Part shown: positions 1-64,000 of the stretch, in pieces
How the letters are laid out: each line of letters begins with the position of its first letter
Numbering within the stretch: the stretch's first letter is position 1
NCBI RefSeq assembly: GCF_000758525.1
Contig: NZ_CP009241.1
Span: 372,001-436,000, forward strand
Reading direction: 5' to 3'
Length of the DNA stretch: 64,000 nucleotides
Origin: Paenibacillus sp. FSL H7-0357
Lineage (GTDB): Bacteria; Bacillota; Bacilli; Paenibacillales; Paenibacillaceae
Program-made: the position numbers and the translations under genes
The notes under the pieces: model-generated
Seen by the model: the letters and a program-made list of their open reading frames with translations, nothing else
Databases searched by the model: none
What the model was told of the DNA's origin: nothing

Positions 1-227
1 TGAATGAATACATTAAGAACAATCCGAAAGAGAAAGTAACGGGCATCCTCGATAAGGAGAACTTTGGTTCCGAATATTACGGCATTCTATATCCTAAGGG
101 TAGCGAGTGGAAAGCCAAACTGGATCCGGCAATCAAAGCTGTTATAGAGAACGGAAAGTATGCCGAGATCTACAAAACCTGGTTCGGGGAAGAACCGGAT
201 ACAGCCACTCTTCTTAGCGCGGAGTAA
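1..227 (+). CDS. Amino acid ABC transporter substrate-binding protein, C-terminal end (partial)
   Basis: The gene enters from the left edge; the reading frame begins at base 3 and ends at TAA 225-227. The 74 visible residues match the C-terminal lobe of family 3 extracellular solute-binding proteins, with the typical ending in which a conserved aromatic pair (KTWFGEE) follows an ENGKYAEI helix. Such lipoproteins capture polar amino acids outside the membrane and pass them to the permease and ATPase encoded just downstream. The substrate cannot be told from this fragment. Family assignment is firm; the N-terminal part is not in the window. Confidence 0.85.
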   Translation, partial: NEYIKNNPKEKVTGILDKENFGSEYYGILYPKGSEWKAKLDPAIKAVIENGKYAEIYKTWFGEEPDTATLLSAE

Positions 228-245
228 GCAAGCAGGGAGACAATA

Positions 246-286
246 AAGCGTGCGTAATGATTGCTATTGCGCATGCTTCTTTTTTT
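246..286 (+). terminator. Intra-operon hairpin terminator
   Basis: Nine-base arms (246-254 and 270-278, one G-T wobble) are followed by a run of T to 286. It sits between the binding-protein gene and the permease gene. It probably acts as a partial terminator that keeps the binding protein more abundant than the membrane components, a common arrangement in ABC importer operons. Confidence 0.7.
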
Positions 287-319
287 GAAATTTAGAGCAG
301 AAGAGAAGGGAAGAATTCT

Positions 320-967
320 ATGGACTTCAGATTCGACATCATCGTTCATTATTTGCCGGTCTTACTGAAGGGAACGCTATTCACAATTGGAGTATCTATT
401 GTATCTATTCTTTGCGGCTCGATCCTGGGCTTGGGGATGGGCTTTGGCAAAATGGCTCCGAAATGGTATTTCCGCTGGCCGTTCCATTCCTATATTAACT
501 TCTTTCGTGGCACACCGCTGTATGTACAGATCCTGATCGTGCATTTTGGGGTAATTCCACTTTTTTACGGCACGACCAACGTCCTGATGACCTCATTTGT
601 CGCACTTTCGCTGAATTCTGCCGCCTATTCCGCCGAGATTTTTCGTGCCGGTATCCAGTCGATCGATCCTGGGCAGCGGGAAGCCGCGTTGTCGCTTGGA
701 ATGAGCAAATGGCAGGCGATGCGTTTTATCATTCTGCCGCAGGCGATCAAACGGATGGTTCCGGCGTTCGGGAATGAATTTATTGTCCTGGTTAAGGATT
801 CCTCCTTGCTTGCGCTTATTGCCGCCCCGGAGATTATGTATTGGAGCAATACGATGAAAGGCCAATACTTGCGGATATGGGAGCCTTATTTGACCGCTGC
901 CTTTATCTATTTCATTCTTACCTATTCACTCAGCAAGCTGCTCAATTATATTGAACGGAAGGTGTAA
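320..967 (+). CDS. Polar amino acid ABC transporter permease
   Basis: 215 residues, the usual length for HisM/GlnP-type permeases. Several hydrophobic segments span most of the protein. The C-terminal half holds the EAA cytoplasmic loop (EAALSLGMSKWQAMRFIILPQA), which contacts the ATPase. It forms the membrane channel of an amino acid importer with the binding protein upstream and the ATPase six bases downstream. Start ATG 320 follows a GAAGGGAAG ribosome site. The substrate is unknown; cystine or glutamine-type are possibilities. Confidence 0.93.
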   Translation: MDFRFDIIVHYLPVLLKGTLFTIGVSIVSILCGSILGLGMGFGKMAPKWYFRWPFHSYINFFRGTPLYVQILIVHFGVIPLFYGTTNVLMTSFVALSLNSAAYSAEIFRAGIQSIDPGQREAALSLGMSKWQAMRFIILPQAIKRMVPAFGNEFIVLVKDSSLLALIAAPEIMYWSNTMKGQYLRIWEPYLTAAFIYFILTYSLSKLLNYIERKV

Positions 968-973
968 CCTTAT

Positions 974-1705
974 ATGGAGCCTATTATTTCGGTACGACAT
1001 TTACATAAATCATTCGGTGCCCATCAGGTGCTGAGCGATATTAACGTGGATATCTACGGCCGGGAGGTTGTGGTGGTAATCGGGCCTTCGGGTTCGGGAA
1101 AATCGACCTTTTTACGCTGCCTTAATCTGCTGGAGGAGCCGCAAGAGGGCGATGTTATCATTGAAGGAACTTCCTTGATGGCCAAAAGCACAAGAATTAA
1201 CGATATCCGTACAGAGGTCGGCATGGTGTTTCAGCAATTTAATCTGTTTCCGCACAAGAAGGTCATTGAGAACATTATGCTGGCCCCGATGCAGGTCCGT
1301 AAATGGCCTGCGGACAAAGCGCGGCAGAAGGCGCTGGAACTGCTGCAAAAGGTCGGCTTAAGCGAGAAGGCGGAGATGTATCCGGCATCCCTGTCGGGCG
1401 GGCAGGCCCAGCGGGTCGCAATTGCCAGGGCGCTGGCGATGGAACCGAAGATTATGCTCTTCGATGAGCCGACATCGGCGCTGGACCCGGAAATGGTCGG
1501 TGAGGTGCTGGCGGTAATGAAGGATTTGGCCCGCGAAGGTATGACTATGGTTGTAGTCACGCATGAGATGGGTTTTGCGCGCGAAGTAGGCGATCGTGTC
1601 TTGTTTATGGAACAGGGCGTGGTGGTTGAGGAAGGTATTCCGGAACAGTTGTTTGGCAATCCTTCACATGAACGAACTAAGGGATTTTTGTCGAAAGTAC
1701 TGTGA
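974..1705 (+). CDS. Polar amino acid ABC transporter ATP-binding protein
   Basis: 243 residues, the standard GlnQ/HisP-type length. Walker A is GPSGSGKST near residue 38, the Q-loop lies in [10 protein letters not shown], the signature is LSGGQAQR, Walker B is [14 protein letters not shown] and the switch histidine is in VVVTHEM. It hydrolyses ATP at the cytoplasmic face to drive import through the permease encoded immediately upstream. It is the last gene of the transporter operon; no clear hairpin terminator follows it. Confidence 0.95.
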
Positions 1706-1794
1706 AATTGTGGCAAACTAGAATATTGTTTTTCTATCGGTTATATTAGAATAGTAAACTTACGGATCGACAAATACTAAGAATATCTGTCGAA
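1689..1794. promoter_or_regulatory. Three Spo0A-box-like heptamers before the ter operon
   Basis: TGTCGAA occurs exactly at 1689-1695 (inside the end of the upstream ATPase gene) and at 1788-1794. An inverted 6-of-7 copy (ATCGACA) lies at 1766-1772. TGNCGAA is the Spo0A box of Bacilli. The two close copies face each other about 70-95 bases before the TerB-like gene. A TATAAT at 1838-1843 has no convincing -35 partner, as expected for an activator-dependent promoter. Regulation by Spo0A is inference only. Confidence 0.35.
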
Positions 1795-1860
1795 TAGAAG
1801 GAGAGGAGGCTCTGGGATATCTTTATTTATCATACTCTATAATGATAGAAGGAGAATACG

Positions 1861-2307
1861 ATGAGCACATTTAAAAATTGGTTGAATACAACAAAGAGCG
1901 GGTTAACGGAACAAGTTAAGAAATTTAAAAATAAAGATTTCATGAACGCGGTAGTTGCAGGCTGCGCGCTGGTTGCGGCGGCTGATGGCAAGATTGAAGA
2001 AACCGAAAAGAACAAAATGGCGGGGTATATGAATCTCAGCAATGAACTCAAAGTGTTTGACATGAGAGATGTCATTGCCCAGTTCAATTTCTACGTAAGC
2101 AATTTTGAGTTTTCCCCGGAGATCGGCAAACAGGAAGCACTCAAAGCTATTGCTAAATTCAGCAGCAAGCCGGAAGTTGGACGCGTAATTGTTGGTGTGT
2201 GTTCGGCTATCGGTGCAGCAGACGGTGATTTTGATGAGCATGAGAAAGCGGTTGTGCGGAATATCTGCAGTGTACTGGGATTAAGCCCAAGCGAATTCAG
2301 TCTCTAA
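1861..2307 (+). CDS. TerB-family tellurite resistance protein
   Basis: 148 residues. The body carries the two acidic, helix-flanked motifs of TerB proteins: AADGKIEETEKN near residue 40 and AADGDFDEHEK near residue 121. In the family these bind metal ions in an all-alpha fold. It is the first gene of the Ter operon and starts at ATG 1861 after a clear AGAAGGAG site. TerB-like proteins are thought to work with TerD and membrane TerC in a stress-sensing or metal-binding complex. The biochemical role is not established. Confidence 0.88.
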   Translation: MSTFKNWLNTTKSGLTEQVKKFKNKDFMNAVVAGCALVAAADGKIEETEKNKMAGYMNLSNELKVFDMRDVIAQFNFYVSNFEFSPEIGKQEALKAIAKFSSKPEVGRVIVGVCSAIGAADGDFDEHEKAVVRNICSVLGLSPSEFSL

Positions 2308-2430
2308 AACAGGAACAAATATCCATTAACCGGATGAAACGGATTGGGTTTTTTACCGTATGAGTGGTATAACATCCAAAATGCTAGACTTACAGGCTGT
2401 GATTCTTTTCGGAAACGGAGGTACGTAAAG

Positions 2431-3027
2431 TTGGCTGGAATTAATTTGGTAAAAGGACAGAAGATTGATTTAACTAAAGGAAATGCCGGGCTGGCTAACG
2501 TTATTGTAGGTTTGGGCTGGGACCCTGCCGAACCTGCCCGCGGGTTCTTCGGTGCGAAGAAACAGGCGAATGTGGACTGCGACGCTTCGGCGCTGCTGCT
2601 GAGCGAGAATGGTAAGCTGACCAGCAAAATGAATTTGGTATGCTTTCACAACAAGCAGAATCCGAACAATTCCGTTGTTCATTCCGGGGATAACCTGACG
2701 GGTGATGGTGACGGGGACGATGAACAAATCAATGTCAATCTGAAGGCAATCCCTTCCGATGTGCACAAGGTACTTGTAGTAGTTAACATTTATGATGCCG
2801 TGAACCGCAAACAGGATTTCGGCATGATCAAATCGGCGTATATCCGCATTATCAATGCTGCCGGAAATGCCGAGCTGATCCGGTTTAATCTGACCGACAA
2901 TTACACAGGCTTTACGGCGCTGATCTGTGGAGAGCTTTACCGGCACGGCGAAGAATGGAAATTTGCCGCAATCGGTGAAGGTGCCCATGCCGCACATATC
3001 AATCAATTGGCTGAACGATACATTTAA
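2431..3027 (+). CDS. TerD-family protein, first paralogue
   Basis: 198 residues from a TTG start at 2431, chosen because GGAGG at 2417-2421 is well spaced and the product then begins with the family's usual N-terminus ([13 protein letters not shown]). The calcium-binding acidic loop GDNLTGDGDGDDE is present around residue 90, and the family ending GELYRHGEEWKFAAIG is near the C-terminus. The N-terminal insert after GLGWD differs from the next two copies: it has AKKQANVDCDAS in place of KDFDLDAS. TerD proteins are cytoplasmic beta-sandwich calcium-binding proteins of stress operons. Confidence 0.92.
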   Translation: MAGINLVKGQKIDLTKGNAGLANVIVGLGWDPAEPARGFFGAKKQANVDCDASALLLSENGKLTSKMNLVCFHNKQNPNNSVVHSGDNLTGDGDGDDEQINVNLKAIPSDVHKVLVVVNIYDAVNRKQDFGMIKSAYIRIINAAGNAELIRFNLTDNYTGFTALICGELYRHGEEWKFAAIGEGAHAAHINQLAERYI

Positions 3028-3057
3028 ATCTAATTTCGGAAAGAAGGTTTAATAACT

Positions 3058-3633
3058 ATGGCAATTAATTTATCCAAAGGGCAAAAGATCGATTTGACTA
3101 AAAGCAATCCGGGATTGTCCAAAATCAAAGTCGGCCTCGGTTGGGATACCAACAAATACGATGGCGGCAAGGATTTTGACCTCGACGTTTCCGTCTTTCT
3201 GACAAATGCTGCAGGTAAAGTTGGGAAAGAAAGCAACTTCATCTTCTTCAACAATAAGCAGAATGAGAATGCTTCCGTTGTTCATGCCGGCGATAACCGT
3301 ACCGGTGAAGGTGATGGCGATGATGAAGTGATTGAAGTGGATCTGAAGAACATCCCTGCAGATGTTGAGAAGGTTGCTTTTACCATTACCATTTATGAAG
3401 CGGAGTCCAGAAGCCAGAACTTTGGACAAGTATCGCGTTCTTATGTGCGTATCGTCAACGAGGAGAACAATGAGGAGCTGATCCGCTTCGACCTTGGTGA
3501 AGATTTCTCCGTTGAAACGGGCGTGGTAGTTGGTGAACTGTACCGTCACGGCGCAGAGTGGAAATTTAATGCTATCGGCGCAGGCTACAAAGACGGTCTT
3601 GCCGGTCTGACACGCGATTACGGACTGCAATAA
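3058..3633 (+). CDS. TerD-family protein, second paralogue
   Basis: 191 residues, the canonical single-domain TerD length. It contains [18 protein letters not shown] near residue 26 and the acidic calcium loop [13 protein letters not shown] near residue 78. It ends with [22 protein letters not shown] 3058 follows AAAGAAGG. It is very close to the third copy and so looks like the product of tandem duplication within the operon. It probably binds calcium and takes part in the Ter stress complex. Confidence 0.94.
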
Positions 3634-3695
3634 AATTTACTGCAGCCAACCTAGACATCTAGACCTTAGATGAAACCATTCACGAAAGAGGGTTG

Positions 3696-4283
3696 ATGCC
3701 AGTGACGATCAGTCTTTCTAAAGGACAACGGATCGATCTTACCAAGACTAATCCGGGTCTGACGAAGGTAGTGGTGGGACTCGGCTGGGATACGAACAAA
3801 TACAGTGGCGGCAAGGATTTTGACCTGGATGCTTCAGCGTTCCTGCTGCATGAAGACGGCAAAGCCAAAGGGGCGGACGACTTTGTATTCTACAATAATC
3901 CGACTGGCGGTGCAGGCTCCTTAACCTATACGGGGGATAACCGTACAGGAGAAGGCGACGGGGATGACGAGCAGATCATTGTTGATTTCAGCAAAGTTCC
4001 TGCACATATTCAGCGTATCGGGATCACGGTAACGATCTATGATTGTGATGCACGGGCACAGAACTTTGGACAGGTGTCCAATGCATTTGTTCGTGTCGTG
4101 GACGCTTCCAGCGATCGTGAAGTGCTGCGATATGATTTGGGTGAAGATTTCTCAACGGAGACTGCTGTTGTATTCTGTGAATTCTACCGGCATGGTGCCG
4201 ATTGGAAATTCCAGGCGATTGGAAGCGGATTTGCCGGCGGCCTAAGTGCTCTATGCAGAAACTATGGACTGGACGCGCAATAA
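3696..4283 (+). CDS. TerD-family protein, third paralogue
   Basis: About 195 residues with the same signatures as the gene before it: [18 protein letters not shown], the calcium loop [13 protein letters not shown] and a YRHGADWKFQAIG ending. The start is uncertain. TTG 3693, ATG 3696 and GTG 3702 are in frame behind GAAAGAGGG. The GTG has the best spacing, while ATG is reported here. The ORF ends 81 bases before the next TerD gene, and a GC-rich inverted sequence with a short T run (about 4300-4331) may weaken read-through. Confidence 0.93.
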   Translation: MPVTISLSKGQRIDLTKTNPGLTKVVVGLGWDTNKYSGGKDFDLDASAFLLHEDGKAKGADDFVFYNNPTGGAGSLTYTGDNRTGEGDGDDEQIIVDFSKVPAHIQRIGITVTIYDCDARAQNFGQVSNAFVRVVDASSDREVLRYDLGEDFSTETAVVFCEFYRHGADWKFQAIGSGFAGGLSALCRNYGLDAQ

Positions 4284-4364
4284 CAGCTTCAAAGGCTTGA
4301 AAGGCGGGATCTCATCGATCCTGCCCTTTTTATACTCTTATCCATTTACAAAGGTGGCTTAAGA

Positions 4365-5669
4365 ATGAATATTGAAGTGGTTAAAGGCCAGAAGGCAGAC
4401 CTGACCAAAGCAAATCCCGGGCTTCGCTCTATTATCGTGGAGATTGGCTGGCAGGCTCCGTCCTCTATGGAAATTGATGCCTCTGCATTTTTGCTTGGAG
4501 AACAAGCCAAAGTGCGCAGCGATGAAGATCTGATCTTTTACAACAATCCATCTACGGCGTACATCAGATATAAGGATGTAGCCGGTACCAAATCAAGCGG
4601 TCTTAAACACTTTGAAATCGAGCTGGATACCATTCCTGCTCAGACGATGAGGATTGCATTTGCAATTACACTGTACGATGGCGAAAACCGCAATCAAATG
4701 TTCGGGCAGATGAGCGAGGCCCATTGCCGGATTCTGGATCGGGCGACGGGTATGGAGATTTTGCGCTGTAATCTTGAAAATCATTTCTCTGTGGAAACAG
4801 CTGTTGTAGTAGGAGAATTATATAGATATAGCGGTGAGTGGAAATTCAGTGCTATTGTGGCTGGATTTAACGGCGGACTTAAAGCCTTGTGCGCTAACTA
4901 TGGAATTGAGGTCGAAGATGATCCGGTTCCTGAACTCCGTGAACCGCAGAAAGGTCCTGCACCGGAATTGGCACGGCCATCCGTACCGCCTGTGCAAGAA
5001 TCCCGGAGTATCCCGCCGGCTGTACCGCCTGCACCACCGAAGATTGAAGAGGCTTCTGCGCCGCCTCTGAATCTCAACCTCAAGAAGATTGAGCTGAAGA
5101 AAAAGGGCGATTCCATAAATTTGAAGAAATCAGCTGCCGGTCTTGGAGAAGTGCTCATCAATCTGAATTGGAATCAGAAGCAAGGCGGTGGGTTGTTCAG
5201 CCGTAAAGGGGGCGTGGATTTGGATCTCGCTTGCCTGTACGAGTTGAAGAATGGCCGCAAAGGAGTCGTTCAAGCGCTGGGAAATGCTTTCGGAAATCTT
5301 CAGCAGCCGCCTTATGTGGTGCTCGATGGCGATGACCGGACAGGCACCGTAACATCCGGCGAGAACTTGCGTATAAACGGAAGTAAGCTTGCGGAAATAG
5401 AACGAATTTTAATCTTTTCATTTATTTACAAGGGGGTTACGCACTGGTCTGAAGCCGATGGAGTCGTCACCATCACTCAGGCTGGGGGTCCGGAGATTAT
5501 TGTGAATCTGGACGAGCATAACAACCGGAAAGGCATGTGCGCTATTGCATTGATCCGGAACGTAGGCGATACATTCAGCATTGAACGGCTTGTGCAATAT
5601 TTCAGCGGCCATCAGGAGATGGATCAGGCCTATGGCTGGGGACTGCGCTGGGTAGCGGGCAGTAAATAA
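4365..5669 (+). CDS. Two-domain TerD-family protein
   Basis: 434 residues, about twice the family length. Residues 1-185 form a TerD domain (VVKGQKADLTKANPGL, ending with GELYRYSGEWKFSAI) whose acidic calcium loop is degraded: the [13 protein letters not shown] motif of the other copies is absent. A proline-rich linker at about 190-232 leads to a second, more divergent TerD domain at about 240-434 (LKKGDSINLKKSAAGLGEV; DGDDRTG). Such tandem proteins could bridge partners in the Ter complex. ATG 4365 follows AAAGGTGG. Confidence 0.9.
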   Translation: MNIEVVKGQKADLTKANPGLRSIIVEIGWQAPSSMEIDASAFLLGEQAKVRSDEDLIFYNNPSTAYIRYKDVAGTKSSGLKHFEIELDTIPAQTMRIAFAITLYDGENRNQMFGQMSEAHCRILDRATGMEILRCNLENHFSVETAVVVGELYRYSGEWKFSAIVAGFNGGLKALCANYGIEVEDDPVPELREPQKGPAPELARPSVPPVQESRSIPPAVPPAPPKIEEASAPPLNLNLKKIELKKKGDSINLKKSAAGLGEVLINLNWNQKQGGGLFSRKGGVDLDLACLYELKNGRKGVVQALGNAFGNLQQPPYVVLDGDDRTGTVTSGENLRINGSKLAEIERILIFSFIYKGVTHWSEADGVVTITQAGGPEIIVNLDEHNNRKGMCAIALIRNVGDTFSIERLVQYFSGHQEMDQAYGWGLRWVAGSK

Positions 5670-5696
5670 TTTAATTTTTCCGGAGGCGCAAGCAAA

Positions 5697-6449
5697 ATGG
5701 ATTGGTTCAGTGATTTTTTTAGAAGTATCAGCGAGAATTATGGGCACTTTTTCTCTTGGAGCGACATTGTAGGAACGCTCTCTGACCCGGTCAGCTGGGG
5801 GATTATCGGGAGCTTGATTTTGCTCGAAGGGCTGCTATCGGCAGATAATGCGCTTGTGCTTGCGGTAATGGTTAAGCATTTGCCGAAAGAACAGCAGAAG
5901 AAGGCGTTGTTTTACGGGATATTGGGAGCTTACCTCTTTAGATTCCTGGCGATCGGACTAGGGACATTCCTGATTAAATTTACGCTCGTCAAAGTCCTTG
6001 GGGCATTATATCTCTTTTATATCGCTTATAAAGGATTATTCAAGCGAAATGAATCCGGCGAAGGTGAAGAAGGGAAAGAACATAAAGGCACCTCTTTCTG
6101 GAAAACTGTACTGCTGGTTGAATTGATGGATATTGCGTTCAGTATTGACAGTGTGGTAGCTGCCTTCGGGTTGAGCGACAAAGTCTGGGTTCTTTTCTTG
6201 GGCGGTATCCTCGGCGTGCTGATGATGCGCGGTGTGGCGCAGGTGTTCCTGAAGCTCATTGCCAAGTTCCCTGAACTGGAGCAGACGGCGTTCCTGTTGA
6301 TTGCCCTGATTGCAGGCAAAATGCTTGCTGGAGCGTTCGGATTTGAAATGCCGCATTTCATTTTCTTCACCATTCTGATTGCGGTCTTTGTGGGAACCAT
6401 TCTGTACAGTTCCGGAAAGAAAAAGAAAGAAATGAACAGAAACGCGTAA
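5697..6449 (+). CDS. TerC-family integral membrane protein
   Basis: 250 residues with about seven hydrophobic segments. The conserved TerC features are visible: EGLLSADNALVLAVM near residue 43 and LVELMDIAFSIDSVVAAFG near residue 140, each with membrane-buried acidic residues. TerC proteins are linked to metal-ion (for example manganese) efflux and to organising Ter complexes at the membrane. The gene closes the TerB/TerD/TerC part of the operon. GGAGGCGCAAGCAAA precedes ATG 5697. Confidence 0.93.
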   Translation: MDWFSDFFRSISENYGHFFSWSDIVGTLSDPVSWGIIGSLILLEGLLSADNALVLAVMVKHLPKEQQKKALFYGILGAYLFRFLAIGLGTFLIKFTLVKVLGALYLFYIAYKGLFKRNESGEGEEGKEHKGTSFWKTVLLVELMDIAFSIDSVVAAFGLSDKVWVLFLGGILGVLMMRGVAQVFLKLIAKFPELEQTAFLLIALIAGKMLAGAFGFEMPHFIFFTILIAVFVGTILYSSGKKKKEMNRNA

Positions 6450-6466
6450 TTTCAAGGTTTCATAGG

Positions 6467-6606
6467 ATAAAGAGGACCATCACAGGGAAGGTGAGACTCC
6501 CTTTTATCCCGGGTAATCGTATATGGAATAGCATGGCCTTTGCTTGTATTTGAGAGAGCCGGAAGCCGTCCCCGAGAGGACGGCATAGCCGGTTCTGCAG
6601 CTCTCT
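6467..6606 (+). other. Structured intergenic RNA between terC and the Ter biosynthetic genes
   Basis: The 213-base gap after terC holds two nested hairpins. The first spans about 6467-6510: outer arms GGATAAA and TTTATCC, inner AGGGA and TCCCT. The second has outer arms 6553-6559 and 6600-6606 (AGAGAGC/GCTCTCT), a CCGG/CCGG step, and a perfect 7-pair inner stem 6565-6571 with 6578-6584 (GCCGTCC/GGACGGC). Neither has a long U tail. It could be a processing site, an attenuator or an unrecognised riboswitch-like element. The yybP-ykoY consensus is not present. Confidence 0.45.
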
Positions 6607-6662
6607 ATAAGGAGAGGCTATTTGTTTTGCTCCGCTTTGCAAAACTATAAGGGGGAAGGCCT

Positions 6663-7871
6663 TTGAGATACTTCGATTACCTGACGCAAGAGCAAGAAAC
6701 GTCATTATTCTACTCTCCGCCTGTTTCATTTAACCATACTACAAGCAAGGAACTGCTGGCTTACGCTGTTGGGGCTGCCCTCTATATGCCGGCAACCCGG
6801 TCCACTGTGGCTGAGGATATTCTGAAGCTCAGAGCTGCGGGGCTGGTGACGGTCATAATTGATCTGGAGGATGCGATAGGCGATGGAGAGGTTGATTACG
6901 CTGAAGAGTCAGTGGTAAGGCATCTTTCCTTTCTGTCGGCTTATGCCGAGAATGAGCCTGATCCCGGAAATAGTCTTCCCCTGCTATTTATCCGCGTCCG
7001 CAATCCGGAGCAGCTGCAGAAGCTGATTTTCCGGCTGGGATCGTTTATTACAATGCTCACTGGTTTTGTCTTCCCCAAGTTCTCAGTGGACAATGGTGTG
7101 GAGTACTTTGAGGCGATTGCCGATTATAACAGCTCACGCGGCTATCTTGCCCCTGTGCTGTATGGCATGCCGATTCTGGAAAGCGCCCCGATTATTTACC
7201 GGGAGACCCGGACGGACAGCTTGCTGGCCATACGTAACTTGCTTGGCGATTACCGTGATTATGTGCTGAATGTCCGAATCGGAGCGACTGATTTCTCCAG
7301 TCTGTTTGGATTGCGCCGCAGTCCGGATATCAGCATTTATGATTTGATGCCGATCCGCGACTGTATATCGGACATTATTAATGTCTTCGGCCGGGTGGAA
7401 GAGGGCTATGTCATTTCAGGACCGGTCTGGGAGTATTTTGCCGGCAAAAGACAGCAGGGGCTCCGCCCGCAGTTGCGTCAGACTGCCTTTGAGGATGCCT
7501 TCGGCAGGCAGGGCCGGGAGATGCAGCACAATTATAATTCCAGCGCCATGGACGGCTTGATCCGTGAAGTGATTCTGGATAAAGAAAACGGGATTGTCGG
7601 CAAGACGATTATTCATCCTTCCCATCTAAGACCCGTGCAGGCCATGTATACAGTGATGCATGAGGAATATGTGGATGCACTAAGCATTGTAGAGAGTAAC
7701 GATGGCAGCCGTGGAGTGTTCAAGAGCGAATACTACAACAAAATGAATGAAATTAAGCCGCATCTGAACTGGGCAAGACGTATTTTACTACGATCTCAAA
7801 TATACGGGGTGTTACATGAACAACAGCATTTTACCTTACTTCTACCCGAGAACGAATATACACACGTTTAA
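6663..7871 (+). CDS. HpcH/HpaI aldolase/citrate-lyase-like protein of the Ter operon
   Basis: 402 residues starting at TTG 6663, eight bases after a GGGGG(A)AGG ribosome site. The N-terminal part carries the citrate-lyase beta-subunit/aldolase signature, with a VIIDLEDAIGD strand near residue 63 (acidic metal ligands) and LLFIRVRNPEQ near residue 100. Family members cleave or condense carbon-carbon bonds on CoA-type or keto-acid substrates. Here it is the first of five genes that regularly accompany Ter genes and are predicted to build an unknown small molecule. The 3' end overlaps the next gene by 56 bases. Confidence 0.85.
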   Translation: MRYFDYLTQEQETSLFYSPPVSFNHTTSKELLAYAVGAALYMPATRSTVAEDILKLRAAGLVTVIIDLEDAIGDGEVDYAEESVVRHLSFLSAYAENEPDPGNSLPLLFIRVRNPEQLQKLIFRLGSFITMLTGFVFPKFSVDNGVEYFEAIADYNSSRGYLAPVLYGMPILESAPIIYRETRTDSLLAIRNLLGDYRDYVLNVRIGATDFSSLFGLRRSPDISIYDLMPIRDCISDIINVFGRVEEGYVISGPVWEYFAGKRQQGLRPQLRQTAFEDAFGRQGREMQHNYNSSAMDGLIREVILDKENGIVGKTIIHPSHLRPVQAMYTVMHEEYVDALSIVESNDGSRGVFKSEYYNKMNEIKPHLNWARRILLRSQIYGVLHEQQHFTLLLPENEYTHV

Positions 7872-9261
7872 TATCGTCCAGAACCTGCAGGTTACGGTAA
7901 CCGAAACATCCAACCCCTTTGATATGCCGGTTGAAGCTTTATTCTCCATGGCTGCACGGATCAATAAAAAGCGTTCCTTTCTCTTTGTCAGCAAGGTGCT
8001 CGGCAAGCATATTCCAGTAATGCCCTATACGCCACTGCTTAGCGGAGCTGCGCTAGGGCTGCTTTTATACCGGGAAATGAACGGCGGGGCTAAGGCTGCC
8101 GCCAACGAGCCGATGGACAAGCTGCTGGATGCGGCGGTTCACGGCCTCATTCATCCCCTCCAGGCAGAGGAGGCCTACCATGAGCTGCTGGCCGCGCAGC
8201 TGGTGCTTCCGCAGCCGGTCGTTTTTGTAGGTTTTGCCGAGACTGCTACGGCGCTGGGTCATAGCATGTACAACATTTTTGCCGGAGGCGCGTCATATAT
8301 TCATACCACCCGTGAAGACATCCCGGAGATGGCGTCAATTATCAGCTTTGAAGAAGAGCATTCTCATGCGGTTGATCATCTCTGTTATGCCCTGGACGCC
8401 GCCCTTTTGTCTGGAGAAGAGCCGATTGTGCTCGTAGATGACGAAATTACGACCGGTAATACGGCGATCAACACGATCCGGGATATCCAGTCCAAGTTCC
8501 CGCGCAAGGAATACGTAGTAGCTTCCCTGCTGGATTGGAGAAGCGAAGGGCATATTCAGGCTTACCGTGATCTGGAGCAGGAGCTCGGGATTCAGATTAA
8601 GGCGTTGTCTCTGCTGCAGGGTTGTATTGAAGTGAAGGGGACGCCTGTGCTGGATGCCGAAGCCGGTAAAGGACAGGCGAAGCCCGCCCGTGAGGCGCCT
8701 GTTGTGACTACATATATCCGGGACGGATTGGAGCGGCTGGCAGTAAGCTCTACCGACTCACGCGGGGAAATCAACACTTCGCCGTATCTGAAGCTTAGCG
8801 GCCGCTTCGGCCTTAGCTCAGAGGATAATGTCTGGATCGACAAGGGTGCAGCACAGGTGGCGGCGCAGCTTCGCGAACTGCGCGAGAGCCCCTATGCCCT
8901 GGTGATGGGTGTCGGTGAATTTATGTATCTGCCTATGCGGATTGCGGCCGAAATGGGGGAAGGGGTTGCCTATCAGTCATCTACCCGCAGCCCGATTCAT
9001 CCGGATCGCCGGCCGGATTATGGCGTGCATAGCGCGGCTGCTTATCCATCGCCCACAGACACGGGGATTACGAATTATATCTACAATGTGGACCCCGGCC
9101 AATATGGTGATATTTTCGTGCTGCTGGAGCGGGATGTACCCCATAGACGGATTGAGCCGATGATGGATATTTTGAAGGGACTGGCCGGCAACAAGGTGCA
9201 TCTGATTGTACTGGGTCCTGAACTGGAAGTGGAGGTGCCCGCTGATGAAGGGAACGGATAG
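7816..9261 (+). CDS. Phosphoribosyltransferase-TRSP domain protein of the Ter operon
   Basis: 481 residues. A textbook PRPP-binding loop (VDDEITTGNT) lies at residues 207-216. The C-terminal TRSP domain shows its name-giving motif at residues 390-393 within YQSSTRSPIHP. The enzyme probably transfers a ribosyl-phosphate group in the predicted Ter-linked biosynthetic pathway, in the cytoplasm. ATG 7816 follows GGGGTG and lies inside the upstream gene's end, so translation is probably coupled. Confidence 0.88.
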   Translation: MNNSILPYFYPRTNIHTFNIVQNLQVTVTETSNPFDMPVEALFSMAARINKKRSFLFVSKVLGKHIPVMPYTPLLSGAALGLLLYREMNGGAKAAANEPMDKLLDAAVHGLIHPLQAEEAYHELLAAQLVLPQPVVFVGFAETATALGHSMYNIFAGGASYIHTTREDIPEMASIISFEEEHSHAVDHLCYALDAALLSGEEPIVLVDDEITTGNTAINTIRDIQSKFPRKEYVVASLLDWRSEGHIQAYRDLEQELGIQIKALSLLQGCIEVKGTPVLDAEAGKGQAKPAREAPVVTTYIRDGLERLAVSSTDSRGEINTSPYLKLSGRFGLSSEDNVWIDKGAAQVAAQLRELRESPYALVMGVGEFMYLPMRIAAEMGEGVAYQSSTRSPIHPDRRPDYGVHSAAAYPSPTDTGITNYIYNVDPGQYGDIFVLLERDVPHRRIEPMMDILKGLAGNKVHLIVLGPELEVEVPADEGNG

Positions 9262-9274
9262 CGGAGAAACGATC

Positions 9275-10405
9275 ATGAGCAAAAGAATAGCCCCTCCGGT
9301 TCCGCTTGGCAGCTATCCTCCATCAGATGTTCGTTTTCTGCTTAAGGATCTCAGCAATGTCTCCCTGGAGCTGGGTACGGCGGAGCGGGAGAAAGCCATC
9401 CAGTCCGGGGTGAGCTATTCGGAGATGCTTCCTGTGGAGTACCAGCCGACGGAGCCGTATATTGCATTGTTTCAGGAGACACTCCGGCACTCTGCGGTAA
9501 AGGTCGCACAGGCGGTTGCGGTTGTCTCCGAGCTGATCGTATCCCGGCGGGGGACAGACCATACGGTGCTGGTCTCCTTGGCCAGAGCGGGAACGCCGAT
9601 TGGCGTACTGATTAAACGCTATATTGCCGAACGGTACGGCGTGGATCTGCCGCACTACAGCATCTCGATTATCCGCGGCAAAGGCATGGATGAGAACGCA
9701 ATTCTCTACATGCTGCAGCAGCATGGTGCGGATGCCAATCTGCAGTTTATTGACGGCTGGACGGGCAAAGGCGCAATCACCCAGGTGCTTATTGAATCCT
9801 GTGCCGATTTCTATAAGAAATACGGGATTGCGCTGAATGACGATCTGGCTGTACTTGCGGATCCGGGAAGCTGTTCGCAGACCTTCGGGACCAGGGAAGA
9901 TTATCTGATCCCAAGTGCCTGCTTGAATTCGACGGTGTCGGGACTCATAAGCCGTACAGTGCTGCGGGAGGATCTGATCGGCCCGGAGGAGTTCCATGGT
10001 GCGAAGTTCTATAGGGAATGGCTGGACAGTGACCTCTCCAATGTGTTTATCGAAGCGATTACACCCCATTTCGCTTCCGTAACCGCGGATGCTGCGGCAA
10101 TCGCTGCAGGCATGCTGAAAGCGCCGCCGGAGATTACCTGGCAGGGAATGCGTGATGTCCAGAATATTCAGGAGACGTTCGGCATTGATAACATCAATCT
10201 GGTCAAGCCGGGCGTGGGAGAGACGACGCGTGTGCTGCTGCGCAGAGTACCCTGGAAAATTCTTGTCGATACTATGGATAACCCGAATCTGCGCCACATT
10301 CTGCTGTTGGCGGAGGAGCGGGGGGTTCCGGTAGAAGTGTATCCCGGGCTTACCTATTCCTGCTGCGGAATTATCCAGCCGCTGAAAGGAGGGGAAAGCG
10401 ATTGA
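9275..10405 (+). CDS. StiP-like cysteine protease family protein of the Ter operon
   Basis: 376 residues from ATG 9275, behind GCGGAG. ATG 9245, behind GGAGGTG, is an in-frame alternative that overlaps the preceding gene. The protein has the conserved opening PLGSYPPSDVRFLLKDL and long conserved stretches (LVSLARAGTPIGVLIKR, SIIRGKGMDENA, FIDGWTGKGAI) seen in the StiP family found with TRSP-type phosphoribosyltransferases. I did not identify the catalytic cysteine with confidence. It overlaps the HAD gene by four bases. Confidence 0.82.
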   Translation: MSKRIAPPVPLGSYPPSDVRFLLKDLSNVSLELGTAEREKAIQSGVSYSEMLPVEYQPTEPYIALFQETLRHSAVKVAQAVAVVSELIVSRRGTDHTVLVSLARAGTPIGVLIKRYIAERYGVDLPHYSISIIRGKGMDENAILYMLQQHGADANLQFIDGWTGKGAITQVLIESCADFYKKYGIALNDDLAVLADPGSCSQTFGTREDYLIPSACLNSTVSGLISRTVLREDLIGPEEFHGAKFYREWLDSDLSNVFIEAITPHFASVTADAAAIAAGMLKAPPEITWQGMRDVQNIQETFGIDNINLVKPGVGETTRVLLRRVPWKILVDTMDNPNLRHILLLAEERGVPVEVYPGLTYSCCGIIQPLKGGESD

Positions 10406-11235
10406 TTTACGCCAGCGATTTAGACCGTACCCTGATCTATTCCCTGGGCGCGCTGCTTGTTCCGGAGGATTCACCGGGACTGGTGCCGGCTGAAATTATT
10501 GACGGCAAAACGGTCTCCTATATTTCACACGCAGCACTGCAACGCTTGAAGGAACTCACCGCGAGCATCATCTTCATGCCAGTGACTACGCGGACCATTG
10601 CGGAGTATAAGCGGATCAACCTGTTCCAGGAGACGATTATTCCGGATTATGCCGTCACCAGCAACGGTGGCAACATTCTGGTTCGCGGAGTGGTAGATCA
10701 GCAGTGGCGGGCATTGATCGGCAGGCTGGTGGAACGCAATTCAGCTGCCGCCGAAGAAGTGGGAAAGCTTGTACGATCAGTGGTTCGTCCGGAATGGATT
10801 ATCAACGAACGTTATTGCGATGAGCTGTTCTATACATTTATGGTGTACCGCGATCTCCTGCCCCTGGATGAGATTAACCATCTGGCAGAACGTCTGCTTG
10901 GGCTGGGCTGGAAGGTTTCTTTGCAGGGCCGTAAGCTGTATGTAGTGCCGGAGGCTGTGAACAAAAGCGATGCGATTGTTCATGTGCGCCGCACGGTTCA
11001 TTCGGAGCCGATGGTTGCTTCGGGGGATTCCCTGCTGGACAAATGTCTGCTGGAAAGCGCGGATTATGCCATTGCCCCGAGGCATGGGGAAATATTTGCC
11101 GAGCAGCAGGCCACTCTAGTAGAATTGAACTATCCTTTTACAGAGCTGTCGGGCGTCCATGCCGGGGAAGAAATCATGCAGTATGTTCAGAAGATTTATA
11201 ACAATCTAACGACATTGGGAGTTGGGCCGCAATGA
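10402..11235 (+). CDS. HAD-family hydrolase of the Ter operon
   Basis: 277 residues from TTG 10402 behind AAAGGAGGGG. The N-terminus has the HAD motif I DLDRTL, with nucleophile and acid aspartates at residues 6 and 8. A motif III lysine region (NKSDAIVHV) and a motif IV-like GDSLLDKCLL follow in the second half, as in Cof/sucrose-phosphatase-like HAD phosphatases. It probably removes a phosphate from an intermediate made by the neighbouring phosphoribosyltransferase. It overlaps both its neighbours by four bases. Confidence 0.87.
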   Translation: MIYASDLDRTLIYSLGALLVPEDSPGLVPAEIIDGKTVSYISHAALQRLKELTASIIFMPVTTRTIAEYKRINLFQETIIPDYAVTSNGGNILVRGVVDQQWRALIGRLVERNSAAAEEVGKLVRSVVRPEWIINERYCDELFYTFMVYRDLLPLDEINHLAERLLGLGWKVSLQGRKLYVVPEAVNKSDAIVHVRRTVHSEPMVASGDSLLDKCLLESADYAIAPRHGEIFAEQQATLVELNYPFTELSGVHAGEEIMQYVQKIYNNLTTLGVGPQ

Positions 11236-12287
11236 AAAAGGTAAATATTTATTTCAACCGCTGGTTCTCCGTGGCTTTTCATTATATGAATCTCATACGG
11301 AATAATGAGGACGGCATTCCTGTTCAAATCTTTGCTACCCACCCCGATATCCGGCATATGTCGCTGCAAGGCGCTGACGTTGCAGGAACTGAACCTGCTC
11401 TGGAAGGGATCGAATACGTGCAGTTCTGTGTTGATTTCTGCCGCCGCAATGAGATTGATATCTTCATCCCGCGTCTGCATATGATGGATATCGCCCTGCA
11501 TGCTGCAATGTTCGATGCCATCGGCACGAAAGTGCTGGTCTGCCGTGATTTGGACCTGCTGGAGATGATTCTGGATAAAGGCAAGTTCTATAGCAAAGTT
11601 AAGGATAGCGGAATAATGGAAATTCCCGATTATCATGTTGTTGATACAGCGGAACAATTCAAGGCGGCTTACGAGGATCTTGTGGCCAAAGGGCATGAGG
11701 TCTGCTTCAAGCCTACCGAAACAGAAGGCGGACTTGGCTTTCGTATCATTAATAACAGCCGCAGCCCTATAGAGGAGCTCTTTGGTTATGTGACGCAGCA
11801 TATTTCGTTTGATGAGGCTTACCGCGTCCTTTCCGGAGTGGATTCGTTTCCCGCCCTGATGGTTATGGAGCTTCTGGAAGGGTATGAGTACAGTATCGAC
11901 TGTCTGGCGGACGAGAACGGCAGGCTGCTTGCCGCCGTGCCGCGCCGCAAGGACAACGGGCGGCTACGGGTTATGGAGCATATTCCCGAACTGGAGAATA
12001 TTGCGAAGCGTGTCGCCGAAACCTATCAGATCCCTTATAATTACAATATACAAATGAAATACGGCGGCGGAGTTCCCAAGCTGTTGGAGATTAACCCCCG
12101 GATGTCCGGCGGGCTGCATGTTTCTTGTCTGACTGGTATCAACTTCCCTTATCTGGCGGTTAAAAGCGCGCTGGGCGGCGAGGTTCAGCCTGCCGAGTTC
12201 GCCGGTGATATACTGGCCAGCCATATAGAGCAGCCTATGATTATGAGAATACACGATGAATCCGCTATTACGGATTCCGTGAATTGA
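11232..12287 (+). CDS. ATP-grasp domain protein of the Ter operon
   Basis: 351 residues. The central part carries ATP-grasp features: a nucleotide-binding lysine region (KGHEVCFKPTETEGGLGF) near residue 155, and the metal-binding EINPRMSGGLHVSC near residue 287. Such enzymes join a carboxylate to an amine or thiol at the cost of ATP. In Ter operons the gene follows the HAD gene and probably performs a ligation step on the unknown metabolite. ATGA overlap with the previous gene indicates coupled translation. Confidence 0.88.
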   Translation: MKKVNIYFNRWFSVAFHYMNLIRNNEDGIPVQIFATHPDIRHMSLQGADVAGTEPALEGIEYVQFCVDFCRRNEIDIFIPRLHMMDIALHAAMFDAIGTKVLVCRDLDLLEMILDKGKFYSKVKDSGIMEIPDYHVVDTAEQFKAAYEDLVAKGHEVCFKPTETEGGLGFRIINNSRSPIEELFGYVTQHISFDEAYRVLSGVDSFPALMVMELLEGYEYSIDCLADENGRLLAAVPRRKDNGRLRVMEHIPELENIAKRVAETYQIPYNYNIQMKYGGGVPKLLEINPRMSGGLHVSCLTGINFPYLAVKSALGGEVQPAEFAGDILASHIEQPMIMRIHDESAITDSVN

Positions 12288-12312
12288 GTGTGATTTCACA
12301 CGCTCACAAGAG

Positions 12313-13032
12313 GTGAGGACAATTTATTCGAAATCAAAAGTATTGTTGTATGCAGGAGCCGGCTATGTTGTGGCTCTGCTGACGAGCGCTTTCCTGCCGG
12401 AGCTGCTCTCTCTGCTGTTCCCGGTTGCCGGAGCTGCCATCGGGCTGCTTGGAGGCAAGCGCACACGAACTAACCTGCCGGCGGAGGTACTCCCGGCCGG
12501 GCAGGAGCCGGCAGCGATCGCCCCGGCTTCTGCTGCGGGCAGTCCTGAAGTGATCCGGGCTGCACCCGCAGGATCGGAAACCGGTGCACCACATTCCTTG
12601 TCCGGCAGAGGACATACTGAGATCAGGATCGGAGCGGAATTCGCCCCGGTGGTGGAGTATCTCGGCATTCTGGAGGATATGATTATTTCGGAAGGCCAGA
12701 AGGATACGCTCGACAATGAAATTGTTGAGAAATCACTGGCACTGATCGCCAGGCTCCAGCGGGTCATTCCGCTGCTTCAGGAGCTGGGCAACGGTGAGAT
12801 CAACCACACGGTCCGCAGATTGGTGCTGAAGGACCTGAACGGGGTCATCAATCCTTTCCTGCGGCTGGGCGGTGAGGCCAAAACAAAAAATCGGAGAATG
12901 CTGCTGAACGGTCTGCGGGATGTCGATTCCAAAATTACGGAGATCGCCTCTACGATCGAGCATAAAGACCTGATGGAACTTCAGACCAAGGCGGAACTGA
13001 TTCATCAGCGGTACAGCAGTTCCGAATTATAG
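12313..13032 (+). CDS. Membrane-anchored partner protein upstream of TelA
   Basis: About 239 residues. Two N-terminal hydrophobic stretches (residues 10-45) anchor an alanine/proline-rich linker and a helical domain from about residue 100. I do not recognise a specific family. The position directly before telA recalls the xpaC-yaaN (TelA) pair of Bacillus. The start is uncertain: GTG 12313 is in frame but its AGAG site is nearly adjacent, while the strong AGGTGAGG lies just after it, so the real start may be further in. A small hairpin (GTGTGA/TCACAC) lies at about 12288-12301. Confidence 0.7.
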   Translation: MRTIYSKSKVLLYAGAGYVVALLTSAFLPELLSLLFPVAGAAIGLLGGKRTRTNLPAEVLPAGQEPAAIAPASAAGSPEVIRAAPAGSETGAPHSLSGRGHTEIRIGAEFAPVVEYLGILEDMIISEGQKDTLDNEIVEKSLALIARLQRVIPLLQELGNGEINHTVRRLVLKDLNGVINPFLRLGGEAKTKNRRMLLNGLRDVDSKITEIASTIEHKDLMELQTKAELIHQRYSSSEL

Positions 13033-13043
13033 GAGGGAAACCC

Positions 13044-14144
13044 ATGTCCACGCAGTTGATAGAGCTCAAAAAAGAAGATGAGCAGAAGGTAGTTGCAGAA
13101 GCTTCCCAATTAATTGAGAAGGTAGCCAAGACCGATACCGTTGCACTGGATTCCTTAATGGATGACATCGGCAAGCTTGGGGTGAAGACGCAGGAAAAAG
13201 CGGGACAAACCCTGAAACTGCTGGATCGGCCGGTCAATGATCTGATGTCCGGCAAACGCGTCGAAGTGCCGAATATGATTATGAAGCTGCGCAATGAATG
13301 CGAGAATCTGCAGCAGAGCAAAAATGTCAGCTTTTTCGGCAAAATGCTGCGCAAGAGTCCGCTCAAGAATTATGTCTACAAATATCAGTCCGTACGCACC
13401 AATATCGATGCCATCGTGACCGGCCTGCGGGACGGACGTGATACGCTTGAAGAGAGCATTGTCAACATGCGGCAGCTGAAACGCACCTCCATGGACGAAA
13501 TCTACAACCTGCAGACCAAGATTGCCTTTGGCAACAAGCTGAAGGAGCTGTTCGAGGTGGAAATCGCCAAACCGGAGAATGAATTCCGCAAGGCTTATCT
13601 GGAGCGGGGGCTGCGCAAGGTCATGGTGCGGATCCAGTCCATGACCGAGATGATCCTGCTCTATAATCAGGCTATTGCTGCTACGGATATCATCAATGAC
13701 AACAATGATAAGCTGATTGATTCGGTCAACAATGCGATTGACAAGACGTCAAATCTGATCACTGTATCCGCGATGATTGCAATGTCCCTGGCCGATCAGG
13801 AAAATGTCATTTCCGCCGTGGAAGCGACGAACAAGACGATTGAGGACCAGTTCAAGGAGAATGCGCGTCTGCTGCGCACCACGACTGAGAAGACGACAGA
13901 GCTGCTGTCCAAGCCTTCCATGTCGCTGGAGGCAGTGAATCAGGCCATCGGCGATCTGCTCAGTGCCTTGGATACCTCCGAGCAGTCCAACCGCCGGATT
14001 ATCGAAAGCTGCCAGGATTATACGTCCAAAATGACGACAATCAACACGCAGTTGAACAACCGTCTCGGGCTGAACGAAGCCTCGCAGCCGCAAGCGCTGA
14101 AGCAAGCCGGCAGCGACAGCGAGCTGAGCAGCTTCTTGAACTGA
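13044..14144 (+). CDS. telA: TelA-family toxic anion resistance protein
   Basis: 366 residues, normal for TelA/YceH/YaaN proteins, and mostly helical with long coiled-coil stretches. Family stretches are clear: KLLDRPVNDLMSGK near residue 54, SFFGKMLRKSPLKNYVYKYQS near residue 98, and the DTSEQSNRRIIESCQDY region near the C-terminus. It is cytoplasmic, of unknown mechanism, and associated with tellurite and cell-envelope stress resistance. AGGAGGG precedes ATG 13044. It ends the Ter operon, followed by a terminator. Confidence 0.93.
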   Translation: MSTQLIELKKEDEQKVVAEASQLIEKVAKTDTVALDSLMDDIGKLGVKTQEKAGQTLKLLDRPVNDLMSGKRVEVPNMIMKLRNECENLQQSKNVSFFGKMLRKSPLKNYVYKYQSVRTNIDAIVTGLRDGRDTLEESIVNMRQLKRTSMDEIYNLQTKIAFGNKLKELFEVEIAKPENEFRKAYLERGLRKVMVRIQSMTEMILLYNQAIAATDIINDNNDKLIDSVNNAIDKTSNLITVSAMIAMSLADQENVISAVEATNKTIEDQFKENARLLRTTTEKTTELLSKPSMSLEAVNQAIGDLLSALDTSEQSNRRIIESCQDYTSKMTTINTQLNNRLGLNEASQPQALKQAGSDSELSSFLN

Positions 14145-14182
14145 CACCTTGTCCGAATATAGATAAATAGCTATTTTGTTCT

Positions 14183-14212
14183 AGCCTGCTGGATGGTTCA
14201 GCGGGCTTTTTT
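14183..14212 (+). terminator. Terminator of the ter operon
   Basis: Eight-base arms AGCCTGCT and AGCGGGCT (one wobble pair) with a TTTTTT tail, 38 bases after the telA stop codon. Confidence 0.88.
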
Positions 14213-14326
14213 GTGCGCATAGCGGTTCAGCCTCGGGTATTAGCAGCTTAAGGAGCATTCATAATAGAGCACTCCCCTACATAAGTTGTCACTAAGGCAA
14301 CATATGGAGGAAGTGAGGAACTGCGG

Positions 14327-14425
14327 ATGATTCTGGGATGCCTGATATTTGTGCTTATTGTCGTAGCCAGCAGCGAAAAGGCAGAAGCCATTGCCAAGCT
14401 GAATGATCCGGATGACGGCAGCTAG
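14327..14425 (+). CDS. Putative small membrane peptide, 32 residues
   Basis: An open frame from ATG 14327 to TAG 14423 encodes 32 residues: a hydrophobic first half (MILGCLIFVLIVVASS) followed by a charged tail ending in DPDDGS. A GGAGGAAGTGAGG purine-rich site precedes it. It lies alone between the ter terminator and the formate/nitrite transporter gene. It has no recognised family. It could be a real single-pass peptide or a chance frame. Confidence 0.4.
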   Translation: MILGCLIFVLIVVASSEKAEAIAKLNDPDDGS

Positions 14426-14506
14426 CACTGCGGCAACGGATTCTCACTAAAGAAAATTTGTAATATATTGACGCTCTGTGATTCAAGCAATTTCCAGCGG
14501 TTTATT

Positions 14507-14519
14507 GGGTATAATACCC
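14507..14519. promoter_or_regulatory. Palindrome with embedded -10 before the formate/nitrite transporter gene
   Basis: GGGTATAATACCC is a perfect inverted repeat containing TATAAT at 14510-14515. No matching -35 sits 16-18 bases upstream; the nearest TTGACG, at 14468-14473, is too far away. It may be an operator over a regulated promoter. Confidence 0.35.
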
Positions 14520-14578
14520 CAGGAGGCTGTATCAGCCTGCCATCATCGCGGAAAATACAAGTATTAAGCGGAGGTCAT

Positions 14579-15376
14579 ATGGAGAACGAGGCACTGCTGC
14601 AGGTTGAGAAATTGGCACTGAAGAAACAGAAGATTTATCGGCAAAGCATATTGCGTTATATCGCCAGAGCAATGCTGGCTAGTATGTTTATCGGATTCGG
14701 CGTAATTGTAGCGTTCAAGACGGGCAACTTCTTCTACATGGAGCAGTCACCGATGACCTATCCGATGGCTGCGATTACGTTTGGCGCGGCCATCATCCTG
14801 ATCTCCTACGGCGGAGGCGATTTGTTCACCGGGGATACATTTTATTACACGTATGCTGCCTTAAGACGCAAGATGCAGTGGACCGAAGTTGTGCGGATGT
14901 GGACCGTCAGCTATCTTGGCAATATTCTTGGAGCTGCGGCCTTTGCGCTGCTGATTTTTTTGACCGGACTGTTCTACGATTCCAGCGTCAACGGTTTTCT
15001 GCTGAATGTGGTCGCCCATAAGATGGAGGCTCCGGCGTCTGAGCTGTTCTTCAGAGCCATCCTGTGTAACTGGCTGGTCTGTCTGGCGTTTTTTGTTCCG
15101 ATGTCAATGAAAAGCGACGGGGCCAAAATGTTCGCCATGGTCCTGTTCGTATTCTGCTTCTTTATTTCCGGATATGAACACAGTATAGCCAATATGTGTA
15201 CCTTTGCGATTGCACTGGTGCTGGATCATCCCGGTACGATATCTTGGGGCGGTGTGGTGCACAATCTGGTGCCTGTCACCATCGGGAATCTGATTGGCGG
15301 CGGTGTATTGATGGGTGTAATGTATTACTATGTGAACAAGCCGTTTCTGGACGAGGAGCACGATGATAAGCATTAA
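14579..15376 (+). CDS. Formate/nitrite transporter family protein
   Basis: 265 residues with six predicted membrane segments, matching the FNT family (FocA/NirC). Start ATG 14579 is chosen for the GGAGG seven bases before it. FNT features include the re-entrant loop region with GGGDLFTGDTFYY near residue 80 and the second-half pore region GYEHSIANM near residue 200, which contains the conserved pore histidine. It moves formate, nitrite or similar small anions across the membrane. It is monocistronic, closed by a strong terminator. Confidence 0.92.
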   Translation: MENEALLQVEKLALKKQKIYRQSILRYIARAMLASMFIGFGVIVAFKTGNFFYMEQSPMTYPMAAITFGAAIILISYGGGDLFTGDTFYYTYAALRRKMQWTEVVRMWTVSYLGNILGAAAFALLIFLTGLFYDSSVNGFLLNVVAHKMEAPASELFFRAILCNWLVCLAFFVPMSMKSDGAKMFAMVLFVFCFFISGYEHSIANMCTFAIALVLDHPGTISWGGVVHNLVPVTIGNLIGGGVLMGVMYYYVNKPFLDEEHDDKH

Positions 15377-15418
15377 GCTATAAAAGAGTATTCAAGCGTA
15401 AACAGGCTTGCATCCAAA

Positions 15419-15460
15419 CGAAAGAGACTCCGCTTCCTGCCGGAAGCGGAGTCTCTTTCG
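15419..15460. terminator. Bidirectional terminator
   Basis: A perfect 19-base-pair stem with a 4-base loop and A/T-rich flanks lies between the convergent formate/nitrite transporter and rhodanese genes. Confidence 0.92.
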
Positions 15461-15473
15461 TATAAACTGCTGC

Positions 15474-15908
15474 TTACATGGGCGGCATTGTCCAGTAAAG
15501 AGGCGCTTCTTCACGGAGTGTGCCTTCCAGCGGCCCGCCTTCCTTACGCCAATACTCGATGCCTCCCAGCATCTCCTTCACCTGATAGCCCTGGGCGGCC
15601 AGTCTTGCTGCCGCTTTGCTGGCACCATTACAGGCAGGGCCCCAGCAGTAGAGCACCAGCACTTCGCCGGAAGATACTGCAGGATCTTTGCCGGAAGGCC
15701 ATGAAAGGGCACCGGGCAGATGGGCCTCCTCGTAGGAGCGGGTATCGCGGACATCTATCAGCTTGAAGCCGGATATCCCCTCACGAAGATCAAAGGCGAC
15801 ATCTGCAACATCAGTTTCAAAGGAAGCTTTGGCTGTGAAATAGTGAACGGCTTCCGCTGGTGTCGCTACTGGAGCAGCCAGGATTTGTGATTTGGGTTTT
15901 CTATTCAT
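15474..15908 (-). CDS. Rhodanese-like domain protein
   Basis: 144 residues from ATG 15908, preferred to the ATG nine bases upstream because AAAGGAG would otherwise abut the start. A single rhodanese domain is visible: LIDVRDTRSYEEAHLPGA, then the active loop CWGPACNGASKAA with the probable persulfide cysteine in PACNGAS, then LGGIEYWRKEGGPL. It is cytoplasmic and probably moves sulfur or acts as a thiol sulfurtransferase. It is divergent from a LysR-type regulator, which probably controls it. Confidence 0.9.
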   Translation of the reverse strand: MNRKPKSQILAAPVATPAEAVHYFTAKASFETDVADVAFDLREGISGFKLIDVRDTRSYEEAHLPGALSWPSGKDPAVSSGEVLVLYCWGPACNGASKAAARLAAQGYQVKEMLGGIEYWRKEGGPLEGTLREEAPLYWTMPPM

Positions 15909-16027
15909 AGGCGGCATCTCCTTTAGATCGCTGGGATTGGATTTATTATATAACGCGATTATAATTGTAGTTATCTATAGTATTTAATGATAAATATCGA
16001 AATTATTAATAGTTCAGGAGATAAGGG

Positions 16028-16900
16028 ATGGAATTAACCTATTTGCGTACCTTTTGCGAGGTGGTGTCCTGCGGAAGCTATACTCGGGCGGCAGAGAAGC
16101 TGGGCTATGCCCAACCCAGCGTAACTGCCCAGATCGCCAAGCTTGAAGAGCTCTATGGTGCGGTCCTCTTGGAACGCTCGGGCAGAGGGATGATTCCCAC
16201 CTTTGCGGGACACAGTCTGATTCCGTATGCCCGGCAGATGCTTGCGCTGAGTGAAGAGGCGAAAGGGGCGGTTTCCGGTGGGGATAAGGGCGTGATGACC
16301 ATCGGTGCAATTGAGACACTGGCGGCCTATTATCTGCCGCATCGGCTGTATCGTTACAGAGAGCGTTATCCCGGCATGCAGCTTCGTGTGCAACCCGGCT
16401 CTGAGGAACGGATTATTGCAGACGTCATGGATAAATCGGTCGATTTCGGACTGATCTTTGATGTTCCTTTTGATTCTGAGGAGCTCATCTCGCTGCAACT
16501 TCGGAAGGAGCAGTTGTTCGTGATTACTCACCCGGAACATCCCTTGGCGAAGAGGCAGGAAGTCACCCCGTTGGCCCTGGAAGGGGAACCACTTGTATTA
16601 ACGGAAGACACTTGTACCTACCGGAGGCTGCTGCTGCATGAGCTGAGGCAGTCTGGAGTGATTCCCAGAATTGACATGGAGTTCGGAAATCTGGAGGGAA
16701 TCAAGCAGGCGGTGAGGCACCGGTGGGGGACGGCTTTTCTGCCCCATTATGCTGTGGAGGAGGAACTTCGGAGCGGCTCGCTGCGGGGGATGTCTTTGAC
16801 CGGGGAGCAAGAGGGCTTTTACATTCAGCTGATTTATCGTAAAGACCGCAGACTTTCTTTGGCATTCGGCGATTTTATTGCAGAAATGCAGAAGCAGTAG
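16028..16900 (+). CDS. LysR-family transcriptional regulator
   Basis: 290 residues with the LysR winged helix-turn-helix at residues 1-60 (LRTFCEVVSCGSYTRAAEKLGYAQPSVTAQIAKLE), followed by a periplasmic-binding-like effector domain. Family members sense a small ligand and activate a divergent target. The divergent target here is the rhodanese gene, separated by an AT-rich 119-base gap containing several ATAA/TTAT half-sites. The effector is unknown. CAGGAGATAAGGG precedes ATG 16028. Confidence 0.92.
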   Translation: MELTYLRTFCEVVSCGSYTRAAEKLGYAQPSVTAQIAKLEELYGAVLLERSGRGMIPTFAGHSLIPYARQMLALSEEAKGAVSGGDKGVMTIGAIETLAAYYLPHRLYRYRERYPGMQLRVQPGSEERIIADVMDKSVDFGLIFDVPFDSEELISLQLRKEQLFVITHPEHPLAKRQEVTPLALEGEPLVLTEDTCTYRRLLLHELRQSGVIPRIDMEFGNLEGIKQAVRHRWGTAFLPHYAVEEELRSGSLRGMSLTGEQEGFYIQLIYRKDRRLSLAFGDFIAEMQKQ

Positions 16901-16923
16901 CAGAAGTGATAGAAGTGATAACA

Positions 16924-16961
16924 AAGCGCCCTCCAGCCAGAATATTGGCTGGAGGGCGCTT
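16924..16961. terminator. Bidirectional terminator
   Basis: A 15-base-pair perfect GC-rich stem with an 8-base loop lies between the convergent LysR and TPM-domain genes. Confidence 0.9.
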
Positions 16962-17033
16962 GATTTTGGAGGACAGCCGGCAAGCTGGAGCTGTCTGCTG
17001 TCCCAGAGAAGGAGCCTCCCTACCGGGTGTTCC

Positions 17034-19505
17034 TTACCATTTGGAGCCGCCGGAAGATCTTCCACCCGACTTGCCGCCGCCCCAGGAGGAGCCGCCGGAG
17101 GAGCGGCTGCTGCTGCCCCAGGAGGAACCACCGGAAGAACGGCTGCCGCCGCCCGAGGAAGAGCCGCCGGAGGAACGGCTGCCTCCGCCCGAAGAAGATC
17201 CGCCTGACGGGCGACTTCCGCCGCCTCTGCCCGAGGAAGGCGGGCCGGAGGACATACGCTTGCGGGCTTGTTCTCTCCGCTGCTGTTCGCGCATCCTGGC
17301 TAACTGCGCCGCGCGCTCCTCGGCATCCTTCTGGCGTACAAGCTGGGTTACACTTTCAACATAGGAAGTGATCCGCGAAACATAGGCATGGGCAAGAGTC
17401 TCGAGCTCATAAAGGTCGTAGGGCTGGGAAACAAGCCGCTGTTCCAGCTCCATGTATTCAGGCAGTGAGGTGAGCTCGAAGCGGTTTCTGGAGGACAGCC
17501 CTCTGCTCCGCAGAAGCTCCTGCGCTCTATCTACACGTCCTTCACCTTCCTGAAAGAGCTGATTCACAGTATTGAGCCGTTCATCGAGTTCTTCCAGGCA
17601 CTGCGTGATACGGTCAAACCCCCGCGAGGTTTCTTCCTGCAGTGTGAGCAGCCGGTCCAGGCCGCTGCGTGCGTTGTCATATTCACCGCGCGCATCACTG
17701 GTCCAGGTCTCGATCTGCGGCACCTCTCCTGCACCTTGCCGCAAGCGTGCCCCTGATTCCTCAAGCATATCTTGAAGACTGCTGGTATGATGCTCAGCAA
17801 AACGGGTTCCTGCTGCAGCAATTTGGCTCTGCAATGCGTTGCGCCGCTGGGAGAGACTGCTCCAGTTGCTGCGTATCGTCTCCAGATCTCTAAGATTGTT
17901 CTGGCGGACCAGGGCCTGACGCTCGGTCATGGAGAAGGCCTCAGTGATCAGCGCATCCATGCTTGCGGCAATTTTGCGCACCTCATCCATGTCGCCGCTG
18001 CGCAGAGGCGCTTCAAGCGATGCCGCCGCGGCCCGGGCCTGTTCCAGATTGTCGTAAGGCTTGACCTTCATATTGTGCAGACTGTTTTGTTCGATCAGGC
18101 CGGCAATTTTGTTCCGGGCTGCGGCCAGCTCAGCGGGGAATTGCTTCACCTTCTCATCGAAGATGTCGACATCGCGCAAATCGCGTTCAATACTCTCCTG
18201 GCGCTCCTGAGCATCCTCAGTAATATCCTGAGCGGCAATGGGATCAAAGAGCTCAAGTTGATCTGCCTTGGCCGTCTCCTCTGCCAGTTCTTTGAGGTCC
18301 TCGGCAATCTCCTGAAGCTCATACCCAGTCTCCTTGACGGCGCTTTGCAACTGCTCCTCAAGTTCGGGAGCATCCTTCTTTAGTTCTGTAATATGCTGTT
18401 TGACGTTGCGGTCGGCATCGCTGATCACAGTGATATTCTTCTCTTCCTCTTCAAGTGACGAGCGGTAGGAGGCCTCAGTCTGCTGAAGCTGTGCGATGGC
18501 CGACTTGAGTGCGTTAAGACGGTAAAAAGAAAGCTGTGCAGCTTGTTCCGCATTTTGCAGCGCGGAAATTTCCACGAGCTGTGCAGACAGCCGTTTGGAA
18601 ATCCCCTCGACCATTTCCCCGGTTTTGCCTTGAACGATGCCCTGAAACGGCTGCAGTGACTCCAGTGCACGGTTCGCCCGTACCAGCAAATCGGCTAATT
18701 GCTCCTGCTGGCGGTTAAGCTGCTTGCGCCGGCGCAGTCCCGTAATCAGTACGAACAGAATAAGTCCAACGGTAATGGCTCCAATGACAATGGCGGCGAT
18801 GACTGGCGAGGGGAGCGTGGAGTGGTCCCCGGCAGCAGCAGAGTTGCCCGCATTGTCAGAACCGCCTGGGTAAGCACTGTCTTGGCTGCCTGGCGATTGG
18901 CTCCCGCTATTGCCGCTTTGGCTTCCGCTTGTCCCTGCGGAGCCGCCGGTGGTTCCGCCAGTATCACTTGAAGTGGCGCTGTCGGAAGATCCGGCAGCAC
19001 TTCCGCTACCGGAATTCTGCGGACCGCTGATTGAGCGCAGCTCCTCCATTAATGTGATGATCGCCCCTGCAAAGTCACCGTTACCAGCAGAAGGAATGAA
19101 ATAAGAGTCGATCATGCCGATGATGGCGGAGGTTCCTGTGGCCCCTCCTTCGCTTTGCGACCAGCGGTCCAGAGCGCTTTGCAGTCCCGGATTATCGAAA
19201 ATCATTTCGACCTGCCGGTCTCCGGCGGAGATCAGCAGGAGAATATCCCGGGTGGTCAGCTTCCAGGCGGTGAATACCTCATCTGCATAATCGCCTGATG
19301 CTGCCCCGTCCAGAGAATCTACGGTTAACACATGGAAGGTGTAGCTGTCTCCCGCTGCAGCTTGGGCAACAGTTGCCGCCTCCTGCGTCGAGAGCAGGCC
19401 GGCTTCATCGGTAACCAGTCCCTGCTGAGCGGGAATCGCTGCCGCATAGATACTTGGCATCCATAGCAGGCTGATGATCAGGAACAAGGAAATATATTTT
19501 TTCAA
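17034..19505 (-). CDS. Large TPM-domain membrane protein with coiled coil and SG-rich tail
   Basis: 823 residues. The order is: signal peptide 1-22; TPM domain about 28-150 (VTDEAGLLSTQEA ... TTRDILLLISAGDRQVEM); Ser/Gly-rich linker to about 230; membrane segment about 234-257; a very long coiled-coil/helical region to about 755; and a C-terminal tail of repeated SSGG/GGGSRSSGG units ending in GGSKW. TPM domains occur in membrane proteins such as YgcG and plant TLP18.3. The tail resembles those of YgcG-like proteins. The role is probably in the cell envelope and is otherwise unknown. Confidence 0.82.
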   Translation of the reverse strand: MKKYISLFLIISLLWMPSIYAAAIPAQQGLVTDEAGLLSTQEAATVAQAAAGDSYTFHVLTVDSLDGAASGDYADEVFTAWKLTTRDILLLISAGDRQVEMIFDNPGLQSALDRWSQSEGGATGTSAIIGMIDSYFIPSAGNGDFAGAIITLMEELRSISGPQNSGSGSAAGSSDSATSSDTGGTTGGSAGTSGSQSGNSGSQSPGSQDSAYPGGSDNAGNSAAAGDHSTLPSPVIAAIVIGAITVGLILFVLITGLRRRKQLNRQQEQLADLLVRANRALESLQPFQGIVQGKTGEMVEGISKRLSAQLVEISALQNAEQAAQLSFYRLNALKSAIAQLQQTEASYRSSLEEEEKNITVISDADRNVKQHITELKKDAPELEEQLQSAVKETGYELQEIAEDLKELAEETAKADQLELFDPIAAQDITEDAQERQESIERDLRDVDIFDEKVKQFPAELAAARNKIAGLIEQNSLHNMKVKPYDNLEQARAAAASLEAPLRSGDMDEVRKIAASMDALITEAFSMTERQALVRQNNLRDLETIRSNWSSLSQRRNALQSQIAAAGTRFAEHHTSSLQDMLEESGARLRQGAGEVPQIETWTSDARGEYDNARSGLDRLLTLQEETSRGFDRITQCLEELDERLNTVNQLFQEGEGRVDRAQELLRSRGLSSRNRFELTSLPEYMELEQRLVSQPYDLYELETLAHAYVSRITSYVESVTQLVRQKDAEERAAQLARMREQQRREQARKRMSSGPPSSGRGGGSRPSGGSSSGGGSRSSGGSSSGGGSRSSGGSSWGSSSRSSGGSSWGGGKSGGRSSGGSKW

Positions 19506-19658
19506 ACTGGCACGCTCCGATCTATAGGACTATTGTTCAGTATATTATGCTGATTATTATACTATATCATTAAACATCCTAAGCTTTGCAGATGCACTTT
19601 TAAGCAATTAATGGCCCTTTTGCAGCTTGTATCAAATGTTTTTTTCTAAAATGGCATT

Positions 19659-19693
19659 AAAAAAAGCCGCACCCCGTAATCCGGGAATGCGGC
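19659..19693 (-). terminator. Terminator of the Fur-box small gene
   Basis: Read on the minus strand, arms TGCGGC and GCCGCA with an inner CCGG-type pairing are followed by seven T. It lies 14 bases after the stop codon of the 47-residue gene and supports that gene being a real transcription unit. Confidence 0.8.
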
Positions 19694-19707
19694 ATTCTGC
19701 ACGATCA

Positions 19708-19851
19708 TTATCTGACTTGCAGGCAGAGAATATATTGTAATCTGGATTTAATTTCTTTTTGCCATTTCAAATCTCCAACTTTAACAGCAAGATTGAGCAG
19801 ATCCAGATAGTCGTCAACCTGCAGAGCGGTCCGGGTATTGGCTGAGTTCAT
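19708..19851 (-). CDS. Small Fur-controlled protein, 47 residues
   Basis: The open frame runs from ATG 19851 to TAA 19708, behind AAAAGGAG with 11-base spacing. The product is amphipathic and helical (VDDYLDLLNLAVKVGDLKWQ followed by a basic second half), with no signal peptide. A perfect Fur box lies 61-75 bases upstream and a terminator directly downstream, so this is a complete small transcription unit. I do not recognise the family. In context it resembles the small Fur-regulated proteins (FbpABC) of Bacillus, but the sequence does not clearly match them. Confidence 0.7.
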   Translation of the reverse strand: MNSANTRTALQVDDYLDLLNLAVKVGDLKWQKEIKSRLQYILCLQVR

Positions 19852-19911
19852 GGGTGTTCAGTCTCCTTTTAACTCCATATAGTGAATTGAATGTATTCGT
19901 TTATTTAATAA

Positions 19912-19926
19912 TGATAATCATTATCA
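19912..19926. promoter_or_regulatory. Fur box
   Basis: TGATAATCATTATCA is a perfect match to the 7-1-7 Fur consensus of Bacillus, and the flanking bases extend it to 18 of 19 of the classical 19-mer. It lies 61-75 bases before the small gene at 19851 on the minus strand and about 240 bases before the GGDEF-EAL gene on the plus strand. Confidence 0.88.
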
Positions 19927-20100
19927 ACCGTTATTGCTATTATCCACATTTTAAGCTAAAAAAGCAATATAAAAAATTAAAAAGATGAACTGTTTTTGCA
20001 ATGGACAGTTTAGCACTTTGCTCAGGCGGGGCAGTGAACTGGCATATTTGCACAATTTATCACAATAGGTCGGGTAACTTGCAGGAACCATACCATTTTT

Positions 20101-20107
20101 TGTCGAA
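20101..20107 (+). promoter_or_regulatory. Spo0A-box-like heptamer
   Basis: TGTCGAA, an exact 0A-box match, lies 57 bases before the GGDEF-EAL start codon. It is a single short site, so it is weak evidence on its own. Confidence 0.3.
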
Positions 20108-20163
20108 TACAGCTTCTTATAACTGCTCTTAGCCCGATTTTTATTGGAAAAAGGAGAATTGCG

Positions 20164-23100
20164 ATGAAGCGGTGTAAACTCATCCTTCTAATTAGCATTG
20201 TGCTCATGATTGCACCCCCTGCTGCCGCTCACGCTGAAAGACAAGAGATAAGATATCAGACAGAGCTGGGTTATCCGCCTTATAAATACATACAGAACGG
20301 ATATCTGACCGGCTTTGATATTGACCTGACAAGCATGATTTTTGAGAAGCAGGATTATCTGATTCAGTACAGCACCGGCGAATGGGAGGAAACGTATAAA
20401 CGGCTAATTGACGGAGAGATTGATACCACCGGACTTATGGCCGTTACGGAGGAGAGAAAGAAGCAGGCATTGTTCTCTAAGCCTGTGTTCAAAAGCTATA
20501 TCTCTGTCTATTCGCGTCAGGCGCTGAAAGAAGTAGTGAAGCTAAGCACCTTGGAGAACTATAAGGTAGGAGTTGGCAAGGGTCAGTACTCCGAGATGGT
20601 GCTGCACGGCAAAGCAGGAGTCTCACATTACATAGAATATGCAACAGTACCAGAAGCGCTGGAGGCTCTGCAGAAAGGCGAGATTGATCTCTTGTTCGAG
20701 AACCAGGGTGTTGTCGATTATTTGATTGTTGAGCGTGGATTAACCGGTGCAATTATTCGCAAAATGAGTAATTTATACCCTGAGGATATCGCTTATGGTA
20801 TCAGCAAATCAGCACCGGAGCTGGTCTCCTACGTTAATGCACGGCTGGAACGGCTGCAGCGGTCCGGTGCTTTTGAGGAGCTGTACCAGCAATATTTTTT
20901 CGCTCATTCGGATGATTATCAATCCTTAACCAATGGGAGGATCATTTCAGGCATCGTCATGGGCTTCTGTGTGCTGCTTTTTGGTATTGTTCTAATAAGG
21001 GTTTACATCAGGCGTTTACGCCGGACTATCCACTCCGAGCAGGAATTTTTTGAGGATGTTATTGAGCATACCGGGATGATTGTCTGGGCGGTGCAGGGTG
21101 ATAAGAGGATCGTGCGTTTCAATCAGTATGCGGAAAAGATGACAGGGCTGAAGGAGCAGGACATGCTCGGAAAAAGCCTCGATGATATTTCCGGTCTGGA
21201 AGGCAGCACAGCCTTGCTCAGAGATCTCCTTATCAAAGCGGTGTACAAGGACTACGCAGGCAACGTTGAACTGCGGCTTCCCGATCATGTGCCGGATGCC
21301 CGCTATTTCTCCATCCGGACTACTCTGATTAAGGGGATGGATGAGCAGGCTGAAGACATCTTCGTACTGGTTGGACTGGATATTGATGAGCGCAAGGAGA
21401 GTGAGCTTAAGCTTCAGCTCAGCTACGAGGAGCTGGAGTCGACCTATGAGGAGCTGGCGGCGGCAGAGGTGGAGCTGCAGGAACAGCTTAACAAGCTGGG
21501 GGTCAGTGAACGCCGGTTCCGCCTGGCCTCAGAAAGCTCCGGTGCTTATATGTGGGAGCTGGATTGGGAGACAGGGGTCTATAAGCTTTCTGACCGCTGG
21601 TATGAAGTGATGGGCTACAATGAAGAAGAAATCAACTCGTTTGACGGCGGGGTGCTCAGTATCATTCATCCCGATGACCAGGAGACTGCGCGGAAGGCGA
21701 GAGAAGAGCATCTGTCCGGGTTGACCCCGATATATGAGACTGAATACCGCATGCGAACCAAAGATGACAACTATATATGGTTTGAGGTGCGCGGCAAGTC
21801 GATTGTCGATCCAAAGGACAGGATTGTGCTGTTCCTGGGTTCCCTGATTGACATCAGCAAACGCAAGCAAGCTGAGTTCAAGCTGAATAACAGCTATCAG
21901 GAGCTGGAGGCGACGTATGAGCAGCTTACGGCAACACAGCAGGAACTGGTAGGACAATATGATATGCTGGTCGAAAATCAGAAGAATATGCACCGTTTGG
22001 CTCATGTGGACTCACTCAGTAATCTGCCCAACCGCCTCAGCCTGCTGGAGACGATGGAGAATTACTTCCAACGGCCTGGCGGCAAAGCGGCACTCTTGTT
22101 TGTGGATACCGACAATTTCAAATACATCAATGACACGCTGGGTCATAAATCGGGTGATATTCTCATCCGCAAAGCCAGTGAACGGCTGCAGTCGCTTGTG
22201 GATGAAAGAGCCATGCTCTCCAGACTCGGCGGAGATGAATTTGTAATCTTCCTCAAGGATACGGATGACCGTGAAGCCGTGCTGAATTTGGCGGAGGACA
22301 TCATGCGGTCATTCCGCAGGTCTTTCCTTATCGGGGAAAGCAATCTGTATGTCTCTGCCAGCATCGGGATCTCCTTCTATCCGGAAGACGGGGAGACCAC
22401 AGAGGAGATTCTGAAGAATGCCGATGTGGCGATGTACCGGGCCAAAGAAGAGGGTAAAAGCACGTATGTAGTCTATGATAAGTCCATGCATACCCCGTTT
22501 AATGAACGGATGAACATTGAGAAGCATCTGCGAAGTGCGATGAACAACAATGAATTTGAGCTGCATTATCAGCCGCAGGTGGAGATCGGGACCGGGATGA
22601 TTTCCGGCTTTGAGGCCTTAATTCGTTGGAACAGTCCTGTGCTTGGTTTTGTATCACCGCTGTCATTTATCAAGATTGCCGAGGATTCGAGGCTGATTAT
22701 ATATATCGGAGAATGGGTTCTTAGGGAAGCCAGCAGGTTCATGAAAAGCGTACATGACCGCACCGGAATTCCATATAAAATATCCGTCAACATTTCGATC
22801 ATTCAGCTGCTGCAGGATGATTTCGTGGAAATGGTGCTGGACAGCCTGGCGGAAAGCGGACTTGAGCCCAGCTGCCTGGAACTCGAAATCACGGAATCCA
22901 TCTTTATGGAATCCTTCGAAAGCACCGTCAGCAAGCTGGGATTCCTCAAGTCGCGCGGGATCCGCATCGCCCTGGATGATTTCGGAACAGGGTACTCTTC
23001 TTTGAGTTATTTGCAGCAGCTGCCGATTTCCACACTGAAGATGGATAAAATCTTTATAGATTCTCTGGAGGATAAGGCCTACAGCCAATCCTTTGTTCAG

Positions 23101-23274
23101 ACGATCATCGTTCTCGGCCACAAAATGGGTCTTGATGTGGTGGCTGAGGGAGTAGAGGATGCCAGACAGCTGGAATTCCTTAAGCAATTCGACTGCGATA
23201 AGGTACAGGGTTATTTAATCAGCAGACCGGTTCCGGAGCGCGGAGTATGGGAACTGCTTGAGCCTCATTATTGA
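20164..23274 (+). CDS. Membrane sensor GGDEF-EAL protein with periplasmic-binding-type input domain
   Basis: 1036 residues. The order is: signal peptide 1-24; family 3 solute-binding-like sensor about 28-250; membrane helix about 261-283; PAS about 290-410; coiled coil; PAS about 450-575; GGDEF motif at 689-693; EAL at 817-819. The EAL half keeps the catalytic set (EALIRW, EITES, DDFGTGYSS, KMDKIFID, AEGVED, QGYLISRP), so c-di-GMP phosphodiesterase activity is likely. GGDEF is intact, but no RxxD inhibitory site precedes it (DERAMLSRL). The sensor may bind an amino acid outside the cell. ATG 20164 follows AAAAAGGAG. Confidence 0.93.
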   Translation: MKRCKLILLISIVLMIAPPAAAHAERQEIRYQTELGYPPYKYIQNGYLTGFDIDLTSMIFEKQDYLIQYSTGEWEETYKRLIDGEIDTTGLMAVTEERKKQALFSKPVFKSYISVYSRQALKEVVKLSTLENYKVGVGKGQYSEMVLHGKAGVSHYIEYATVPEALEALQKGEIDLLFENQGVVDYLIVERGLTGAIIRKMSNLYPEDIAYGISKSAPELVSYVNARLERLQRSGAFEELYQQYFFAHSDDYQSLTNGRIISGIVMGFCVLLFGIVLIRVYIRRLRRTIHSEQEFFEDVIEHTGMIVWAVQGDKRIVRFNQYAEKMTGLKEQDMLGKSLDDISGLEGSTALLRDLLIKAVYKDYAGNVELRLPDHVPDARYFSIRTTLIKGMDEQAEDIFVLVGLDIDERKESELKLQLSYEELESTYEELAAAEVELQEQLNKLGVSERRFRLASESSGAYMWELDWETGVYKLSDRWYEVMGYNEEEINSFDGGVLSIIHPDDQETARKAREEHLSGLTPIYETEYRMRTKDDNYIWFEVRGKSIVDPKDRIVLFLGSLIDISKRKQAEFKLNNSYQELEATYEQLTATQQELVGQYDMLVENQKNMHRLAHVDSLSNLPNRLSLLETMENYFQRPGGKAALLFVDTDNFKYINDTLGHKSGDILIRKASERLQSLVDERAMLSRLGGDEFVIFLKDTDDREAVLNLAEDIMRSFRRSFLIGESNLYVSASIGISFYPEDGETTEEILKNADVAMYRAKEEGKSTYVVYDKSMHTPFNERMNIEKHLRSAMNNNEFELHYQPQVEIGTGMISGFEALIRWNSPVLGFVSPLSFIKIAEDSRLIIYIGEWVLREASRFMKSVHDRTGIPYKISVNISIIQLLQDDFVEMVLDSLAESGLEPSCLELEITESIFMESFESTVSKLGFLKSRGIRIALDDFGTGYSSLSYLQQLPISTLKMDKIFIDSLEDKAYSQSFVQTIIVLGHKMGLDVVAEGVEDARQLEFLKQFDCDKVQGYLISRPVPERGVWELLEPHY

Positions 23275-23301
23275 AATAGAAATAGAGATGGCTGCACAGC
23301 A

Positions 23302-23338
23302 AAGCGAGCCCGGGACAATATAGTCCGCGGGCTCGCTT
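23302..23338 (+). terminator. Terminator after the GGDEF-EAL gene
   Basis: An 11-base-pair GC-rich stem (AAGCGAGCCCG/CGGGCTCGCTT) is followed by an AT-rich tail with TTTT. Confidence 0.85.
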
Positions 23339-23533
23339 ATATTTTCGCGTAGGAATAGTCTTGGAAAAGTCTTTTTCCAGTGACAATATAACTATATATT
23401 CGACAAAAACCTCAGGTTTCCTTCCACTGATATTTATCTAATAATGTTCGTATTTAAGTGAATGAGCTTAAGGAGTTATAGCTAAAAATTCTCTCATTAA
23501 GATCTAAAGACGAATTATTGTCTGGTTTTGTCC

Positions 23534-23562
23534 TTGACACATTCGTGAATAATCTGTAGAAT
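23534..23562 (+). promoter_or_regulatory. Sigma-A promoter for the riboswitch leader
   Basis: TTGACA at 23534-23539, a 17-base spacer and TAGAAT at 23557-23562. Transcription would start near 23569, about 22 bases before the aptamer P1 stem. A 0A-like TTCGACA lies further upstream at 23399-23405. Confidence 0.8.
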
Positions 23563-23590
23563 TTCTATTGGCTCATATAATAAAGTTAAG

Positions 23591-23661
23591 CTGTTCGTAT
23601 ATCCTCAAAGATAAGGTTTGGGGGTTTCTACAGGGGACCGTAAATTCCTGGCTACGAATAG
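23591..23661 (+). ncRNA. Purine (guanine-type) riboswitch aptamer, variant
   Basis: P1 pairs 23591-23599 with 23653-23661. P2 is CTCAAA/TTTGGG with the conserved loop GATAAGG. J2/3 contains GTTTCTAC. The P3 loop is CCGTAAA. J3/1 reads GCTA, so the specificity base is C, as in guanine riboswitches. Two departures from the consensus are visible: J1/2 lacks one A compared with the usual TAAT, and the base before the specificity C is G rather than A. The aptamer precedes the FAD-dependent oxidoreductase gene. Confidence 0.82.
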
Positions 23662-23699
23662 GGTGCATTTTGCATACCTATGAAGTATCCGGGATTTTT
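23647..23699 (+). terminator. Riboswitch expression platform: terminator overlapping P1
   Basis: A long interrupted hairpin pairs CCTGG, TAC, TAGG and TGCA on the 5' side with TGCA, CCTA, GTA and CCGGG on the 3' side, followed by ATTTTTG. Its 5' arm uses the 3' strands of P3 and P1. Aptamer folding and terminator folding are therefore mutually exclusive, predicting that ligand binding allows read-through. Confidence 0.6.
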
Positions 23700-23730
23700 G
23701 TGTTGTGGTTAATAAACTATCTATTTTCGC

Positions 23731-23773
23731 AGAAACGGACAATGGCCTGCATGAGTACGGCGATGCCGTTTCT
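23731..23773 (+). other. Second leader hairpin before the oxidoreductase ribosome site
   Basis: Perfect 8-base arms AGAAACGG (23731-23738) and CCGTTTCT (23766-23773) lie just before AGGAGG at 23778. Part of the loop is an open frame (ATG 23742) ending at TAA 23804 and overlapping the gene's start. This could couple leader translation to the gene. Confidence 0.35.
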
Positions 23774-23796
23774 CCCTAGGAGGAACAGAGAAACAG

Positions 23797-25242
23797 ATGA
23801 GTAAATATGATGTGATTGTCGTTGGTGCGGGTCCGGCCGGAATATTCGCCTGCTATGAATTGACACGAAAGGCGCCTGCTTTGAAGGTGCTGCTTGTGGA
23901 CAAGGGTCATGATATTTACCGCCGCAATTGCCCGATCCTTGAGGAGAAGATCAAGCTCTGTCCGCCCGCTTCGGGGCGCAAGGAATTCGCCGGCTGTCTG
24001 CCTGCCTGTTCAATTACTGCCGGTTTCGGGGGAGCAGGGGCCTACAGTGACGGCAAATTTAACATCACGACGGAGTTCGGCGGCTGGATGACCGATTATT
24101 TGGCACCCTCCAAAGTGCTGGAGCTGATCGAATATGTAGACAGTATTAACCTGGAGCATGGCGCAACACCGGTCATTACCGATCCGACAACCGAGAGCAT
24201 CCGCAATATTGAGCAACGGGGATATGCTGCCGGACTGAAGCTGCTGCGGGCGCAGGTGCGCCATCTGGGAACAGAGCAAAACCTGGAAATCCTTAAATCC
24301 ATATATGAATATTTGAAAACACGTATTGAAATGCTGTTCAAGACAGAGGTTCAGGATATAGTTACCGTAAAAGACAATGGAACGCACCGCATTACAGGCA
24401 TTACGCTGAAAAACGGGGAAAGCCATGAGGCGGATAAGGTTATGATTGCCCCGGGCCGTGACGGTTCGGCCTGGTTGACCGAGGTGCTGAAAAAACGCCG
24501 GCTGAAAATGTATAATAATCAGGTCGATGTAGGTGTAAGAGTCGAAACTTCGGATGTGGTAATGCGGGAGATCAATGAACATCTTTATGAGGGTAAATTC
24601 ATTTTCAATACATCTGTAGGCACCCGTGTCCGCACCTTCTGCAGCAATCCGTCAGGACATGTTGTTGTGGAAAATCACAGCGGTGTGATGGCGGCCAATG
24701 GACATTCCTATAAGGACCCTGCACTGGGTTCGAAGAACACCAACTTTGCCCTGCTGGTCTCGCATACGTTCACCGAGCCCTTCGACAAGCCCAATGAATA
24801 TGCCCGGGAAATCTGCAAGCGGGCGAACGATTTGTCCAGCGGCGGTGTGATTGTACAGAAATACGGTGATATTCTCCGTGGCCGGCGTTCAACGGAAACA
24901 CGGATCAAGGAAGGATTCCTGGAGCCGACGCTGAAGGAAGCGGTACCCGGCGATCTGGGACTGGTACTGCCGTACAATACCATGAAAAGCCTGATTGAAA
25001 TGGTGGAAGCCCTGGAGAAAGTAACTCCGGGTATCGCCTCCGAACATACGCTGTTCTATGGAGTAGAGGCGAAATTTTATTCGGCCCGTCCGAAGCTTAC
25101 GGAGAATCTGGAGACGGAAATTTCCGGACTGTATTGCGGCGGAGATGGTGCGGGCATCACCCGCGGTCTGGCTCAAGCCGGAGCCGCCGGGGTATGGATT
25201 GCCCGGGGGATGATGGAACATACCGGCGCTTATAGACAATAG
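23797..25242 (+). CDS. NAD(P)/FAD-dependent oxidoreductase
   Basis: 481 residues. The N-terminal dinucleotide-binding motif VIVVGAGPAGIFACYEL is at residues 5-21, and a second FAD contact lies near the C-terminus (GLYCGGDGAGITRGLAQAGAAG). A cysteine-rich stretch (NCPILEEKIKLCPPASGRKEFAGCLPAC, about 46-73) suggests a bound metal or redox disulfide. This matches the uncharacterised FAD-dependent dehydrogenases of COG2509. The substrate is unknown; the guanine-type riboswitch upstream hints at purine-linked metabolism. It is monocistronic, with a terminator downstream. Confidence 0.88.
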   Translation: MSKYDVIVVGAGPAGIFACYELTRKAPALKVLLVDKGHDIYRRNCPILEEKIKLCPPASGRKEFAGCLPACSITAGFGGAGAYSDGKFNITTEFGGWMTDYLAPSKVLELIEYVDSINLEHGATPVITDPTTESIRNIEQRGYAAGLKLLRAQVRHLGTEQNLEILKSIYEYLKTRIEMLFKTEVQDIVTVKDNGTHRITGITLKNGESHEADKVMIAPGRDGSAWLTEVLKKRRLKMYNNQVDVGVRVETSDVVMREINEHLYEGKFIFNTSVGTRVRTFCSNPSGHVVVENHSGVMAANGHSYKDPALGSKNTNFALLVSHTFTEPFDKPNEYAREICKRANDLSSGGVIVQKYGDILRGRRSTETRIKEGFLEPTLKEAVPGDLGLVLPYNTMKSLIEMVEALEKVTPGIASEHTLFYGVEAKFYSARPKLTENLETEISGLYCGGDGAGITRGLAQAGAAGVWIARGMMEHTGAYRQ

Positions 25243-25253
25243 AATAGGTGAAG

Positions 25254-25299
25254 AAGGGCAGACTCTGCAGGGATTTCTGCGTTGAGTCTGCCCTTTTTC
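25254..25299 (+). terminator. Terminator after the FAD-dependent oxidoreductase gene
   Basis: A 12-base-pair stem (AAGGGCAGACTC/GAGTCTGCCCTT) with an 18-base loop and a T tail. Confidence 0.9.
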
Positions 25300-25313
25300 T
25301 ATTTAGCTCTCAT

Positions 25314-25341
25314 TTGAACTCCCGCTCATATGGTATACAAT
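25314..25341 (+). promoter_or_regulatory. Promoter of the VanZ gene
   Basis: TTGAAC at 25314-25319, a 16-base spacer and TACAAT at 25336-25341; an imperfect AT-rich palindrome follows the -10 element. Confidence 0.6.
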
Positions 25342-25379
25342 AATTATCATAATTGTAAATTAGAGAGGGTGATGCAGCA

Positions 25380-26330
25380 ATGGATTCAAAGCAGGACAAA
25401 AGCAGGGGACTTCAGGTGATAGTGTATTTGCTCTTTATTGTGTATGCATTATTTACTGTTCAGGTAATTTTGTTCAAAACTATTCCTATAACAAGCATAT
25501 TTGAGGCGGACAATGCCTTAAGAAGTGTGAACTTGATCCCATTCCACACGATTTACGGATTTTTCACAGATGAATCCATCGGCAGCGATAGAATGGTGAC
25601 CAATGTGTTGGGCAATATCGGGATCTTTATCCCCTTAGGCCTTGCCGCAGCTTATATAGGAAAGAGCAGGACCTGGGGATTTAAGGTTGCTTTTGTCTTC
25701 TCGGTTAGTATGGCTTTTGAAATCATTCAATATATCTTTGCGCTGGGAAGCAGTGATATTGATGATATTCTGTTGAACTGTGCCGGAGGTGTGATTGGCA
25801 TAGCCTTGTATAAAGTCCTCTTGAAGATCACTCCTTCCGGAAACCAGCTCCTTGCGGCGATCATTGGATTCTTTTTACTGGCAGGCATTGGCGGAGGTGT
25901 TGTGACGGGGGTGGTGGATCGCAGCTTGCTGCCTTTTGCTGATCAGGAGATGGAATACATAGATGAGAACAAGCAGATCATGACAGGCGTAGATGAGAGT
26001 ACGGCGGATCTGTTCGGCGATTTGACCGCTGCCCAGACTGACGCAATAACCCTATATAACAATCCTAAGTATAGTATGCTGAAGAAAACAGCGGAAACAA
26101 CAGAACCCGGGCAAGAGAATAGTACCATTCCAGTAGGTGCCTCAACCAAAATCATTATCAGGCATTTGGCGTCTGATCAAAATAAGATTATCAGCACCTA
26201 CGAAGAAGGTACGATTTCCAGCCTGGTCTCCATAGTGGAGTCATCTCCAGCCGCCCCTACAGTCAGAGTCTGGTTGGACGGAGACAGCAAACAAGCGGCA
26301 AGGATGCTGCTCGTAAATGTTCTGAAGTGA
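25380..26330 (+). CDS. VanZ-family membrane protein with extracytoplasmic domain
   Basis: 316 residues. A first hydrophobic segment at about 11-34 is followed by a VanZ-like domain with conserved features: VNLIPFHTIY near residue 55, VTNVLGNIGIFIPLGL near residue 73, and an SSDIDDILLNCAGGVIG near residue 125. A last membrane helix lies at about 158-180. The remaining 135 residues are probably outside the cell and have no recognised domain. VanZ proteins are linked to glycopeptide tolerance but the activity is unknown. Confidence 0.85.
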   Translation: MDSKQDKSRGLQVIVYLLFIVYALFTVQVILFKTIPITSIFEADNALRSVNLIPFHTIYGFFTDESIGSDRMVTNVLGNIGIFIPLGLAAAYIGKSRTWGFKVAFVFSVSMAFEIIQYIFALGSSDIDDILLNCAGGVIGIALYKVLLKITPSGNQLLAAIIGFFLLAGIGGGVVTGVVDRSLLPFADQEMEYIDENKQIMTGVDESTADLFGDLTAAQTDAITLYNNPKYSMLKKTAETTEPGQENSTIPVGASTKIIIRHLASDQNKIISTYEEGTISSLVSIVESSPAAPTVRVWLDGDSKQAARMLLVNVLK

Positions 26331-26337
26331 AGTGATA

Positions 26338-26943
26338 TTACCAAGTGTTCCTATCTTCTTGGGCAAGCTGGCCGACAGCTGTAATTTGCACCCGAGGCCA
26401 TAACAACCTCCAGTTCTTGCTGGCGATCCGTTTCTCATAGATAGAGTGCAACTGGCGGTTGGTTATAAAACTCGGAGTGGGTCTGAGCTCCATTTGGATT
26501 ACATCCCGGATGCCATGAGGGGCGGCCAACCTTAAATTACCGTGTTCATCCAGCGAAAGCCCAAGAGCGGTTGCCGTCTCGGGAAATTTGGACATGCCGT
26601 CGACAGAAGAGGTATAGGGCGGAATATCGTTAACCACATGCATTCTCGCCTGGTTTTTGACCGACCAGGGGATGGACGGATCAGCAGCTCGCAGCTGCGC
26701 TTCCCAAGCCTTTTCGGTCTCTTCGCGGGTGTCGCTGCTATCATAATAAATAACATCAATATCTGCCAGCGGTGTTCTTTCCGTAAATCCATGCTGGACA
26801 TCCCAGACTTTAGAGCGGACAAATCCGGCGCAGACCCAGGAATCGGGCAGCATCAGCGCTCGGGCGGCAGATAGAATATTCATCATCCACGGGTCTTCTC
26901 TCACTGCCCGCAGGAGATCTTCCTCGGTATGGATCAGCAACAT
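26338..26943 (-). CDS. Nucleotidyltransferase-family protein (COG3575-like)
   Basis: 201 residues from ATG 26943, chosen because AAAGGAGG lies just before it. The family pattern is visible: WVCAGFVRSKVWD near residue 37, then LADIDVIYYD near residue 58 with the paired acidic residues expected of a nucleotidyltransferase fold, then KNQARMHVVN. The function is unknown. It is convergent with the VanZ gene, with only seven bases between the stop codons and no terminator visible. Confidence 0.82.
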   Translation of the reverse strand: MLLIHTEEDLLRAVREDPWMMNILSAARALMLPDSWVCAGFVRSKVWDVQHGFTERTPLADIDVIYYDSSDTREETEKAWEAQLRAADPSIPWSVKNQARMHVVNDIPPYTSSVDGMSKFPETATALGLSLDEHGNLRLAAPHGIRDVIQMELRPTPSFITNRQLHSIYEKRIASKNWRLLWPRVQITAVGQLAQEDRNTW

Positions 26944-26967
26944 AGGTCCTCCTTTAAATAGTTGCAC

Positions 26968-27354
26968 TAGAGCGTGTCTTCAAACCGCTTCCCCGCCAAA
27001 ATCTGCTGCTGTATGCCCTAAGGAATCATGGGTACAGTAGCATTTTCTGATCACACACGGAGAAAGGCGTTTACGAACGGACCGAGTTGCACTTAATTGG
27101 GGCTTTTAGCCTGTTACAGGAGGAAAACGGACTCCAGCGCAGTTATTTCTCCCTGCTGTCCATTTTTAGATAGAATGCAGAGCAGATAAGGTCGCCTGGG
27201 TCCGCAAAAGAAAATAAACAGCTGTTTTACTCTCCATAGCGCCTCCTGAGTCCGTCCCTCGAGTAAACGAACCCGCTGCGGGCTTTTAGGTCCCCTACTT
27301 TCAATACTAAATCCCTGCTTCCCCAGAGCTCTTCCAGTTTGAAGACATGCACTA
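26968..27354. mobile_element. MITE-like element with 18-base inverted ends
   Basis: The termini 26968-26985 and 27337-27354 are inverted repeats matching at 16 of 18 bases (core GTTTGAAGACA). Each is bounded by TA, consistent with a TA target duplication as made by mariner/IS630-type transposases. The interior of about 350 bases has no credible gene; a weak 83-codon frame on the minus strand (27114-27365) has no ribosome site or family features. This accounts for most of the gap between the nucleotidyltransferase and sensor-kinase genes. Confidence 0.5.
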
Positions 27355-27503
27355 AATAAAAGCAACGGTTTTTTTATCTGATGCCTCTATTATAAGGCCG
27401 AGTTTACAGGCTTGGGTACTCTAACAAGACAATAGGACGGATTGCTATTATGATTTGGCACATCTTATAATGGACCGATAGATTGACCATTGGAGGCGTG
27501 GCA

Positions 27504-29165
27504 TTGGAACATAACTTGACGATATTGCTGCAATTGTTCGAAAGGGCGGCACTGCTGCTGATGTGCCTGTTTGTGTTGACCCGGCTGCCGCGGTTTAAAG
27601 AGATTTTTGTCAAAGGGGCTTACGCTCCGCAGGATCTTGTGATCGTGACGGTGATCTTCAGCCTGTTCGCGATCTTCGGAACATACAGCGGCATTAAAGT
27701 CGACGGCTCACTGGTAAATGTGCGGATTATCGCCATTATGGCCGGCGGGATTCTGTTTGGTCCTTGGGTCGGACTGATTACCGGGATTATATCCGGGGTT
27801 CACCGTTTTCTGATTGATATCGGCGGCGTGACTTCCGTGCCCTGCCTGATTACAAGTGTCACGGCGGGAATTGTCTCCAGCGTCATTTACCGCCGGACTA
27901 CGGCTGACCGCCGCTGGATTGCCGGTATCCTGGCCGGGATGGGCTGCGAAGCACTGACCATGCTGCTTATTCTGGTTATGGCAGATCCTTCATCGCTGGG
28001 TGTGGATATCGTTTCGAAGATCGCTTTTCCGATGATTGTGGGTCAGATCAGTGTCGGCCTTATTGTTATGCTTGTCCAGAGTGTGGAGGGGGAGAAGGAA
28101 CGGATCGCCGCGAAGCAGTCTAAGCTGGCGCTGGATATTGCCAATAAGACGCTGCCGTATTTCCGCAACATCAATCCCCAGTCGCTGCGCACCATTTGCG
28201 GGATTATCAAAGAGGACATCGATGCCGATGCGGTAGCGATCACTGATACCCGCTTCATCCGTGCCTATGTCGGAGTGGGAGAGGAATACTACACCGAGAC
28301 GAACGAGATTATCAGTGAAGAGACGAAAAAGACGCTGAGGGACGGCGAAATTACGATCCGCGATGACGATACTGAATATATGAACCGGGCAATCCGGTCA
28401 CTGATTATCATTCCCCTGAAAGAGAAAGGCGAAGTGACCGGAGCACTTAAAATTTACTATACCAACGCCCATAAAATCACTTACTCGCTGCAGGCAATGG
28501 CGGTAGGGCTGTCGCAGATGATTTCGACGCTGATGGAGGTATCGCGGGTCGAAGGCATTAAGGAGATGGCTAACAAAGCCGAGCTGAAGGCGCTGCAGAC
28601 GAGCATTAATCCCCATTTTCTGTTCAATGCGCTGAACGCGATTAGTTCACTGATCCGGATTAACCCGGATAAGGCACGGGAGCTGATCATCAACCTGTCA
28701 GGCTATATGAGATACAATCTGGAGCTGACCGATGAATTTATTGATATCCGGCGTGAGCTGCAGCAGGTCCAGCAATATGTGGAGATTGAAAAAGCCCGCT
28801 TCGGCAGCCGCCTGGCCGTTGAGTATGATATCGACGAAGTGGAGGTGCGTATTCCCAGCCTGATTATTCAGCCGCTGGTGGAGAATGCGATTGTTCACGG
28901 CATTTTGAAAGTGAAGGGACCGGGCACGGTGACGATTTCGGTAAAAGACCAGGGAGAGACCGTGCGGATCGGCATCGCCGATACCGGAGCAGGCATCGCG
29001 CAGGAGACGATGGAGAAGGTCTACAGCGGAAGCATGCCGGATAACAAAATCGGGCTATATAACGTACATCAGCGGGTAAAGCTGATTTATGGCAAGGGTC
29101 TGATCATTCACCGGCTGGATAAAGGGACGGAAATTTATTTCGACGTCACAAAGGAGAAGCGATGA
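27504..29165 (+). CDS. LytS/YpdA-type sensor histidine kinase
   Basis: 553 residues from TTG 27504, seven bases after GGAGG; the GTG at 27498 is too close to that site. The order is: a 5TM LYT receptor domain about 1-195, a GAF-type domain about 210-340, and a LytS-class kinase region with the phospho-accepting histidine at about 371 ([14 protein letters not shown]) and an ATPase domain ([20 protein letters not shown]). It sits in the membrane and phosphorylates the LytTR regulator encoded four bases inside its end. Context suggests pyruvate or a related acid as the signal. Confidence 0.92.
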
Positions 29166-29890
29166 AAGCGATAATTGTAGAGGATGAAGTGCTGGCAAGG
29201 AGTGAGCTTGCCTTTCTGATCGGAGCACACAGCGATATAGTGATCACCGCCGAGTTTGAGGACGGACTGGATGCGCTGAAATTTCTGCAGGCTGAGGAAG
29301 TCGATGTGATTTTTCTGGATATCAATATTCCGTCCATCGACGGCGTGCTGCTGGCCCAGAATATCAGCAGGTTCTCGGTCAAACCCTATATAGTATTTAT
29401 CACTGCCTACAAGGAGCATGCCGCCGACGCTTTCGAGATTGAAGCATTCGACTATATTCTGAAGCCCTACAGTGAATCGCGGATGAAAGCCATGCTGAAC
29501 AAGCTGGAAGCGGCATTCGCGGCGCGTAGCCGTCCCAGAGAAGAAGGGCATCTTGCGGTCAGCAACAAGGTCAATCTGTGGAAAAACGAGAAGATCATCG
29601 TTGTCGATGCCGACGAGATTTATTATGCTTCAGCGCAGGAGAAGACAACGAGCGTAATGACTAAGGGAGAGGAATACAGTATGGCTCTGAGCATCAGCGA
29701 GTTCCACAGCCGGCTGCCGCAGGACAGCTTCTTCCGCTGCCACCGGTCCTATCTTGTGAATCTGTCCAAGATCAAGGAAATTATCCCTTGGTTCAATAAT
29801 ACGTATCTGCTCCGGCTTCGTGATCTGGATTTTGAAGTGCCGGTAAGCCGCAGCAAGGTCAAGGAATTCAGGCAGATCATGCGCCTGTAG
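29162..29890 (+). CDS. LytTR-family response regulator, YpdB-like
   Basis: 242 residues. The receiver domain has acidic residues EDE at 7-9 and the phospho-acceptor Asp 53 ([12 protein letters not shown]). A LytTR DNA-binding domain follows at about 135-240 ([19 protein letters not shown] ... [15 protein letters not shown]). ATG 29162 overlaps the kinase stop. LytTR regulators bind tandem ten-base repeats about two helical turns apart. Exactly such a pair lies directly downstream, before the MFS gene. Confidence 0.93.
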
Positions 29891-29891
29891 C

Positions 29892-29922
29892 GGCATTTCA
29901 TTCCCGCATTCGGTCATCTCAT
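29892..29922 (+). promoter_or_regulatory. LytTR tandem binding site before the MFS gene
   Basis: GGCATTTCAT at 29892-29901 and GTCATCTCAT at 29913-29922 are separated by 11 bases. This matches, in sequence and spacing, the YpdB site described at the yhjX promoter of Escherichia coli. A -10 (TACAAT, 29955-29960) without a good -35 follows at activator distance. Confidence 0.75.
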
Positions 29923-30014
29923 TCCCGATTTCTCTCAAGAAAGCGTTGTTTCGCTACAATAAAGGAGCAAAGAAAGCCCTTGCAGCGACAATAGAGAGAA
30001 AGAAGGAATGACTC

Positions 30015-31283
30015 ATGACTACGGCTAAATCTGGCAGCAAGCGCTGGATGATCGTGCTGGGTACAGTGATTATGCAAATGGGACTGGGCACAATCTACAC
30101 GTGGAGCCTGTTTAATGCGCAGCTTGTCAGCAAATTCGGCTTTGAGCTCAGCGCTGTTTCGATAACTTTTTCCATTACGAGCTTTGCCCTTGCCTTCGCA
30201 ACCTTGTTTGCCGGGAAACTGCAGGACCGGTTTGGCCTCCGCAAGCTGACCGCTTCCGCTGGGATTATGCTGGGACTTGGTCTGATGCTTAGCTCGCAGG
30301 CCAACTCCCTCCTGATGTTCTACCTGCTGGCCGGCGTAGTCGTGGGTTATGCCGATGGTACGGCCTATATTACTTCGTTATCCAATCTGATTAAGTGGTT
30401 CCCTAAACATAAAGGCTTGATCTCCGGCGTATCGGTCGGCGCCTACGGAACCGGCAGTCTGATCTTCAAATATATCAACGGCAGCCTGATCGAGTCGGCA
30501 GGCGTATCGAATACCTTCCTGTATTGGGGCTTGGCCGTTATGATCATGGTTGTCGCGGGTTCGCTACTGGTCAGGGAAGCTCCTGTGGCTGCTCCGGCAC
30601 TGGCACAAGCAAACAGCAGAGGGACGGATTCCTCTGCCGCAACAATTCCGGCTGCAGTGAAAGACTATACCGTCAAAGAAATGCTGCGCACCAAGGAAGC
30701 GTACCTGCTGTTCGTAATTTTCTTCACCGCCTGCATGAGCGGCCTCTACCTGATTGGCATTGTTAAGGATATCGGGGTGCAGCTGGCGGGTCTGGATATC
30801 GCTACAGCGGCCAATGCCGTTGCGATGATCGCGATCTTCAATACTGCAGGGCGCCTGATTCTTGGAGCGTTGTCCGACCGTATGAGCCGATTGAAGCTGG
30901 TCAGTGCCACACTTCTGGTCACAGCCCTAGCGATGCTAACCTTAAGCTATGCGACCTTGAGCTACGGCTTGTTCTTCGCTTGTGTGGCCACCATTGCTTT
31001 CTGCTTCGGGGGCAACATTACGGTGTTCCCGGCGATTGTCAGTGACTTCTTCGGCCTTAAGAACCATAGCAAGAACTATGGCATTGTCTATCAGGGCTTC
31101 GGAATCGGGGCGTTGTCCGGCTCGTTCATCGCCGCTTCTCTCGGCGGGTTCAAGCCTACCTTCATCGTCATCGGCGCACTTTGTATTGTAGCCTGTCTTC
31201 TGGCGGTTTCCTTAAAGCCTCCGGTGCAGAGACAGGCAAGAGAAAAGGGAATGAGCCTGAAGCCTTCACGGCATACGGCTTAA
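30015..31283 (+). CDS. OFA-type major facilitator transporter, YhjX-like
   Basis: 422 residues with about 12 membrane segments. It carries the oxalate/formate-antiporter family opening (GLGTIYTWSLFNAQL near residue 23) and the MFS loop motif GKLQDRFGLRK near residue 69. It probably moves a small carboxylate; its homologue context (LytS/LytTR kinase pair and tandem repeats) points to pyruvate, by analogy with YpdAB-YhjX. It has its own promoter region and a terminator downstream. Confidence 0.88.
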   Translation: MTTAKSGSKRWMIVLGTVIMQMGLGTIYTWSLFNAQLVSKFGFELSAVSITFSITSFALAFATLFAGKLQDRFGLRKLTASAGIMLGLGLMLSSQANSLLMFYLLAGVVVGYADGTAYITSLSNLIKWFPKHKGLISGVSVGAYGTGSLIFKYINGSLIESAGVSNTFLYWGLAVMIMVVAGSLLVREAPVAAPALAQANSRGTDSSAATIPAAVKDYTVKEMLRTKEAYLLFVIFFTACMSGLYLIGIVKDIGVQLAGLDIATAANAVAMIAIFNTAGRLILGALSDRMSRLKLVSATLLVTALAMLTLSYATLSYGLFFACVATIAFCFGGNITVFPAIVSDFFGLKNHSKNYGIVYQGFGIGALSGSFIAASLGGFKPTFIVIGALCIVACLLAVSLKPPVQRQAREKGMSLKPSRHTA

Positions 31284-31338
31284 CCATATACAAACATGTT
31301 GGCTTAAGAAGTATACAGACAAAGAGAATAGTTATTCG

Positions 31339-31391
31339 AAAAAGAGATATCCCGGCCTTTCGTGCAAACGGCTGGCGGATATCTCTTTTTT
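31339..31391 (+). terminator. Terminator after the MFS gene
   Basis: A stem AAAAAGAGATATCC/GGATATCTCTTTTT with an internal GC-rich loop and a T tail lies about 55 bases after the MFS stop codon. Confidence 0.85.
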
Positions 31392-31568
31392 GTATACTCA
31401 TGGTTCAGTAAGAGGACTGTGTTGCCGCTGCTCGAAATGTATAGGATGGAAAATAGTTCGGGGCGTACAGAAAATAATTCAGGCATAGGCACTTTTTGCA
31501 GGGCGCAAGTGTTATAGAGATATACAAGTAAGGAGGTGCTGGCAACGTCACAGGAGCATTTAAGGGAT

Positions 31569-32147
31569 ATGAAACAGGTGGAGGCTGTAATCGAACAAGT
31601 TCAAAAGGGGGACCGGGAGCAATATGCCTGCATTGTCGAGATTTTTCAGCAGCCAATATACCGTTATTGCTGCCGTCTGCTCGGGAACAGGCAGGATGCG
31701 GAGGATGCTGTTCAGGACATTTTGGTAAAGGCCTATCAATCAATCAGAGGGTACAAGCCTGAAGTAAGCTTCTCCGCCTGGCTCTACCGGATTGCCGGCA
31801 ATCATTGTCTTAATTTGCTGCGCCGACGCCGGCTGCAGGGGCATATTCTGCGGATCTTCCGGCCGGAGACGGTAGCTGCGAGCGCGGAGCAACAGATGGA
31901 AGCGCGGCTGTTTAGCCCTGCTCTGGAGTTAGCGCTGCTGCAGCTGTCACTGGAGGAGCGGAATATTCTTGTGCTGCGGGTGTTTGAGGAGCTGACTTTT
32001 CAGGAGATGGGCCACATTCTGAACAGCAGTCCTAATGCGCTGCATAAGCGGATGGAACGGATTAAACGGAAAGTCAGGGAATTTATGCAGACAGAGGAGG
32101 GGATCTCTTGGAACGAACCGGAATCCATAATGAGTACCAAGATATAA
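31569..32147 (+). CDS. ECF-type RNA polymerase sigma factor
   Basis: About 192 residues from ATG 31569. GTG 31536 is in frame and would add 11 residues, but its AAGGAGG site abuts it. Region 2 is visible (YRYCCRLLGNRQDAEDAVQDILVKAYQSI) near residue 30, and region 4 (ERNILVLRVFEELTFQEMGHILNSS) near residue 130. It directs transcription of a stress regulon. The gene overlaps its downstream neighbour by 40 bases, as sigma/anti-sigma pairs often do. Confidence 0.9.
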   Translation: MKQVEAVIEQVQKGDREQYACIVEIFQQPIYRYCCRLLGNRQDAEDAVQDILVKAYQSIRGYKPEVSFSAWLYRIAGNHCLNLLRRRRLQGHILRIFRPETVAASAEQQMEARLFSPALELALLQLSLEERNILVLRVFEELTFQEMGHILNSSPNALHKRMERIKRKVREFMQTEEGISWNEPESIMSTKI

Positions 32148-33097
32148 CAGCGGCAGCAGCTTCTGGGCAGCAGCTTCACACCATTGAGGTGACAGACAAG
32201 GTGATGGCCCGCATTCGGACACTGGATCAGAAGTCAGATCAGAAGCAAGGTCCGCGTGGCATCCGATTTGCCGGCAAAACTGCGGCTACTTCAGGAATGC
32301 TGGTTATGCTGCTGCTGATTACCGTAACGGCTTATGCCGCTACGGAATACATTCAGATCCGTAATAAGGCAGGCGAGGTTAAGGTGCAGCATCAGGCAAC
32401 GGATCCGAATTGGGGAAAGGCTGCTCCTGCACCGTACTATCAATATATGCATAAGCTGATGGATTTCGCGGAGCCGGGAGAGCTGATTGCTTATTTCTTC
32501 AGAGGAGAAGCCCTTCCAGAAGGAGCAGTATCCGCTCTGCAGTTTAAGTCTAAGGATCTGGAGCTGAATGATTATCCGGCATTCCTTGCAGAGATGAACA
32601 AGCTGAACATGCCGATACTCCCCAAGGAAGCTAAGGGTTATACTTTTACAAAGGGAAAGATCTCTCCCCTAGGGCCATCCGATGCAGAGATCAGTAGTAA
32701 TCCGCTTTACCGTCAGACTCTTAACGAGTTGATTGCCGAGGCGAGGCAGAATACCGACCGGAATCTGTTTATGAAGATCTTGCCGTGGACTAAAGCGGGC
32801 TGGTTCGAAGGCGTGTATACGAAGCAGGGAGCAAACATTAGTATTAGTGCAACCCCGCTGTATGGCGGCTATGTTCAATTTATGCAAGATGATGATGCTG
32901 CCGCGGAGAAGCTGGAGGTAGCAGGCAGGGAGGTTGTCTACAACCGAGTTGTCAAGCCGTATGTAAGCTATCATTACCTAAGTTGGTACAACGAGAAACA
33001 GGATGCGTATTACACAGTTAGTACCTACGGCAACCGGACGTTGACTAAGGAGCAGCTGCTGGAGCTGGCAGCGGAGTTACTCCAGGGAGGGTTATAG
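32108..33097 (+). CDS. Probable anti-sigma or sigma-associated membrane protein
   Basis: 329 residues from TTG 32108 behind GGAGGGGATCTC. A cytoplasmic N-terminal part of about 60 residues is followed by one membrane helix at about 63-80 (SGMLVMLLLITVTAYAA), then an extracytoplasmic domain of about 245 residues without a recognised family. The architecture and the overlap with the sigma gene suggest an anti-sigma factor. No zinc-binding HxxxCxxC motif is present, so it would be an atypical one. Confidence 0.65.
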   Translation: MERTGIHNEYQDITAAAASGQQLHTIEVTDKVMARIRTLDQKSDQKQGPRGIRFAGKTAATSGMLVMLLLITVTAYAATEYIQIRNKAGEVKVQHQATDPNWGKAAPAPYYQYMHKLMDFAEPGELIAYFFRGEALPEGAVSALQFKSKDLELNDYPAFLAEMNKLNMPILPKEAKGYTFTKGKISPLGPSDAEISSNPLYRQTLNELIAEARQNTDRNLFMKILPWTKAGWFEGVYTKQGANISISATPLYGGYVQFMQDDDAAAEKLEVAGREVVYNRVVKPYVSYHYLSWYNEKQDAYYTVSTYGNRTLTKEQLLELAAELLQGGL

Positions 33098-33179
33098 GCA
33101 GGCAATTCTGACGGGTTACCTTTTGTACCAAGATAAATCTGGAAATAATTGCTTATTCGATTCATCAGTTATAACAATA

Positions 33180-33224
33180 AAACAGGCATCCGGTTGGGCG
33201 TGCTCGCTCTCCGGATGCCTGTTT
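33180..33224. terminator. Bidirectional terminator
   Basis: A 14-base-pair perfect stem (AAACAGGCATCCGG and its complement) with a 17-base loop lies between the convergent anti-sigma-like gene and odhB. Confidence 0.88.
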
Positions 33225-33262
33225 GTCTATGGGCTGAAGGAGTGAAGGCTGCTACTGGAGGG

Positions 33263-34576
33263 TTACCCTTCCAGCAGCAACGCTTCCGGATCCTCCAGCA
33301 GTTCCTTGACCTTGACGAGGAAGCTTACCGCTTCGGAGCCGTCCACGATGCGGTGATCGTAGGAAAGCGCGATGTACATCATCGGGCGGTTGGCGCTTCT
33401 TTCTTCGTCCAGGGCGATCGGACGGAGCTGGATCTTGTGCATGCCGAGAATACCAACCTGCGGCGTATTGAGAATCGGCGTGGACAAGAGTGAGCCGAAC
33501 ACGCCGCCATTGGTAATGGTGAACGTGCCGCCCTGCAGCTCCTGCAGGCTGAGCGTATTGGCGCGTGCTTTGGAGGCGAGCTCGCCGATCCGCCGTTCGA
33601 TCTCAGGGAAGCTGAGCCGGTCCGCATCGCGGACGACCGGCACAACCAGCCCTTCCTTGGCAGCGACGGCGATGCCGATGTCATAATATTTCTTGAGCAG
33701 CAGATCTTCGCCGTCGATCTCGGCATTCAGCAGTGGATAGGCTTTGAGCGCGCCGATCACAGCCTTGGTGAAGAAGGACATGAAGCCCAGTCCGACTTCA
33801 TGCTTCTCTTTGAAGGCATCCTTGCGGCGCTTGCGGATGTCGAGGATGGCGGTCATGTCCACCTCGTTGAAGGTGGTCAGCATGGCCGCGGTCTGCTGCG
33901 CTTCGACCAGGCGGCTGGCGATCGTCAGCCGTCTGCGCGACATGCGCTTGCGCTCCACGGCCTTGCCGTCCTCTTGCTGCGGCGCTTTGCCCGCCGCAGC
34001 TTTGGCAGGCTCCGGCTTGGCCTGCGGCGCCGGAGACACGGGCACAGCGGCCCCTGGGCCGGCTGCGCCATGGTCCTTCACATCGGCCTGGCCAATCCGG
34101 CCGATAGGGTCGCGGGCACTGACCTCGCCGAGGTCGATGCCCCGCTCCCGCGCGAGCTTGCGCGCCCCCGGCGAAGCCAGGGCCGCATTGCCTGCCGCAC
34201 CTTCGGGTGCGGCGGCAGGAACGGCAGCGTCCGAAGGCGCTGCCACAGGTGCGGCAGCGGCAGGTGCAACGCTGCCTGTAGCAGGTGCCGCCTCGGGCTT
34301 GCCGCCCGCAGCGGCCTGCGGCGCACTTCCGGCAGCAGCGTCTGCGCTGCCGATCACGCCGATAGCCTCGCCAACGGCTACATTCTCGCCGGCCTGGCGC
34401 AGGATGGAGGAGATGACGCCGTCCTCCTCCGCGCTGATTTCAAGATTGACCTTGTCGGTTTCAAGCTCAGCAAGCACATCCCCCTGGCCGACAGTATCGC
34501 CCTCTTTAACCAGCCATTTGTAGATCGTTCCTTCGGAAATGGATTCGCCCAGATCGGGTACTTTAATTTCGGACAC
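33263..34576 (-). CDS. odhB: 2-oxoglutarate dehydrogenase E2, dihydrolipoyl succinyltransferase
   Basis: 437 residues. The lipoyl domain is at 1-80 with the lipoyl-lysine in [12 protein letters not shown] (Lys 42). An alanine/proline-rich linker follows, then an E3/E1-binding domain about 135-175 ([19 protein letters not shown]), a second linker, and the catalytic domain with the active-site SYDHRIVDG (His about 408, Asp about 412). It transfers the succinyl group to CoA in the cytoplasmic 2-oxoglutarate dehydrogenase complex of the TCA cycle. It follows odhA by 54 bases in the same operon. Confidence 0.97.
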
Positions 34577-34630
34577 AGGCCCTTACCTCCCCAAATATAA
34601 TAGTTAACGTTATCGTGACACCGTCCCCTT

Positions 34631-37498
34631 TCAGGAGGACGGTACAGCCGCTTGTACTTGCGAATTTAGTTTCAGGGCTTCCGTAACTATACGCCGCTGT
34701 TCAAAGCTATGCACATCGGCGTAACCGCTGGCCGGGCTGGAACGTTCCGGACGGCCGATATACTGTACTTTGACATTCTGCGGGGCGATGGCGCGCAGCC
34801 GTGGTTCGGCATAACTCCAGCCGCCCATATTCTTAGGTTCTTCTTGTACCCAGATGATTTCCTGCAGGGAGCGGAAGGTGCTCAGATGAGCGGCCAGTTC
34901 CCGTTCCGGGAACGGGTAGAGCTGCTCCAGCCGAAGAATGTGCAGCCAGGACCAATCCTGCCCCTTGGCTGAATCCAGCTCAGTCTGCAGGTCGATAGCG
35001 ACCTTACCACTGCAGACAACCAGTCGTTTAACCTCGCCGGGCTTGCTGCCCAGAAGCGGCTCCGGCAGGACCGGCTGGAAGCTTCCCGAAGCCAGTTCGG
35101 CTCCCGGGGAAGTGCTGCGTGTGTTGCGGATCAGGCTTTTCGGAGCCATGACCACCAGCGGGCGGGCATCCGATCTGCCGCAAAGGGCAGCCTGGCGGCG
35201 GAGCAGGTGGAAATACTGCGACGCACAGGTCAGATTGGCTACAGTCCAGTTCTCTTCAGCCGACAGCTGCAAGAACCGTTCCAGCCTTCCGCTGGAATGC
35301 TCTGGCCCCTGGCCTTCGTAGCCATGCGGCAGCAGAATCGCCAGGTTGCTGCGTTGGGTCCATTTGGCGCGTCCGGCAGCAATGAACTGGTCGATAATGA
35401 CCTGTCCGGCGTTGGCGAAATCACCATACTGCGCTTCCCAGATGACAAAGGTTTCCGGGGCAAACACGTTATAGCCGTATTCATACCCGAGCACCGACGC
35501 TTCCGACAACGGACTGTTGTACACCCCGAAGGAGGCGCTGGAGTCCTTAAGCTGATGCAGCGGAGAGAAAAGTGCCCCTGTGTCACTGTCATGCAGCACC
35601 AGATGGCGGTGCGCGAAGGTGCCGCGCTGGGAGTCCTGGCCGCTGAGACGAATCGGTGTGCCATCCTTCAGAATCGTAGCGAAGGCGAGGGCTTCTGCGA
35701 GTGCCCAGTCAACACGTTCTCCATCATTCAAAGCGTCTTTGCGGCGCTGCAGAATCCGCTCCAGCTTCGGATAGACCTGGAAGCCGTCCGGCACCGACAG
35801 CAGCTCCCGGTTAATTTCCTGCAGGTTGTCAAGCGGAACCGCTGTAGGACGCTTCGGTGTAGGTGCGCTGTCCAGTGCAACTGAGGTTTTGGCCTCCGCG
35901 TTCTTATGCTTGCCTTCCTTCATCTTATCAAAGGCTTGCTGCAGTACACCTTCAGCTTCGGCGTTCATTGCCGTAACGTCTTCTGCCGTGATAACTCTCT
36001 CCTCCTGCAGCCGTTCCGCGTACACTTTGTATACAGTAGGATGATTGCGCACTTTACCATAAACAATCGGCTGTGTCGTTTCCGGATCATCCATTTCATT
36101 ATGTCCATGGCGGCGATAGCCGATCAAGTCAATCACGAAATCCTTCTTGAACAGATTGCGGTAGGCGCTGGCCAGACGGACGGCGGCAATACAAGCCTCC
36201 GGATCATCGGCATTGACATGGACAATCGGAATTTCATAACCCTTAGCCAGGTCACTGGCATAGTGGGTAGAACGGGAATCCTCACTTTCCGTCGTGAATC
36301 CGATCCGGTTATTGACGATAATATGCACTGTACCGCCGTTCTGATAACCTTTAAGCTTGCCGATATTAAGGGTTTCGGCCACGATGCCTTCACCCGGGAA
36401 GGCAGCATCGCCATGCATCAGCACAGCCATGGCTTTATTCGTATTTAGCTTAGGCAGACCCGGAGTGCTGCGGTCTTCCTGGGCCGCACGCGTGAAGCCC
36501 TCAACCACCGGATTGACGAATTCCAAGTGGCTCGGATTGTTGGCCAGAGTGATCCGTGTACGGACGGTTTCTCCTTCACGGACGGCGCGGTCAGCGCCGA
36601 GATGATATTTCACATCACCGGTCCAGCCGTAGTTGATGCCCATGGAGCCTTCGGAAGGGAACAGCTCCTTGTTCGGCGAATGATGGAATTCCGAGAAAAT
36701 AATATCATAAGGTTTGCCCAGGATATGAGCCAGGACGTTAAGCCGTCCGCGATGCGCCATACCCATCAGGATATGTTCCGCACCGTCATGAGCGGCAGCA
36801 CGCACGATTTCATCCAGCATCGGCACCAAGGCGTCATTGCCTTCCAGGCTGAAGCGTTTCTGGCCGACAAAAGTTTTATGAAGGAAAGTTTCGAATTGCT
36901 CTACCTGAATCAGCCTTTTCAGCAATTCTTTGCGCTCTGTGTTGTTTAGAGGCGCGGGAGAGCTGGTAGATTCCGCCTGGCTGTTCAGCCAGCGCAGCTC
37001 CTGCTCGTCACGCACATGCCCGAATTCATAGGCAATGGTCTGCGTGTAGGCCTGGCGCATCCGGTGAACGGCATCCCAAGCAGTATGAACGTCATTCGGG
37101 GCATTCTCCCAGATCAGCGAGGCGGGCATAGCCATTAAATCCTCGCGGGTCAGATCATAGGTTTCGTACTCCAAATATTTCGCCATCGGATTGTTTCCCC
37201 GGTCCAGCGGGTCGATATTGGCGGCCATATGGCCATGTATGCGGATATTGGCGATCAGCTTGGATGCCCTTACGGCCTTTCTAAGCCACTCAGTATCTCC
37301 TGAAACCACAGGCAGCGGTGCCTGTTCGGCATCAGGAGCCAATGGAGGGGGGCCGGAAAGGGTGAAGAGATCGCGGTAATTATGCTCTACTAAAGTTGGA
37401 TCTTTTACAAATTGCTCATATTTCTCTTGGATGTAACCCAGATTGGGTCCGTAATACTTGCTCCACACAGTTTCGTTATAGGGATCTTTGGCTGCCAT
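34631..37498 (-). CDS. odhA: 2-oxoglutarate dehydrogenase E1 component
   Basis: 955 residues, normal for OdhA of Bacilli. Typical stretches are seen: FVGQKRFSLEGNDALVPML near residue 210, GMAHRGRLNVLAHILGKPYD, the thiamine-diphosphate/metal region GDAAFPGEG with NNRIGFTT, and RRHGHNEMDDPETTQP. It decarboxylates 2-oxoglutarate and passes the succinyl group to the lipoyl arm of OdhB. ATG 37498 follows TTAGGAGGATG. A TATAAT on the minus strand at 37685-37690 may be its -10 element, with a poor -35. Confidence 0.97.
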   Translation of the reverse strand: MAAKDPYNETVWSKYYGPNLGYIQEKYEQFVKDPTLVEHNYRDLFTLSGPPPLAPDAEQAPLPVVSGDTEWLRKAVRASKLIANIRIHGHMAANIDPLDRGNNPMAKYLEYETYDLTREDLMAMPASLIWENAPNDVHTAWDAVHRMRQAYTQTIAYEFGHVRDEQELRWLNSQAESTSSPAPLNNTERKELLKRLIQVEQFETFLHKTFVGQKRFSLEGNDALVPMLDEIVRAAAHDGAEHILMGMAHRGRLNVLAHILGKPYDIIFSEFHHSPNKELFPSEGSMGINYGWTGDVKYHLGADRAVREGETVRTRITLANNPSHLEFVNPVVEGFTRAAQEDRSTPGLPKLNTNKAMAVLMHGDAAFPGEGIVAETLNIGKLKGYQNGGTVHIIVNNRIGFTTESEDSRSTHYASDLAKGYEIPIVHVNADDPEACIAAVRLASAYRNLFKKDFVIDLIGYRRHGHNEMDDPETTQPIVYGKVRNHPTVYKVYAERLQEERVITAEDVTAMNAEAEGVLQQAFDKMKEGKHKNAEAKTSVALDSAPTPKRPTAVPLDNLQEINRELLSVPDGFQVYPKLERILQRRKDALNDGERVDWALAEALAFATILKDGTPIRLSGQDSQRGTFAHRHLVLHDSDTGALFSPLHQLKDSSASFGVYNSPLSEASVLGYEYGYNVFAPETFVIWEAQYGDFANAGQVIIDQFIAAGRAKWTQRSNLAILLPHGYEGQGPEHSSGRLERFLQLSAEENWTVANLTCASQYFHLLRRQAALCGRSDARPLVVMAPKSLIRNTRSTSPGAELASGSFQPVLPEPLLGSKPGEVKRLVVCSGKVAIDLQTELDSAKGQDWSWLHILRLEQLYPFPERELAAHLSTFRSLQEIIWVQEEPKNMGGWSYAEPRLRAIAPQNVKVQYIGRPERSSPASGYADVHSFEQRRIVTEALKLNSQVQAAVPSS

Positions 37499-37893
37499 GA
37501 ATACATCCTCCTAACGGATGAACTCCACGCGCGCCAAAATTTCGCCGGCGCCCTTGTGGAGCTTCGATGTTTGCGGTTTCATTCCTCATCTTATTGTGCA
37601 ACTTTCAAGGCGGGTAATCAATTCATACTTTGGTTGAATCCGTTCGCAAAACGGTATGATTCAGTGCCTAATTCATACAGAACTATTATAAGTTTGGTTT
37701 CTTAACTATATGAAAATGATGCGGCGGTGTGATTGAAATGAACGAAATAAAAAAGTTGTTTTCAGTTTTCATATATACATATATAGATAAAGAGGCTTGT
37801 TCTACAATTTTTTGGGATTATCGAGTAATTCGTACAAGCAGTTGGCAAAATAATCAATTATTTTCCGTTTCTAATTATACAATATTCCCATAA

Positions 37894-37927
37894 ATCGACA
37901 CACTTTTCGTGTAAGATATTGTATAAT
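37894..37927 (+). promoter_or_regulatory. sinI promoter with Spo0A-like box
   Basis: TATAAT lies at 37922-37927 and the -35 region is poor. An inverted 6-of-7 0A box (ATCGACA, 37894-37900) sits against the -35 position, where Spo0A~P activates sigma-A promoters. In Bacillus subtilis sinI is a known Spo0A~P target, so the placement makes sense. The AT-rich stretch 37600-37890 before it shows nothing else I can name. Confidence 0.5.
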
Positions 37928-37983
37928 GTTATTGCGGATAACGGTTTCATGAATTTCTAACCAGATCCTTTCATGTAAAGGAT

Positions 37984-38067
37984 CCAGTAAAGGGTAAACC
38001 TGCCGAAAGACAGGGGCACAAAGTCTCGGGTCTAATGTAGAAATACTACGACGGCCGGACTGCCTGG
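37984..38067 (+). ncRNA. Class I cyclic-di-GMP riboswitch aptamer
   Basis: P1 pairs CCAG 37984-37987 with CTGG 38064-38067. GGGTAAACC leads into P2, closed by the conserved GAAA tetraloop. J2/3 has CAAAG. P3 contains GGGTCTAA, a perfect GTAG/CTAC stem, then GACGGCCGG and GACTGCC. The pair GTC/GAC replaces the usual GCC/GGT, a compensatory change supporting the fold. The tetraloop and its receptor elements are both present. The sinI ribosome site lies about 14 bases beyond P1. Confidence 0.88.
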
Positions 38068-38094
38068 GGACGCGTAATCTTAGGAGGAGATTTC

Positions 38095-38247
38095 TTGGAT
38101 AAGTCCAACCAGGGGAACAACGGAGAACTGCAGACAGTTGATCTGGATTTAGAATGGGTCTATTTGCTGATGTCGGCTAAGCAGGCGGGCATCAAAGCGG
38201 ATGAAATCCGCCAATTTTTTAATGAGAAGACTTTGCAGGCGATGTAG
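38095..38247 (+). CDS. sinI: Anti-repressor SinI
   Basis: 50 residues from TTG 38095, seven bases after TTAGGAGGAG. The core LDLEWVYLLMSAKQAGIKAD followed by EIRQFFNEK matches SinI of Bacillus, where this helix-turn-helix pair binds SinR, breaks its dimers and lifts repression of matrix operons. The leader carries a c-di-GMP aptamer, and sinR lies directly opposite, separated by a shared terminator. Short length and a TTG start make the gene easy to miss. Confidence 0.9.
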   Translation: MDKSNQGNNGELQTVDLDLEWVYLLMSAKQAGIKADEIRQFFNEKTLQAM

Positions 38248-38276
38248 CAGTTGGTTGTTAAAAGTTTTTGTACATA

Positions 38277-38316
38277 CAGAAAGGGCACAGCGGATCTCTC
38301 CGCTGTGCCCTTTCTG
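38277..38316. terminator. Bidirectional terminator between sinI and sinR
   Basis: A 17-base-pair perfect stem (core AAGGGCACAGCGG) with a 6-base loop and T-rich flanks on both sides. Confidence 0.92.
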
Positions 38317-38347
38317 TATGACCGGCAGTAGAAGGAACCTGCATGAA

Positions 38348-38692
38348 TCAGGAATCCTTCTGCTCCAACCGCCATTTTTGATAGTCCAAGAACTCTTTGA
38401 ATTCCCGCTTGCTTATACCCGAAGCCATAGCTTCCAGTACGAGCCGGGACCATTCTCCATCCAGAGGTGACTCCTGCACATCGGAAGGCTCGCCGTAAAG
38501 CAGCGCATGAATGGATACCTGAAGTGCGTCAGCGATTTTTTCAATAAATTGAATAGAGGGGTTAGATTGTATATTTCTTTCCACATTGCTTAAGTATGAT
38601 TTCGCCACATCAGCCTTATCCGCAAGCTCCGAAAGAGACAAGCCTTTTTCCAGACGGAGATGGTGGATGCGACTTCCCATATTATCTGGCAC
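38348..38692 (-). CDS. sinR: Biofilm master repressor SinR
   Basis: 114 residues. The XRE-type helix-turn-helix is at about 6-65 (GLSLSELADKADVAKSYLSN, then the RNIQSNPSIQFIEKIADAL helix), followed by the SinR dimer/SinI-binding domain (LDGEWSRLVLEAMASGISKR, then EFKEFLDYQKWR). Both halves are close to Bacillus subtilis SinR. GTG 38692 has GGAGGGG at suitable distance; ATG 38680 is in frame and would match the Bacillus N-terminus better. SinR probably represses the adjacent matrix operon through the GTTC sites at 38867-39033. Confidence 0.94.
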   Translation of the reverse strand: MPDNMGSRIHHLRLEKGLSLSELADKADVAKSYLSNVERNIQSNPSIQFIEKIADALQVSIHALLYGEPSDVQESPLDGEWSRLVLEAMASGISKREFKEFLDYQKWRLEQKDS

Positions 38693-38866
38693 GATAAAAA
38701 CGCCCCTCCGTACTTTTTGTTACAGTATAACAAATAACCGGAAGACGGACAAAGCACTATAGAATCAGTTCCGGTATGAATGATCCCCCTTTTATGTCGT
38801 TTCCACTCCACATCCCCATTATTTTTATTCCCTCTACGGTATCATTTAGATTTTTCATACGAAAAC
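38693..38866. other. Upstream region of sinR, no gene
   Basis: AT-rich intergenic sequence between sinR and the operator cluster. The plus strand contains TATTTGTTATACTGTAACAA-like AT-rich pairs near 38720-38735, probably part of the sinR promoter. No open frame with a ribosome site is seen. Confidence 0.4.
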
Positions 38867-39033
38867 GTTCGTTAAAAAGTACGATAAGCTGAGGAAAATG
38901 AAGCTAAAAGCAGAATTTTAACTATAAATCGTTCTTTATTAAGAATATTGCAACAAAATGAGATTTTTGATTTGTAGGAGTAATGGCATATACTTACGTC
39001 ATGGTTCTTAATAACGAACAAAAATCGTTCGTC
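38867..39033. promoter_or_regulatory. SinR-like operator cluster and matrix-operon promoter
   Basis: SinR half-sites (consensus GTTCTYT) occur as GTTCGTT 38867, GTTCTTT 38931, GTTCTTA 39004, AACGAAC 39013 (inverted) and GTTCGTC 39027. The last three form interlocking inverted repeats. A promoter with TTGATT 38967-38972, a 16-base spacer and TATACT 38989-38994 places the start of transcription at the edge of the densest cluster, a layout that fits repression. Exact half-site borders are inferred. Confidence 0.65.
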
Positions 39034-39101
39034 ATAAAGGCTGGGTGTTAATAGATTACCTTGTTTGCAGGAAATTGCAAGCAGCTAAAGGAGAGGCTCC
39101 T

Positions 39102-40172
39102 GTGAGGCTTTCACGTTCTTCCCGGAATAGAAACATCCGTCGGTATACGCTTCCCCAAATTGCAGGGATCGTAGTGATTTCGGCTTATGGCATCGGCCAA
39201 ATTACAACGCCCACGTATGCATTGCTGACTAACGTCGCAGCAACCGAATCATCCAATATCACCACAGCATTTGTGTTTCCAAGCACGGTCGATCACATTG
39301 CCAACCAAGCCAGCGAAGCGATGAAGCTTGCGGTCCAGCAGCGTGAAGCGGCGAGAGAGGTGCTAGCGGAGATAACGGATAAGAATACGGACTCGGAGAC
39401 CGCAGAGGGACGTATTGGAGGTATTCAAGAGGCTGCTGCACAAACGCGTGAGGCTGCGGCCGGCGCGGCTGCTTTTTTAGCTGAGCTTCAAGGCTATCTA
39501 ACACGCTCGCAATTAGAGCTGGAGCAGCAAGTCAATGAAGTGAACCAGAGACTTTCTCCATATGAGGTCGATTTTAATCAATTAACAGCCGCACAAAATA
39601 ACGATATCCCGGTATTCGAACAATTGCTCAGCCAAGCCAATCTAACGCTGGGCGAATTTCAGGAGATGGTTAGAAAGCTAAGCTCCATCAGAAGAGTGGA
39701 CGCTTATGTGCAGGCAGCCTATCATCAGGCATCGACCGCGGCCGAACAGGCTAGGAGTTATGCGGACGAAACCTCGTTGATGCATACAGAGGCCGCTGAC
39801 GTGATCCAAGGACTGAAAGAGGCTGAGAAGAAGGCGAAGCTCGAAGCGGAAGAAAAGGCGAAGCTCGAAGCCGAGGAGAAAGCGAAACTCGAGGCTGAGA
39901 AGAAGGCGAAGCTCGAAGCGGAAGAAAAGGCGAAGCTCGAAGCCGAGGAGAAAGCGAAACTCGAGGCTGAGAAGAAGGCGAAGCTCGAAGCTGAGGAGAA
40001 AGCGAAACTCGAGGCTGAGAAGAAGACGAAACTCGAAGCCGAGGAGAAAGCGAAGCTCGAAGCTGAGGAGCAAGCAAAGCCTGATAAGACTGCTGAGCCT
40101 GAAGCCCCTGCCCCGGACGCGAATCCTGACAGCATAACGGTAAAAATAGGCGAAAAGCAAGGCGTATTCTAA
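39102..40172 (+). CDS. Exported coiled-coil repeat protein at the tapA position of the matrix operon
   Basis: 356 residues from GTG 39102, five bases after AAAGGAGAGG; GTG 39045 is a longer alternative with a poor site. A basic N-terminus and hydrophobic segment (IAGIVVISAYGIGQI) act as an export signal. Helical regions follow, then ten 8-residue repeats (KAKLEAEE/K, about residues 244-323), then an acidic, proline-rich tail ending in KQGVF. There is no homology to TapA that I can see, but it occupies TapA's place before sipW and tasA, so a role in fibre anchoring or assembly is likely. Confidence 0.7.
   Translation: MRLSRSSRNRNIRRYTLPQIAGIVVISAYGIGQITTPTYALLTNVAATESSNITTAFVFPSTVDHIANQASEAMKLAVQQREAAREVLAEITDKNTDSETAEGRIGGIQEAAAQTREAAAGAAAFLAELQGYLTRSQLELEQQVNEVNQRLSPYEVDFNQLTAAQNNDIPVFEQLLSQANLTLGEFQEMVRKLSSIRRVDAYVQAAYHQASTAAEQARSYADETSLMHTEAADVIQGLKEAEKKAKLEAEEKAKLEAEEKAKLEAEKKAKLEAEEKAKLEAEEKAKLEAEKKAKLEAEEKAKLEAEKKTKLEAEEKAKLEAEEQAKPDKTAEPEAPAPDANPDSITVKIGEKQGVF
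39831..40070 (+). repeat. Tandem 24-base coding repeats, ten copies
   Basis: Ten in-frame copies encode KAKLEAEE or KAKLEAEK. Copies 1-3 (39831-39902) and 4-6 (39903-39974) are identical over 72 bases, a recent duplication. The array is likely to vary in length between strains. Confidence 0.95.
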
Positions 40173-40190
40173 ACAAGGCGGTGCTCTCCA

Positions 40191-40784
40191 GTGATACTTA
40201 AATGGACTCGTAACCTATTGATGTATGCGTTAATTCTCATTTTTCTACTTACGCTGGTATCTGCAATCACTAGCCGGATGAATGGCGGAACGCCCAAGAT
40301 TCTGGGCAAGGAAATTCTAACGGTGCTCTCCGGCTCCATGGAGCCCGGAATTCAGACGGGGGCTGTCATTGCCGTCAAACCGGTGAGTGAACAGAGTCAG
40401 GGATCTTTTAAACCAGGAGATGTAATCACTTACAAAGCTCTGGATGGATCAAACAGCCTGATTACCCACCGCATTGTCAGCGTGCTCGGCTCGGGAGAAA
40501 ACACCCAGTATATCACCAAAGGCGACAATAACGATGCGCAGGATGCAGATCCTATTCCTTCAAGTAATGTTGTTGCACAGTACGCGGACTTTACCGTTCC
40601 GTTTCTGGGATATTTCATGAACTGGGTAAAATCGACCGCCGGGATTATTGTCGTAATGGTTATTCCGGGGATTTTTCTGGTCATCTCTTCCCTTATTACA
40701 ATCTTCAAATCGATCATGCGCATGGAGGATCCTGTAGAGGTGCAGCTTGCGCCCGGAGAATCCCCGCCTGTTACGAACGGTTGA
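40191..40784 (+). CDS. sipW: Signal peptidase I, SipW type
   Basis: 197 residues from GTG 40191. An N-terminal membrane helix at about 9-27 is followed by the catalytic serine in SGSMEPG (Ser 49). A histidine (THRIVSV, His 93) stands where bacterial-type enzymes have lysine, the mark of the ER-type/SipW class. A second membrane helix lies at about 147-170. It cleaves the signal peptides of TasA-type proteins, encoded by the next two genes. It lies 18 bases after the coiled-coil gene, in the same operon. Confidence 0.92.
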   Translation: MILKWTRNLLMYALILIFLLTLVSAITSRMNGGTPKILGKEILTVLSGSMEPGIQTGAVIAVKPVSEQSQGSFKPGDVITYKALDGSNSLITHRIVSVLGSGENTQYITKGDNNDAQDADPIPSSNVVAQYADFTVPFLGYFMNWVKSTAGIIVVMVIPGIFLVISSLITIFKSIMRMEDPVEVQLAPGESPPVTNG

Positions 40785-40870
40785 TGCTTCTCCTAACGTG
40801 GTTAGGGAAGATTCAATAAATAATTCATAACATACTCCATTCATGGAGATCCAGGAGGAGACAAATAACA

Positions 40871-41374
40871 ATGGCAAATCTCAAAAAAACGATGGCAATG
40901 GCAATGGCGACTACAGCACTGGGGGCAACATTAATTGCCGGGGGATCCTTCGCTATCTTTACGAGTTCCGCACAGAATACAGGCAATACGTTTGCTGCTG
41001 GCACGCTCAAGATTGAACTGGATAAGAAGGATGAAGCTCAGCAGAAATATTTCAACATCACAAATTGGGCTCCGGGAGATTCTGAGATCCAACCTGTAGT
41101 AGTTAGCAACAAAGGAACGCTTGAGCTGCGTTATGATCTCTCGCTGGCTGTAGGCGGCGACCTCGGCGGCGGAGCAACCCCGCTGGTCATTACCGCATAC
41201 TCTGATGCGGCTGGAACGGTACCGCTTACCGTTGCCGACCGTGTGCTTGCTGTGGGCGGATCGGAGACGATTTATGTCAAAGCTGAGTTCCCGAAAGCAG
41301 CTGACAACAGCTACCAAGGCAAGTCGGGTACAGCCTCCATTAAAGTAGATGCAGAGCAGACTAAAAATAACTAA
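40871..41374 (+). CDS. tasA: TasA/CalY-family matrix fibre protein
   Basis: 167 residues. The signal peptide has a GSFAIFTSSAQNTGNTFAAG junction typical of SipW substrates (camelysin/TasA family, peptidase M73-like). The mature part is a single beta-rich domain with the family pattern FNITNWAPGDSEIQPVVVSN and a SETIYVKAEFP strand near the end. Once processed by SipW it is expected to polymerise into extracellular biofilm fibres. AGGAGGAGAC precedes ATG 40871. At 167 residues it is shorter than TasA of Bacillus subtilis. Confidence 0.9.
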   Translation: MANLKKTMAMAMATTALGATLIAGGSFAIFTSSAQNTGNTFAAGTLKIELDKKDEAQQKYFNITNWAPGDSEIQPVVVSNKGTLELRYDLSLAVGGDLGGGATPLVITAYSDAAGTVPLTVADRVLAVGGSETIYVKAEFPKAADNSYQGKSGTASIKVDAEQTKNN

Positions 41375-41411
41375 GCACTATAACGAACGGATCTATAGCT
41401 AAAAATCAAAT

Positions 41412-41438
41412 AAAAAGGGGGGGTGTCCCCCCTTTTTT
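41412..41438 (+). terminator. Terminator or attenuator between the two tasA-type genes
   Basis: AAAAA, seven G, TGT, six C and TTTTTT form a very compact strong hairpin. It probably reduces expression of the second fibre gene relative to the first, or makes the two separate transcripts. Confidence 0.85.
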
Positions 41439-41458
41439 AATAAGGAGAGCTTACTTCA

Positions 41459-42280
41459 ATGATGAAAAAGAAAAAAATGCTGATTGCCGCATTTTCCTCC
41501 GTGGTGCTGCTCTGCGCCGCCATTGGTGGAGGCACGTATGCCTTGTTCACCAGCTCCGCCCAAAACACCGGCAACACCTTTGCTTCCGGTACGTTGTCCT
41601 TAAGTACTCACCGCAATGACGTGCCGGTTGAAGGCCCGATGTTCTATACGGCTGACTCCGATGCCGGACGTATGGGAACAGGATTGTGGGCACCGAAAGA
41701 TACCCACACCCGAGCCATGCTGATCAAGAATACCGGGACGCTGGATGCCAAACTGACCGATCTGATTGCCATCCCGGAAGGAACACCTGCACAGCAGGCC
41801 GATGCGCTCGCATTCGGTGAGCAAGCGGTAGTCACTGTAGCCGCTTTGGCTGCACCAGGCGGCGTCACTCTTAATGCCGATGCGCTCAATGAGGTGAACG
41901 AAGCTGCAGACCGGCTGTTCAAATCGTTGATTAACGGTCCTTCCTTCCTGAAGGCACTGGCACGCAACGGACAGGAAGCCTTCGCGATTGCCAGAGAAGC
42001 CGTGCTCGACTGGACATACCGCGTAGACAATAACGGCCAGACTGTACTGGTCAGCGTTTCCGATGCTTATGTAGGTTCACTTAAGGATTTGTACAACAGC
42101 GGGGCAGGCCGGGATGCCAACCTCCCGAACCTGATTCTTCCTGCCAAGAAGACGATGCATCTGGCCTATAACGTGACTTTTGTTGATGATACGGGTCTCG
42201 GCTTTGATAATGACAGTCTGCAAGGCAAATCGGTTAACTTCACCTTCAAGAACAACTTTGAGCAGGTGAAGAATAATTAG
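41459..42280 (+). CDS. Second TasA-family fibre protein, larger paralogue
   Basis: 273 residues. It begins with a lysine-rich signal peptide whose cleavage region (YALFTSSAQNTGNTFASGTL) is nearly identical to that of the first TasA. The mature protein is longer, with an inserted, partly helical region at about residues 110-210 (rich in Ala, Asn, Glu), and ends like a TasA fold (LAYNVTFVDDTG ... VNFTFKNNFEQ). It is likely another SipW substrate, forming a minor or accessory fibre subunit. AAGGAG precedes ATG 41459. Confidence 0.88.
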   Translation: MMKKKKMLIAAFSSVVLLCAAIGGGTYALFTSSAQNTGNTFASGTLSLSTHRNDVPVEGPMFYTADSDAGRMGTGLWAPKDTHTRAMLIKNTGTLDAKLTDLIAIPEGTPAQQADALAFGEQAVVTVAALAAPGGVTLNADALNEVNEAADRLFKSLINGPSFLKALARNGQEAFAIAREAVLDWTYRVDNNGQTVLVSVSDAYVGSLKDLYNSGAGRDANLPNLILPAKKTMHLAYNVTFVDDTGLGFDNDSLQGKSVNFTFKNNFEQVKNN

Positions 42281-42298
42281 AATCAGGAATAGAACATA

Positions 42299-42346
42299 AA
42301 AGGAGCGTCATCTCCGGCTTCATGAACCGGAGATGACGCTCCTTTT
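42299..42346. terminator. Terminator at the end of the matrix operon
   Basis: A perfect stem of about 19 base pairs (core GGAGCGTCATCTCCGG) with a TTTT tail, shared with the convergent aldo/keto reductase gene. Confidence 0.92.
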
Positions 42347-42370
42347 GGTATGCGAATGAGGATATGAGGC

Positions 42371-43348
42371 TTACGGCAGCTTCTCGCCGCGCGAGCTGAC
42401 ATACAGGTCGTACCATTCCTTGCGCGTAAGCTCCAGCTTGTCCGCACCCGCGCAGGCGGCGATCCGCTGCGGATTCACCGTCCCGATTACCGGCTGGATG
42501 GCCGCAGGATGAGTCATCAGCCAAGACAGGACAATCACTTCAGGGGTAGTGTTCTTCTGTTCGGCGAGTGTTTGGACCATAGCCGCCGTGTTCACGACAC
42601 TCTCAGGCTGGCCTGTAAGTGAACGGCCGCTGAATAAGCCTTGGGCCAGCGGACCCCACGCCTGCAGCTGGATGTTCTGCGTCCTGCAGTATTCGAGGGT
42701 ACCTTCGGGAAAGGTGATGTCTTTCCAGGGTTCACGGTTTACGCTGACCATGGCATCCAGCCAGCTTATTTTGGCCAGACTCATGTGCAGCTGGTTCACG
42801 ACGAACGGTTCGTCACAATAATGCTCCAGCAGCCGGATCTGGGCGGCACTCATGTTGGATACGCCGAAGTGACGCACCTTTCCCGCCGCTTTGAGTTTAT
42901 GCAGCGCTTCAGCTACTTCTTCAGGGTCCATAAGCGGATCGGGACGGTGCAGCAGCAGAATATCAATATATTCCGTGCCCAGCCGGGAGAGGGTTCCGTC
43001 GACACTCTTCAGAACATGCTCCCCGGAGAGGTCGAAGCTGTTAGAGGTATCGCCTGGCTCAATCAGCTTGATGCCGCATTTGGACTGGATAATAATCTCT
43101 TCCCGCAGTCCGGGGCGGTCTTTGAAGAGCTGTCCGAATACCTTCTCCGCTTTTCCGCGGGTATAGATATCTGCATGATCAAAAAAGTTGATTCCGATAG
43201 ACAGTGCAGCCTCAACAGCCTCATGTCCCTGTCTGACATTCTCGGCAGTGATCGGCTCATGGTCCCAGCCTCCGCCCAGTCCCATGCAGCCCAGAGCAAT
43301 GCGGCTGGCTGGAATCCCGTGCGTATGCAGTGGCAGCGTTTTCAGCAA
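42371..43348 (-). CDS. Aldo/keto reductase
   Basis: 325 residues from TTG 43348 behind GGAGGG. The fold's signatures are seen: LGCMGLGGGWDHEP near residue 19, the catalytic Asp/Tyr pair in FFDHADIYTRGKAE near residue 55 and the lysine in IIQSKCGIK near residue 86, and GVSNMSAAQI later. It belongs to the YdhF-type group of NADPH-dependent oxidoreductases. The substrate is unknown. It is a single gene, convergent with the matrix operon. Confidence 0.93.
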   Translation of the reverse strand: MLKTLPLHTHGIPASRIALGCMGLGGGWDHEPITAENVRQGHEAVEAALSIGINFFDHADIYTRGKAEKVFGQLFKDRPGLREEIIIQSKCGIKLIEPGDTSNSFDLSGEHVLKSVDGTLSRLGTEYIDILLLHRPDPLMDPEEVAEALHKLKAAGKVRHFGVSNMSAAQIRLLEHYCDEPFVVNQLHMSLAKISWLDAMVSVNREPWKDITFPEGTLEYCRTQNIQLQAWGPLAQGLFSGRSLTGQPESVVNTAAMVQTLAEQKNTTPEVIVLSWLMTHPAAIQPVIGTVNPQRIAACAGADKLELTRKEWYDLYVSSRGEKLP

Positions 43349-43399
43349 TAATATCCCTCCGTGAAATAGGATTAACGTTATACTGGATATTGTACACCT

Positions 43400-43525
43400 T
43401 TAGAAACCGGTATGGTATTTTTTGTCGCTGGAGGAGCGGTGTTTCGTGCCCTCTTTATCCTTCTCTTCTTCTTTCTCCAGCTTCAGGTCTTCCAGCGGAA
43501 TCGGATCCACATTGGCGGAGTTGCC
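43400..43525 (-). pseudogene. Possible C-terminal gene remnant
   Basis: On the minus strand an open frame ends at TAA 43400 and encodes a charged tail (PIPLEDLKLEKEEEKDKEG and KYHTGF). It is closed upstream by an in-frame TAG near 43525, with no ATG or ribosome site. The codon pattern looks coding, so this may be the relic of a lost gene in the gap between the reductase and padR genes. No family recognised. Confidence 0.25.
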
Positions 43526-43596
43526 CTATATATCCGCCTGGTGTTCAGCTGCAGTTGCTCGTTAATAAACGGTTTAGACCGGTGTTAAACAGCAAA

Positions 43597-43614
43597 GAGG
43601 CCCCTGAGGGCCTC
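43597..43614 (-). terminator. Terminator after the padR gene
   Basis: GAGGCCC and GGGCCTC arms with a 4-base loop and TTTGCTGTTT on the minus strand, 14 bases beyond the stop codon. Confidence 0.75.
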
Positions 43615-43627
43615 CAGTGTATAACGT

Positions 43628-44191
43628 TTATTGCAAATCGAGCGGTGTTCCAATGTCACTGAGCTTGCGGGCGGCTACGTCGTCATAGAGCCGCTTAAGC
43701 CACTTCAGCTCAGTGAGGCTATGCTCATATCTGCCGTACATCAAGTGCAGCGCGGACCGGGGGACGATGGAGATATGCTCCTCGTACACCTGATAAGCAT
43801 AATTGACCTGATGCTCAACTTCGCGTATCCGCTCCTGCAGCAGCTTCTCCACCTTGCCCTGATCGATGTGCCGCGAGAGCACAAGAGCCATGTACAGCGG
43901 GTGAAAGACCTCATCGGTCTTCTTGATCTGCTGAATGACAAGCTGTTCGAACAGGGCTTTGCCCTTATCGGAAATCCGGTAGATGGTTTTATCCGGGCGG
44001 TCGTTGCTGGAGATGGTCTCAACAGCTTCGATATGTCCCTCCTGTGCCAGTTTATCAACGGCGTAGTACAGCGACCCCATCTGCAGCTTTATCATCCGGT
44101 CATACATGCGCTCTTTCATTACGAGTGTAATCTCATAGGGATGCCTGTCCTTCTCCAGCAGCAGCCCGAGAATGACCATCTTCATGGACAT
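43628..44191 (-). CDS. PadR-family transcriptional regulator
   Basis: 187 residues. The PadR winged helix occupies about 1-85 (ILGLLLEKDRHPYEITLVMK ... GSLYYAVDKLAQEGHIEA ... KTIYRISDKGKALFEQL), followed by a C-terminal helical dimerisation domain of the long PadR subgroup. It sits six bases after the MFS exporter gene in the same operon and probably represses it until a toxic ligand binds. The palindrome 45793-45806 before the operon is its likely operator. Confidence 0.9.
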   Translation of the reverse strand: MSMKMVILGLLLEKDRHPYEITLVMKERMYDRMIKLQMGSLYYAVDKLAQEGHIEAVETISSNDRPDKTIYRISDKGKALFEQLVIQQIKKTDEVFHPLYMALVLSRHIDQGKVEKLLQERIREVEHQVNYAYQVYEEHISIVPRSALHLMYGRYEHSLTELKWLKRLYDDVAARKLSDIGTPLDLQ

Positions 44192-44197
44192 TTCCGC

Positions 44198-45718
44198 TTA
44201 CCCTCTTCCGCCCGAAGGCTGAGTTTCCTTACTGTGATCGGTGAGCCGGTCTTTAGGCATCAGCAGTACAAAGGCCAGACCCAGCACCGCCGGAATCAGC
44301 GCCCACATAAAGGTGTGGGCAATGGAGCTGGACAATGCGCCCGTAATCTTCTCCAGTACCGGAGCCGGAATTTGTGCTCTGGCTTCCGGTGTCAGGGCGG
44401 CGCGTGGATCGCCGAACGAGGAAGCTTCGGCACCACCGCCAAAGGCATCAGTAAGGCTGCTTGTGAATCCGTTGCGCTGGATAATTCCGAAGATGGTAAT
44501 GCCCAGCGTCATGCCCAGAGAACGCATGAAGGTACTGGTAGAAGTAGCGGAACCGCGCTGGCGCATCTCGAAATGATGAATCGAGGACATGCTGAGCACG
44601 GAGAAGGAGAAGCCTACACCGAAGCCGGTCAGGGCCATAAATACATTAAGCAGCAGGCGGGAAGTATCCGGCGACAAGGTGCTTAGGGAGAAGACGCCTG
44701 CCACAAAGAAAACGGCTGACAGCATCATAATATTGCGGAAGCTGGTTTTGGTGGTGAGCAGCCCCCCGGTCTGGCTGCCGATTACCGTGCCGATCATCAT
44801 CGGCATTAGAATCAGTCCCGAGTTGGTGGCGGAACCACCATATACACCCTGTACATAAATCGGGATATACACGGTAGCTACGATAAAGGCCGAGCCGTAG
44901 AATAAACCGATGATGCTGCTCGTTGCAAACAGCTTCTTGCGGAACATGGCGAAGGATATAATCGGTTCGGCTGCTGTCCGTTCTATAAAGAGGAACGCAA
45001 TCAGCAGTACTGCGAAGCCGGCGAATAAGCCAAGGATGACCGTGGAGTCCCAGGCATATTCATTGCCGCCCAGCTCAAGGGCGAACATCAGGCAGATGAC
45101 GGAGCCTACAAGGGTAAAAGCTCCACCCCAGTCGATCCGCTGCTTGGCATGGGAGACGGATTCCTTATAGAACATAGAGATCAGAATAAAAGCGACAATG
45201 CCGATCGGCAGGTTGATATAGAAGATCCACTGCCAGCCTACATACTCAGTAATGTATGCTCCGAGCAAAGGGCCGATTACGCTGGAGATGCCGAAGACGG
45301 CACCGAAAAGTCCGGTCAGCTTGCCTCTTTTTTGCGGCGGATAAATATCAAATACGATAGTGAAGGCGATTGGCATAAGTGCGCCGCCGCCCACGCCTTG
45401 AATAGCGCGGTAGATGCTAAGCTGCGTGATGCTGGTTGCGATCCCGCAGAGTGCTGAGCCGGCCAGAAACACGACGAGGCCAAAAATGAAGAAACGTTTG
45501 CGCCCGTACATATCGGACAGCTTGCCGAAGATCGGCGTTCCGGCCATGACCATGACCATATAAGCCGAGGTGACCCAGACAATTTTATCGAGTCCGCCAA
45601 GATCGGAAACAATAGTACCCATAGCTGAGGCAACAATGGTATTGTCCATAGCGGACATTAGAATACCAAGCAGCAGACCGACAACTACAAGTTTGAGATT
45701 GCTTTCTTTAGTGTGCAT
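44198..45718 (-). CDS. DHA2-type MFS multidrug exporter
   Basis: 506 residues from ATG 45718 behind AAAAAGGAG; a TTG further upstream is in frame but lacks a site. Fourteen predicted membrane segments, motif GKLSDMYGRKR near residue 65 and the drug:H+ antiporter motif (AIQGVGGGALMP) near residue 100 place it with EmrB/QacA exporters. It probably expels a hydrophobic toxic compound using the proton gradient. It is the first gene of a two-gene operon with padR. Confidence 0.92.
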   Translation of the reverse strand: MHTKESNLKLVVVGLLLGILMSAMDNTIVASAMGTIVSDLGGLDKIVWVTSAYMVMVMAGTPIFGKLSDMYGRKRFFIFGLVVFLAGSALCGIATSITQLSIYRAIQGVGGGALMPIAFTIVFDIYPPQKRGKLTGLFGAVFGISSVIGPLLGAYITEYVGWQWIFYINLPIGIVAFILISMFYKESVSHAKQRIDWGGAFTLVGSVICLMFALELGGNEYAWDSTVILGLFAGFAVLLIAFLFIERTAAEPIISFAMFRKKLFATSSIIGLFYGSAFIVATVYIPIYVQGVYGGSATNSGLILMPMMIGTVIGSQTGGLLTTKTSFRNIMMLSAVFFVAGVFSLSTLSPDTSRLLLNVFMALTGFGVGFSFSVLSMSSIHHFEMRQRGSATSTSTFMRSLGMTLGITIFGIIQRNGFTSSLTDAFGGGAEASSFGDPRAALTPEARAQIPAPVLEKITGALSSSIAHTFMWALIPAVLGLAFVLLMPKDRLTDHSKETQPSGGRG

Positions 45719-45792
45719 GCTTCGCAGGCTCCTTTTTGTAAAGTTATTGATTTCCTTAAGGAAAAACGGCAAGTGGAAACAGAACTCATTAT

Positions 45793-45806
45793 ATTCAAAT
45801 TTGAAT
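45793..45806. promoter_or_regulatory. Palindromic operator candidate for PadR
   Basis: ATTCAAATTTGAAT is a perfect 14-base palindrome about 75 bases before the exporter start codon. It is the only such palindrome in the upstream gap. Confidence 0.5.
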
Positions 45807-45902
45807 AGGGGAGCAAGAGTTATTTTTTTAGCGGGGAATTAAGTAATTAAAATATAGCTTTTTGTATTGTGGTCAGGATTGGGGGCTTCTAGACGAGGGA
45901 AC

Positions 45903-45965
45903 AAAAAAAAGAGCTACGGCCGGGGAACTCTGCAGCTATATAGCTGCATCTCCGGCGCTAAGCTC
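45903..45965 (-). terminator. Terminator overlapping the end of the GGDEF/HD-GYP gene
   Basis: Nested arms GAGCT/AGCTC, CCGG-type pairs and a GCAGCTA/TAGCTGC core are followed by eight T on the minus strand. The stop codon lies within the hairpin. Confidence 0.8.
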
Positions 45966-47774
45966 TCTGGCTTCAATATAGGTAATGAAAAATTCAGTCA
46001 GTTCAGGGTCGAATTGGCTTCCCGCACAAGCTCTCAGCTCAATGATCGCCTCCTCCACGGACTTGGTTGGCTGGTAGGGCCTTTCCGTAGTCATGGCGTC
46101 AAAGGAATCGATAATGGTCAGCATCCGGCATAAGCGGGGAATTTCCTCACCCTTAAACCCGTAGGGATATCCCTTGCCGTCATACCGTTCATGATGCAGC
46201 TCGATGTAGGGGGCGAGATCCTTGAATTTGTCGTTGGTGAGCGCCATTTTTTTGCCCCAGGTGACATGCCACTTGACCATTTCCCACTCCTCAGGCTCCA
46301 GCTTGTCTTTCTTGTTGAGGATGCCCCACGGAATTTCCAGCTTGCCGATATCATGGATCAGCGCGCCGAGTGTGAAGTGTCTTTTGGAAAGGGCGTCGAT
46401 GTCGAGCAGCTCACTGATATCCATCGCATAGCGGAATACGCGTTTGGAGTGGCGGAAGGTCTCCATATCCTTATACATAAACAGGTTCAGCTGCTGCTCG
46501 ATGTCGCGTACATCCTGGCTGAAGTCAAGCTCCTGCTCCAGTGAGGAGTATGCTCCATACGTATGCACTGTATTCTTGCCCTGGCGCTTGGAATAGTAGA
46601 GAGCCTGGTCGGCCTGGTCGACGAGCTGTGATTTATCGTGGATATCGCTGGTGCAGGAGGCAATGCCGGCGGAAAAGGCGAGGCAGCCAAGCGGGAAAAT
46701 TTCAACGCCGTCAAACCGGCTGTTGTTCAGCTTTTTGCGCAGCTGGTCGATGTAAACACGGGCTTGCAGGATATCGTAGGCCGGCATGAGCAGCGTAAAT
46801 TCCTCACCGCCATAGCGGGCGGCAATAATCCCATGCTGCTGGGCTTCGCTCTTAAGCGTCTCACCGACAAATGCGATCAGCTTGTCCCCCTGCAGATGGC
46901 CGAAATGGTCATTATATTTCTTGAAGTCGTCAAGGTCGATCATGGCGAGCGAAAGCGGAACGCCCGATGCCCTTGATTTCTGGATTTCCTGTTCCAAAGC
47001 TTCCTCAAAGTAGCTGTGATTGAATAGCCCGGTCCGCTGATCGGTGTTGGCCCGTTCCTCAATGCTGCGGTACATGGAGAACAATCTCTTGAAGGAGTAG
47101 CAGAGCAGCGTGCTCAGGCACAAGAATAGGACAAGCCCGAAAAAGCTGTTATGGACGATCAGTACAACGAGAACCAGAGAAAGAACCAATGTGCACAGAT
47201 AAACGACGAAAGAATCTTTTATAATATCCTTAATCGTCTCATAAAGTGTGCCTTTATATATAATGTAGTAATATAGTCCGATCAAGAGGGTGTTACCTAT
47301 AAAATAGACCGCAAGTGTCATCAGATAAGCCGGCAGTTCGTCATTGATCAGCGGTCCGGGATGTCCTCCAAACAAATCAAAGGTGTAGGAAGAAAGACAG
47401 ATCATAATGGAGTAAATCGAGAAATTCGTCAGGTGTTTCCACCAGCTGGTGCTTGTGTCAAAAAAGAAAAAGATCAGGCAGTTGAGAAGAAGAACAGTCA
47501 AAGTGGTAGAGCCGCCAAAGACAAAAATGCAGGCCAAATATACCGCTGATTCCATGGTCAGTTCGTTGCCCTCCGGAGGAAGCTGCACCAGGGAAAAGGT
47601 GAGTATTAAACTGGCTCCGGTAAGCGCATAAATCCATACCCACCTTGGGGTCGGATACTGCAGAAATTCCAAATGATTGCTATACGTGAAAAGCGCTACT
47701 CCCAGAAGGGATATGAGCAGTGCATAGACATGGCCTGAATTAATCTTGCCTGCAAACGTTTTAAGCTTGGTCAT
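45936..47774 (-). CDS. Membrane GGDEF and HD-GYP protein
   Basis: 612 residues. About six membrane segments fill residues 1-230. A GGDEF domain follows with the active motif GGEEF at 322-326, then an HD-GYP domain with HDIGK at 474-478 and HHERYDGKGYP near residue 510. Both c-di-GMP synthesis and degradation are possible in one protein; HD-GYP domains hydrolyse c-di-GMP to GMP. The first gene of the neighbouring group (DUF5317) and a 36-residue peptide lie directly upstream. Confidence 0.92.
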   Translation of the reverse strand: MTKLKTFAGKINSGHVYALLISLLGVALFTYSNHLEFLQYPTPRWVWIYALTGASLILTFSLVQLPPEGNELTMESAVYLACIFVFGGSTTLTVLLLNCLIFFFFDTSTSWWKHLTNFSIYSIMICLSSYTFDLFGGHPGPLINDELPAYLMTLAVYFIGNTLLIGLYYYIIYKGTLYETIKDIIKDSFVVYLCTLVLSLVLVVLIVHNSFFGLVLFLCLSTLLCYSFKRLFSMYRSIEERANTDQRTGLFNHSYFEEALEQEIQKSRASGVPLSLAMIDLDDFKKYNDHFGHLQGDKLIAFVGETLKSEAQQHGIIAARYGGEEFTLLMPAYDILQARVYIDQLRKKLNNSRFDGVEIFPLGCLAFSAGIASCTSDIHDKSQLVDQADQALYYSKRQGKNTVHTYGAYSSLEQELDFSQDVRDIEQQLNLFMYKDMETFRHSKRVFRYAMDISELLDIDALSKRHFTLGALIHDIGKLEIPWGILNKKDKLEPEEWEMVKWHVTWGKKMALTNDKFKDLAPYIELHHERYDGKGYPYGFKGEEIPRLCRMLTIIDSFDAMTTERPYQPTKSVEEAIIELRACAGSQFDPELTEFFITYIEARELSAGDAAI

Positions 47775-47850
47775 GATTACCCCTCTTTATTAACAAAATG
47801 TGCCTGTGTACATAATAATGGTTTTAGGGATAAATGAATAGTAATTTGCA

Positions 47851-47880
47851 AAGAAGCAGGCTGTTTTCAGCCTGCTTCTT
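47851..47880. terminator. Terminator after the 36-residue gene
   Basis: Thirteen-base perfect arms (AAGAAGCAGGCTG and complement) with a 4-base loop; the minus-strand side runs into CTTTGC. Confidence 0.85.
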
Positions 47881-47889
47881 GTGGAGGAA

Positions 47890-48000
47890 TTAGTGTCCGC
47901 CGATTCTGAAACCCGAAGTAAGAGCGATAACTACGGAAGCTACAATAATAGCATTGATCGCAAGACGGGAATATTTGATGCCTTCCAGTTTCTTATTCAT
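47890..48000 (-). CDS. Small membrane peptide, 36 residues
   Basis: ATG 48000 follows a strong AGGAGG site with 6-base spacing and the frame ends at TAA 47890. The product has a basic start (MNKKLEGIKYSR), one hydrophobic helix (LAINAIIVASVVIALTSG) and the end FRIGGH. It lies 30 bases after the DUF5317 gene and is followed by its own terminator, so it is probably a real second gene of that operon. No family recognised. Confidence 0.75.
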   Translation of the reverse strand: MNKKLEGIKYSRLAINAIIVASVVIALTSGFRIGGH

Positions 48001-48030
48001 GGGAACTCCTCCTTTCACTTGGTTAACGGC

Positions 48031-48618
48031 TTATCCCTGTACTTTGGGCAATGTTTTCAGGTCTGCAGCGGCCGGTGTCATTATCGACAGAATGTAGAGG
48101 AAAATCCCGAGATTCATCACTACATCTCCGATGCTGATCGCCTGGGTACGCGGATAAGGGCTGGACAGGGGGATGATATCGCCAAGAAACGGCAGGCGTG
48201 TTGAGGCGTCAAGCAGATAGTGCTTGGTCACCACATCGCCGCTCTGCAGCATCTCCAGATAAACCGGATCGAGTACAGAAGCCGCTTCAAAGGATACCGG
48301 CATTCTCCCTCCGTTGACGAGCATAACCAGGAAGTTAAGGAATACACCCGTCATAATGAGCCAGAATCCTTTGTTGTGCCGGTTCAACCATAAAAAAATC
48401 AGCCCAACCACATACACAGCGGTAAAGATATAACCGCTGGCTGCGGCTACAGTGGACGACCGCTCCTGAATATAATACATAAAAAATTGGAATACCAGTA
48501 GCAGCGGGAAGATCCATCCTGCCTTGAGCCGGATGTTGCTGAACTGGACAAGGCCGTGTCTTAAACCGCCCCGGAAGAACCCTACAATTAGACCAAGAAT
48601 GATGCCATCGTAAACCAT
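48031..48618 (-). CDS. DUF5317-family membrane protein
   Basis: 195 residues with about five membrane segments. The conserved start (YDGIILGLIVGFFRGG) and the central VNGGRMPVS match DUF5317 proteins, which often lie next to HD-GYP or GGDEF genes in Firmicutes. That is the case here: a GGDEF/HD-GYP gene follows after the 36-residue peptide. The function is unknown. The start ATG 48618 has only a moderate AGGTAGGGTA site. Confidence 0.8.
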   Translation of the reverse strand: MVYDGIILGLIVGFFRGGLRHGLVQFSNIRLKAGWIFPLLLVFQFFMYYIQERSSTVAAASGYIFTAVYVVGLIFLWLNRHNKGFWLIMTGVFLNFLVMLVNGGRMPVSFEAASVLDPVYLEMLQSGDVVTKHYLLDASTRLPFLGDIIPLSSPYPRTQAISIGDVVMNLGIFLYILSIMTPAAADLKTLPKVQG

Positions 48619-48728
48619 TACCCTACCTGCCTCTGTTCAAGAATGGAAAATATGAAATAATTGGATTCCTGAGTCTTTCATTCGTTATGCTTCGCCAAAA
48701 TACCTTTTTTTAGGAAGGTTATTTTTCC

Positions 48729-48758
48729 TTGACATACCCATGGGGGGTATATTAAACT
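48729..48758 (+). promoter_or_regulatory. csoR promoter with CsoR operator
   Basis: TTGACA is at 48729-48734 with a -10 near 48752-48758. The spacer holds ATACCC-N5-GGGTAT (48734-48750), the copper-responsive CsoR site. CsoR bound here would block the promoter until Cu(I) releases it. Confidence 0.82.
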
Positions 48759-48791
48759 TAAATTGCAGCCAGGATACAAGGAGGTGCGTAG

Positions 48792-49133
48792 ATGGCGCCC
48801 AAAGAAGAGAAGCTGTCTCCTGAATCATGTGATAGCAGTTGTCATACCCCCGGAGAACGCAAGAGCCACCATTCACCGGAATTCAAGAATGGGCTCACGA
48901 CCCGCCTCAACCGGATTGAAGGGCAGATCCGCGGCATCAAGGGCATGATCGAACGGGATACCTACTGTGACGATGTGCTTAACCAGCTCGCGGCAGTACA
49001 GGCTGCGTTGAACGGTGTCGGAAAGCTGCTGCTTGAAGGACATATGAAGAGCTGTATTATTGAGCGCATTGAAGCCGGTGAGCATGAGGTTATTGACGAG
49101 CTGCTGATCACGGTTAACAAGCTTATGAAATAA
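48792..49133 (+). CDS. csoR: Copper-sensing repressor CsoR
   Basis: 113 residues, all helical. The Cu(I) ligands of the family are present: Cys 59 (DTYCDD), His 84 and Cys 88 (EGHMKSC). The conserved RLNRIEGQIRGIKGMIE helix is at about 38-54. An N-terminal extension with extra Cys and His residues (SCDSSCHTPGERKSHH) could bind additional metal. It probably represses its own operon and copA. AAGGAGGTG precedes ATG 48792. Confidence 0.95.
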   Translation: MAPKEEKLSPESCDSSCHTPGERKSHHSPEFKNGLTTRLNRIEGQIRGIKGMIERDTYCDDVLNQLAAVQAALNGVGKLLLEGHMKSCIIERIEAGEHEVIDELLITVNKLMK

Positions 49134-49136
49134 GGA

Positions 49137-49240
49137 TTGTACGAAGTAGAATCAATGAAGTAAAGCTCACAAAACTAAGCGTATGCTTTCGAAGACAGTT
49201 TTGTACGAAGTAGAATCAATGAAGTTAAGCTCACAAAACT
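49137..49240 (+). repeat. Pair of 40-base direct repeats before copZ
   Basis: Copies at 49137-49176 and 49201-49240 differ at one base. Each begins TTGTACGAAG and ends CTCACAAAACT; with the flanking AGTTTTGT each can close as a stem-loop. A linker of 24 bases separates them, and the second copy runs directly into the copZ ribosome site. Confidence 0.9.
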
Positions 49241-49257
49241 TTTAGGAGGTTTTTAAT

Positions 49258-49458
49258 ATGTCAAACGTAACGTTAACTGTAGAAGGAATGTCCTGCGGTC
49301 ACTGTGTCAGTGCTGTGGAGAAAGCCGTAAGCGGTCTTGGCGCTGCCGCCAAAGTCGACCTGCCTGCGAAGACTGTCGCTGTTGAATACGATGAGAACAA
49401 GGTAAGCCTTAGTGCGATTAAGACAGCAATTGAGGACCAGGGATACGACGTGGTTTAA
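49258..49458 (+). CDS. copZ: Copper chaperone CopZ
   Basis: 66 residues, a single heavy-metal-associated domain. The Cu(I)-binding motif is MSCGHC (Cys 13 and Cys 16), and the family C-terminal IEDQGYDV follows. It carries copper in the cytoplasm to the N-terminal domains of CopA. TTAGGAGG precedes ATG 49258. Confidence 0.95.
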   Translation: MSNVTLTVEGMSCGHCVSAVEKAVSGLGAAAKVDLPAKTVAVEYDENKVSLSAIKTAIEDQGYDVV

Positions 49459-49538
49459 GTCGGATGAATGAATATGAGGCTTGGGGCGGGGAACTTTGCA
49501 GGTTCCGTAGGCTTCAGCCTTTTCTTTTACACATTAAT

Positions 49539-49555
49539 ATACCCCTAAGGGGTAT
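49539..49555. promoter_or_regulatory. CsoR operator before copA
   Basis: ATACCCCTAAGGGGTAT is a perfect palindrome of the CsoR type (compare 48734-48750), directly before the copA ribosome site. copA therefore probably has its own copper-controlled promoter in addition to read-through from csoR-copZ. Confidence 0.8.
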
Positions 49556-49572
49556 GAGGAGGCGCGGAGATC

Positions 49573-52026
49573 GTGGAGAAGACGACAGAATCCGGCCTGC
49601 AGCAGACAACGCTGCAGATTACCGGCATGACTTGCTCGGCTTGCGCGGCCCGGATCGAGAAGGGGCTGTCCCGGATGGAGGGGGTATCGCGGGCCAACGT
49701 TAACCTGGCACTGGAGCAAGCAACAGTGGGCTTTGATCCAGCGGTAGCGGGATTGCCGCAAATTGAAGAGAAGATCCGCTCGCTGGGATACGATACGCTG
49801 AAGGAGTCGGCAGATTTTGATATTACAGGAATGACCTGTGCCGCTTGCTCGGCAAGGATTGAGAAGGTGCTTGGGCGCATGCCCGGAATCGCGGCGGTCA
49901 ATGTGAATCTGGCCCTGGAGACGGCGCATGTGGAATATACACCCGGAAACATCAGCACGGCTGAGATCATTGAGAAAGTAAGCAGCATCGGATATAAGGC
50001 TGCGCTGAAACAGGACCGCAAGGACACGGCCGATCAGCGCAGCCAGGAAATTGTGCGCAAGCGGAATAAATGGATCATTTCCGCAGTTCTGTCTTTTCCC
50101 CTGCTCTGGGCGATGGCGGCGCATTTCTCCTTCACTTCATGGATTCCGGCACCGGATATACTGATGAACCCCTGGTTCCAGCTTGTACTGGCGACCCCTG
50201 TGCAGTTCATTATCGGCTGGCAGTTCTATGTCAGCGCCTATAAGGCGCTGAAGAACGGCAGTGCCAATATGGATGTGCTGGTTGTTCTGGGCACCTCGGC
50301 TGCTTATTTCTATAGTCTGTACCTGACGATAGATTCCTTGTCGATGGCAGGCATGAGCCATTCGGTGGAATTATATTACGAGACCAGCGCGATTCTGATT
50401 ACGCTGATTCTAGTCGGCAAATGGTTCGAAGCACTGGCCAAGGGCCGTTCCTCCGACGCCATTAAAAGCCTGATGGGCCTTCAGGCTAAGACGGCGCTGG
50501 TCATCCGTGACGGTGTTGAGCTCAGTATTTCTGTGGAAGAGGTCATTCCGGGAGATATTGTGCTGGTTAAGCCGGGAACGAAGGTGCCGGTAGACGGCGA
50601 GGTCGTTGAAGGGCTGTCATCTGTGGATGAATCCATGCTGACAGGCGAGAGCATTCCGGTGGAGAAGAAGCCGGGAGATACTGTCATTGGGGCAACACTG
50701 AACAAGAACGGAATGCTGAAGATTAAGGCACTCAAAGTTGGCCGTGACACCGCCTTGGCGCAAATCATCAGAGTAGTGGAGGAAGCGCAAGGCTCCAAGG
50801 CTCCGATTCAGCGGATTGCCGATGTGATTTCCGGCATCTTTGTGCCGATAGTGGTCGTAATTGCAGCTGTAACCTTTGGAGTCTGGTATATCTGGGGAGC
50901 GCCGGGCCAGTTCGCCGATGCACTGGAGAAAGCCATCGCTGTACTGGTCATCGCCTGTCCTTGTGCACTGGGTCTGGCTACACCAACCTCCATTATGGCC
51001 GGATCGGGACGCGCGGCTGAATTCGGGATTCTGTTCAAGGGCGGCGAACATCTTGAAGCCGCACAGGGGATCAAGACCGTTGTACTGGATAAGACGGGAA
51101 CTGTAACCAGCGGCAAGCCGGTGCTGACGGATATTATAACGACAACGGGAATCGCCGCACATGGCAGAGTACTGGCCGAGAACCGGCTGCTGTCCGTTAC
51201 GGCGGCTGCCGAGAAGCTGTCGGAGCATCCGCTGGCGGATGCCATCGTGGCTGGTGCTGCGGAAAGAAGCCTGGACCTGCCGGGTGCCGAGCAGTTTGAG
51301 GCGGTGCCGGGACGCGGCATTTCTGCGGTGGTTGACGGCCAGAGCATCCGCGTGGGAACACGGCGGATGATGGAAGAAAGCGGTGCAGACACCGGTCCGT
51401 GGACCGGGCTGATGCAGAAGCTGGAGCAGGAAGGCAAGACGGCGATGCTGGTATCCGTGGACGGGGCCATTGCCGGGATTGTCGCGGTTGCCGATACCAT
51501 CAAGGATACTTCGCGGGCTGCCGTAGCCAAGCTGCATGATATGGGCATTGAAGTGGTCATGATTACGGGAGACAACAAGCTGACAGCCGAGGCCATTGCC
51601 GGGCAGGCCGGCATCCGTACGGTGCTGGCCGAGGTGCTGCCGGAGGGGAAGGCTGCCGAGATCCGCAGGCTGCAGAGCGGGGGAACCAAGGTGGCGATGG
51701 TCGGGGACGGCATCAATGATGCCCCTGCCCTGGCCACTGCCGATACCGGTATGGCTATTGGTACCGGCACCGACGTAGCGATGGAAGCAGCGGATATTAC
51801 CCTCATGCGGGGCGATCTGATGAGCATTCCGGATGCGATCCTGATGAGCCGCAAAACCATGACCAATATTAAGCAGAATTTGTTCTGGGCGCTTGCTTAC
51901 AATACCATTGGGATACCGATTGCTGCGCTGGGCTTTCTGGCGCCATGGCTTGCCGGTGCGGCAATGGCCTTCAGCTCTGTATCGGTCGTACTGAATGCGC
52001 TGCGGCTGCAGCGGGTCAAGCTGTAA
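49573..52026 (+). CDS. copA: Copper-translocating P1B-type ATPase
   Basis: 817 residues from GTG 49573. Two N-terminal metal-binding domains carry CxxC at 21-24 and 89-92. Membrane helices follow, then the A-domain (TGES near residue 357), the ion-channel CPC at 462-464, phosphorylation Asp 506 (DKTGTVT), and the hinge [10 protein letters not shown]. It exports Cu(I) from the cytoplasm, using ATP and receiving copper from CopZ. Confidence 0.97.
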
Positions 52027-52080
52027 ATCTCATAATTTTCTCCACAAAGGGAATGCTCCATTATTGGAGCAGAACGGATA

Positions 52081-52111
52081 AAAAAGCCGCCGGGCATTAA
52101 GCCCCGGCGGC
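52081..52111 (-). terminator. Terminator overlapping the EamA gene end
   Basis: GCCGCCGGGGC and GCCCGGCGGC arms with a 5-base loop that contains the stop codon, followed by five T on the minus strand. It may also end the copA transcript. Confidence 0.85.
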
Positions 52112-53017
52112 TTTCTTGCGTCCCAGACGGTTGGTGCCAATAACCCCTGCAATAATCAGGAACGATCCGATCCAGTGATACACAGTGATGTTTTCCCCGA
52201 GAAACACTGCCCCGGCCACAATGGAGACGATGGTCGAGAGATTGGTGAACACACTCGTAAGGGAAGCTTCGATTTTGGACAAAATATAGGTTGATGTTAG
52301 GGTGGTGACGAGCGACGCTATAATACCCAAGTAAAGGGTAGACAAGATAAAGGTGCTGCTGCCGAGCGGTTTGAAGAAATCGCCAAGCGTGCCGCTGGAC
52401 ACATGTCCGGTAAGCGAAATGATCAGGAATGTGGCGAAGCCAATTCCCATCATTAAATAGCTGAGTTCAGCGGGGCTGAAATGCTTGGAGAGTGACCGGG
52501 CCAGTACGCTGTATCCGGCAAAAGCCAGACAGGTCAGGAATAACAACACAATCCCGGTCATGTTGGACAGATTAATACTGCTCCCTTTCATGACAAAGAT
52601 GAACACAACGCCGAATACGGACAGGAAGATACACAGCTTCTGCAGAAGCGTCGTGCGCTCTTTCAAGAATATAGAGGCGATGATCATCGTCACAACCGGG
52701 GTGAAAGAATAGAGAATTCCTCCCTCGGCAGAGGTGGCATGCTGGAGTCCGAATACCTGGAGGGTGAAGAATCCGAGCGGGTACATGGCTGCCAGCAGCA
52801 GCGCTTTACCAATTGGCTTGCCGCTGTAGGATATTTTGACCCAGCCGAAGGCGACCGGGATCGACATCACTATAAATGAAGCCGCGAAGCGGTAGGTCAA
52901 TGTATCGAGCGGTCCGGCATGACCGAGCGCTACTTTGGTGAATAAGAATGAGAATCCGATAATAACTGCGTTAAGCACGGCAAATATATAAGCCAGCTTA
53001 AGTCCTTTTTGCGGCAT
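52097..53017 (-). CDS. EamA/DMT-family transporter
   Basis: 306 residues with ten hydrophobic segments in two EamA halves (about 8-140 and 155-300). The conserved AVIIGFSFLFTKVAL opening and the ending VFLGENITVYHWIGSFLIIAGV are typical of RhaT/YdcZ-like drug and metabolite exporters. The substrate is unknown. The gene is divergent from a MocR-type regulator, a pairing often seen for amino acid or vitamin exporters. AAAAGGAGATG precedes ATG 53017. Confidence 0.9.
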   Translation of the reverse strand: MPQKGLKLAYIFAVLNAVIIGFSFLFTKVALGHAGPLDTLTYRFAASFIVMSIPVAFGWVKISYSGKPIGKALLLAAMYPLGFFTLQVFGLQHATSAEGGILYSFTPVVTMIIASIFLKERTTLLQKLCIFLSVFGVVFIFVMKGSSINLSNMTGIVLLFLTCLAFAGYSVLARSLSKHFSPAELSYLMMGIGFATFLIISLTGHVSSGTLGDFFKPLGSSTFILSTLYLGIIASLVTTLTSTYILSKIEASLTSVFTNLSTIVSIVAGAVFLGENITVYHWIGSFLIIAGVIGTNRLGRKKAAGA

Positions 53018-53121
53018 AGTAGCATCTCCTTTTCGTTAACAGGACAGGATCGTCTAAACGTCTTATCTGTTACTTTAAAATTAAAGGGAAATGCCTGCCC
53101 GAACAATACTATTTTTCCATG

Positions 53122-53156
53122 ACTGTACCGATACAGTTCGTTGATTGCTATATAAT
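53122..53156 (+). promoter_or_regulatory. Operator candidate and promoter of the MocR-type gene
   Basis: ACTGTACCGATACAGT (53122-53137) is an inverted repeat with six-base arms and a 4-base centre, placed over the -35 position of a promoter whose -10 is TATAAT 53151-53156. It is a plausible self-regulation site for the downstream regulator. Confidence 0.55.
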
Positions 53157-53222
53157 GAATAGAGACGAATAGTGGTAACATGAACTTACAGTTAGTGTAG
53201 AAGGCCATTCAGGAGGCGCATC

Positions 53223-54566
53223 ATGAAAAAGTATCTTTCGGTCTTGTCCGACATGGAAAACCGGATCAGAGAGGGGCAATACAGCCCGGGGCAAAAACTG
53301 CCCTCTGTGCGTAGCAGCGCAGAATTCTACGGCTGCAGCATCAGCACTATTCTGCGGGCATACGGGGAGCTGGAAAGACAACACGCGATTTATTCTATTC
53401 CGCAGAGCGGATACTACATGGTTGAAAGGTCTGAAGATGCGGGGCCTGCCAGGGGCAGTGAGACGATTGATTTTGCTTCGGCCTCGCCCGATCTGAATGT
53501 GTTTCCGTATTTGGATTTTCAGCATTGTCTCAATAAAGCGATTGACAGGCACAAATACCACTTGTTCACCTATGGAGATGCGCTGGGACTGGGTACGCTG
53601 CGCCAGACTCTTGTGCCCCATCTGGCCGAATATCAGGTCTTTGCCAAGGTGGGGCAGATCATCATCACTTCGGGAACCCAGCAGGCGCTGGAGGTGCTGG
53701 CCAAGATGCCATTTCCGAATGGCGGGACAGAAATCCTTGTTGAACAGCCCGGATATGATCTGTACCTGCGTTATTTGGAGGCGGAGGGGATGCCGGTGAG
53801 CGGGATTGCCCGTTCGGCAGCCGGCATTGATCTGCGGGAGCTGGAGGAGAGGTTCAGCGGCGGGGGAATCAAATTCTTTTATACCATGCCCAGATATCAT
53901 AATCCGCTCGGAACCTCTTTCAGTACGGAGGAACGGAAAGCCATTGCCCGGTTGGCCGGCAAATACGATGTATACATCGTTGAGGATGATTATATGGCAG
54001 ACCTGGGTGCAGAACGGCGCTTTGATCCTATTTATGCGTATGACCAGACTTCACATGTTATTTATTTGAAAAGCTATTCCAAAATCATTTTTCCGGGTCT
54101 CCGGCTGGGTGCGGCTGTTGTACCGGAAACCCTGTTTAAGACATTCTGCGCGTATAAAGGATACACGGACAATTCGTTATTGTCCCAAGCAGCCCTTGAG
54201 GTGTATATCAGGAATGGCATGTATGAGCATCACAAACACAAAATAAAGGCTCTGTATGCTGAAAGAATCAGCGCAATGTACGAGGCACTCCAGCGGCACA
54301 ATACGGAAGGTCTGATTGAAGTGTCTTCGGACAGCTCCGGGATCTACATGCAGTATAAGCTGCCGGAGACAGTGAATTTGGATCGTGTGGTCAAGCGGCT
54401 CGCGCAGAGAAAGATCAGCGTCGTATCAGGCAAGGGATTCTATATGACCGGTTACGGGAACCGGGAGAAGTTTATGCGGATCAGCATTTCACGCGCCCGG
54501 CTGGACCAGATCGACGAAGGCGTCAAGGCCATTGTCCAGGAAGTGAAGCGCGGGGGCGGATGGTAA
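53223..54566 (+). CDS. MocR/GntR-type transcriptional regulator with aminotransferase domain
   Basis: 447 residues. The GntR winged helix is at about 1-70 (GQYSPGQKLPSVRSSAEFYG). An aminotransferase fold of type I follows, with the pyridoxal-phosphate lysine in YLKSYSKIIFPGLRLG near residue 282, and conserved YTMPRYHNPLG and EDDYMADL before it. These regulators sense PLP or amino acids rather than catalyse. It is divergent from the EamA transporter and probably activates it. GGAGGCGCATC precedes ATG 53223. Confidence 0.93.
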   Translation: MKKYLSVLSDMENRIREGQYSPGQKLPSVRSSAEFYGCSISTILRAYGELERQHAIYSIPQSGYYMVERSEDAGPARGSETIDFASASPDLNVFPYLDFQHCLNKAIDRHKYHLFTYGDALGLGTLRQTLVPHLAEYQVFAKVGQIIITSGTQQALEVLAKMPFPNGGTEILVEQPGYDLYLRYLEAEGMPVSGIARSAAGIDLRELEERFSGGGIKFFYTMPRYHNPLGTSFSTEERKAIARLAGKYDVYIVEDDYMADLGAERRFDPIYAYDQTSHVIYLKSYSKIIFPGLRLGAAVVPETLFKTFCAYKGYTDNSLLSQAALEVYIRNGMYEHHKHKIKALYAERISAMYEALQRHNTEGLIEVSSDSSGIYMQYKLPETVNLDRVVKRLAQRKISVVSGKGFYMTGYGNREKFMRISISRARLDQIDEGVKAIVQEVKRGGGW

Positions 54567-54674
54567 GAGTGAGGCCTGTATTCATTTGTTTATGTACTGA
54601 TTTGTGTTCATAATATACTTGAAGTCCAGAAAAGAACGAAGTGCTAATAAGGAGAAAAGAGAGGCGAACAGATC

Positions 54675-55424
54675 ATGAAGCCGAATAACGAAACCCTTGA
54701 ATTATTAAATCAGCATGTCTCCGTCCGCCAGTACCTGGACAAGCCGGTAAGTGAAGAACAGCTTGCTGCCATCATCGGCGCAGGCCAGATGGCTTCGACC
54801 TCCAGCAATGTCCAGGCCTATAGTGTCATTGCAGTCACTGAGCCCGGGCTTAAAGCACAGCTTGCCGCCCTCTCGGGCAATCAGGCTTATATCGAGCAGT
54901 GTCCGGTCTTTCTGGTCTGGTGTGCCGATCTGTACCGGCTGCATGAAACAACGGCAACCTATTTGCAATCAGCCGAATCCTTCGATTCCACTGAGAATTT
55001 CATTGTTGCCACCGTTGACGCAGCGCTTGCGGCGCAGAACGCTGCCATTGCTGCAGAATCGCTAGGCATGGGCATCGTCTACATCGGCGGAGTCCGCAAC
55101 AATATCGCCGAGTTGTCGGAGCTGCTGAATCTGCCTGAACGGGTCTATCCGGTATTCGGCATGTGTCTCGGGTATCCTGCCGGGGCCTCCGGACTTCGTC
55201 CGCGTCTTCCGCTGGAAGCTGTACTGCACCGGAACGGCTATGACAAGGCCAAAACTGCCGGGCAGGTTGCAGCTTATGACGAAGTGTCGAGTGCCTATAT
55301 GCGCGAGCGGACGGGCGGACAGAGTGATGCACCCTGGTCGGCTATGATGGCTAAACGTTTTGCGGAGCCGGCCCGCATGCATATGAAGGAATTTCTGCAG
55401 AAAAAGGGATTTATGCAAAAATAG
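54675..55424 (+). CDS. NADPH-dependent nitro/flavin reductase, NfsA/Frp type
   Basis: 249 residues. The family opening LLNQHVSVRQYLDKPVSEEQ and the FMN-binding stretches (ASTSSNVQAYSVIAV, AAESLGMGIVYIGGVRN, FGMCLGYP) are present. The C-terminal region has the basic GLRPRLPLEAVLH that contacts NADPH in this group. It reduces nitroaromatics, quinones or free flavins in the cytoplasm. GGAGAAAAGAGAGG precedes ATG 54675. It is monocistronic with a terminator. Confidence 0.93.
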   Translation: MKPNNETLELLNQHVSVRQYLDKPVSEEQLAAIIGAGQMASTSSNVQAYSVIAVTEPGLKAQLAALSGNQAYIEQCPVFLVWCADLYRLHETTATYLQSAESFDSTENFIVATVDAALAAQNAAIAAESLGMGIVYIGGVRNNIAELSELLNLPERVYPVFGMCLGYPAGASGLRPRLPLEAVLHRNGYDKAKTAGQVAAYDEVSSAYMRERTGGQSDAPWSAMMAKRFAEPARMHMKEFLQKKGFMQK

Positions 55425-55450
55425 CATGGTTATAAGCTTCTTGAAGCGAT

Positions 55451-55499
55451 GCAAAGAGCCTCATGCCAAATGCTTGCCGTTTGGTGCGGGGCTCTTTGC
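55451..55499 (+). terminator. Terminator after the nitroreductase gene
   Basis: GCAAAGAGCC and GGCTCTTTGC arms with an additional inner GCCAAA/TTTGGT pairing. There is only a weak T tail. Confidence 0.75.
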
Positions 55500-55624
55500 T
55501 ATGCGTTTATGAGCAAGGTGACAGTTGTCATCTCAAAGGAATGACAGTCCATACTGATCTCATTTCCCCGTTTTTTATACCATAGAAATATAGATCAGGG
55601 CTTAAGATACGGAGGGGAACGGAC

Positions 55625-56548
55625 ATGGACGGTATAGACAACGTGATCGAAATGGATGGGGTAAGTAAAATATTTCACGGAAAAAAAGCGGTGGACGGCA
55701 TTAGCTTCAAGATTGGCAGGGGTTCGGTTACTGCGATTCTGGGGCCTAACGGGGCGGGGAAAACGACCGTGTTATCCATGCTGCTTGGACTGAAGGAGCA
55801 GACGGAAGGCAGCATAAAGGTGTTCGGGCTTCCGCCCGGGAGCCGGTTGGTCCGGGAAAAAACGGGGGCCATGCTGCAGGAAGTAAGCGTAATGGACCGG
55901 CTGAAGGTCCGGGAGATCATCGCTCTGATCCGCAGCTATTACCCGCAGCCAATGGCTATGGAGGTTCTGCTGCAGGCGACGGGCCTTGCCAAGGCCGATC
56001 TGCAGCGGTATGCCGAGAAGCTCTCCGGCGGCCAGCGGCGCAGCCTGAATTTCGCGCTGGCCCTGGCGGGCAACCCGGATCTGCTGTTCTTTGACGAGCC
56101 GACAGTCGGGATGGATATTACAGCGCGGCGGCATTTCTGGGACAGGGTGCGCGGACTGGCCGCTGAAGGAAAGACGATCCTCTTTACGACCCACTATCTG
56201 CAGGAGGCCGAGGATATTGCCGACCGGATTCTGCTGTTCAGCCGCGGCGCTCTGGTGGCGGACGGCAGCCCGGATGAGATTAAGGGGAGAATTGTGCGGC
56301 AATCGCTGTCCTTTCTGGCTGCAGGCGATCCTGAAGAGCTGCGCGGACGGCTGCGGCAATTGGCGGCGGTCGAGGAAATGTACGATAAAGACGGCCGGAT
56401 TGTGGTCACGACAGAGAATACGGACGAGGCGCTCCGTGCTATTTTTACCGGCGGGCTTGAAGTGAAGGATGTACGCATCGATCAGGGCCGGCTGGATGAG
56501 GCCTTTGAGCAATTGACAATTCAACCGGAGGAGGGCGTCAAGCCATGA
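55625..56548 (+). CDS. ABC-2 type exporter ATP-binding protein
   Basis: 307 residues. Walker A (GPNGAGKTT), signature (LSGGQRRSL) and Walker B (LLFFDEPTVGMD) are intact, and a C-terminal extension of about 80 residues is typical of drug/bacitracin exporter ATPases. It powers the permease encoded four bases inside its end. The operon continues with a two-component system, so the pump probably handles an antibiotic or lipid stress. GGAGGGGAACGGAC precedes ATG 55625. Confidence 0.93.
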   Translation: MDGIDNVIEMDGVSKIFHGKKAVDGISFKIGRGSVTAILGPNGAGKTTVLSMLLGLKEQTEGSIKVFGLPPGSRLVREKTGAMLQEVSVMDRLKVREIIALIRSYYPQPMAMEVLLQATGLAKADLQRYAEKLSGGQRRSLNFALALAGNPDLLFFDEPTVGMDITARRHFWDRVRGLAAEGKTILFTTHYLQEAEDIADRILLFSRGALVADGSPDEIKGRIVRQSLSFLAAGDPEELRGRLRQLAAVEEMYDKDGRIVVTTENTDEALRAIFTGGLEVKDVRIDQGRLDEAFEQLTIQPEEGVKP

Positions 56549-57282
56549 AACTAATTATCAACCAATGCAAGTCCGAGCTGCTGCGGATCTTCCGCAATCC
56601 TTATTATGTGTTCTGGTCGCTGGTTATGCCGATCATGTTCTATTTCATCTTCACTAAAGTGGTGAATACAGGCATGGACGACGCGGCCCTCTGGCAGGCT
56701 CATTATCTGATGTCGATGGCGGCGTTCAGTGTAATGGGGTCAGCGATCATGACGCTTGGCATCCGGCTTGTGCAGGAGCGGACCCAGGGCTGGAACACCT
56801 TTATCCGCATTACTCCGCTGCCGTCCTATGTCTATTTCATCGGCAAAATGTTTGCTCAGATGATCATGCAGCTTTTCTCCGTGGTATGCATATTTGCCGC
56901 CGGTTATTTGATGAACGGGGTGTCCCTGACTGCAGGGCAGTGGCTGTTCAGCGGATTATGGATTGTTGTCGCCTCCCTGCCTTTTCTGGCGCTGGGCACA
57001 CTTGTCGGCTTTATGAAACGGGTAGACACGGCAAGCGGTGTCAGCAATGTGCTCTATATGGGGCTGGCGCTGGCCGGCGGCATGTGGATGCCGCTGGATA
57101 TTCTTCCGGAGCTGATGCAGCGGATCGGCCGCTGGCTGCCTTCTTATAATTATGGAAACGGGGCGTGGGAGATTGTACGGGGCGGCCATCCACAGTGGAG
57201 CGGTGTGCTGATTTTGCTCGGCTATCTGGCAATGTTTATGTTACTATCGCTGTATATTCGAAAAAAACAGGAAGCGGTGTAA
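56545..57282 (+). CDS. ABC-2 type exporter permease
   Basis: 245 residues with six membrane segments in the ABC-2 pattern. ATG 56545 overlaps the ATPase stop by four bases. Conserved stretches include FWSLVMPIMFYFIFTKVVN near residue 22 and LALAGGMWMPLDILPE near residue 175. It forms the channel of an exporter driven by the upstream ATPase. The substrate is unknown. Confidence 0.92.
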   Translation: MKLIINQCKSELLRIFRNPYYVFWSLVMPIMFYFIFTKVVNTGMDDAALWQAHYLMSMAAFSVMGSAIMTLGIRLVQERTQGWNTFIRITPLPSYVYFIGKMFAQMIMQLFSVVCIFAAGYLMNGVSLTAGQWLFSGLWIVVASLPFLALGTLVGFMKRVDTASGVSNVLYMGLALAGGMWMPLDILPELMQRIGRWLPSYNYGNGAWEIVRGGHPQWSGVLILLGYLAMFMLLSLYIRKKQEAV

Positions 57283-57285
57283 TAC

Positions 57286-58437
57286 ATGTTGTCAGGCAGG
57301 AAGTTTCGGTTGTTCCCGCAAAAATACGGTTTTTTCCCTTTTGTATGGATGTTCTATTTGTTGCTTCCGGCCTTTAATCTACAGGAGGAGCGGGGCCTGA
57401 AGCTGATCATTGGAGCAGCTCTGCTGCTGCTCTTCGCCGTGACATACCGCCAGTTATACTGGGCCGGTGACAAAGCCTTTAACTACTGGCTGGGGCTGCA
57501 AATGCTGCTGATTGTGGTGCTGAGCCTATGCTACAACCCGGTTAATTTTTTTATGGGCTTTTTCTCTTCCAACTTTGTCGGCTGGTATGCCGGTAAGAGA
57601 GAGTTCAAGATAGCCTATGTAGTTTTTTGCGGTGTAATTCTGGTACCGCTGGTTATAGCGGCATGGGGGATGAATTTGCATGACCTGCTGTTCTTTTTTC
57701 CTTTTTTAATTATCATGCTGGTCTCTCCGTTCGGGGTAAAATCTCTAGGCCGTAGAAAAATACTGGAGAAACAGCTGGATCAGGCGAATGAAGTCATCGA
57801 GGAGCTGGTCAAACGCGAAGAGCGGATGCGGATCGCCCGGGACCTGCATGATACGATGGGTCATACCCTGTCGCTGATTACGCTGAAAAGCCAGCTTGTC
57901 GAGAGGCTTGTCGCCAAGGACCCGGAGCGCGCGCAGGCCGAAGCCAGGGAGATTCAGCGCACCTCGCGTGCGGCACTGCGCCAGGTTCGCGAGCTGGTCT
58001 CGGAGATGCGGGCAGTTACCGTAGCCGAGGAACTGGCAGAGGCCGGGAAAATGCTGCGGGCTGCAGAGATCGCCCTTGAAGTGCAGGGGGAGGTGTCGCT
58101 GGAGGACGTGCCTGACCTGACACAGAATATCCTCAGCCTCTGCATCAAGGAGGCGGTGACGAATATAGTGAAGCATAGCCAAGCCACCCGTTGCCGAATC
58201 GGAATTGCGCTGACGGAGGGGGCAGTGCGGATCACCGTTGAGGATAACGGAATCGGCCTCACTCCTGATGAAGCAGGACGGGAACGCCGCGACGGCAACG
58301 GAATGAAAGGGATGGCCGAGCGGTTGTCGCTCGTTGACGGTTCAATGACATTATGCTCCAATCCGGGCGGGGGGACAGCATTATCTGTAGTGATTCCAAG
58401 GATTATCAAGGAACATAAGGAGGGGGAATTGGCATGA
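57286..58437 (+). CDS. NarL-type sensor histidine kinase, DesK/LiaS-like
   Basis: 383 residues. Five or six membrane helices are at 15-150. A coiled linker leads to a HisKA_3 domain with the phospho-acceptor His 188 (RIARDLHDTMGHTLS). An ATPase domain follows (NILSLCIKEAVTNIVKHSQA, VEDNGIGL, GNGMKGMAERLS). With almost no extracellular loop it probably senses the membrane itself, like DesK. It lies three bases after the permease gene. Confidence 0.93.
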   Translation: MLSGRKFRLFPQKYGFFPFVWMFYLLLPAFNLQEERGLKLIIGAALLLLFAVTYRQLYWAGDKAFNYWLGLQMLLIVVLSLCYNPVNFFMGFFSSNFVGWYAGKREFKIAYVVFCGVILVPLVIAAWGMNLHDLLFFFPFLIIMLVSPFGVKSLGRRKILEKQLDQANEVIEELVKREERMRIARDLHDTMGHTLSLITLKSQLVERLVAKDPERAQAEAREIQRTSRAALRQVRELVSEMRAVTVAEELAEAGKMLRAAEIALEVQGEVSLEDVPDLTQNILSLCIKEAVTNIVKHSQATRCRIGIALTEGAVRITVEDNGIGLTPDEAGRERRDGNGMKGMAERLSLVDGSMTLCSNPGGGTALSVVIPRIIKEHKEGELA

Positions 58438-59036
58438 TAGGCATTGTAATCGCCGAGGATCAGCGTTTGCTGCGCGGGGCGATGGCCTCGCTGCTTGACC
58501 TGGAGGAGGACATTGAGGTTCTCGGAGAGGCCGGTGACGGGGCGGAGGCGCTTGCGCTGATCGAGCGGCTGGAACCGGACGTGTGTCTTATGGACATCGA
58601 AATGCCGCTGAAGAGCGGGCTGGAGGTTGCGGAGCTGCTGAAAGCCAAAGGCTGCCGGACGAAGATCATTATCCTGACGACCTTTGCCCGGCCGGGCTAT
58701 TTCGAACGGGGCGTGAAGGCCGGGATTCAGGGCTATCTGCTGAAGGACGAGCCGGTCGACAAGCTGGCGGATGCGATCCGGCGCGTCATGGAAGGGCACC
58801 GTGAGGTGTCGCCGGAACTGGTCTTTGGCAGCCTGCGGGAAGAGAATCCGCTATCCTCCCGTGAACGGGAGATTCTGCGGCTGGCCGGAGCAGGGCAGAC
58901 GGCCGGTGAAATTGCCGGGAGTCTGCACCTCTCCTATGGGACAGTACGCAATTACATCTCGGAAATTCTGGGCAAGCTGGAAGTGAAAAGCCGGATCGAA
59001 GCCGTACGGCTGGCTGAGGAGAAGGGCTGGATTTAG
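58434..59036 (+). CDS. NarL/LuxR-family response regulator
   Basis: 200 residues. The receiver domain has Asp 54 as phospho-acceptor (CLMDIEMPLKSG) and a TTFARPGYF switch region. A LuxR-type helix-turn-helix is at about 137-195 (LSSREREILRLAGAGQTAGE). ATG 58434 overlaps the kinase stop. It probably controls the ABC exporter operon it belongs to. Confidence 0.94.
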   Translation: MIGIVIAEDQRLLRGAMASLLDLEEDIEVLGEAGDGAEALALIERLEPDVCLMDIEMPLKSGLEVAELLKAKGCRTKIIILTTFARPGYFERGVKAGIQGYLLKDEPVDKLADAIRRVMEGHREVSPELVFGSLREENPLSSREREILRLAGAGQTAGEIAGSLHLSYGTVRNYISEILGKLEVKSRIEAVRLAEEKGWI

Positions 59037-59458
59037 GCGTTTATTATCTCTTGATATTTCTGAATGCTGCGGTGGGCGTGCTACAGGTGGATTGTTACTG
59101 GTTACGTCCGGATAAATTCTATTAAGGTTGAATGCTTAATGGAGCGGCGGGAAGGGGGCCAGTAGTCTCTTTATGGAGCCTATGTATGCCTATAGCTTAA
59201 AGGGAAATGGTCCCGCTAATTATGCCACCGACAGAATGGTGCGGCAATCAGAGGGATTTACTACCGGTAATTCCTTTGAAAACGGAAAAAGGGCTTAGTA
59301 ATTGAATAATATAGGGAGTAATTCCCTCTAAATCAATAAAAATAGGTTTTATATGAAAATAGCGGGCGTGTTTCCTTTTGTTTGTGTTGCGGAGCCCTGC
59401 GCTGCCTGAATCAGTGTCGCATTCGGGTGTGGTTATCTTGAAATAACTACATATTAAT
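59037..59458. other. Gap without a recognisable gene
   Basis: About 420 bases. A 41-codon frame (59173-59298, start MEPMYAYSLKGNG) has no properly placed ribosome site. Small inverted sequences (for example GGGAGTAATTCCC) are present but no convincing promoter or structured RNA. Confidence 0.5.
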
Positions 59459-59494
59459 AAGACCAGCCGTCCGGTTCATCGGACGGCTGGTCTT
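59459..59494. terminator. Bidirectional terminator
   Basis: A 15-base-pair perfect stem (AAGACCAGCCGTCCG and complement) with a 6-base loop and T-rich flanks follows the thiamine-precursor ABC operon on the minus strand. Confidence 0.9.
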
Positions 59495-59527
59495 TTGCAC
59501 AGGCTGTTAAGCGGATATCGCTTAAGA

Positions 59528-60370
59528 TTACTTGGCGCTCTTCGCCTGCTCTTCCCGCATCCACTGCGACAGCTGGCGCTTGAGCTGGAGGAATTCCGGC
59601 GAATCGGCGATTTCCTCGCGGCGCGGCCGGGGAAACGGGACATCGACCGTATGCAGGACGGAGCCGGGACGTCCGGAGAACACATAGATGCGGCTGGAGA
59701 GCAGCAACGCTTCTTCGATGTTGTGGGTGATGAACAGCACGGAGCGGCGGTTCTCCTCCCACAGCTCCAGCAGCCAGCGCTGCATTTCGCTGCGCGTCAG
59801 CGCATCCAGCGCGCTGAACGGCTCGTCCAGCAGCATCAGCTCCTGCGGCGCGAGCAGAGCCCGCAGGAAGGCTGCCCGCTGCTGCATGCCGCCCGACAGC
59901 ATATGCGGGTAGGCCCGCTCGAAGCCGCTAAGGCCGACCTTGGCCAGCCAGTGGCGGGCGGTTTCCCGCGCCGCAGCCTGCGGCGCGCCCTTAAGCTCAC
60001 CGGCGAGCAGGACGTTGTCCTCGATGCTCCGCCAAGGGAACAGCGCGGGCTGCTGCGGCATATAGCTGATCTCTCCGCGCTGCCCTGTAACAAGGTTGCC
60101 GTTCATGCTTACCGTTCCGGCATCCGGCAGCTCCAGGCCCCCGATAATATGGAATAAAGTGCTTTTTCCGCAGCCTGAGGGTCCGACAATTGAGACGAAT
60201 TCCTGCGGCTGCACTGTTAAGGATACGTTGTCCAGCACGCGGGTTTCGCGGCGGCGGTGGGTGAAGGTTTTGGAGACTCCTTTTACCTCAAGTGCAGGCG
60301 GTAAGGTCCTGGATTCAGGAATGCCGGCTGCTTCAGTGCCGGATGGCGGGTTATCTGTAATATGCGGCAT
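59528..60370 (-). CDS. ABC transporter ATP-binding protein of the thiamine-precursor importer
   Basis: 280 residues from ATG 60370 behind AAAGGAGG; an in-frame upstream extension has no ribosome site and odd composition. Walker A GPSGCGKST, signature LSGGMQQRAAF and Walker B LMLLDEPFSALD are intact, and the protein is of the TauB/SsuB/ThiZ type. It energises uptake of hydroxymethylpyrimidine-type thiamine precursors in a TPP-controlled operon. It is the last gene of the operon. Confidence 0.9.
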   Translation of the reverse strand: MPHITDNPPSGTEAAGIPESRTLPPALEVKGVSKTFTHRRRETRVLDNVSLTVQPQEFVSIVGPSGCGKSTLFHIIGGLELPDAGTVSMNGNLVTGQRGEISYMPQQPALFPWRSIEDNVLLAGELKGAPQAAARETARHWLAKVGLSGFERAYPHMLSGGMQQRAAFLRALLAPQELMLLDEPFSALDALTRSEMQRWLLELWEENRRSVLFITHNIEEALLLSSRIYVFSGRPGSVLHTVDVPFPRPRREEIADSPEFLQLKRQLSQWMREEQAKSAK

Positions 60371-60389
60371 TGTCGGCCATCCTCCTTTT

Positions 60390-61151
60390 CTAGGAACTTT
60401 TGCGCGGTTTCCAGCGCACCAGCCATTTCTCCAGCAGCGCGATAAGTGCGAACAGCACAAGACTGAGCAGCACGATGATGGCAATGGCGACGAATACGCG
60501 GTCTGTGCGGTAAGCGGATTTTTGCAGCAGCATGTAGTAGCCGATGCCCTTGTCAGCGCCGATCCATTCCGCGACAACAGCGCCCATTACGGCGTAGGTG
60601 GCCGAAATTTTAAGTCCCGAGAACAGGGCGGGCAGGGAGCCCGGAAGCTCCAGCTTGGTGAAGATCTGCCATTTGTTCGCGCCGGCCATCTTCATATAGT
60701 TCAGCATGGTCCGGTCGCTTTGCATCAGGCCGCCCATGGCAGCGACTGAAACCGGGAAGAAGCAGACCAGCGTAATCAGCACAATCTTCGGCAGCAGCCC
60801 GAAGCCGAACCAGATAATCAGCAGCGGCGCGAGCGCAATGGAGGGCACATTTTGACTGAGAATGAGCAGCGGGTAGAGCGCTCTCTTGAGCCAAGGCAGC
60901 AGATGCAGCAGCAGGGCAACAATAAGACCCACGCCTGTGCCGATAGGGAAGCCGATCAGGGTAAGGCGCAGCGTAGCCGCTGTATGTGCCCAAATGCCGG
61001 AAGCATTGCCCGAGGTTTCCCGGGCGATATCGCTTGGGCTGGGAAGAATCCATGACTCGATATGGAACAGGGATACCGAAACTTGCCATAACCCCAGAAA
61101 AAAGACGACCGCCACAAGGGGCGGCCAAATCTGTTTCCAATACGATCTCAC
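60390..61151 (-). CDS. ABC transporter permease of the thiamine-precursor importer
   Basis: 253 residues with six membrane segments and the binding-protein-dependent permease domain; the EAA-like loop is AAMGGLMQSDRTMLNYMKMAGANKW near residue 140. GTG 61151 overlaps the preceding stop by four bases. It is of the SsuC/ThiX type. It forms the channel of the importer; the ATPase follows 19 bases later. Confidence 0.9.
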   Translation of the reverse strand: MRSYWKQIWPPLVAVVFFLGLWQVSVSLFHIESWILPSPSDIARETSGNASGIWAHTAATLRLTLIGFPIGTGVGLIVALLLHLLPWLKRALYPLLILSQNVPSIALAPLLIIWFGFGLLPKIVLITLVCFFPVSVAAMGGLMQSDRTMLNYMKMAGANKWQIFTKLELPGSLPALFSGLKISATYAVMGAVVAEWIGADKGIGYYMLLQKSAYRTDRVFVAIAIIVLLSLVLFALIALLEKWLVRWKPRKSS

Positions 61152-61441
61152 GGCCGGTATTTCTCCGTCAGCTTGTCCATGCTGATTCCATTCGGGTTAT
61201 GGGCAATTTTGATCTGGGAGATGACGCTCGGACTGCCTGCTGCAATCAGCGCTTCATGCATCTGGCGCACAACCTCAAGCAGCTCGGTGATGTCGCCCTC
61301 CATCGTGGTCTCCAGCGGGTTCACCTGATGTTTCACACCGGATTTCTGAATCACTTCGATGGCTTTGTCCACGTAAGGAATCGAATCCTCGTTGTTCGGA
61401 GTTTTGGGAATTACCTGAATGCTTAGCAATGTATTGGCCAC
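61148..61441 (-). CDS. MTH1187-family thiamine-binding protein
   Basis: 97 residues, the whole length of the MTH1187/YkoF-like domain: LLSIQVIPKTPNNEDSIPYV, then VNPLETTMEGDITELLEVV, then IKIAHNPNG. Members bind thiamine or HMP and are often next to thiamine transporters. Here it lies between the binding protein and permease genes under the TPP riboswitch. Confidence 0.92.
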   Translation of the reverse strand: MANTLLSIQVIPKTPNNEDSIPYVDKAIEVIQKSGVKHQVNPLETTMEGDITELLEVVRQMHEALIAAGSPSVISQIKIAHNPNGISMDKLTEKYRP

Positions 61442-61517
61442 AACATATCAATCCTCTCAGTTTAAATGGGTAATCTGCGTACAGCGCGAAACGAACATTC
61501 AATCACTTCATCCTTAA

Positions 61518-62588
61518 TCAGTTAGCTGGCAAAAACTCATTCGTAAATGTGCTTGGAACATCCAGCGGCTGATCGAGCAGCTTCAGGCCATACATCCAGT
61601 CGGCGTAATCCTGCCAGACCTCGCTCTTCTGCTCGCCCCAGCGGACGGCATCATCCTTGTATTTCGGGCTGATCCATTTCTGGCTGGCCAGGACCAGCTT
61701 GGGATCCAGCTCGGGAACAGCTTTGGAAAGAATGGCTGCGGCTTCCTCCGGCTGATCAATGGCGTATTGATAACCTTTCGAGGTAGCCTTAAGGAAAGCC
61801 TTCACCAGCTCCGGATGTTCGGCAATTTCCTTCTCGCTCGTAGTCAGTACCGGCGTGTAGTAATCGAGCTGGGGTGCATAATCCTTGAGGTAGAGCATGT
61901 CGAGCGGTTCTCCGCGCAGCTCCGCTTCAATCCCGGTCCAGGCATAGAAGATCCAGGCAAAATCAATGTCGCGTTTCACGGCGGTGAAGAAGTCCGCTTC
62001 ACCGATGTTCACCAGCTTCACCTTTTTCACATCTCCGCCTTCGGGGTCCATAATGGCTTTCATGGCCGCTTCTTCGGCAGGGGAACCCCAGCCACCGTAG
62101 GTTTTGCCTTCGAAATCCTTCGGTGTCTTAATATTGCGGTCTTTCGGTGCAGCGAACCCGGAGGTATTATGCTGAATGATAGCGGCGATGGACACGAGCG
62201 GCACCTTCTGCAGGCGGGCCAGCGTCAGCGCCTCTTGGGCACTGATGCCAAAAGCAGCTTCGCCCGAGGTAACCATCGTGTCGGACCCGGCAGCACCCGG
62301 CTGCACGATTTCAACATCCAGCCCTTCCTCTTCGTAATAGCCCAGCTCTTTTGCCGCATAAAGCCCGGTATGATTTGTATTCGGCGTCCAGTCCAGCGCG
62401 ACCTTGACCTTGGTCAGCTCCTTCGGAGCGTCCGTTGCTGCCCCGGCAGTGGTTTCAGGAGCAGTGGTGCTGTTCCCGGCAGTGTCTGCTGCATTCCCGC
62501 CAGAGTTCCCATTGCTATTGCCGCATCCGGCAATGGCAAAGACCAGCATGCAGGTGAGGCTGAGCTTTAATACTTTTGTGACTCCCAT
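61518..62588 (-). CDS. Thiamine-precursor ABC transporter substrate-binding lipoprotein
   Basis: 356 residues. A lipoprotein signal peptide ends in AIAGC (Cys near residue 22), followed by a Ser/Gly/Ala/Thr-rich linker. The NMT1/ThiY-type domain has the hallmark start VALDWTPNTNHTGLYAAKEL near residue 64 and the loop GSDTMVTSGEAAFGISAQE. In this family it binds hydroxymethyl- or formylaminopyrimidine. It is the first gene after the TPP riboswitch. Confidence 0.93.
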   Translation of the reverse strand: MGVTKVLKLSLTCMLVFAIAGCGNSNGNSGGNAADTAGNSTTAPETTAGAATDAPKELTKVKVALDWTPNTNHTGLYAAKELGYYEEEGLDVEIVQPGAAGSDTMVTSGEAAFGISAQEALTLARLQKVPLVSIAAIIQHNTSGFAAPKDRNIKTPKDFEGKTYGGWGSPAEEAAMKAIMDPEGGDVKKVKLVNIGEADFFTAVKRDIDFAWIFYAWTGIEAELRGEPLDMLYLKDYAPQLDYYTPVLTTSEKEIAEHPELVKAFLKATSKGYQYAIDQPEEAAAILSKAVPELDPKLVLASQKWISPKYKDDAVRWGEQKSEVWQDYADWMYGLKLLDQPLDVPSTFTNEFLPAN

Positions 62589-62646
62589 TTCTCTTCTTCT
62601 CTCCTTCCAGCAACCCTAGTCTTCCAAATTCTGAATAGTCCCATAC

Positions 62647-62675
62647 AAAAAAGGCGCCCCGAGAATCGGGACACC
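62647..62675 (-). terminator. Terminator of the TPP riboswitch
   Basis: On the minus strand GGTGTCCCGA and TCGGGGCGCC (ten pairs, two wobbles) with loop TTC are followed by six T. It lies between the aptamer and the binding-protein gene and so is the expression platform. Confidence 0.85.
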
Positions 62676-62728
62676 AGTTACTTGCGCAAGGTTGTGCTTG
62701 GGCCATAAACGGCCGTAAGCGATTGACG

Positions 62729-62817
62729 ATTCCTACGCTGGCATTATCCAGATCAGGTATAAGGGTCAGTATCTTGTGGGATACAATCTCAGCCGGCCAA
62801 TTCCAGCACCCCTGGTA
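62729..62817 (-). ncRNA. TPP riboswitch
   Basis: The minus strand carries the THI-box elements in order: AGGGGTGCTGG, GGCTGAGA, ACCCTTATACCTGATCTGG and ATAATGCCAGCGTAGGAA. These form the pyrimidine- and pyrophosphate-sensor helices. With a terminator at 62647-62675 it should shut down the downstream transporter operon when TPP is abundant. Confidence 0.96.
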
Positions 62818-62896
62818 CTATGAAGTTATAGGTATTGCTGTGTTCTTACGGTGTATTATAGACGCCCGCTCCATAGTTGTCCAGTAGCAACTCTGC

Positions 62897-64000
62897 TTAG
62901 CTATCAAGCTTCAGCGGCAGGCGCCACGGCCCTTTGAGCAGAAAATGCGGCTCGGACAGCTTAAACCGCAGCTTATCCTCCCCGGGTTTTGTTTCTAAAT
63001 GGAGGGTTTTCATCACGCCGTAGGTCTGGTCGGTATTCACCCAAGAGAATGAGCTGTTGTCCGCCTGCCCCGGATAGCGAATAAGGAAATACTTCAGCGT
63101 CCGTAGTTTTGCGGCATTGAAATTCACATTCACATCGACGCTGGCAGCCGTCTCGCCGGTACGTTCAATGCGGGTGAACTCTACCGGAAAGCCCGCGATT
63201 TCCGCGCGTGTGTGGAGCATTTTCTCCTGGCCGATATCAGGCAGCGGAATCTCTACTTCTGCAGATACGGCGTCACGATCTGAAACTTCAATATAAGGAA
63301 TGAAGACCGTATAAGGCCAAGTGCCCGCCCCGGCAGTCTCATGAAACCGGAAGTCGGAAGGATAGGACATGGATTCAGGCTGCTCCAGTGCCGCCTTTTC
63401 TCCTGCCGCGTTCTCTATATAGAGACCTGATCCAGGCACCAGCGGCTCCAGTCCGTAAGAATGGACAGTCAGCCCGGATTCCGCCGTCAGAGTGGGCAAT
63501 AACTGGACACGGACAAGCCCGCCGCCAAGGTCCACCGGAAAAGCAGTAATCCGCACATCCTGCTGTATATCGCTTGCGCCGAGTTCCCCGAGCTCCTCAG
63601 CTGTCTTCGGAGCGGTGAGCTGTAACGGACCAATGGTTGTGCCGCCCAGATGCAGGGTTAGAAGATTATCCTTCTTCAGTTGCAGCGCTTGAGTTGAACT
63701 GTAGCTGCCGTACCACTCTCCCTCCGAGGACGAACGCATATAAGAGGTGAAAGTATAGCGGTTACCGCCGATATCTGCCTCAAACTCGCTGACTTCAGGG
63801 ACTTTCCGGCCGCGAAGCGTAATGCTCCCGCCAAGCTCTTGCAGGAGAACGGCATCTACGGTCAGACTTCCGTCCCCCACAGCAATGTCATAGGGTTTGC
63901 TCAGTACATAGATCCGGTCACCGGGGCTGTTCTCCACAACAGTGCCGAAGCCAGGAAGGAAACTCAGCGCCTTTCTTAACCCGGCCTGTACCTCAGGAGA
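62897..64000 (-). CDS. Unrecognised protein, C-terminal 367 residues (partial)
   Basis: The open frame runs to the right edge without a stop and ends at 62897; the true start lies outside the window. The product has no clear membrane segment in the visible part. It is rich in beta-strand-like sequence (YVLSKPYDIAVGDGSLTVDAV, ITLRGRKVPEVSEFEADIGG, TLHLGGTTIGPLQL). This is reminiscent of the extracytoplasmic part of DUF4179/DUF5643-type anti-sigma-like proteins, but that is a guess. The TPP aptamer lies 80 bases beyond its stop codon on the same strand. Confidence 0.6.
   Translation of the reverse strand, partial: SPEVQAGLRKALSFLPGFGTVVENSPGDRIYVLSKPYDIAVGDGSLTVDAVLLQELGGSITLRGRKVPEVSEFEADIGGNRYTFTSYMRSSSEGEWYGSYSSTQALQLKKDNLLTLHLGGTTIGPLQLTAPKTAEELGELGASDIQQDVRITAFPVDLGGGLVRVQLLPTLTAESGLTVHSYGLEPLVPGSGLYIENAAGEKAALEQPESMSYPSDFRFHETAGAGTWPYTVFIPYIEVSDRDAVSAEVEIPLPDIGQEKMLHTRAEIAGFPVEFTRIERTGETAASVDVNVNFNAAKLRTLKYFLIRYPGQADNSSFSWVNTDQTYGVMKTLHLETKPGEDKLRFKLSEPHFLLKGPWRLPLKLDS

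Follow-up and report, generated by a model that had tools for sequence, protein, structure and literature searches.

A conserved class I c-di-GMP aptamer before sinI in Paenibacillus, most likely part of a translational ON switch

Genes at the sinI locus

The window (the whole 64,000-nucleotide stretch of Paenibacillus sp. FSL H7-0357 DNA analyzed here) holds a 50-amino-acid standalone ORF without an HTH at positions 38095 to 38247 (+), which starts with TTG and matches the SinI family PF08671 (34.7 bits against a cut-off of 31.4), in agreement with the 50-codon sinI proposed in the initial annotation. Residues 9 to 42 of its product align to B. subtilis SinI (5tmx, E = 1.6e-4; 1b0n_B, E = 1.8e-4), and the protein scores under the cut-off of the NCBI equivalog for B. 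subtilis-type SinI, NF046031 (32.3 versus 80 bits). Convergent with sinI lies a gene for a sinR-like repressor at 38348 to 38692 (−), in which both the HTH (PF01381) and the SinI-type domain (PF08671) are over cut-off and which matches B. subtilis SinR over almost its entire length (1b0n_A, E = 2.5e-38). A long, G+C-rich, terminator-like hairpin (38273 to 38320) separates the two genes, and inspection by eye finds a long hairpin of this kind after sinI in nine other intergenic stretches as well.

On the far side of sinR, five GTTC[TG]T motifs, which we take to be SinR-operator-like, are clustered at 38867 to 39032, ahead of the matrix genes, where the window has its highest density of this motif per 200 nt. 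The cluster is weak support, because a match in the stretch tested occurs in just 15 of the 30 loci compared, counting that of the window, at a mean of 1.1 versus 0.4 expected, and GTTCTYT, tried as a SinR operator, shows no enrichment over the whole window (17 found, 13.8 expected). The matrix genes comprise a sipW-type signal peptidase at 40191 to 40784 (+; NF046067, 196.4 bits, cut-off 190), a TasA/camelysin-like protein at 40871 to 41374 (+; PF12389, 69.2 bits, cut-off 22.5) that is below the TasA equivalog cut-off (33.1 versus 450), and a second camelysin-like protein with a SipW-dependent-type signal peptide at 41459 to 42280 (+; PF12389, 38.1 bits; TIGR04088, 27.2 bits, cut-off 19). Across 20 named loci, sucA, sinI, and sinR are kept together in all 20, with a sipW-like match in either orientation within the fetched flank in 18. 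Between sinR and sipW, a frame with many EAKLEAEEK-type repeats (39045 to 40172, +) has no Pfam match, and a tblastn match to it is found in 4 of the 20 named loci. A GGDEF plus HD-type (HD_5) protein that could act in c-di-GMP turnover is encoded at 45936 to 47774 (−), 3.7 kb past the second camelysin-like gene.

The genome, a single contig of 7.69 Mb, has one SinI and one SinR-like match above the Pfam cut-off, 27 GGDEF matches, and eight c-di-GMP-I aptamers, two of them adjoining. The adjoining pair, L010 and L012 (genome positions 694495 to 694732), precedes one secreted-looking protein. By eye, the genes after the seven aptamers other than the one before sinI have a signal-peptide-like start in five of six cases, the exception being that at L009. 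Scanning of the whole window with cmscan returns three riboswitches: the aptamer before sinI, a purine riboswitch at 23575 to 23674 (+; 70.2 bits), and a TPP riboswitch at 62713 to 62823 (−; 59.9 bits), the latter two also over cut-off.

The sinI leader and its conservation in Paenibacillus

The class I c-di-GMP riboswitch aptamer spans 37984 to 38068 (+) and scores 73.2 bits with the parent family RF01051, well over the gathering cut-off of 35. The covariance search that the initial annotation had proposed thus comes out above cut-off, and its observation of a c-di-GMP-I aptamer before sinI is confirmed, with the GAAA tetraloop, the GTAG/CTAC pairing, and the GTC/GAC pairs of P3 all present. 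The distance from the aptamer to the ribosome site AGGAGG (38082 to 38087), given there as about 14 nt, is 13 nt, and sinI starts 26 nt past the aptamer end. The aptamer is like RF01051 (GEMM-I) in fold, tetraloop, and pocket bases, and the three bases that contact c-di-GMP (G, A, and C, which we take to be G20, A47, and C92 in Vc2 numbering) are the same in all 55 distinct leaders. It differs from that family in two respects: one inter-helix pair, presumably that at the C22-G45 position, is U-A here and C-G in the seven other c-di-GMP-I aptamers of the genome, both sides having changed, and the alternative partner of P1 sits within coding sequence. Minimum free energy folding of 37926 to 38130 reveals no unusual stability (z = −0.73), and no intrinsic terminator that could serve as the platform of the leader was seen by eye between the aptamer and the ORF.

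Around the aptamer, the leader contains several further conserved parts. The heptamer TGTCGAT at 37894 to 37900 (−), in the −35 region, resembles the Spo0A box, whose consensus we take to be TGTCGAA, and the −10 hexamer TATAAT follows at 37922 to 37927 (+), as it does in relatives. The core of the box, CGACACA, is present at a fixed distance to the −10 in 61 of 64 sinI promoters, the window included (26 nt from start to start in 55 loci, 21 nt in 6), with 0.41 expected from mononucleotide shuffles; exact TGTCGAA is found in 9 of these 61. The putative Spo0A-like box noted earlier at the promoter therefore occurs above chance. A P0 hairpin (GATCCTTT/AAAGGATC; 37964 to 37984, +) lies 5′ of the aptamer and is paired in 98.9% of cells across the 55 distinct leaders, one of its pairs varying among U-G, U-A, and C-G and another showing a two-sided change. 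Past the aptamer, a small hairpin, AAUCU/AGAUU (38076 to 38092, +), holds the ribosome site in its loop (89.8% of cells paired, 55 distinct leaders).

A sinI of this type is found by protein search in 64 of 100 genomes of the genus, our own included, and a PF08671 match of any kind is found in the same 64; at least one c-di-GMP-I aptamer of whatever kind is found in 93 of the 100. Every one of the 64 genomes with sinI carries an above-cut-off aptamer upstream of it (window plus 60 plus 3 loci; Rfam), so the comparison of sinI leaders across the genus, which the initial annotation had named as a possible source of refutation, does not refute its reading. All 64 loci also have the aptamer core plus CCTGGGGA[CT] 30 to 34 nt before the start and GTCCAACCAGG from ORF base nine; sinI begins with TTG in 63 of them and with GTG in the other. 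We built a covariance model, R1, of the entire leader from 55 of the 64 sequences; its score is no lower than 151 bits at any of the 64 sinI genes, the next score among the matches listed for the 100 genus genomes being 56.2. The leader structure is paired in 97.2% of cells (55 distinct leaders), and two-sided changes occur in 6 pairs against 3.3 expected (5 of 500 shuffles reach 6; also above slid controls), a shuffle count that kinship of the sequences can inflate. sinR is convergent with sinI in 63 of the 64 loci, the window included. In two loci, L068 and L075, the P3 loop of the aptamer has about 45 extra bases.

The element CCUGGGGAC (38063 to 38071, +) contains the 3′ strand of P1 and has two alternative partners: it can close P1, or it can act as the 5′ arm of an anti-P1 stem whose 3′ arm, GUCC-AA-CCAGG (38103 to 38113, +), consists of sinI codons 3 to 7. 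This 3′ arm is present in 64 of 64 loci, and the anti-P1 pairing can form in all 55 distinct leaders, with a mean duplex energy of −14.5 kcal/mol; at each locus, no more than 4 of 200 shuffles reach the stability of the native duplex. The same test on six of the genome's seven other aptamers gave no comparable pairing, 50 to 193 of 200 shuffles being equally stable there. All 61 distinct ORFs share the codons TCC AAC CAG at positions 4 to 6, and none of the 56 Ser codons from codon 9 onward is TCC. Codon use does vary in every one of the 12 further degenerate columns in which 58 or more of the 61 residues agree, so that, read by hand, one-codon columns number 3 of 3 at codons 4 to 6 and 0 of 12 among these. 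Covariation within the anti-P1 stem is absent in the genus, where 8 of 9 pairs never vary, because the arms hardly vary there.

SinI leaders outside the genus

Among 17 more distant Paenibacillaceae SinI loci, the aptamer exceeds the cut-off in 12; inspected by eye, the other five comprise two with a truncated remnant (L107 and L118) and three with none (L116, L119, and L120). In L107 and L118 the 5′ half of the aptamer is gone, an apparent decay of the switch. Other Paenibacillaceae keep both anti-P1 arms, with the bulge changed from AA to GC (Asn to Ala); the pairing is kept through changes on both arms in L105 and L108 and in a shifted register in L109, and it is not clearly above shuffles in the three leaders with the lowest aptamer scores (L110, L111, and L114; 125, 99, and 36 of 200 shuffles as stable). 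Locus L119, which lacks the aptamer, retains the residues S-x-Q-V, so the conservation of the N terminus may be partly protein-level.

Searching with R1 adds four further leaders (L121 to L124), each with an above-cut-off aptamer before a SinI-like ORF. From a class-wide draw of 398 genomes, all nine R1 matches of at least 70.9 bits outside the Paenibacillaceae were fetched, six of which precede a SinI-like ORF, followed in four of the six by a SinR-like frame in the same direction; the three others (L128, L129, and L132) are not sinI. Within the order of one of the genomes with these matches, G443, 77 of 110 genomes match the G443 SinI at E = 0.01, SinR-type proteins included, and the 30 loci taken from this order comprise 26 standalone SinI and four SinR (three flagged by script, L146 by eye). 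The aptamer is over cut-off in 20 of the 26 standalone SinI loci, spread over 12 families and located 26 to 62 nt upstream of the matched stretch, a fraction that is not that of a random sample, because the 30 loci taken scored among the highest. The six standalone SinI loci with no above-cut-off aptamer upstream are L149, L150, L152, L153, L156, and L159; in L149 and L156, the opposite strand of the 3-kb locus carries a c-di-GMP-I aptamer at another place. Near the 20 aptamer-bearing loci, a SinR HTH is encoded in the same direction in 10, convergent in 8, and not found in 2.

In all 20 of these aptamer-bearing loci, the P1 strand region (mostly CCUGAAAUAC) can pair with the ribosome site itself (mostly GUAUUUUAGG); at most 6 of 200 shuffles are as stable in 19 loci, and L141 (96 of 200) is no better than shuffles. 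These pairings are what one would expect of a translational ON switch in the leaders of the G443 order, and it is there that the ON polarity is clearest, because the P1 strand can base-pair with the ribosome site directly.

Proposed switching and alternative explanations

B. subtilis sinI-sinR is under Spo0A~P control and forms an operon, whereas the two genes are convergent in the window. We know of no direct link of c-di-GMP to the SinI/SinR switch in that organism. SinI and SinR relatives and a Spo0A-like box are common to both systems, and the c-di-GMP-I aptamer is not, RF01051 being found in 0 of 14 control genomes, B. subtilis among them. In the core of its reading, a candidate c-di-GMP-I aptamer owned by sinI together with a Spo0A-like promoter box, the initial annotation is supported, because the aptamer is conserved in 64 of 64 genus loci and is present before sinI in other families, often with sinR following in the same direction; it had overlooked the anti-P1 partner, the convergent sinR with its hairpin, and the earlier appearance of the element in print.

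Taking the leader as a whole, we consider it probable that a c-di-GMP-I riboswitch here acts in sense on the translation of sinI, with ON as the most likely polarity. Transcription of sinI would start from the promoter with the conserved Spo0A-like motif, to which Spo0A would bind, and the aptamer, with its high score and intact pocket bases, would fold cotranscriptionally, bound c-di-GMP keeping P1 (CCAG/CUGG) closed. When c-di-GMP is absent, the 3′ strand of P1 would instead pair with GUCC-AA-CCAGG in codons 3 to 7, as conservation and energy suggest, and the resulting anti-P1 stem, which encloses the ribosome site and the start codon, would lower initiation. More SinI would then bind the SinR-like repressor made from the convergent gene and relieve the adjoining sipW/tasA-like genes, as in B. 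subtilis. Through these steps, c-di-GMP (at translation) and Spo0A (at transcription) would both act on SinI.

The opposite polarity, in which the ligand-bound P1 fold lowers sinI translation and c-di-GMP keeps SinR active, is unlikely, although nearest-neighbor energies in Paenibacillus do not set the P1 and anti-P1 states strongly apart in ribosome access and thus do not clearly favor ON. The unpaired probability of the ribosome site is 0.51 with either stem forced, GGAC/GUCC can remain paired with P1 formed, and the cost of opening −14 to +6 is 6.8 kcal/mol from anti-P1 and 7.5 from P1; opening to +13 costs 10.5 versus 10.9 kcal/mol and opening to +21 costs 13.4 versus 12.4 kcal/mol, anti-P1 being the dearer in 44 of 64 loci. 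In the unconstrained ensemble, which takes no account of ligand or order of synthesis, anti-P1 has a probability of 0.98 and P1 one of 0.0001. Against an OFF switch, no pairing that hides the ribosome site is seen to be gained when P1 forms, the mutually exclusive anti-P1 stem encloses both start and ribosome site, and in all 20 aptamer-bearing loci of the G443 order closing P1 would release the ribosome site. It is likewise improbable that the aptamer is real while the sinI codons are conserved for the protein N terminus and the expression platform lies elsewhere. The S-x-Q-V of the aptamer-less L119 would fit such an explanation; single-codon use confined to codons 4 to 6 among the conserved degenerate columns would not, nor would a pairing that survives amino acid changes (SNQG, SAQV) and weakens where the aptamer score is lowest. 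Sensing of another dinucleotide, by an aptamer of the c-di-GMP-I-GGC variant or of cGAMP type, is very improbable. Ranking by E value in Rfam does put c-di-GMP-I-GGC (RF03167) first for 37984 to 38068 (+), at 68.9 bits in cmscan and over its gathering cut-off of 59, and the U-A inter-helix pair could be read in the same way, but RF01051 gives more bits, the contact bases are invariant, and at the A47 position the window has A (CACAAAG) where the RF03167 consensus has G (CGCGAAG). That G is the mark of the GGC variant, and the orphan GGC ligand was dropped because the marker base is absent.

A different role for the aptamer has already been proposed in print. A 2023 survey describes an antisense-acting c-di-GMP-I riboswitch on the SinR-like gene paen-P40081_02330 of a Paenibacillus (PMC9943018), which, from its fitting arrangement, is probably the same element as the one described here; c-di-GMP would there control a transcript running into the convergent sinR and so lower SinR. 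The aptamer end does lie about 280 nt before the opposite-strand sinR stop codon, inside the 500-nt rule of that survey, and sinR is convergent in nearly all genus loci. In all 64 of them, however, a conserved sense gene for SinI with its own ribosome site intervenes, terminator-like hairpins follow sinI in the window and the nine other stretches inspected by eye, and both aptamer and sinI are present in L081, whose 457-nt flank contains no sinR. In half of the aptamer-bearing loci of the G443 order, moreover, antisense action on sinR is impossible, because sinR follows sinI in the same direction. On these grounds (intervening sinI, hairpin, same-direction sinR elsewhere) we rejected antisense control of sinR, which we regard as highly improbable, and the sense reading is better supported than that of PMC9943018. 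The survey was annotation based and the word sinI is absent from its text, so the 50-codon TTG ORF may have been missed.

The link between aptamer and sinI is therefore not wholly unreported: apart from the survey, where it figures as antisense (PMC9943018), a study of B. methanolicus MGA3 lists in Table 4 a putative c-di-GMP riboswitch, "(c-di-GMP)-sinI" (PMC4342826). A putative c-di-GMP riboswitch before sinI is thus common to that organism and ours, the published entry covering one organism and, in the part seen, giving neither a mechanism nor a cross-species comparison (PMC4342826). The main text of an RNA-seq study of P. riograndensis (PMC5670726) has neither c-di-GMP nor sinI, and our literature search, which covered main texts in an open-licence library, returned no description of the conservation or of a coding-region platform. 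The breadth of the aptamer-sinI pairing and the proposed role of sinI codons as the switching strand hence appear to be new.

Taken together, the RNA class is known and its link to sinI has been listed once, and the function is, on the comparative evidence, most likely that of a translational ON switch working with Spo0A. Going further, and with the balance of the argument even, control of SinI by c-di-GMP could be a common, perhaps ancestral, means of setting SinR activity in the Bacilli, with B. subtilis as the exception; in Paenibacillus the switch would have moved into the gene, so that the first sinI codons form half of the riboswitch and RNA folding, not protein function, fixes the SinI N terminus. 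The sinI leader would be a natural case of a riboswitch with coding sequence as its platform. If true, a c-di-GMP ON switch on sinI in several families would make a single RNA the meeting point of two classic biofilm circuits, would render the setting of SinR activity by c-di-GMP testable in other Bacilli, and would speak against the published antisense reading. SinI is thought to release the brake on biofilm building, and c-di-GMP could in this way switch biofilm building on.
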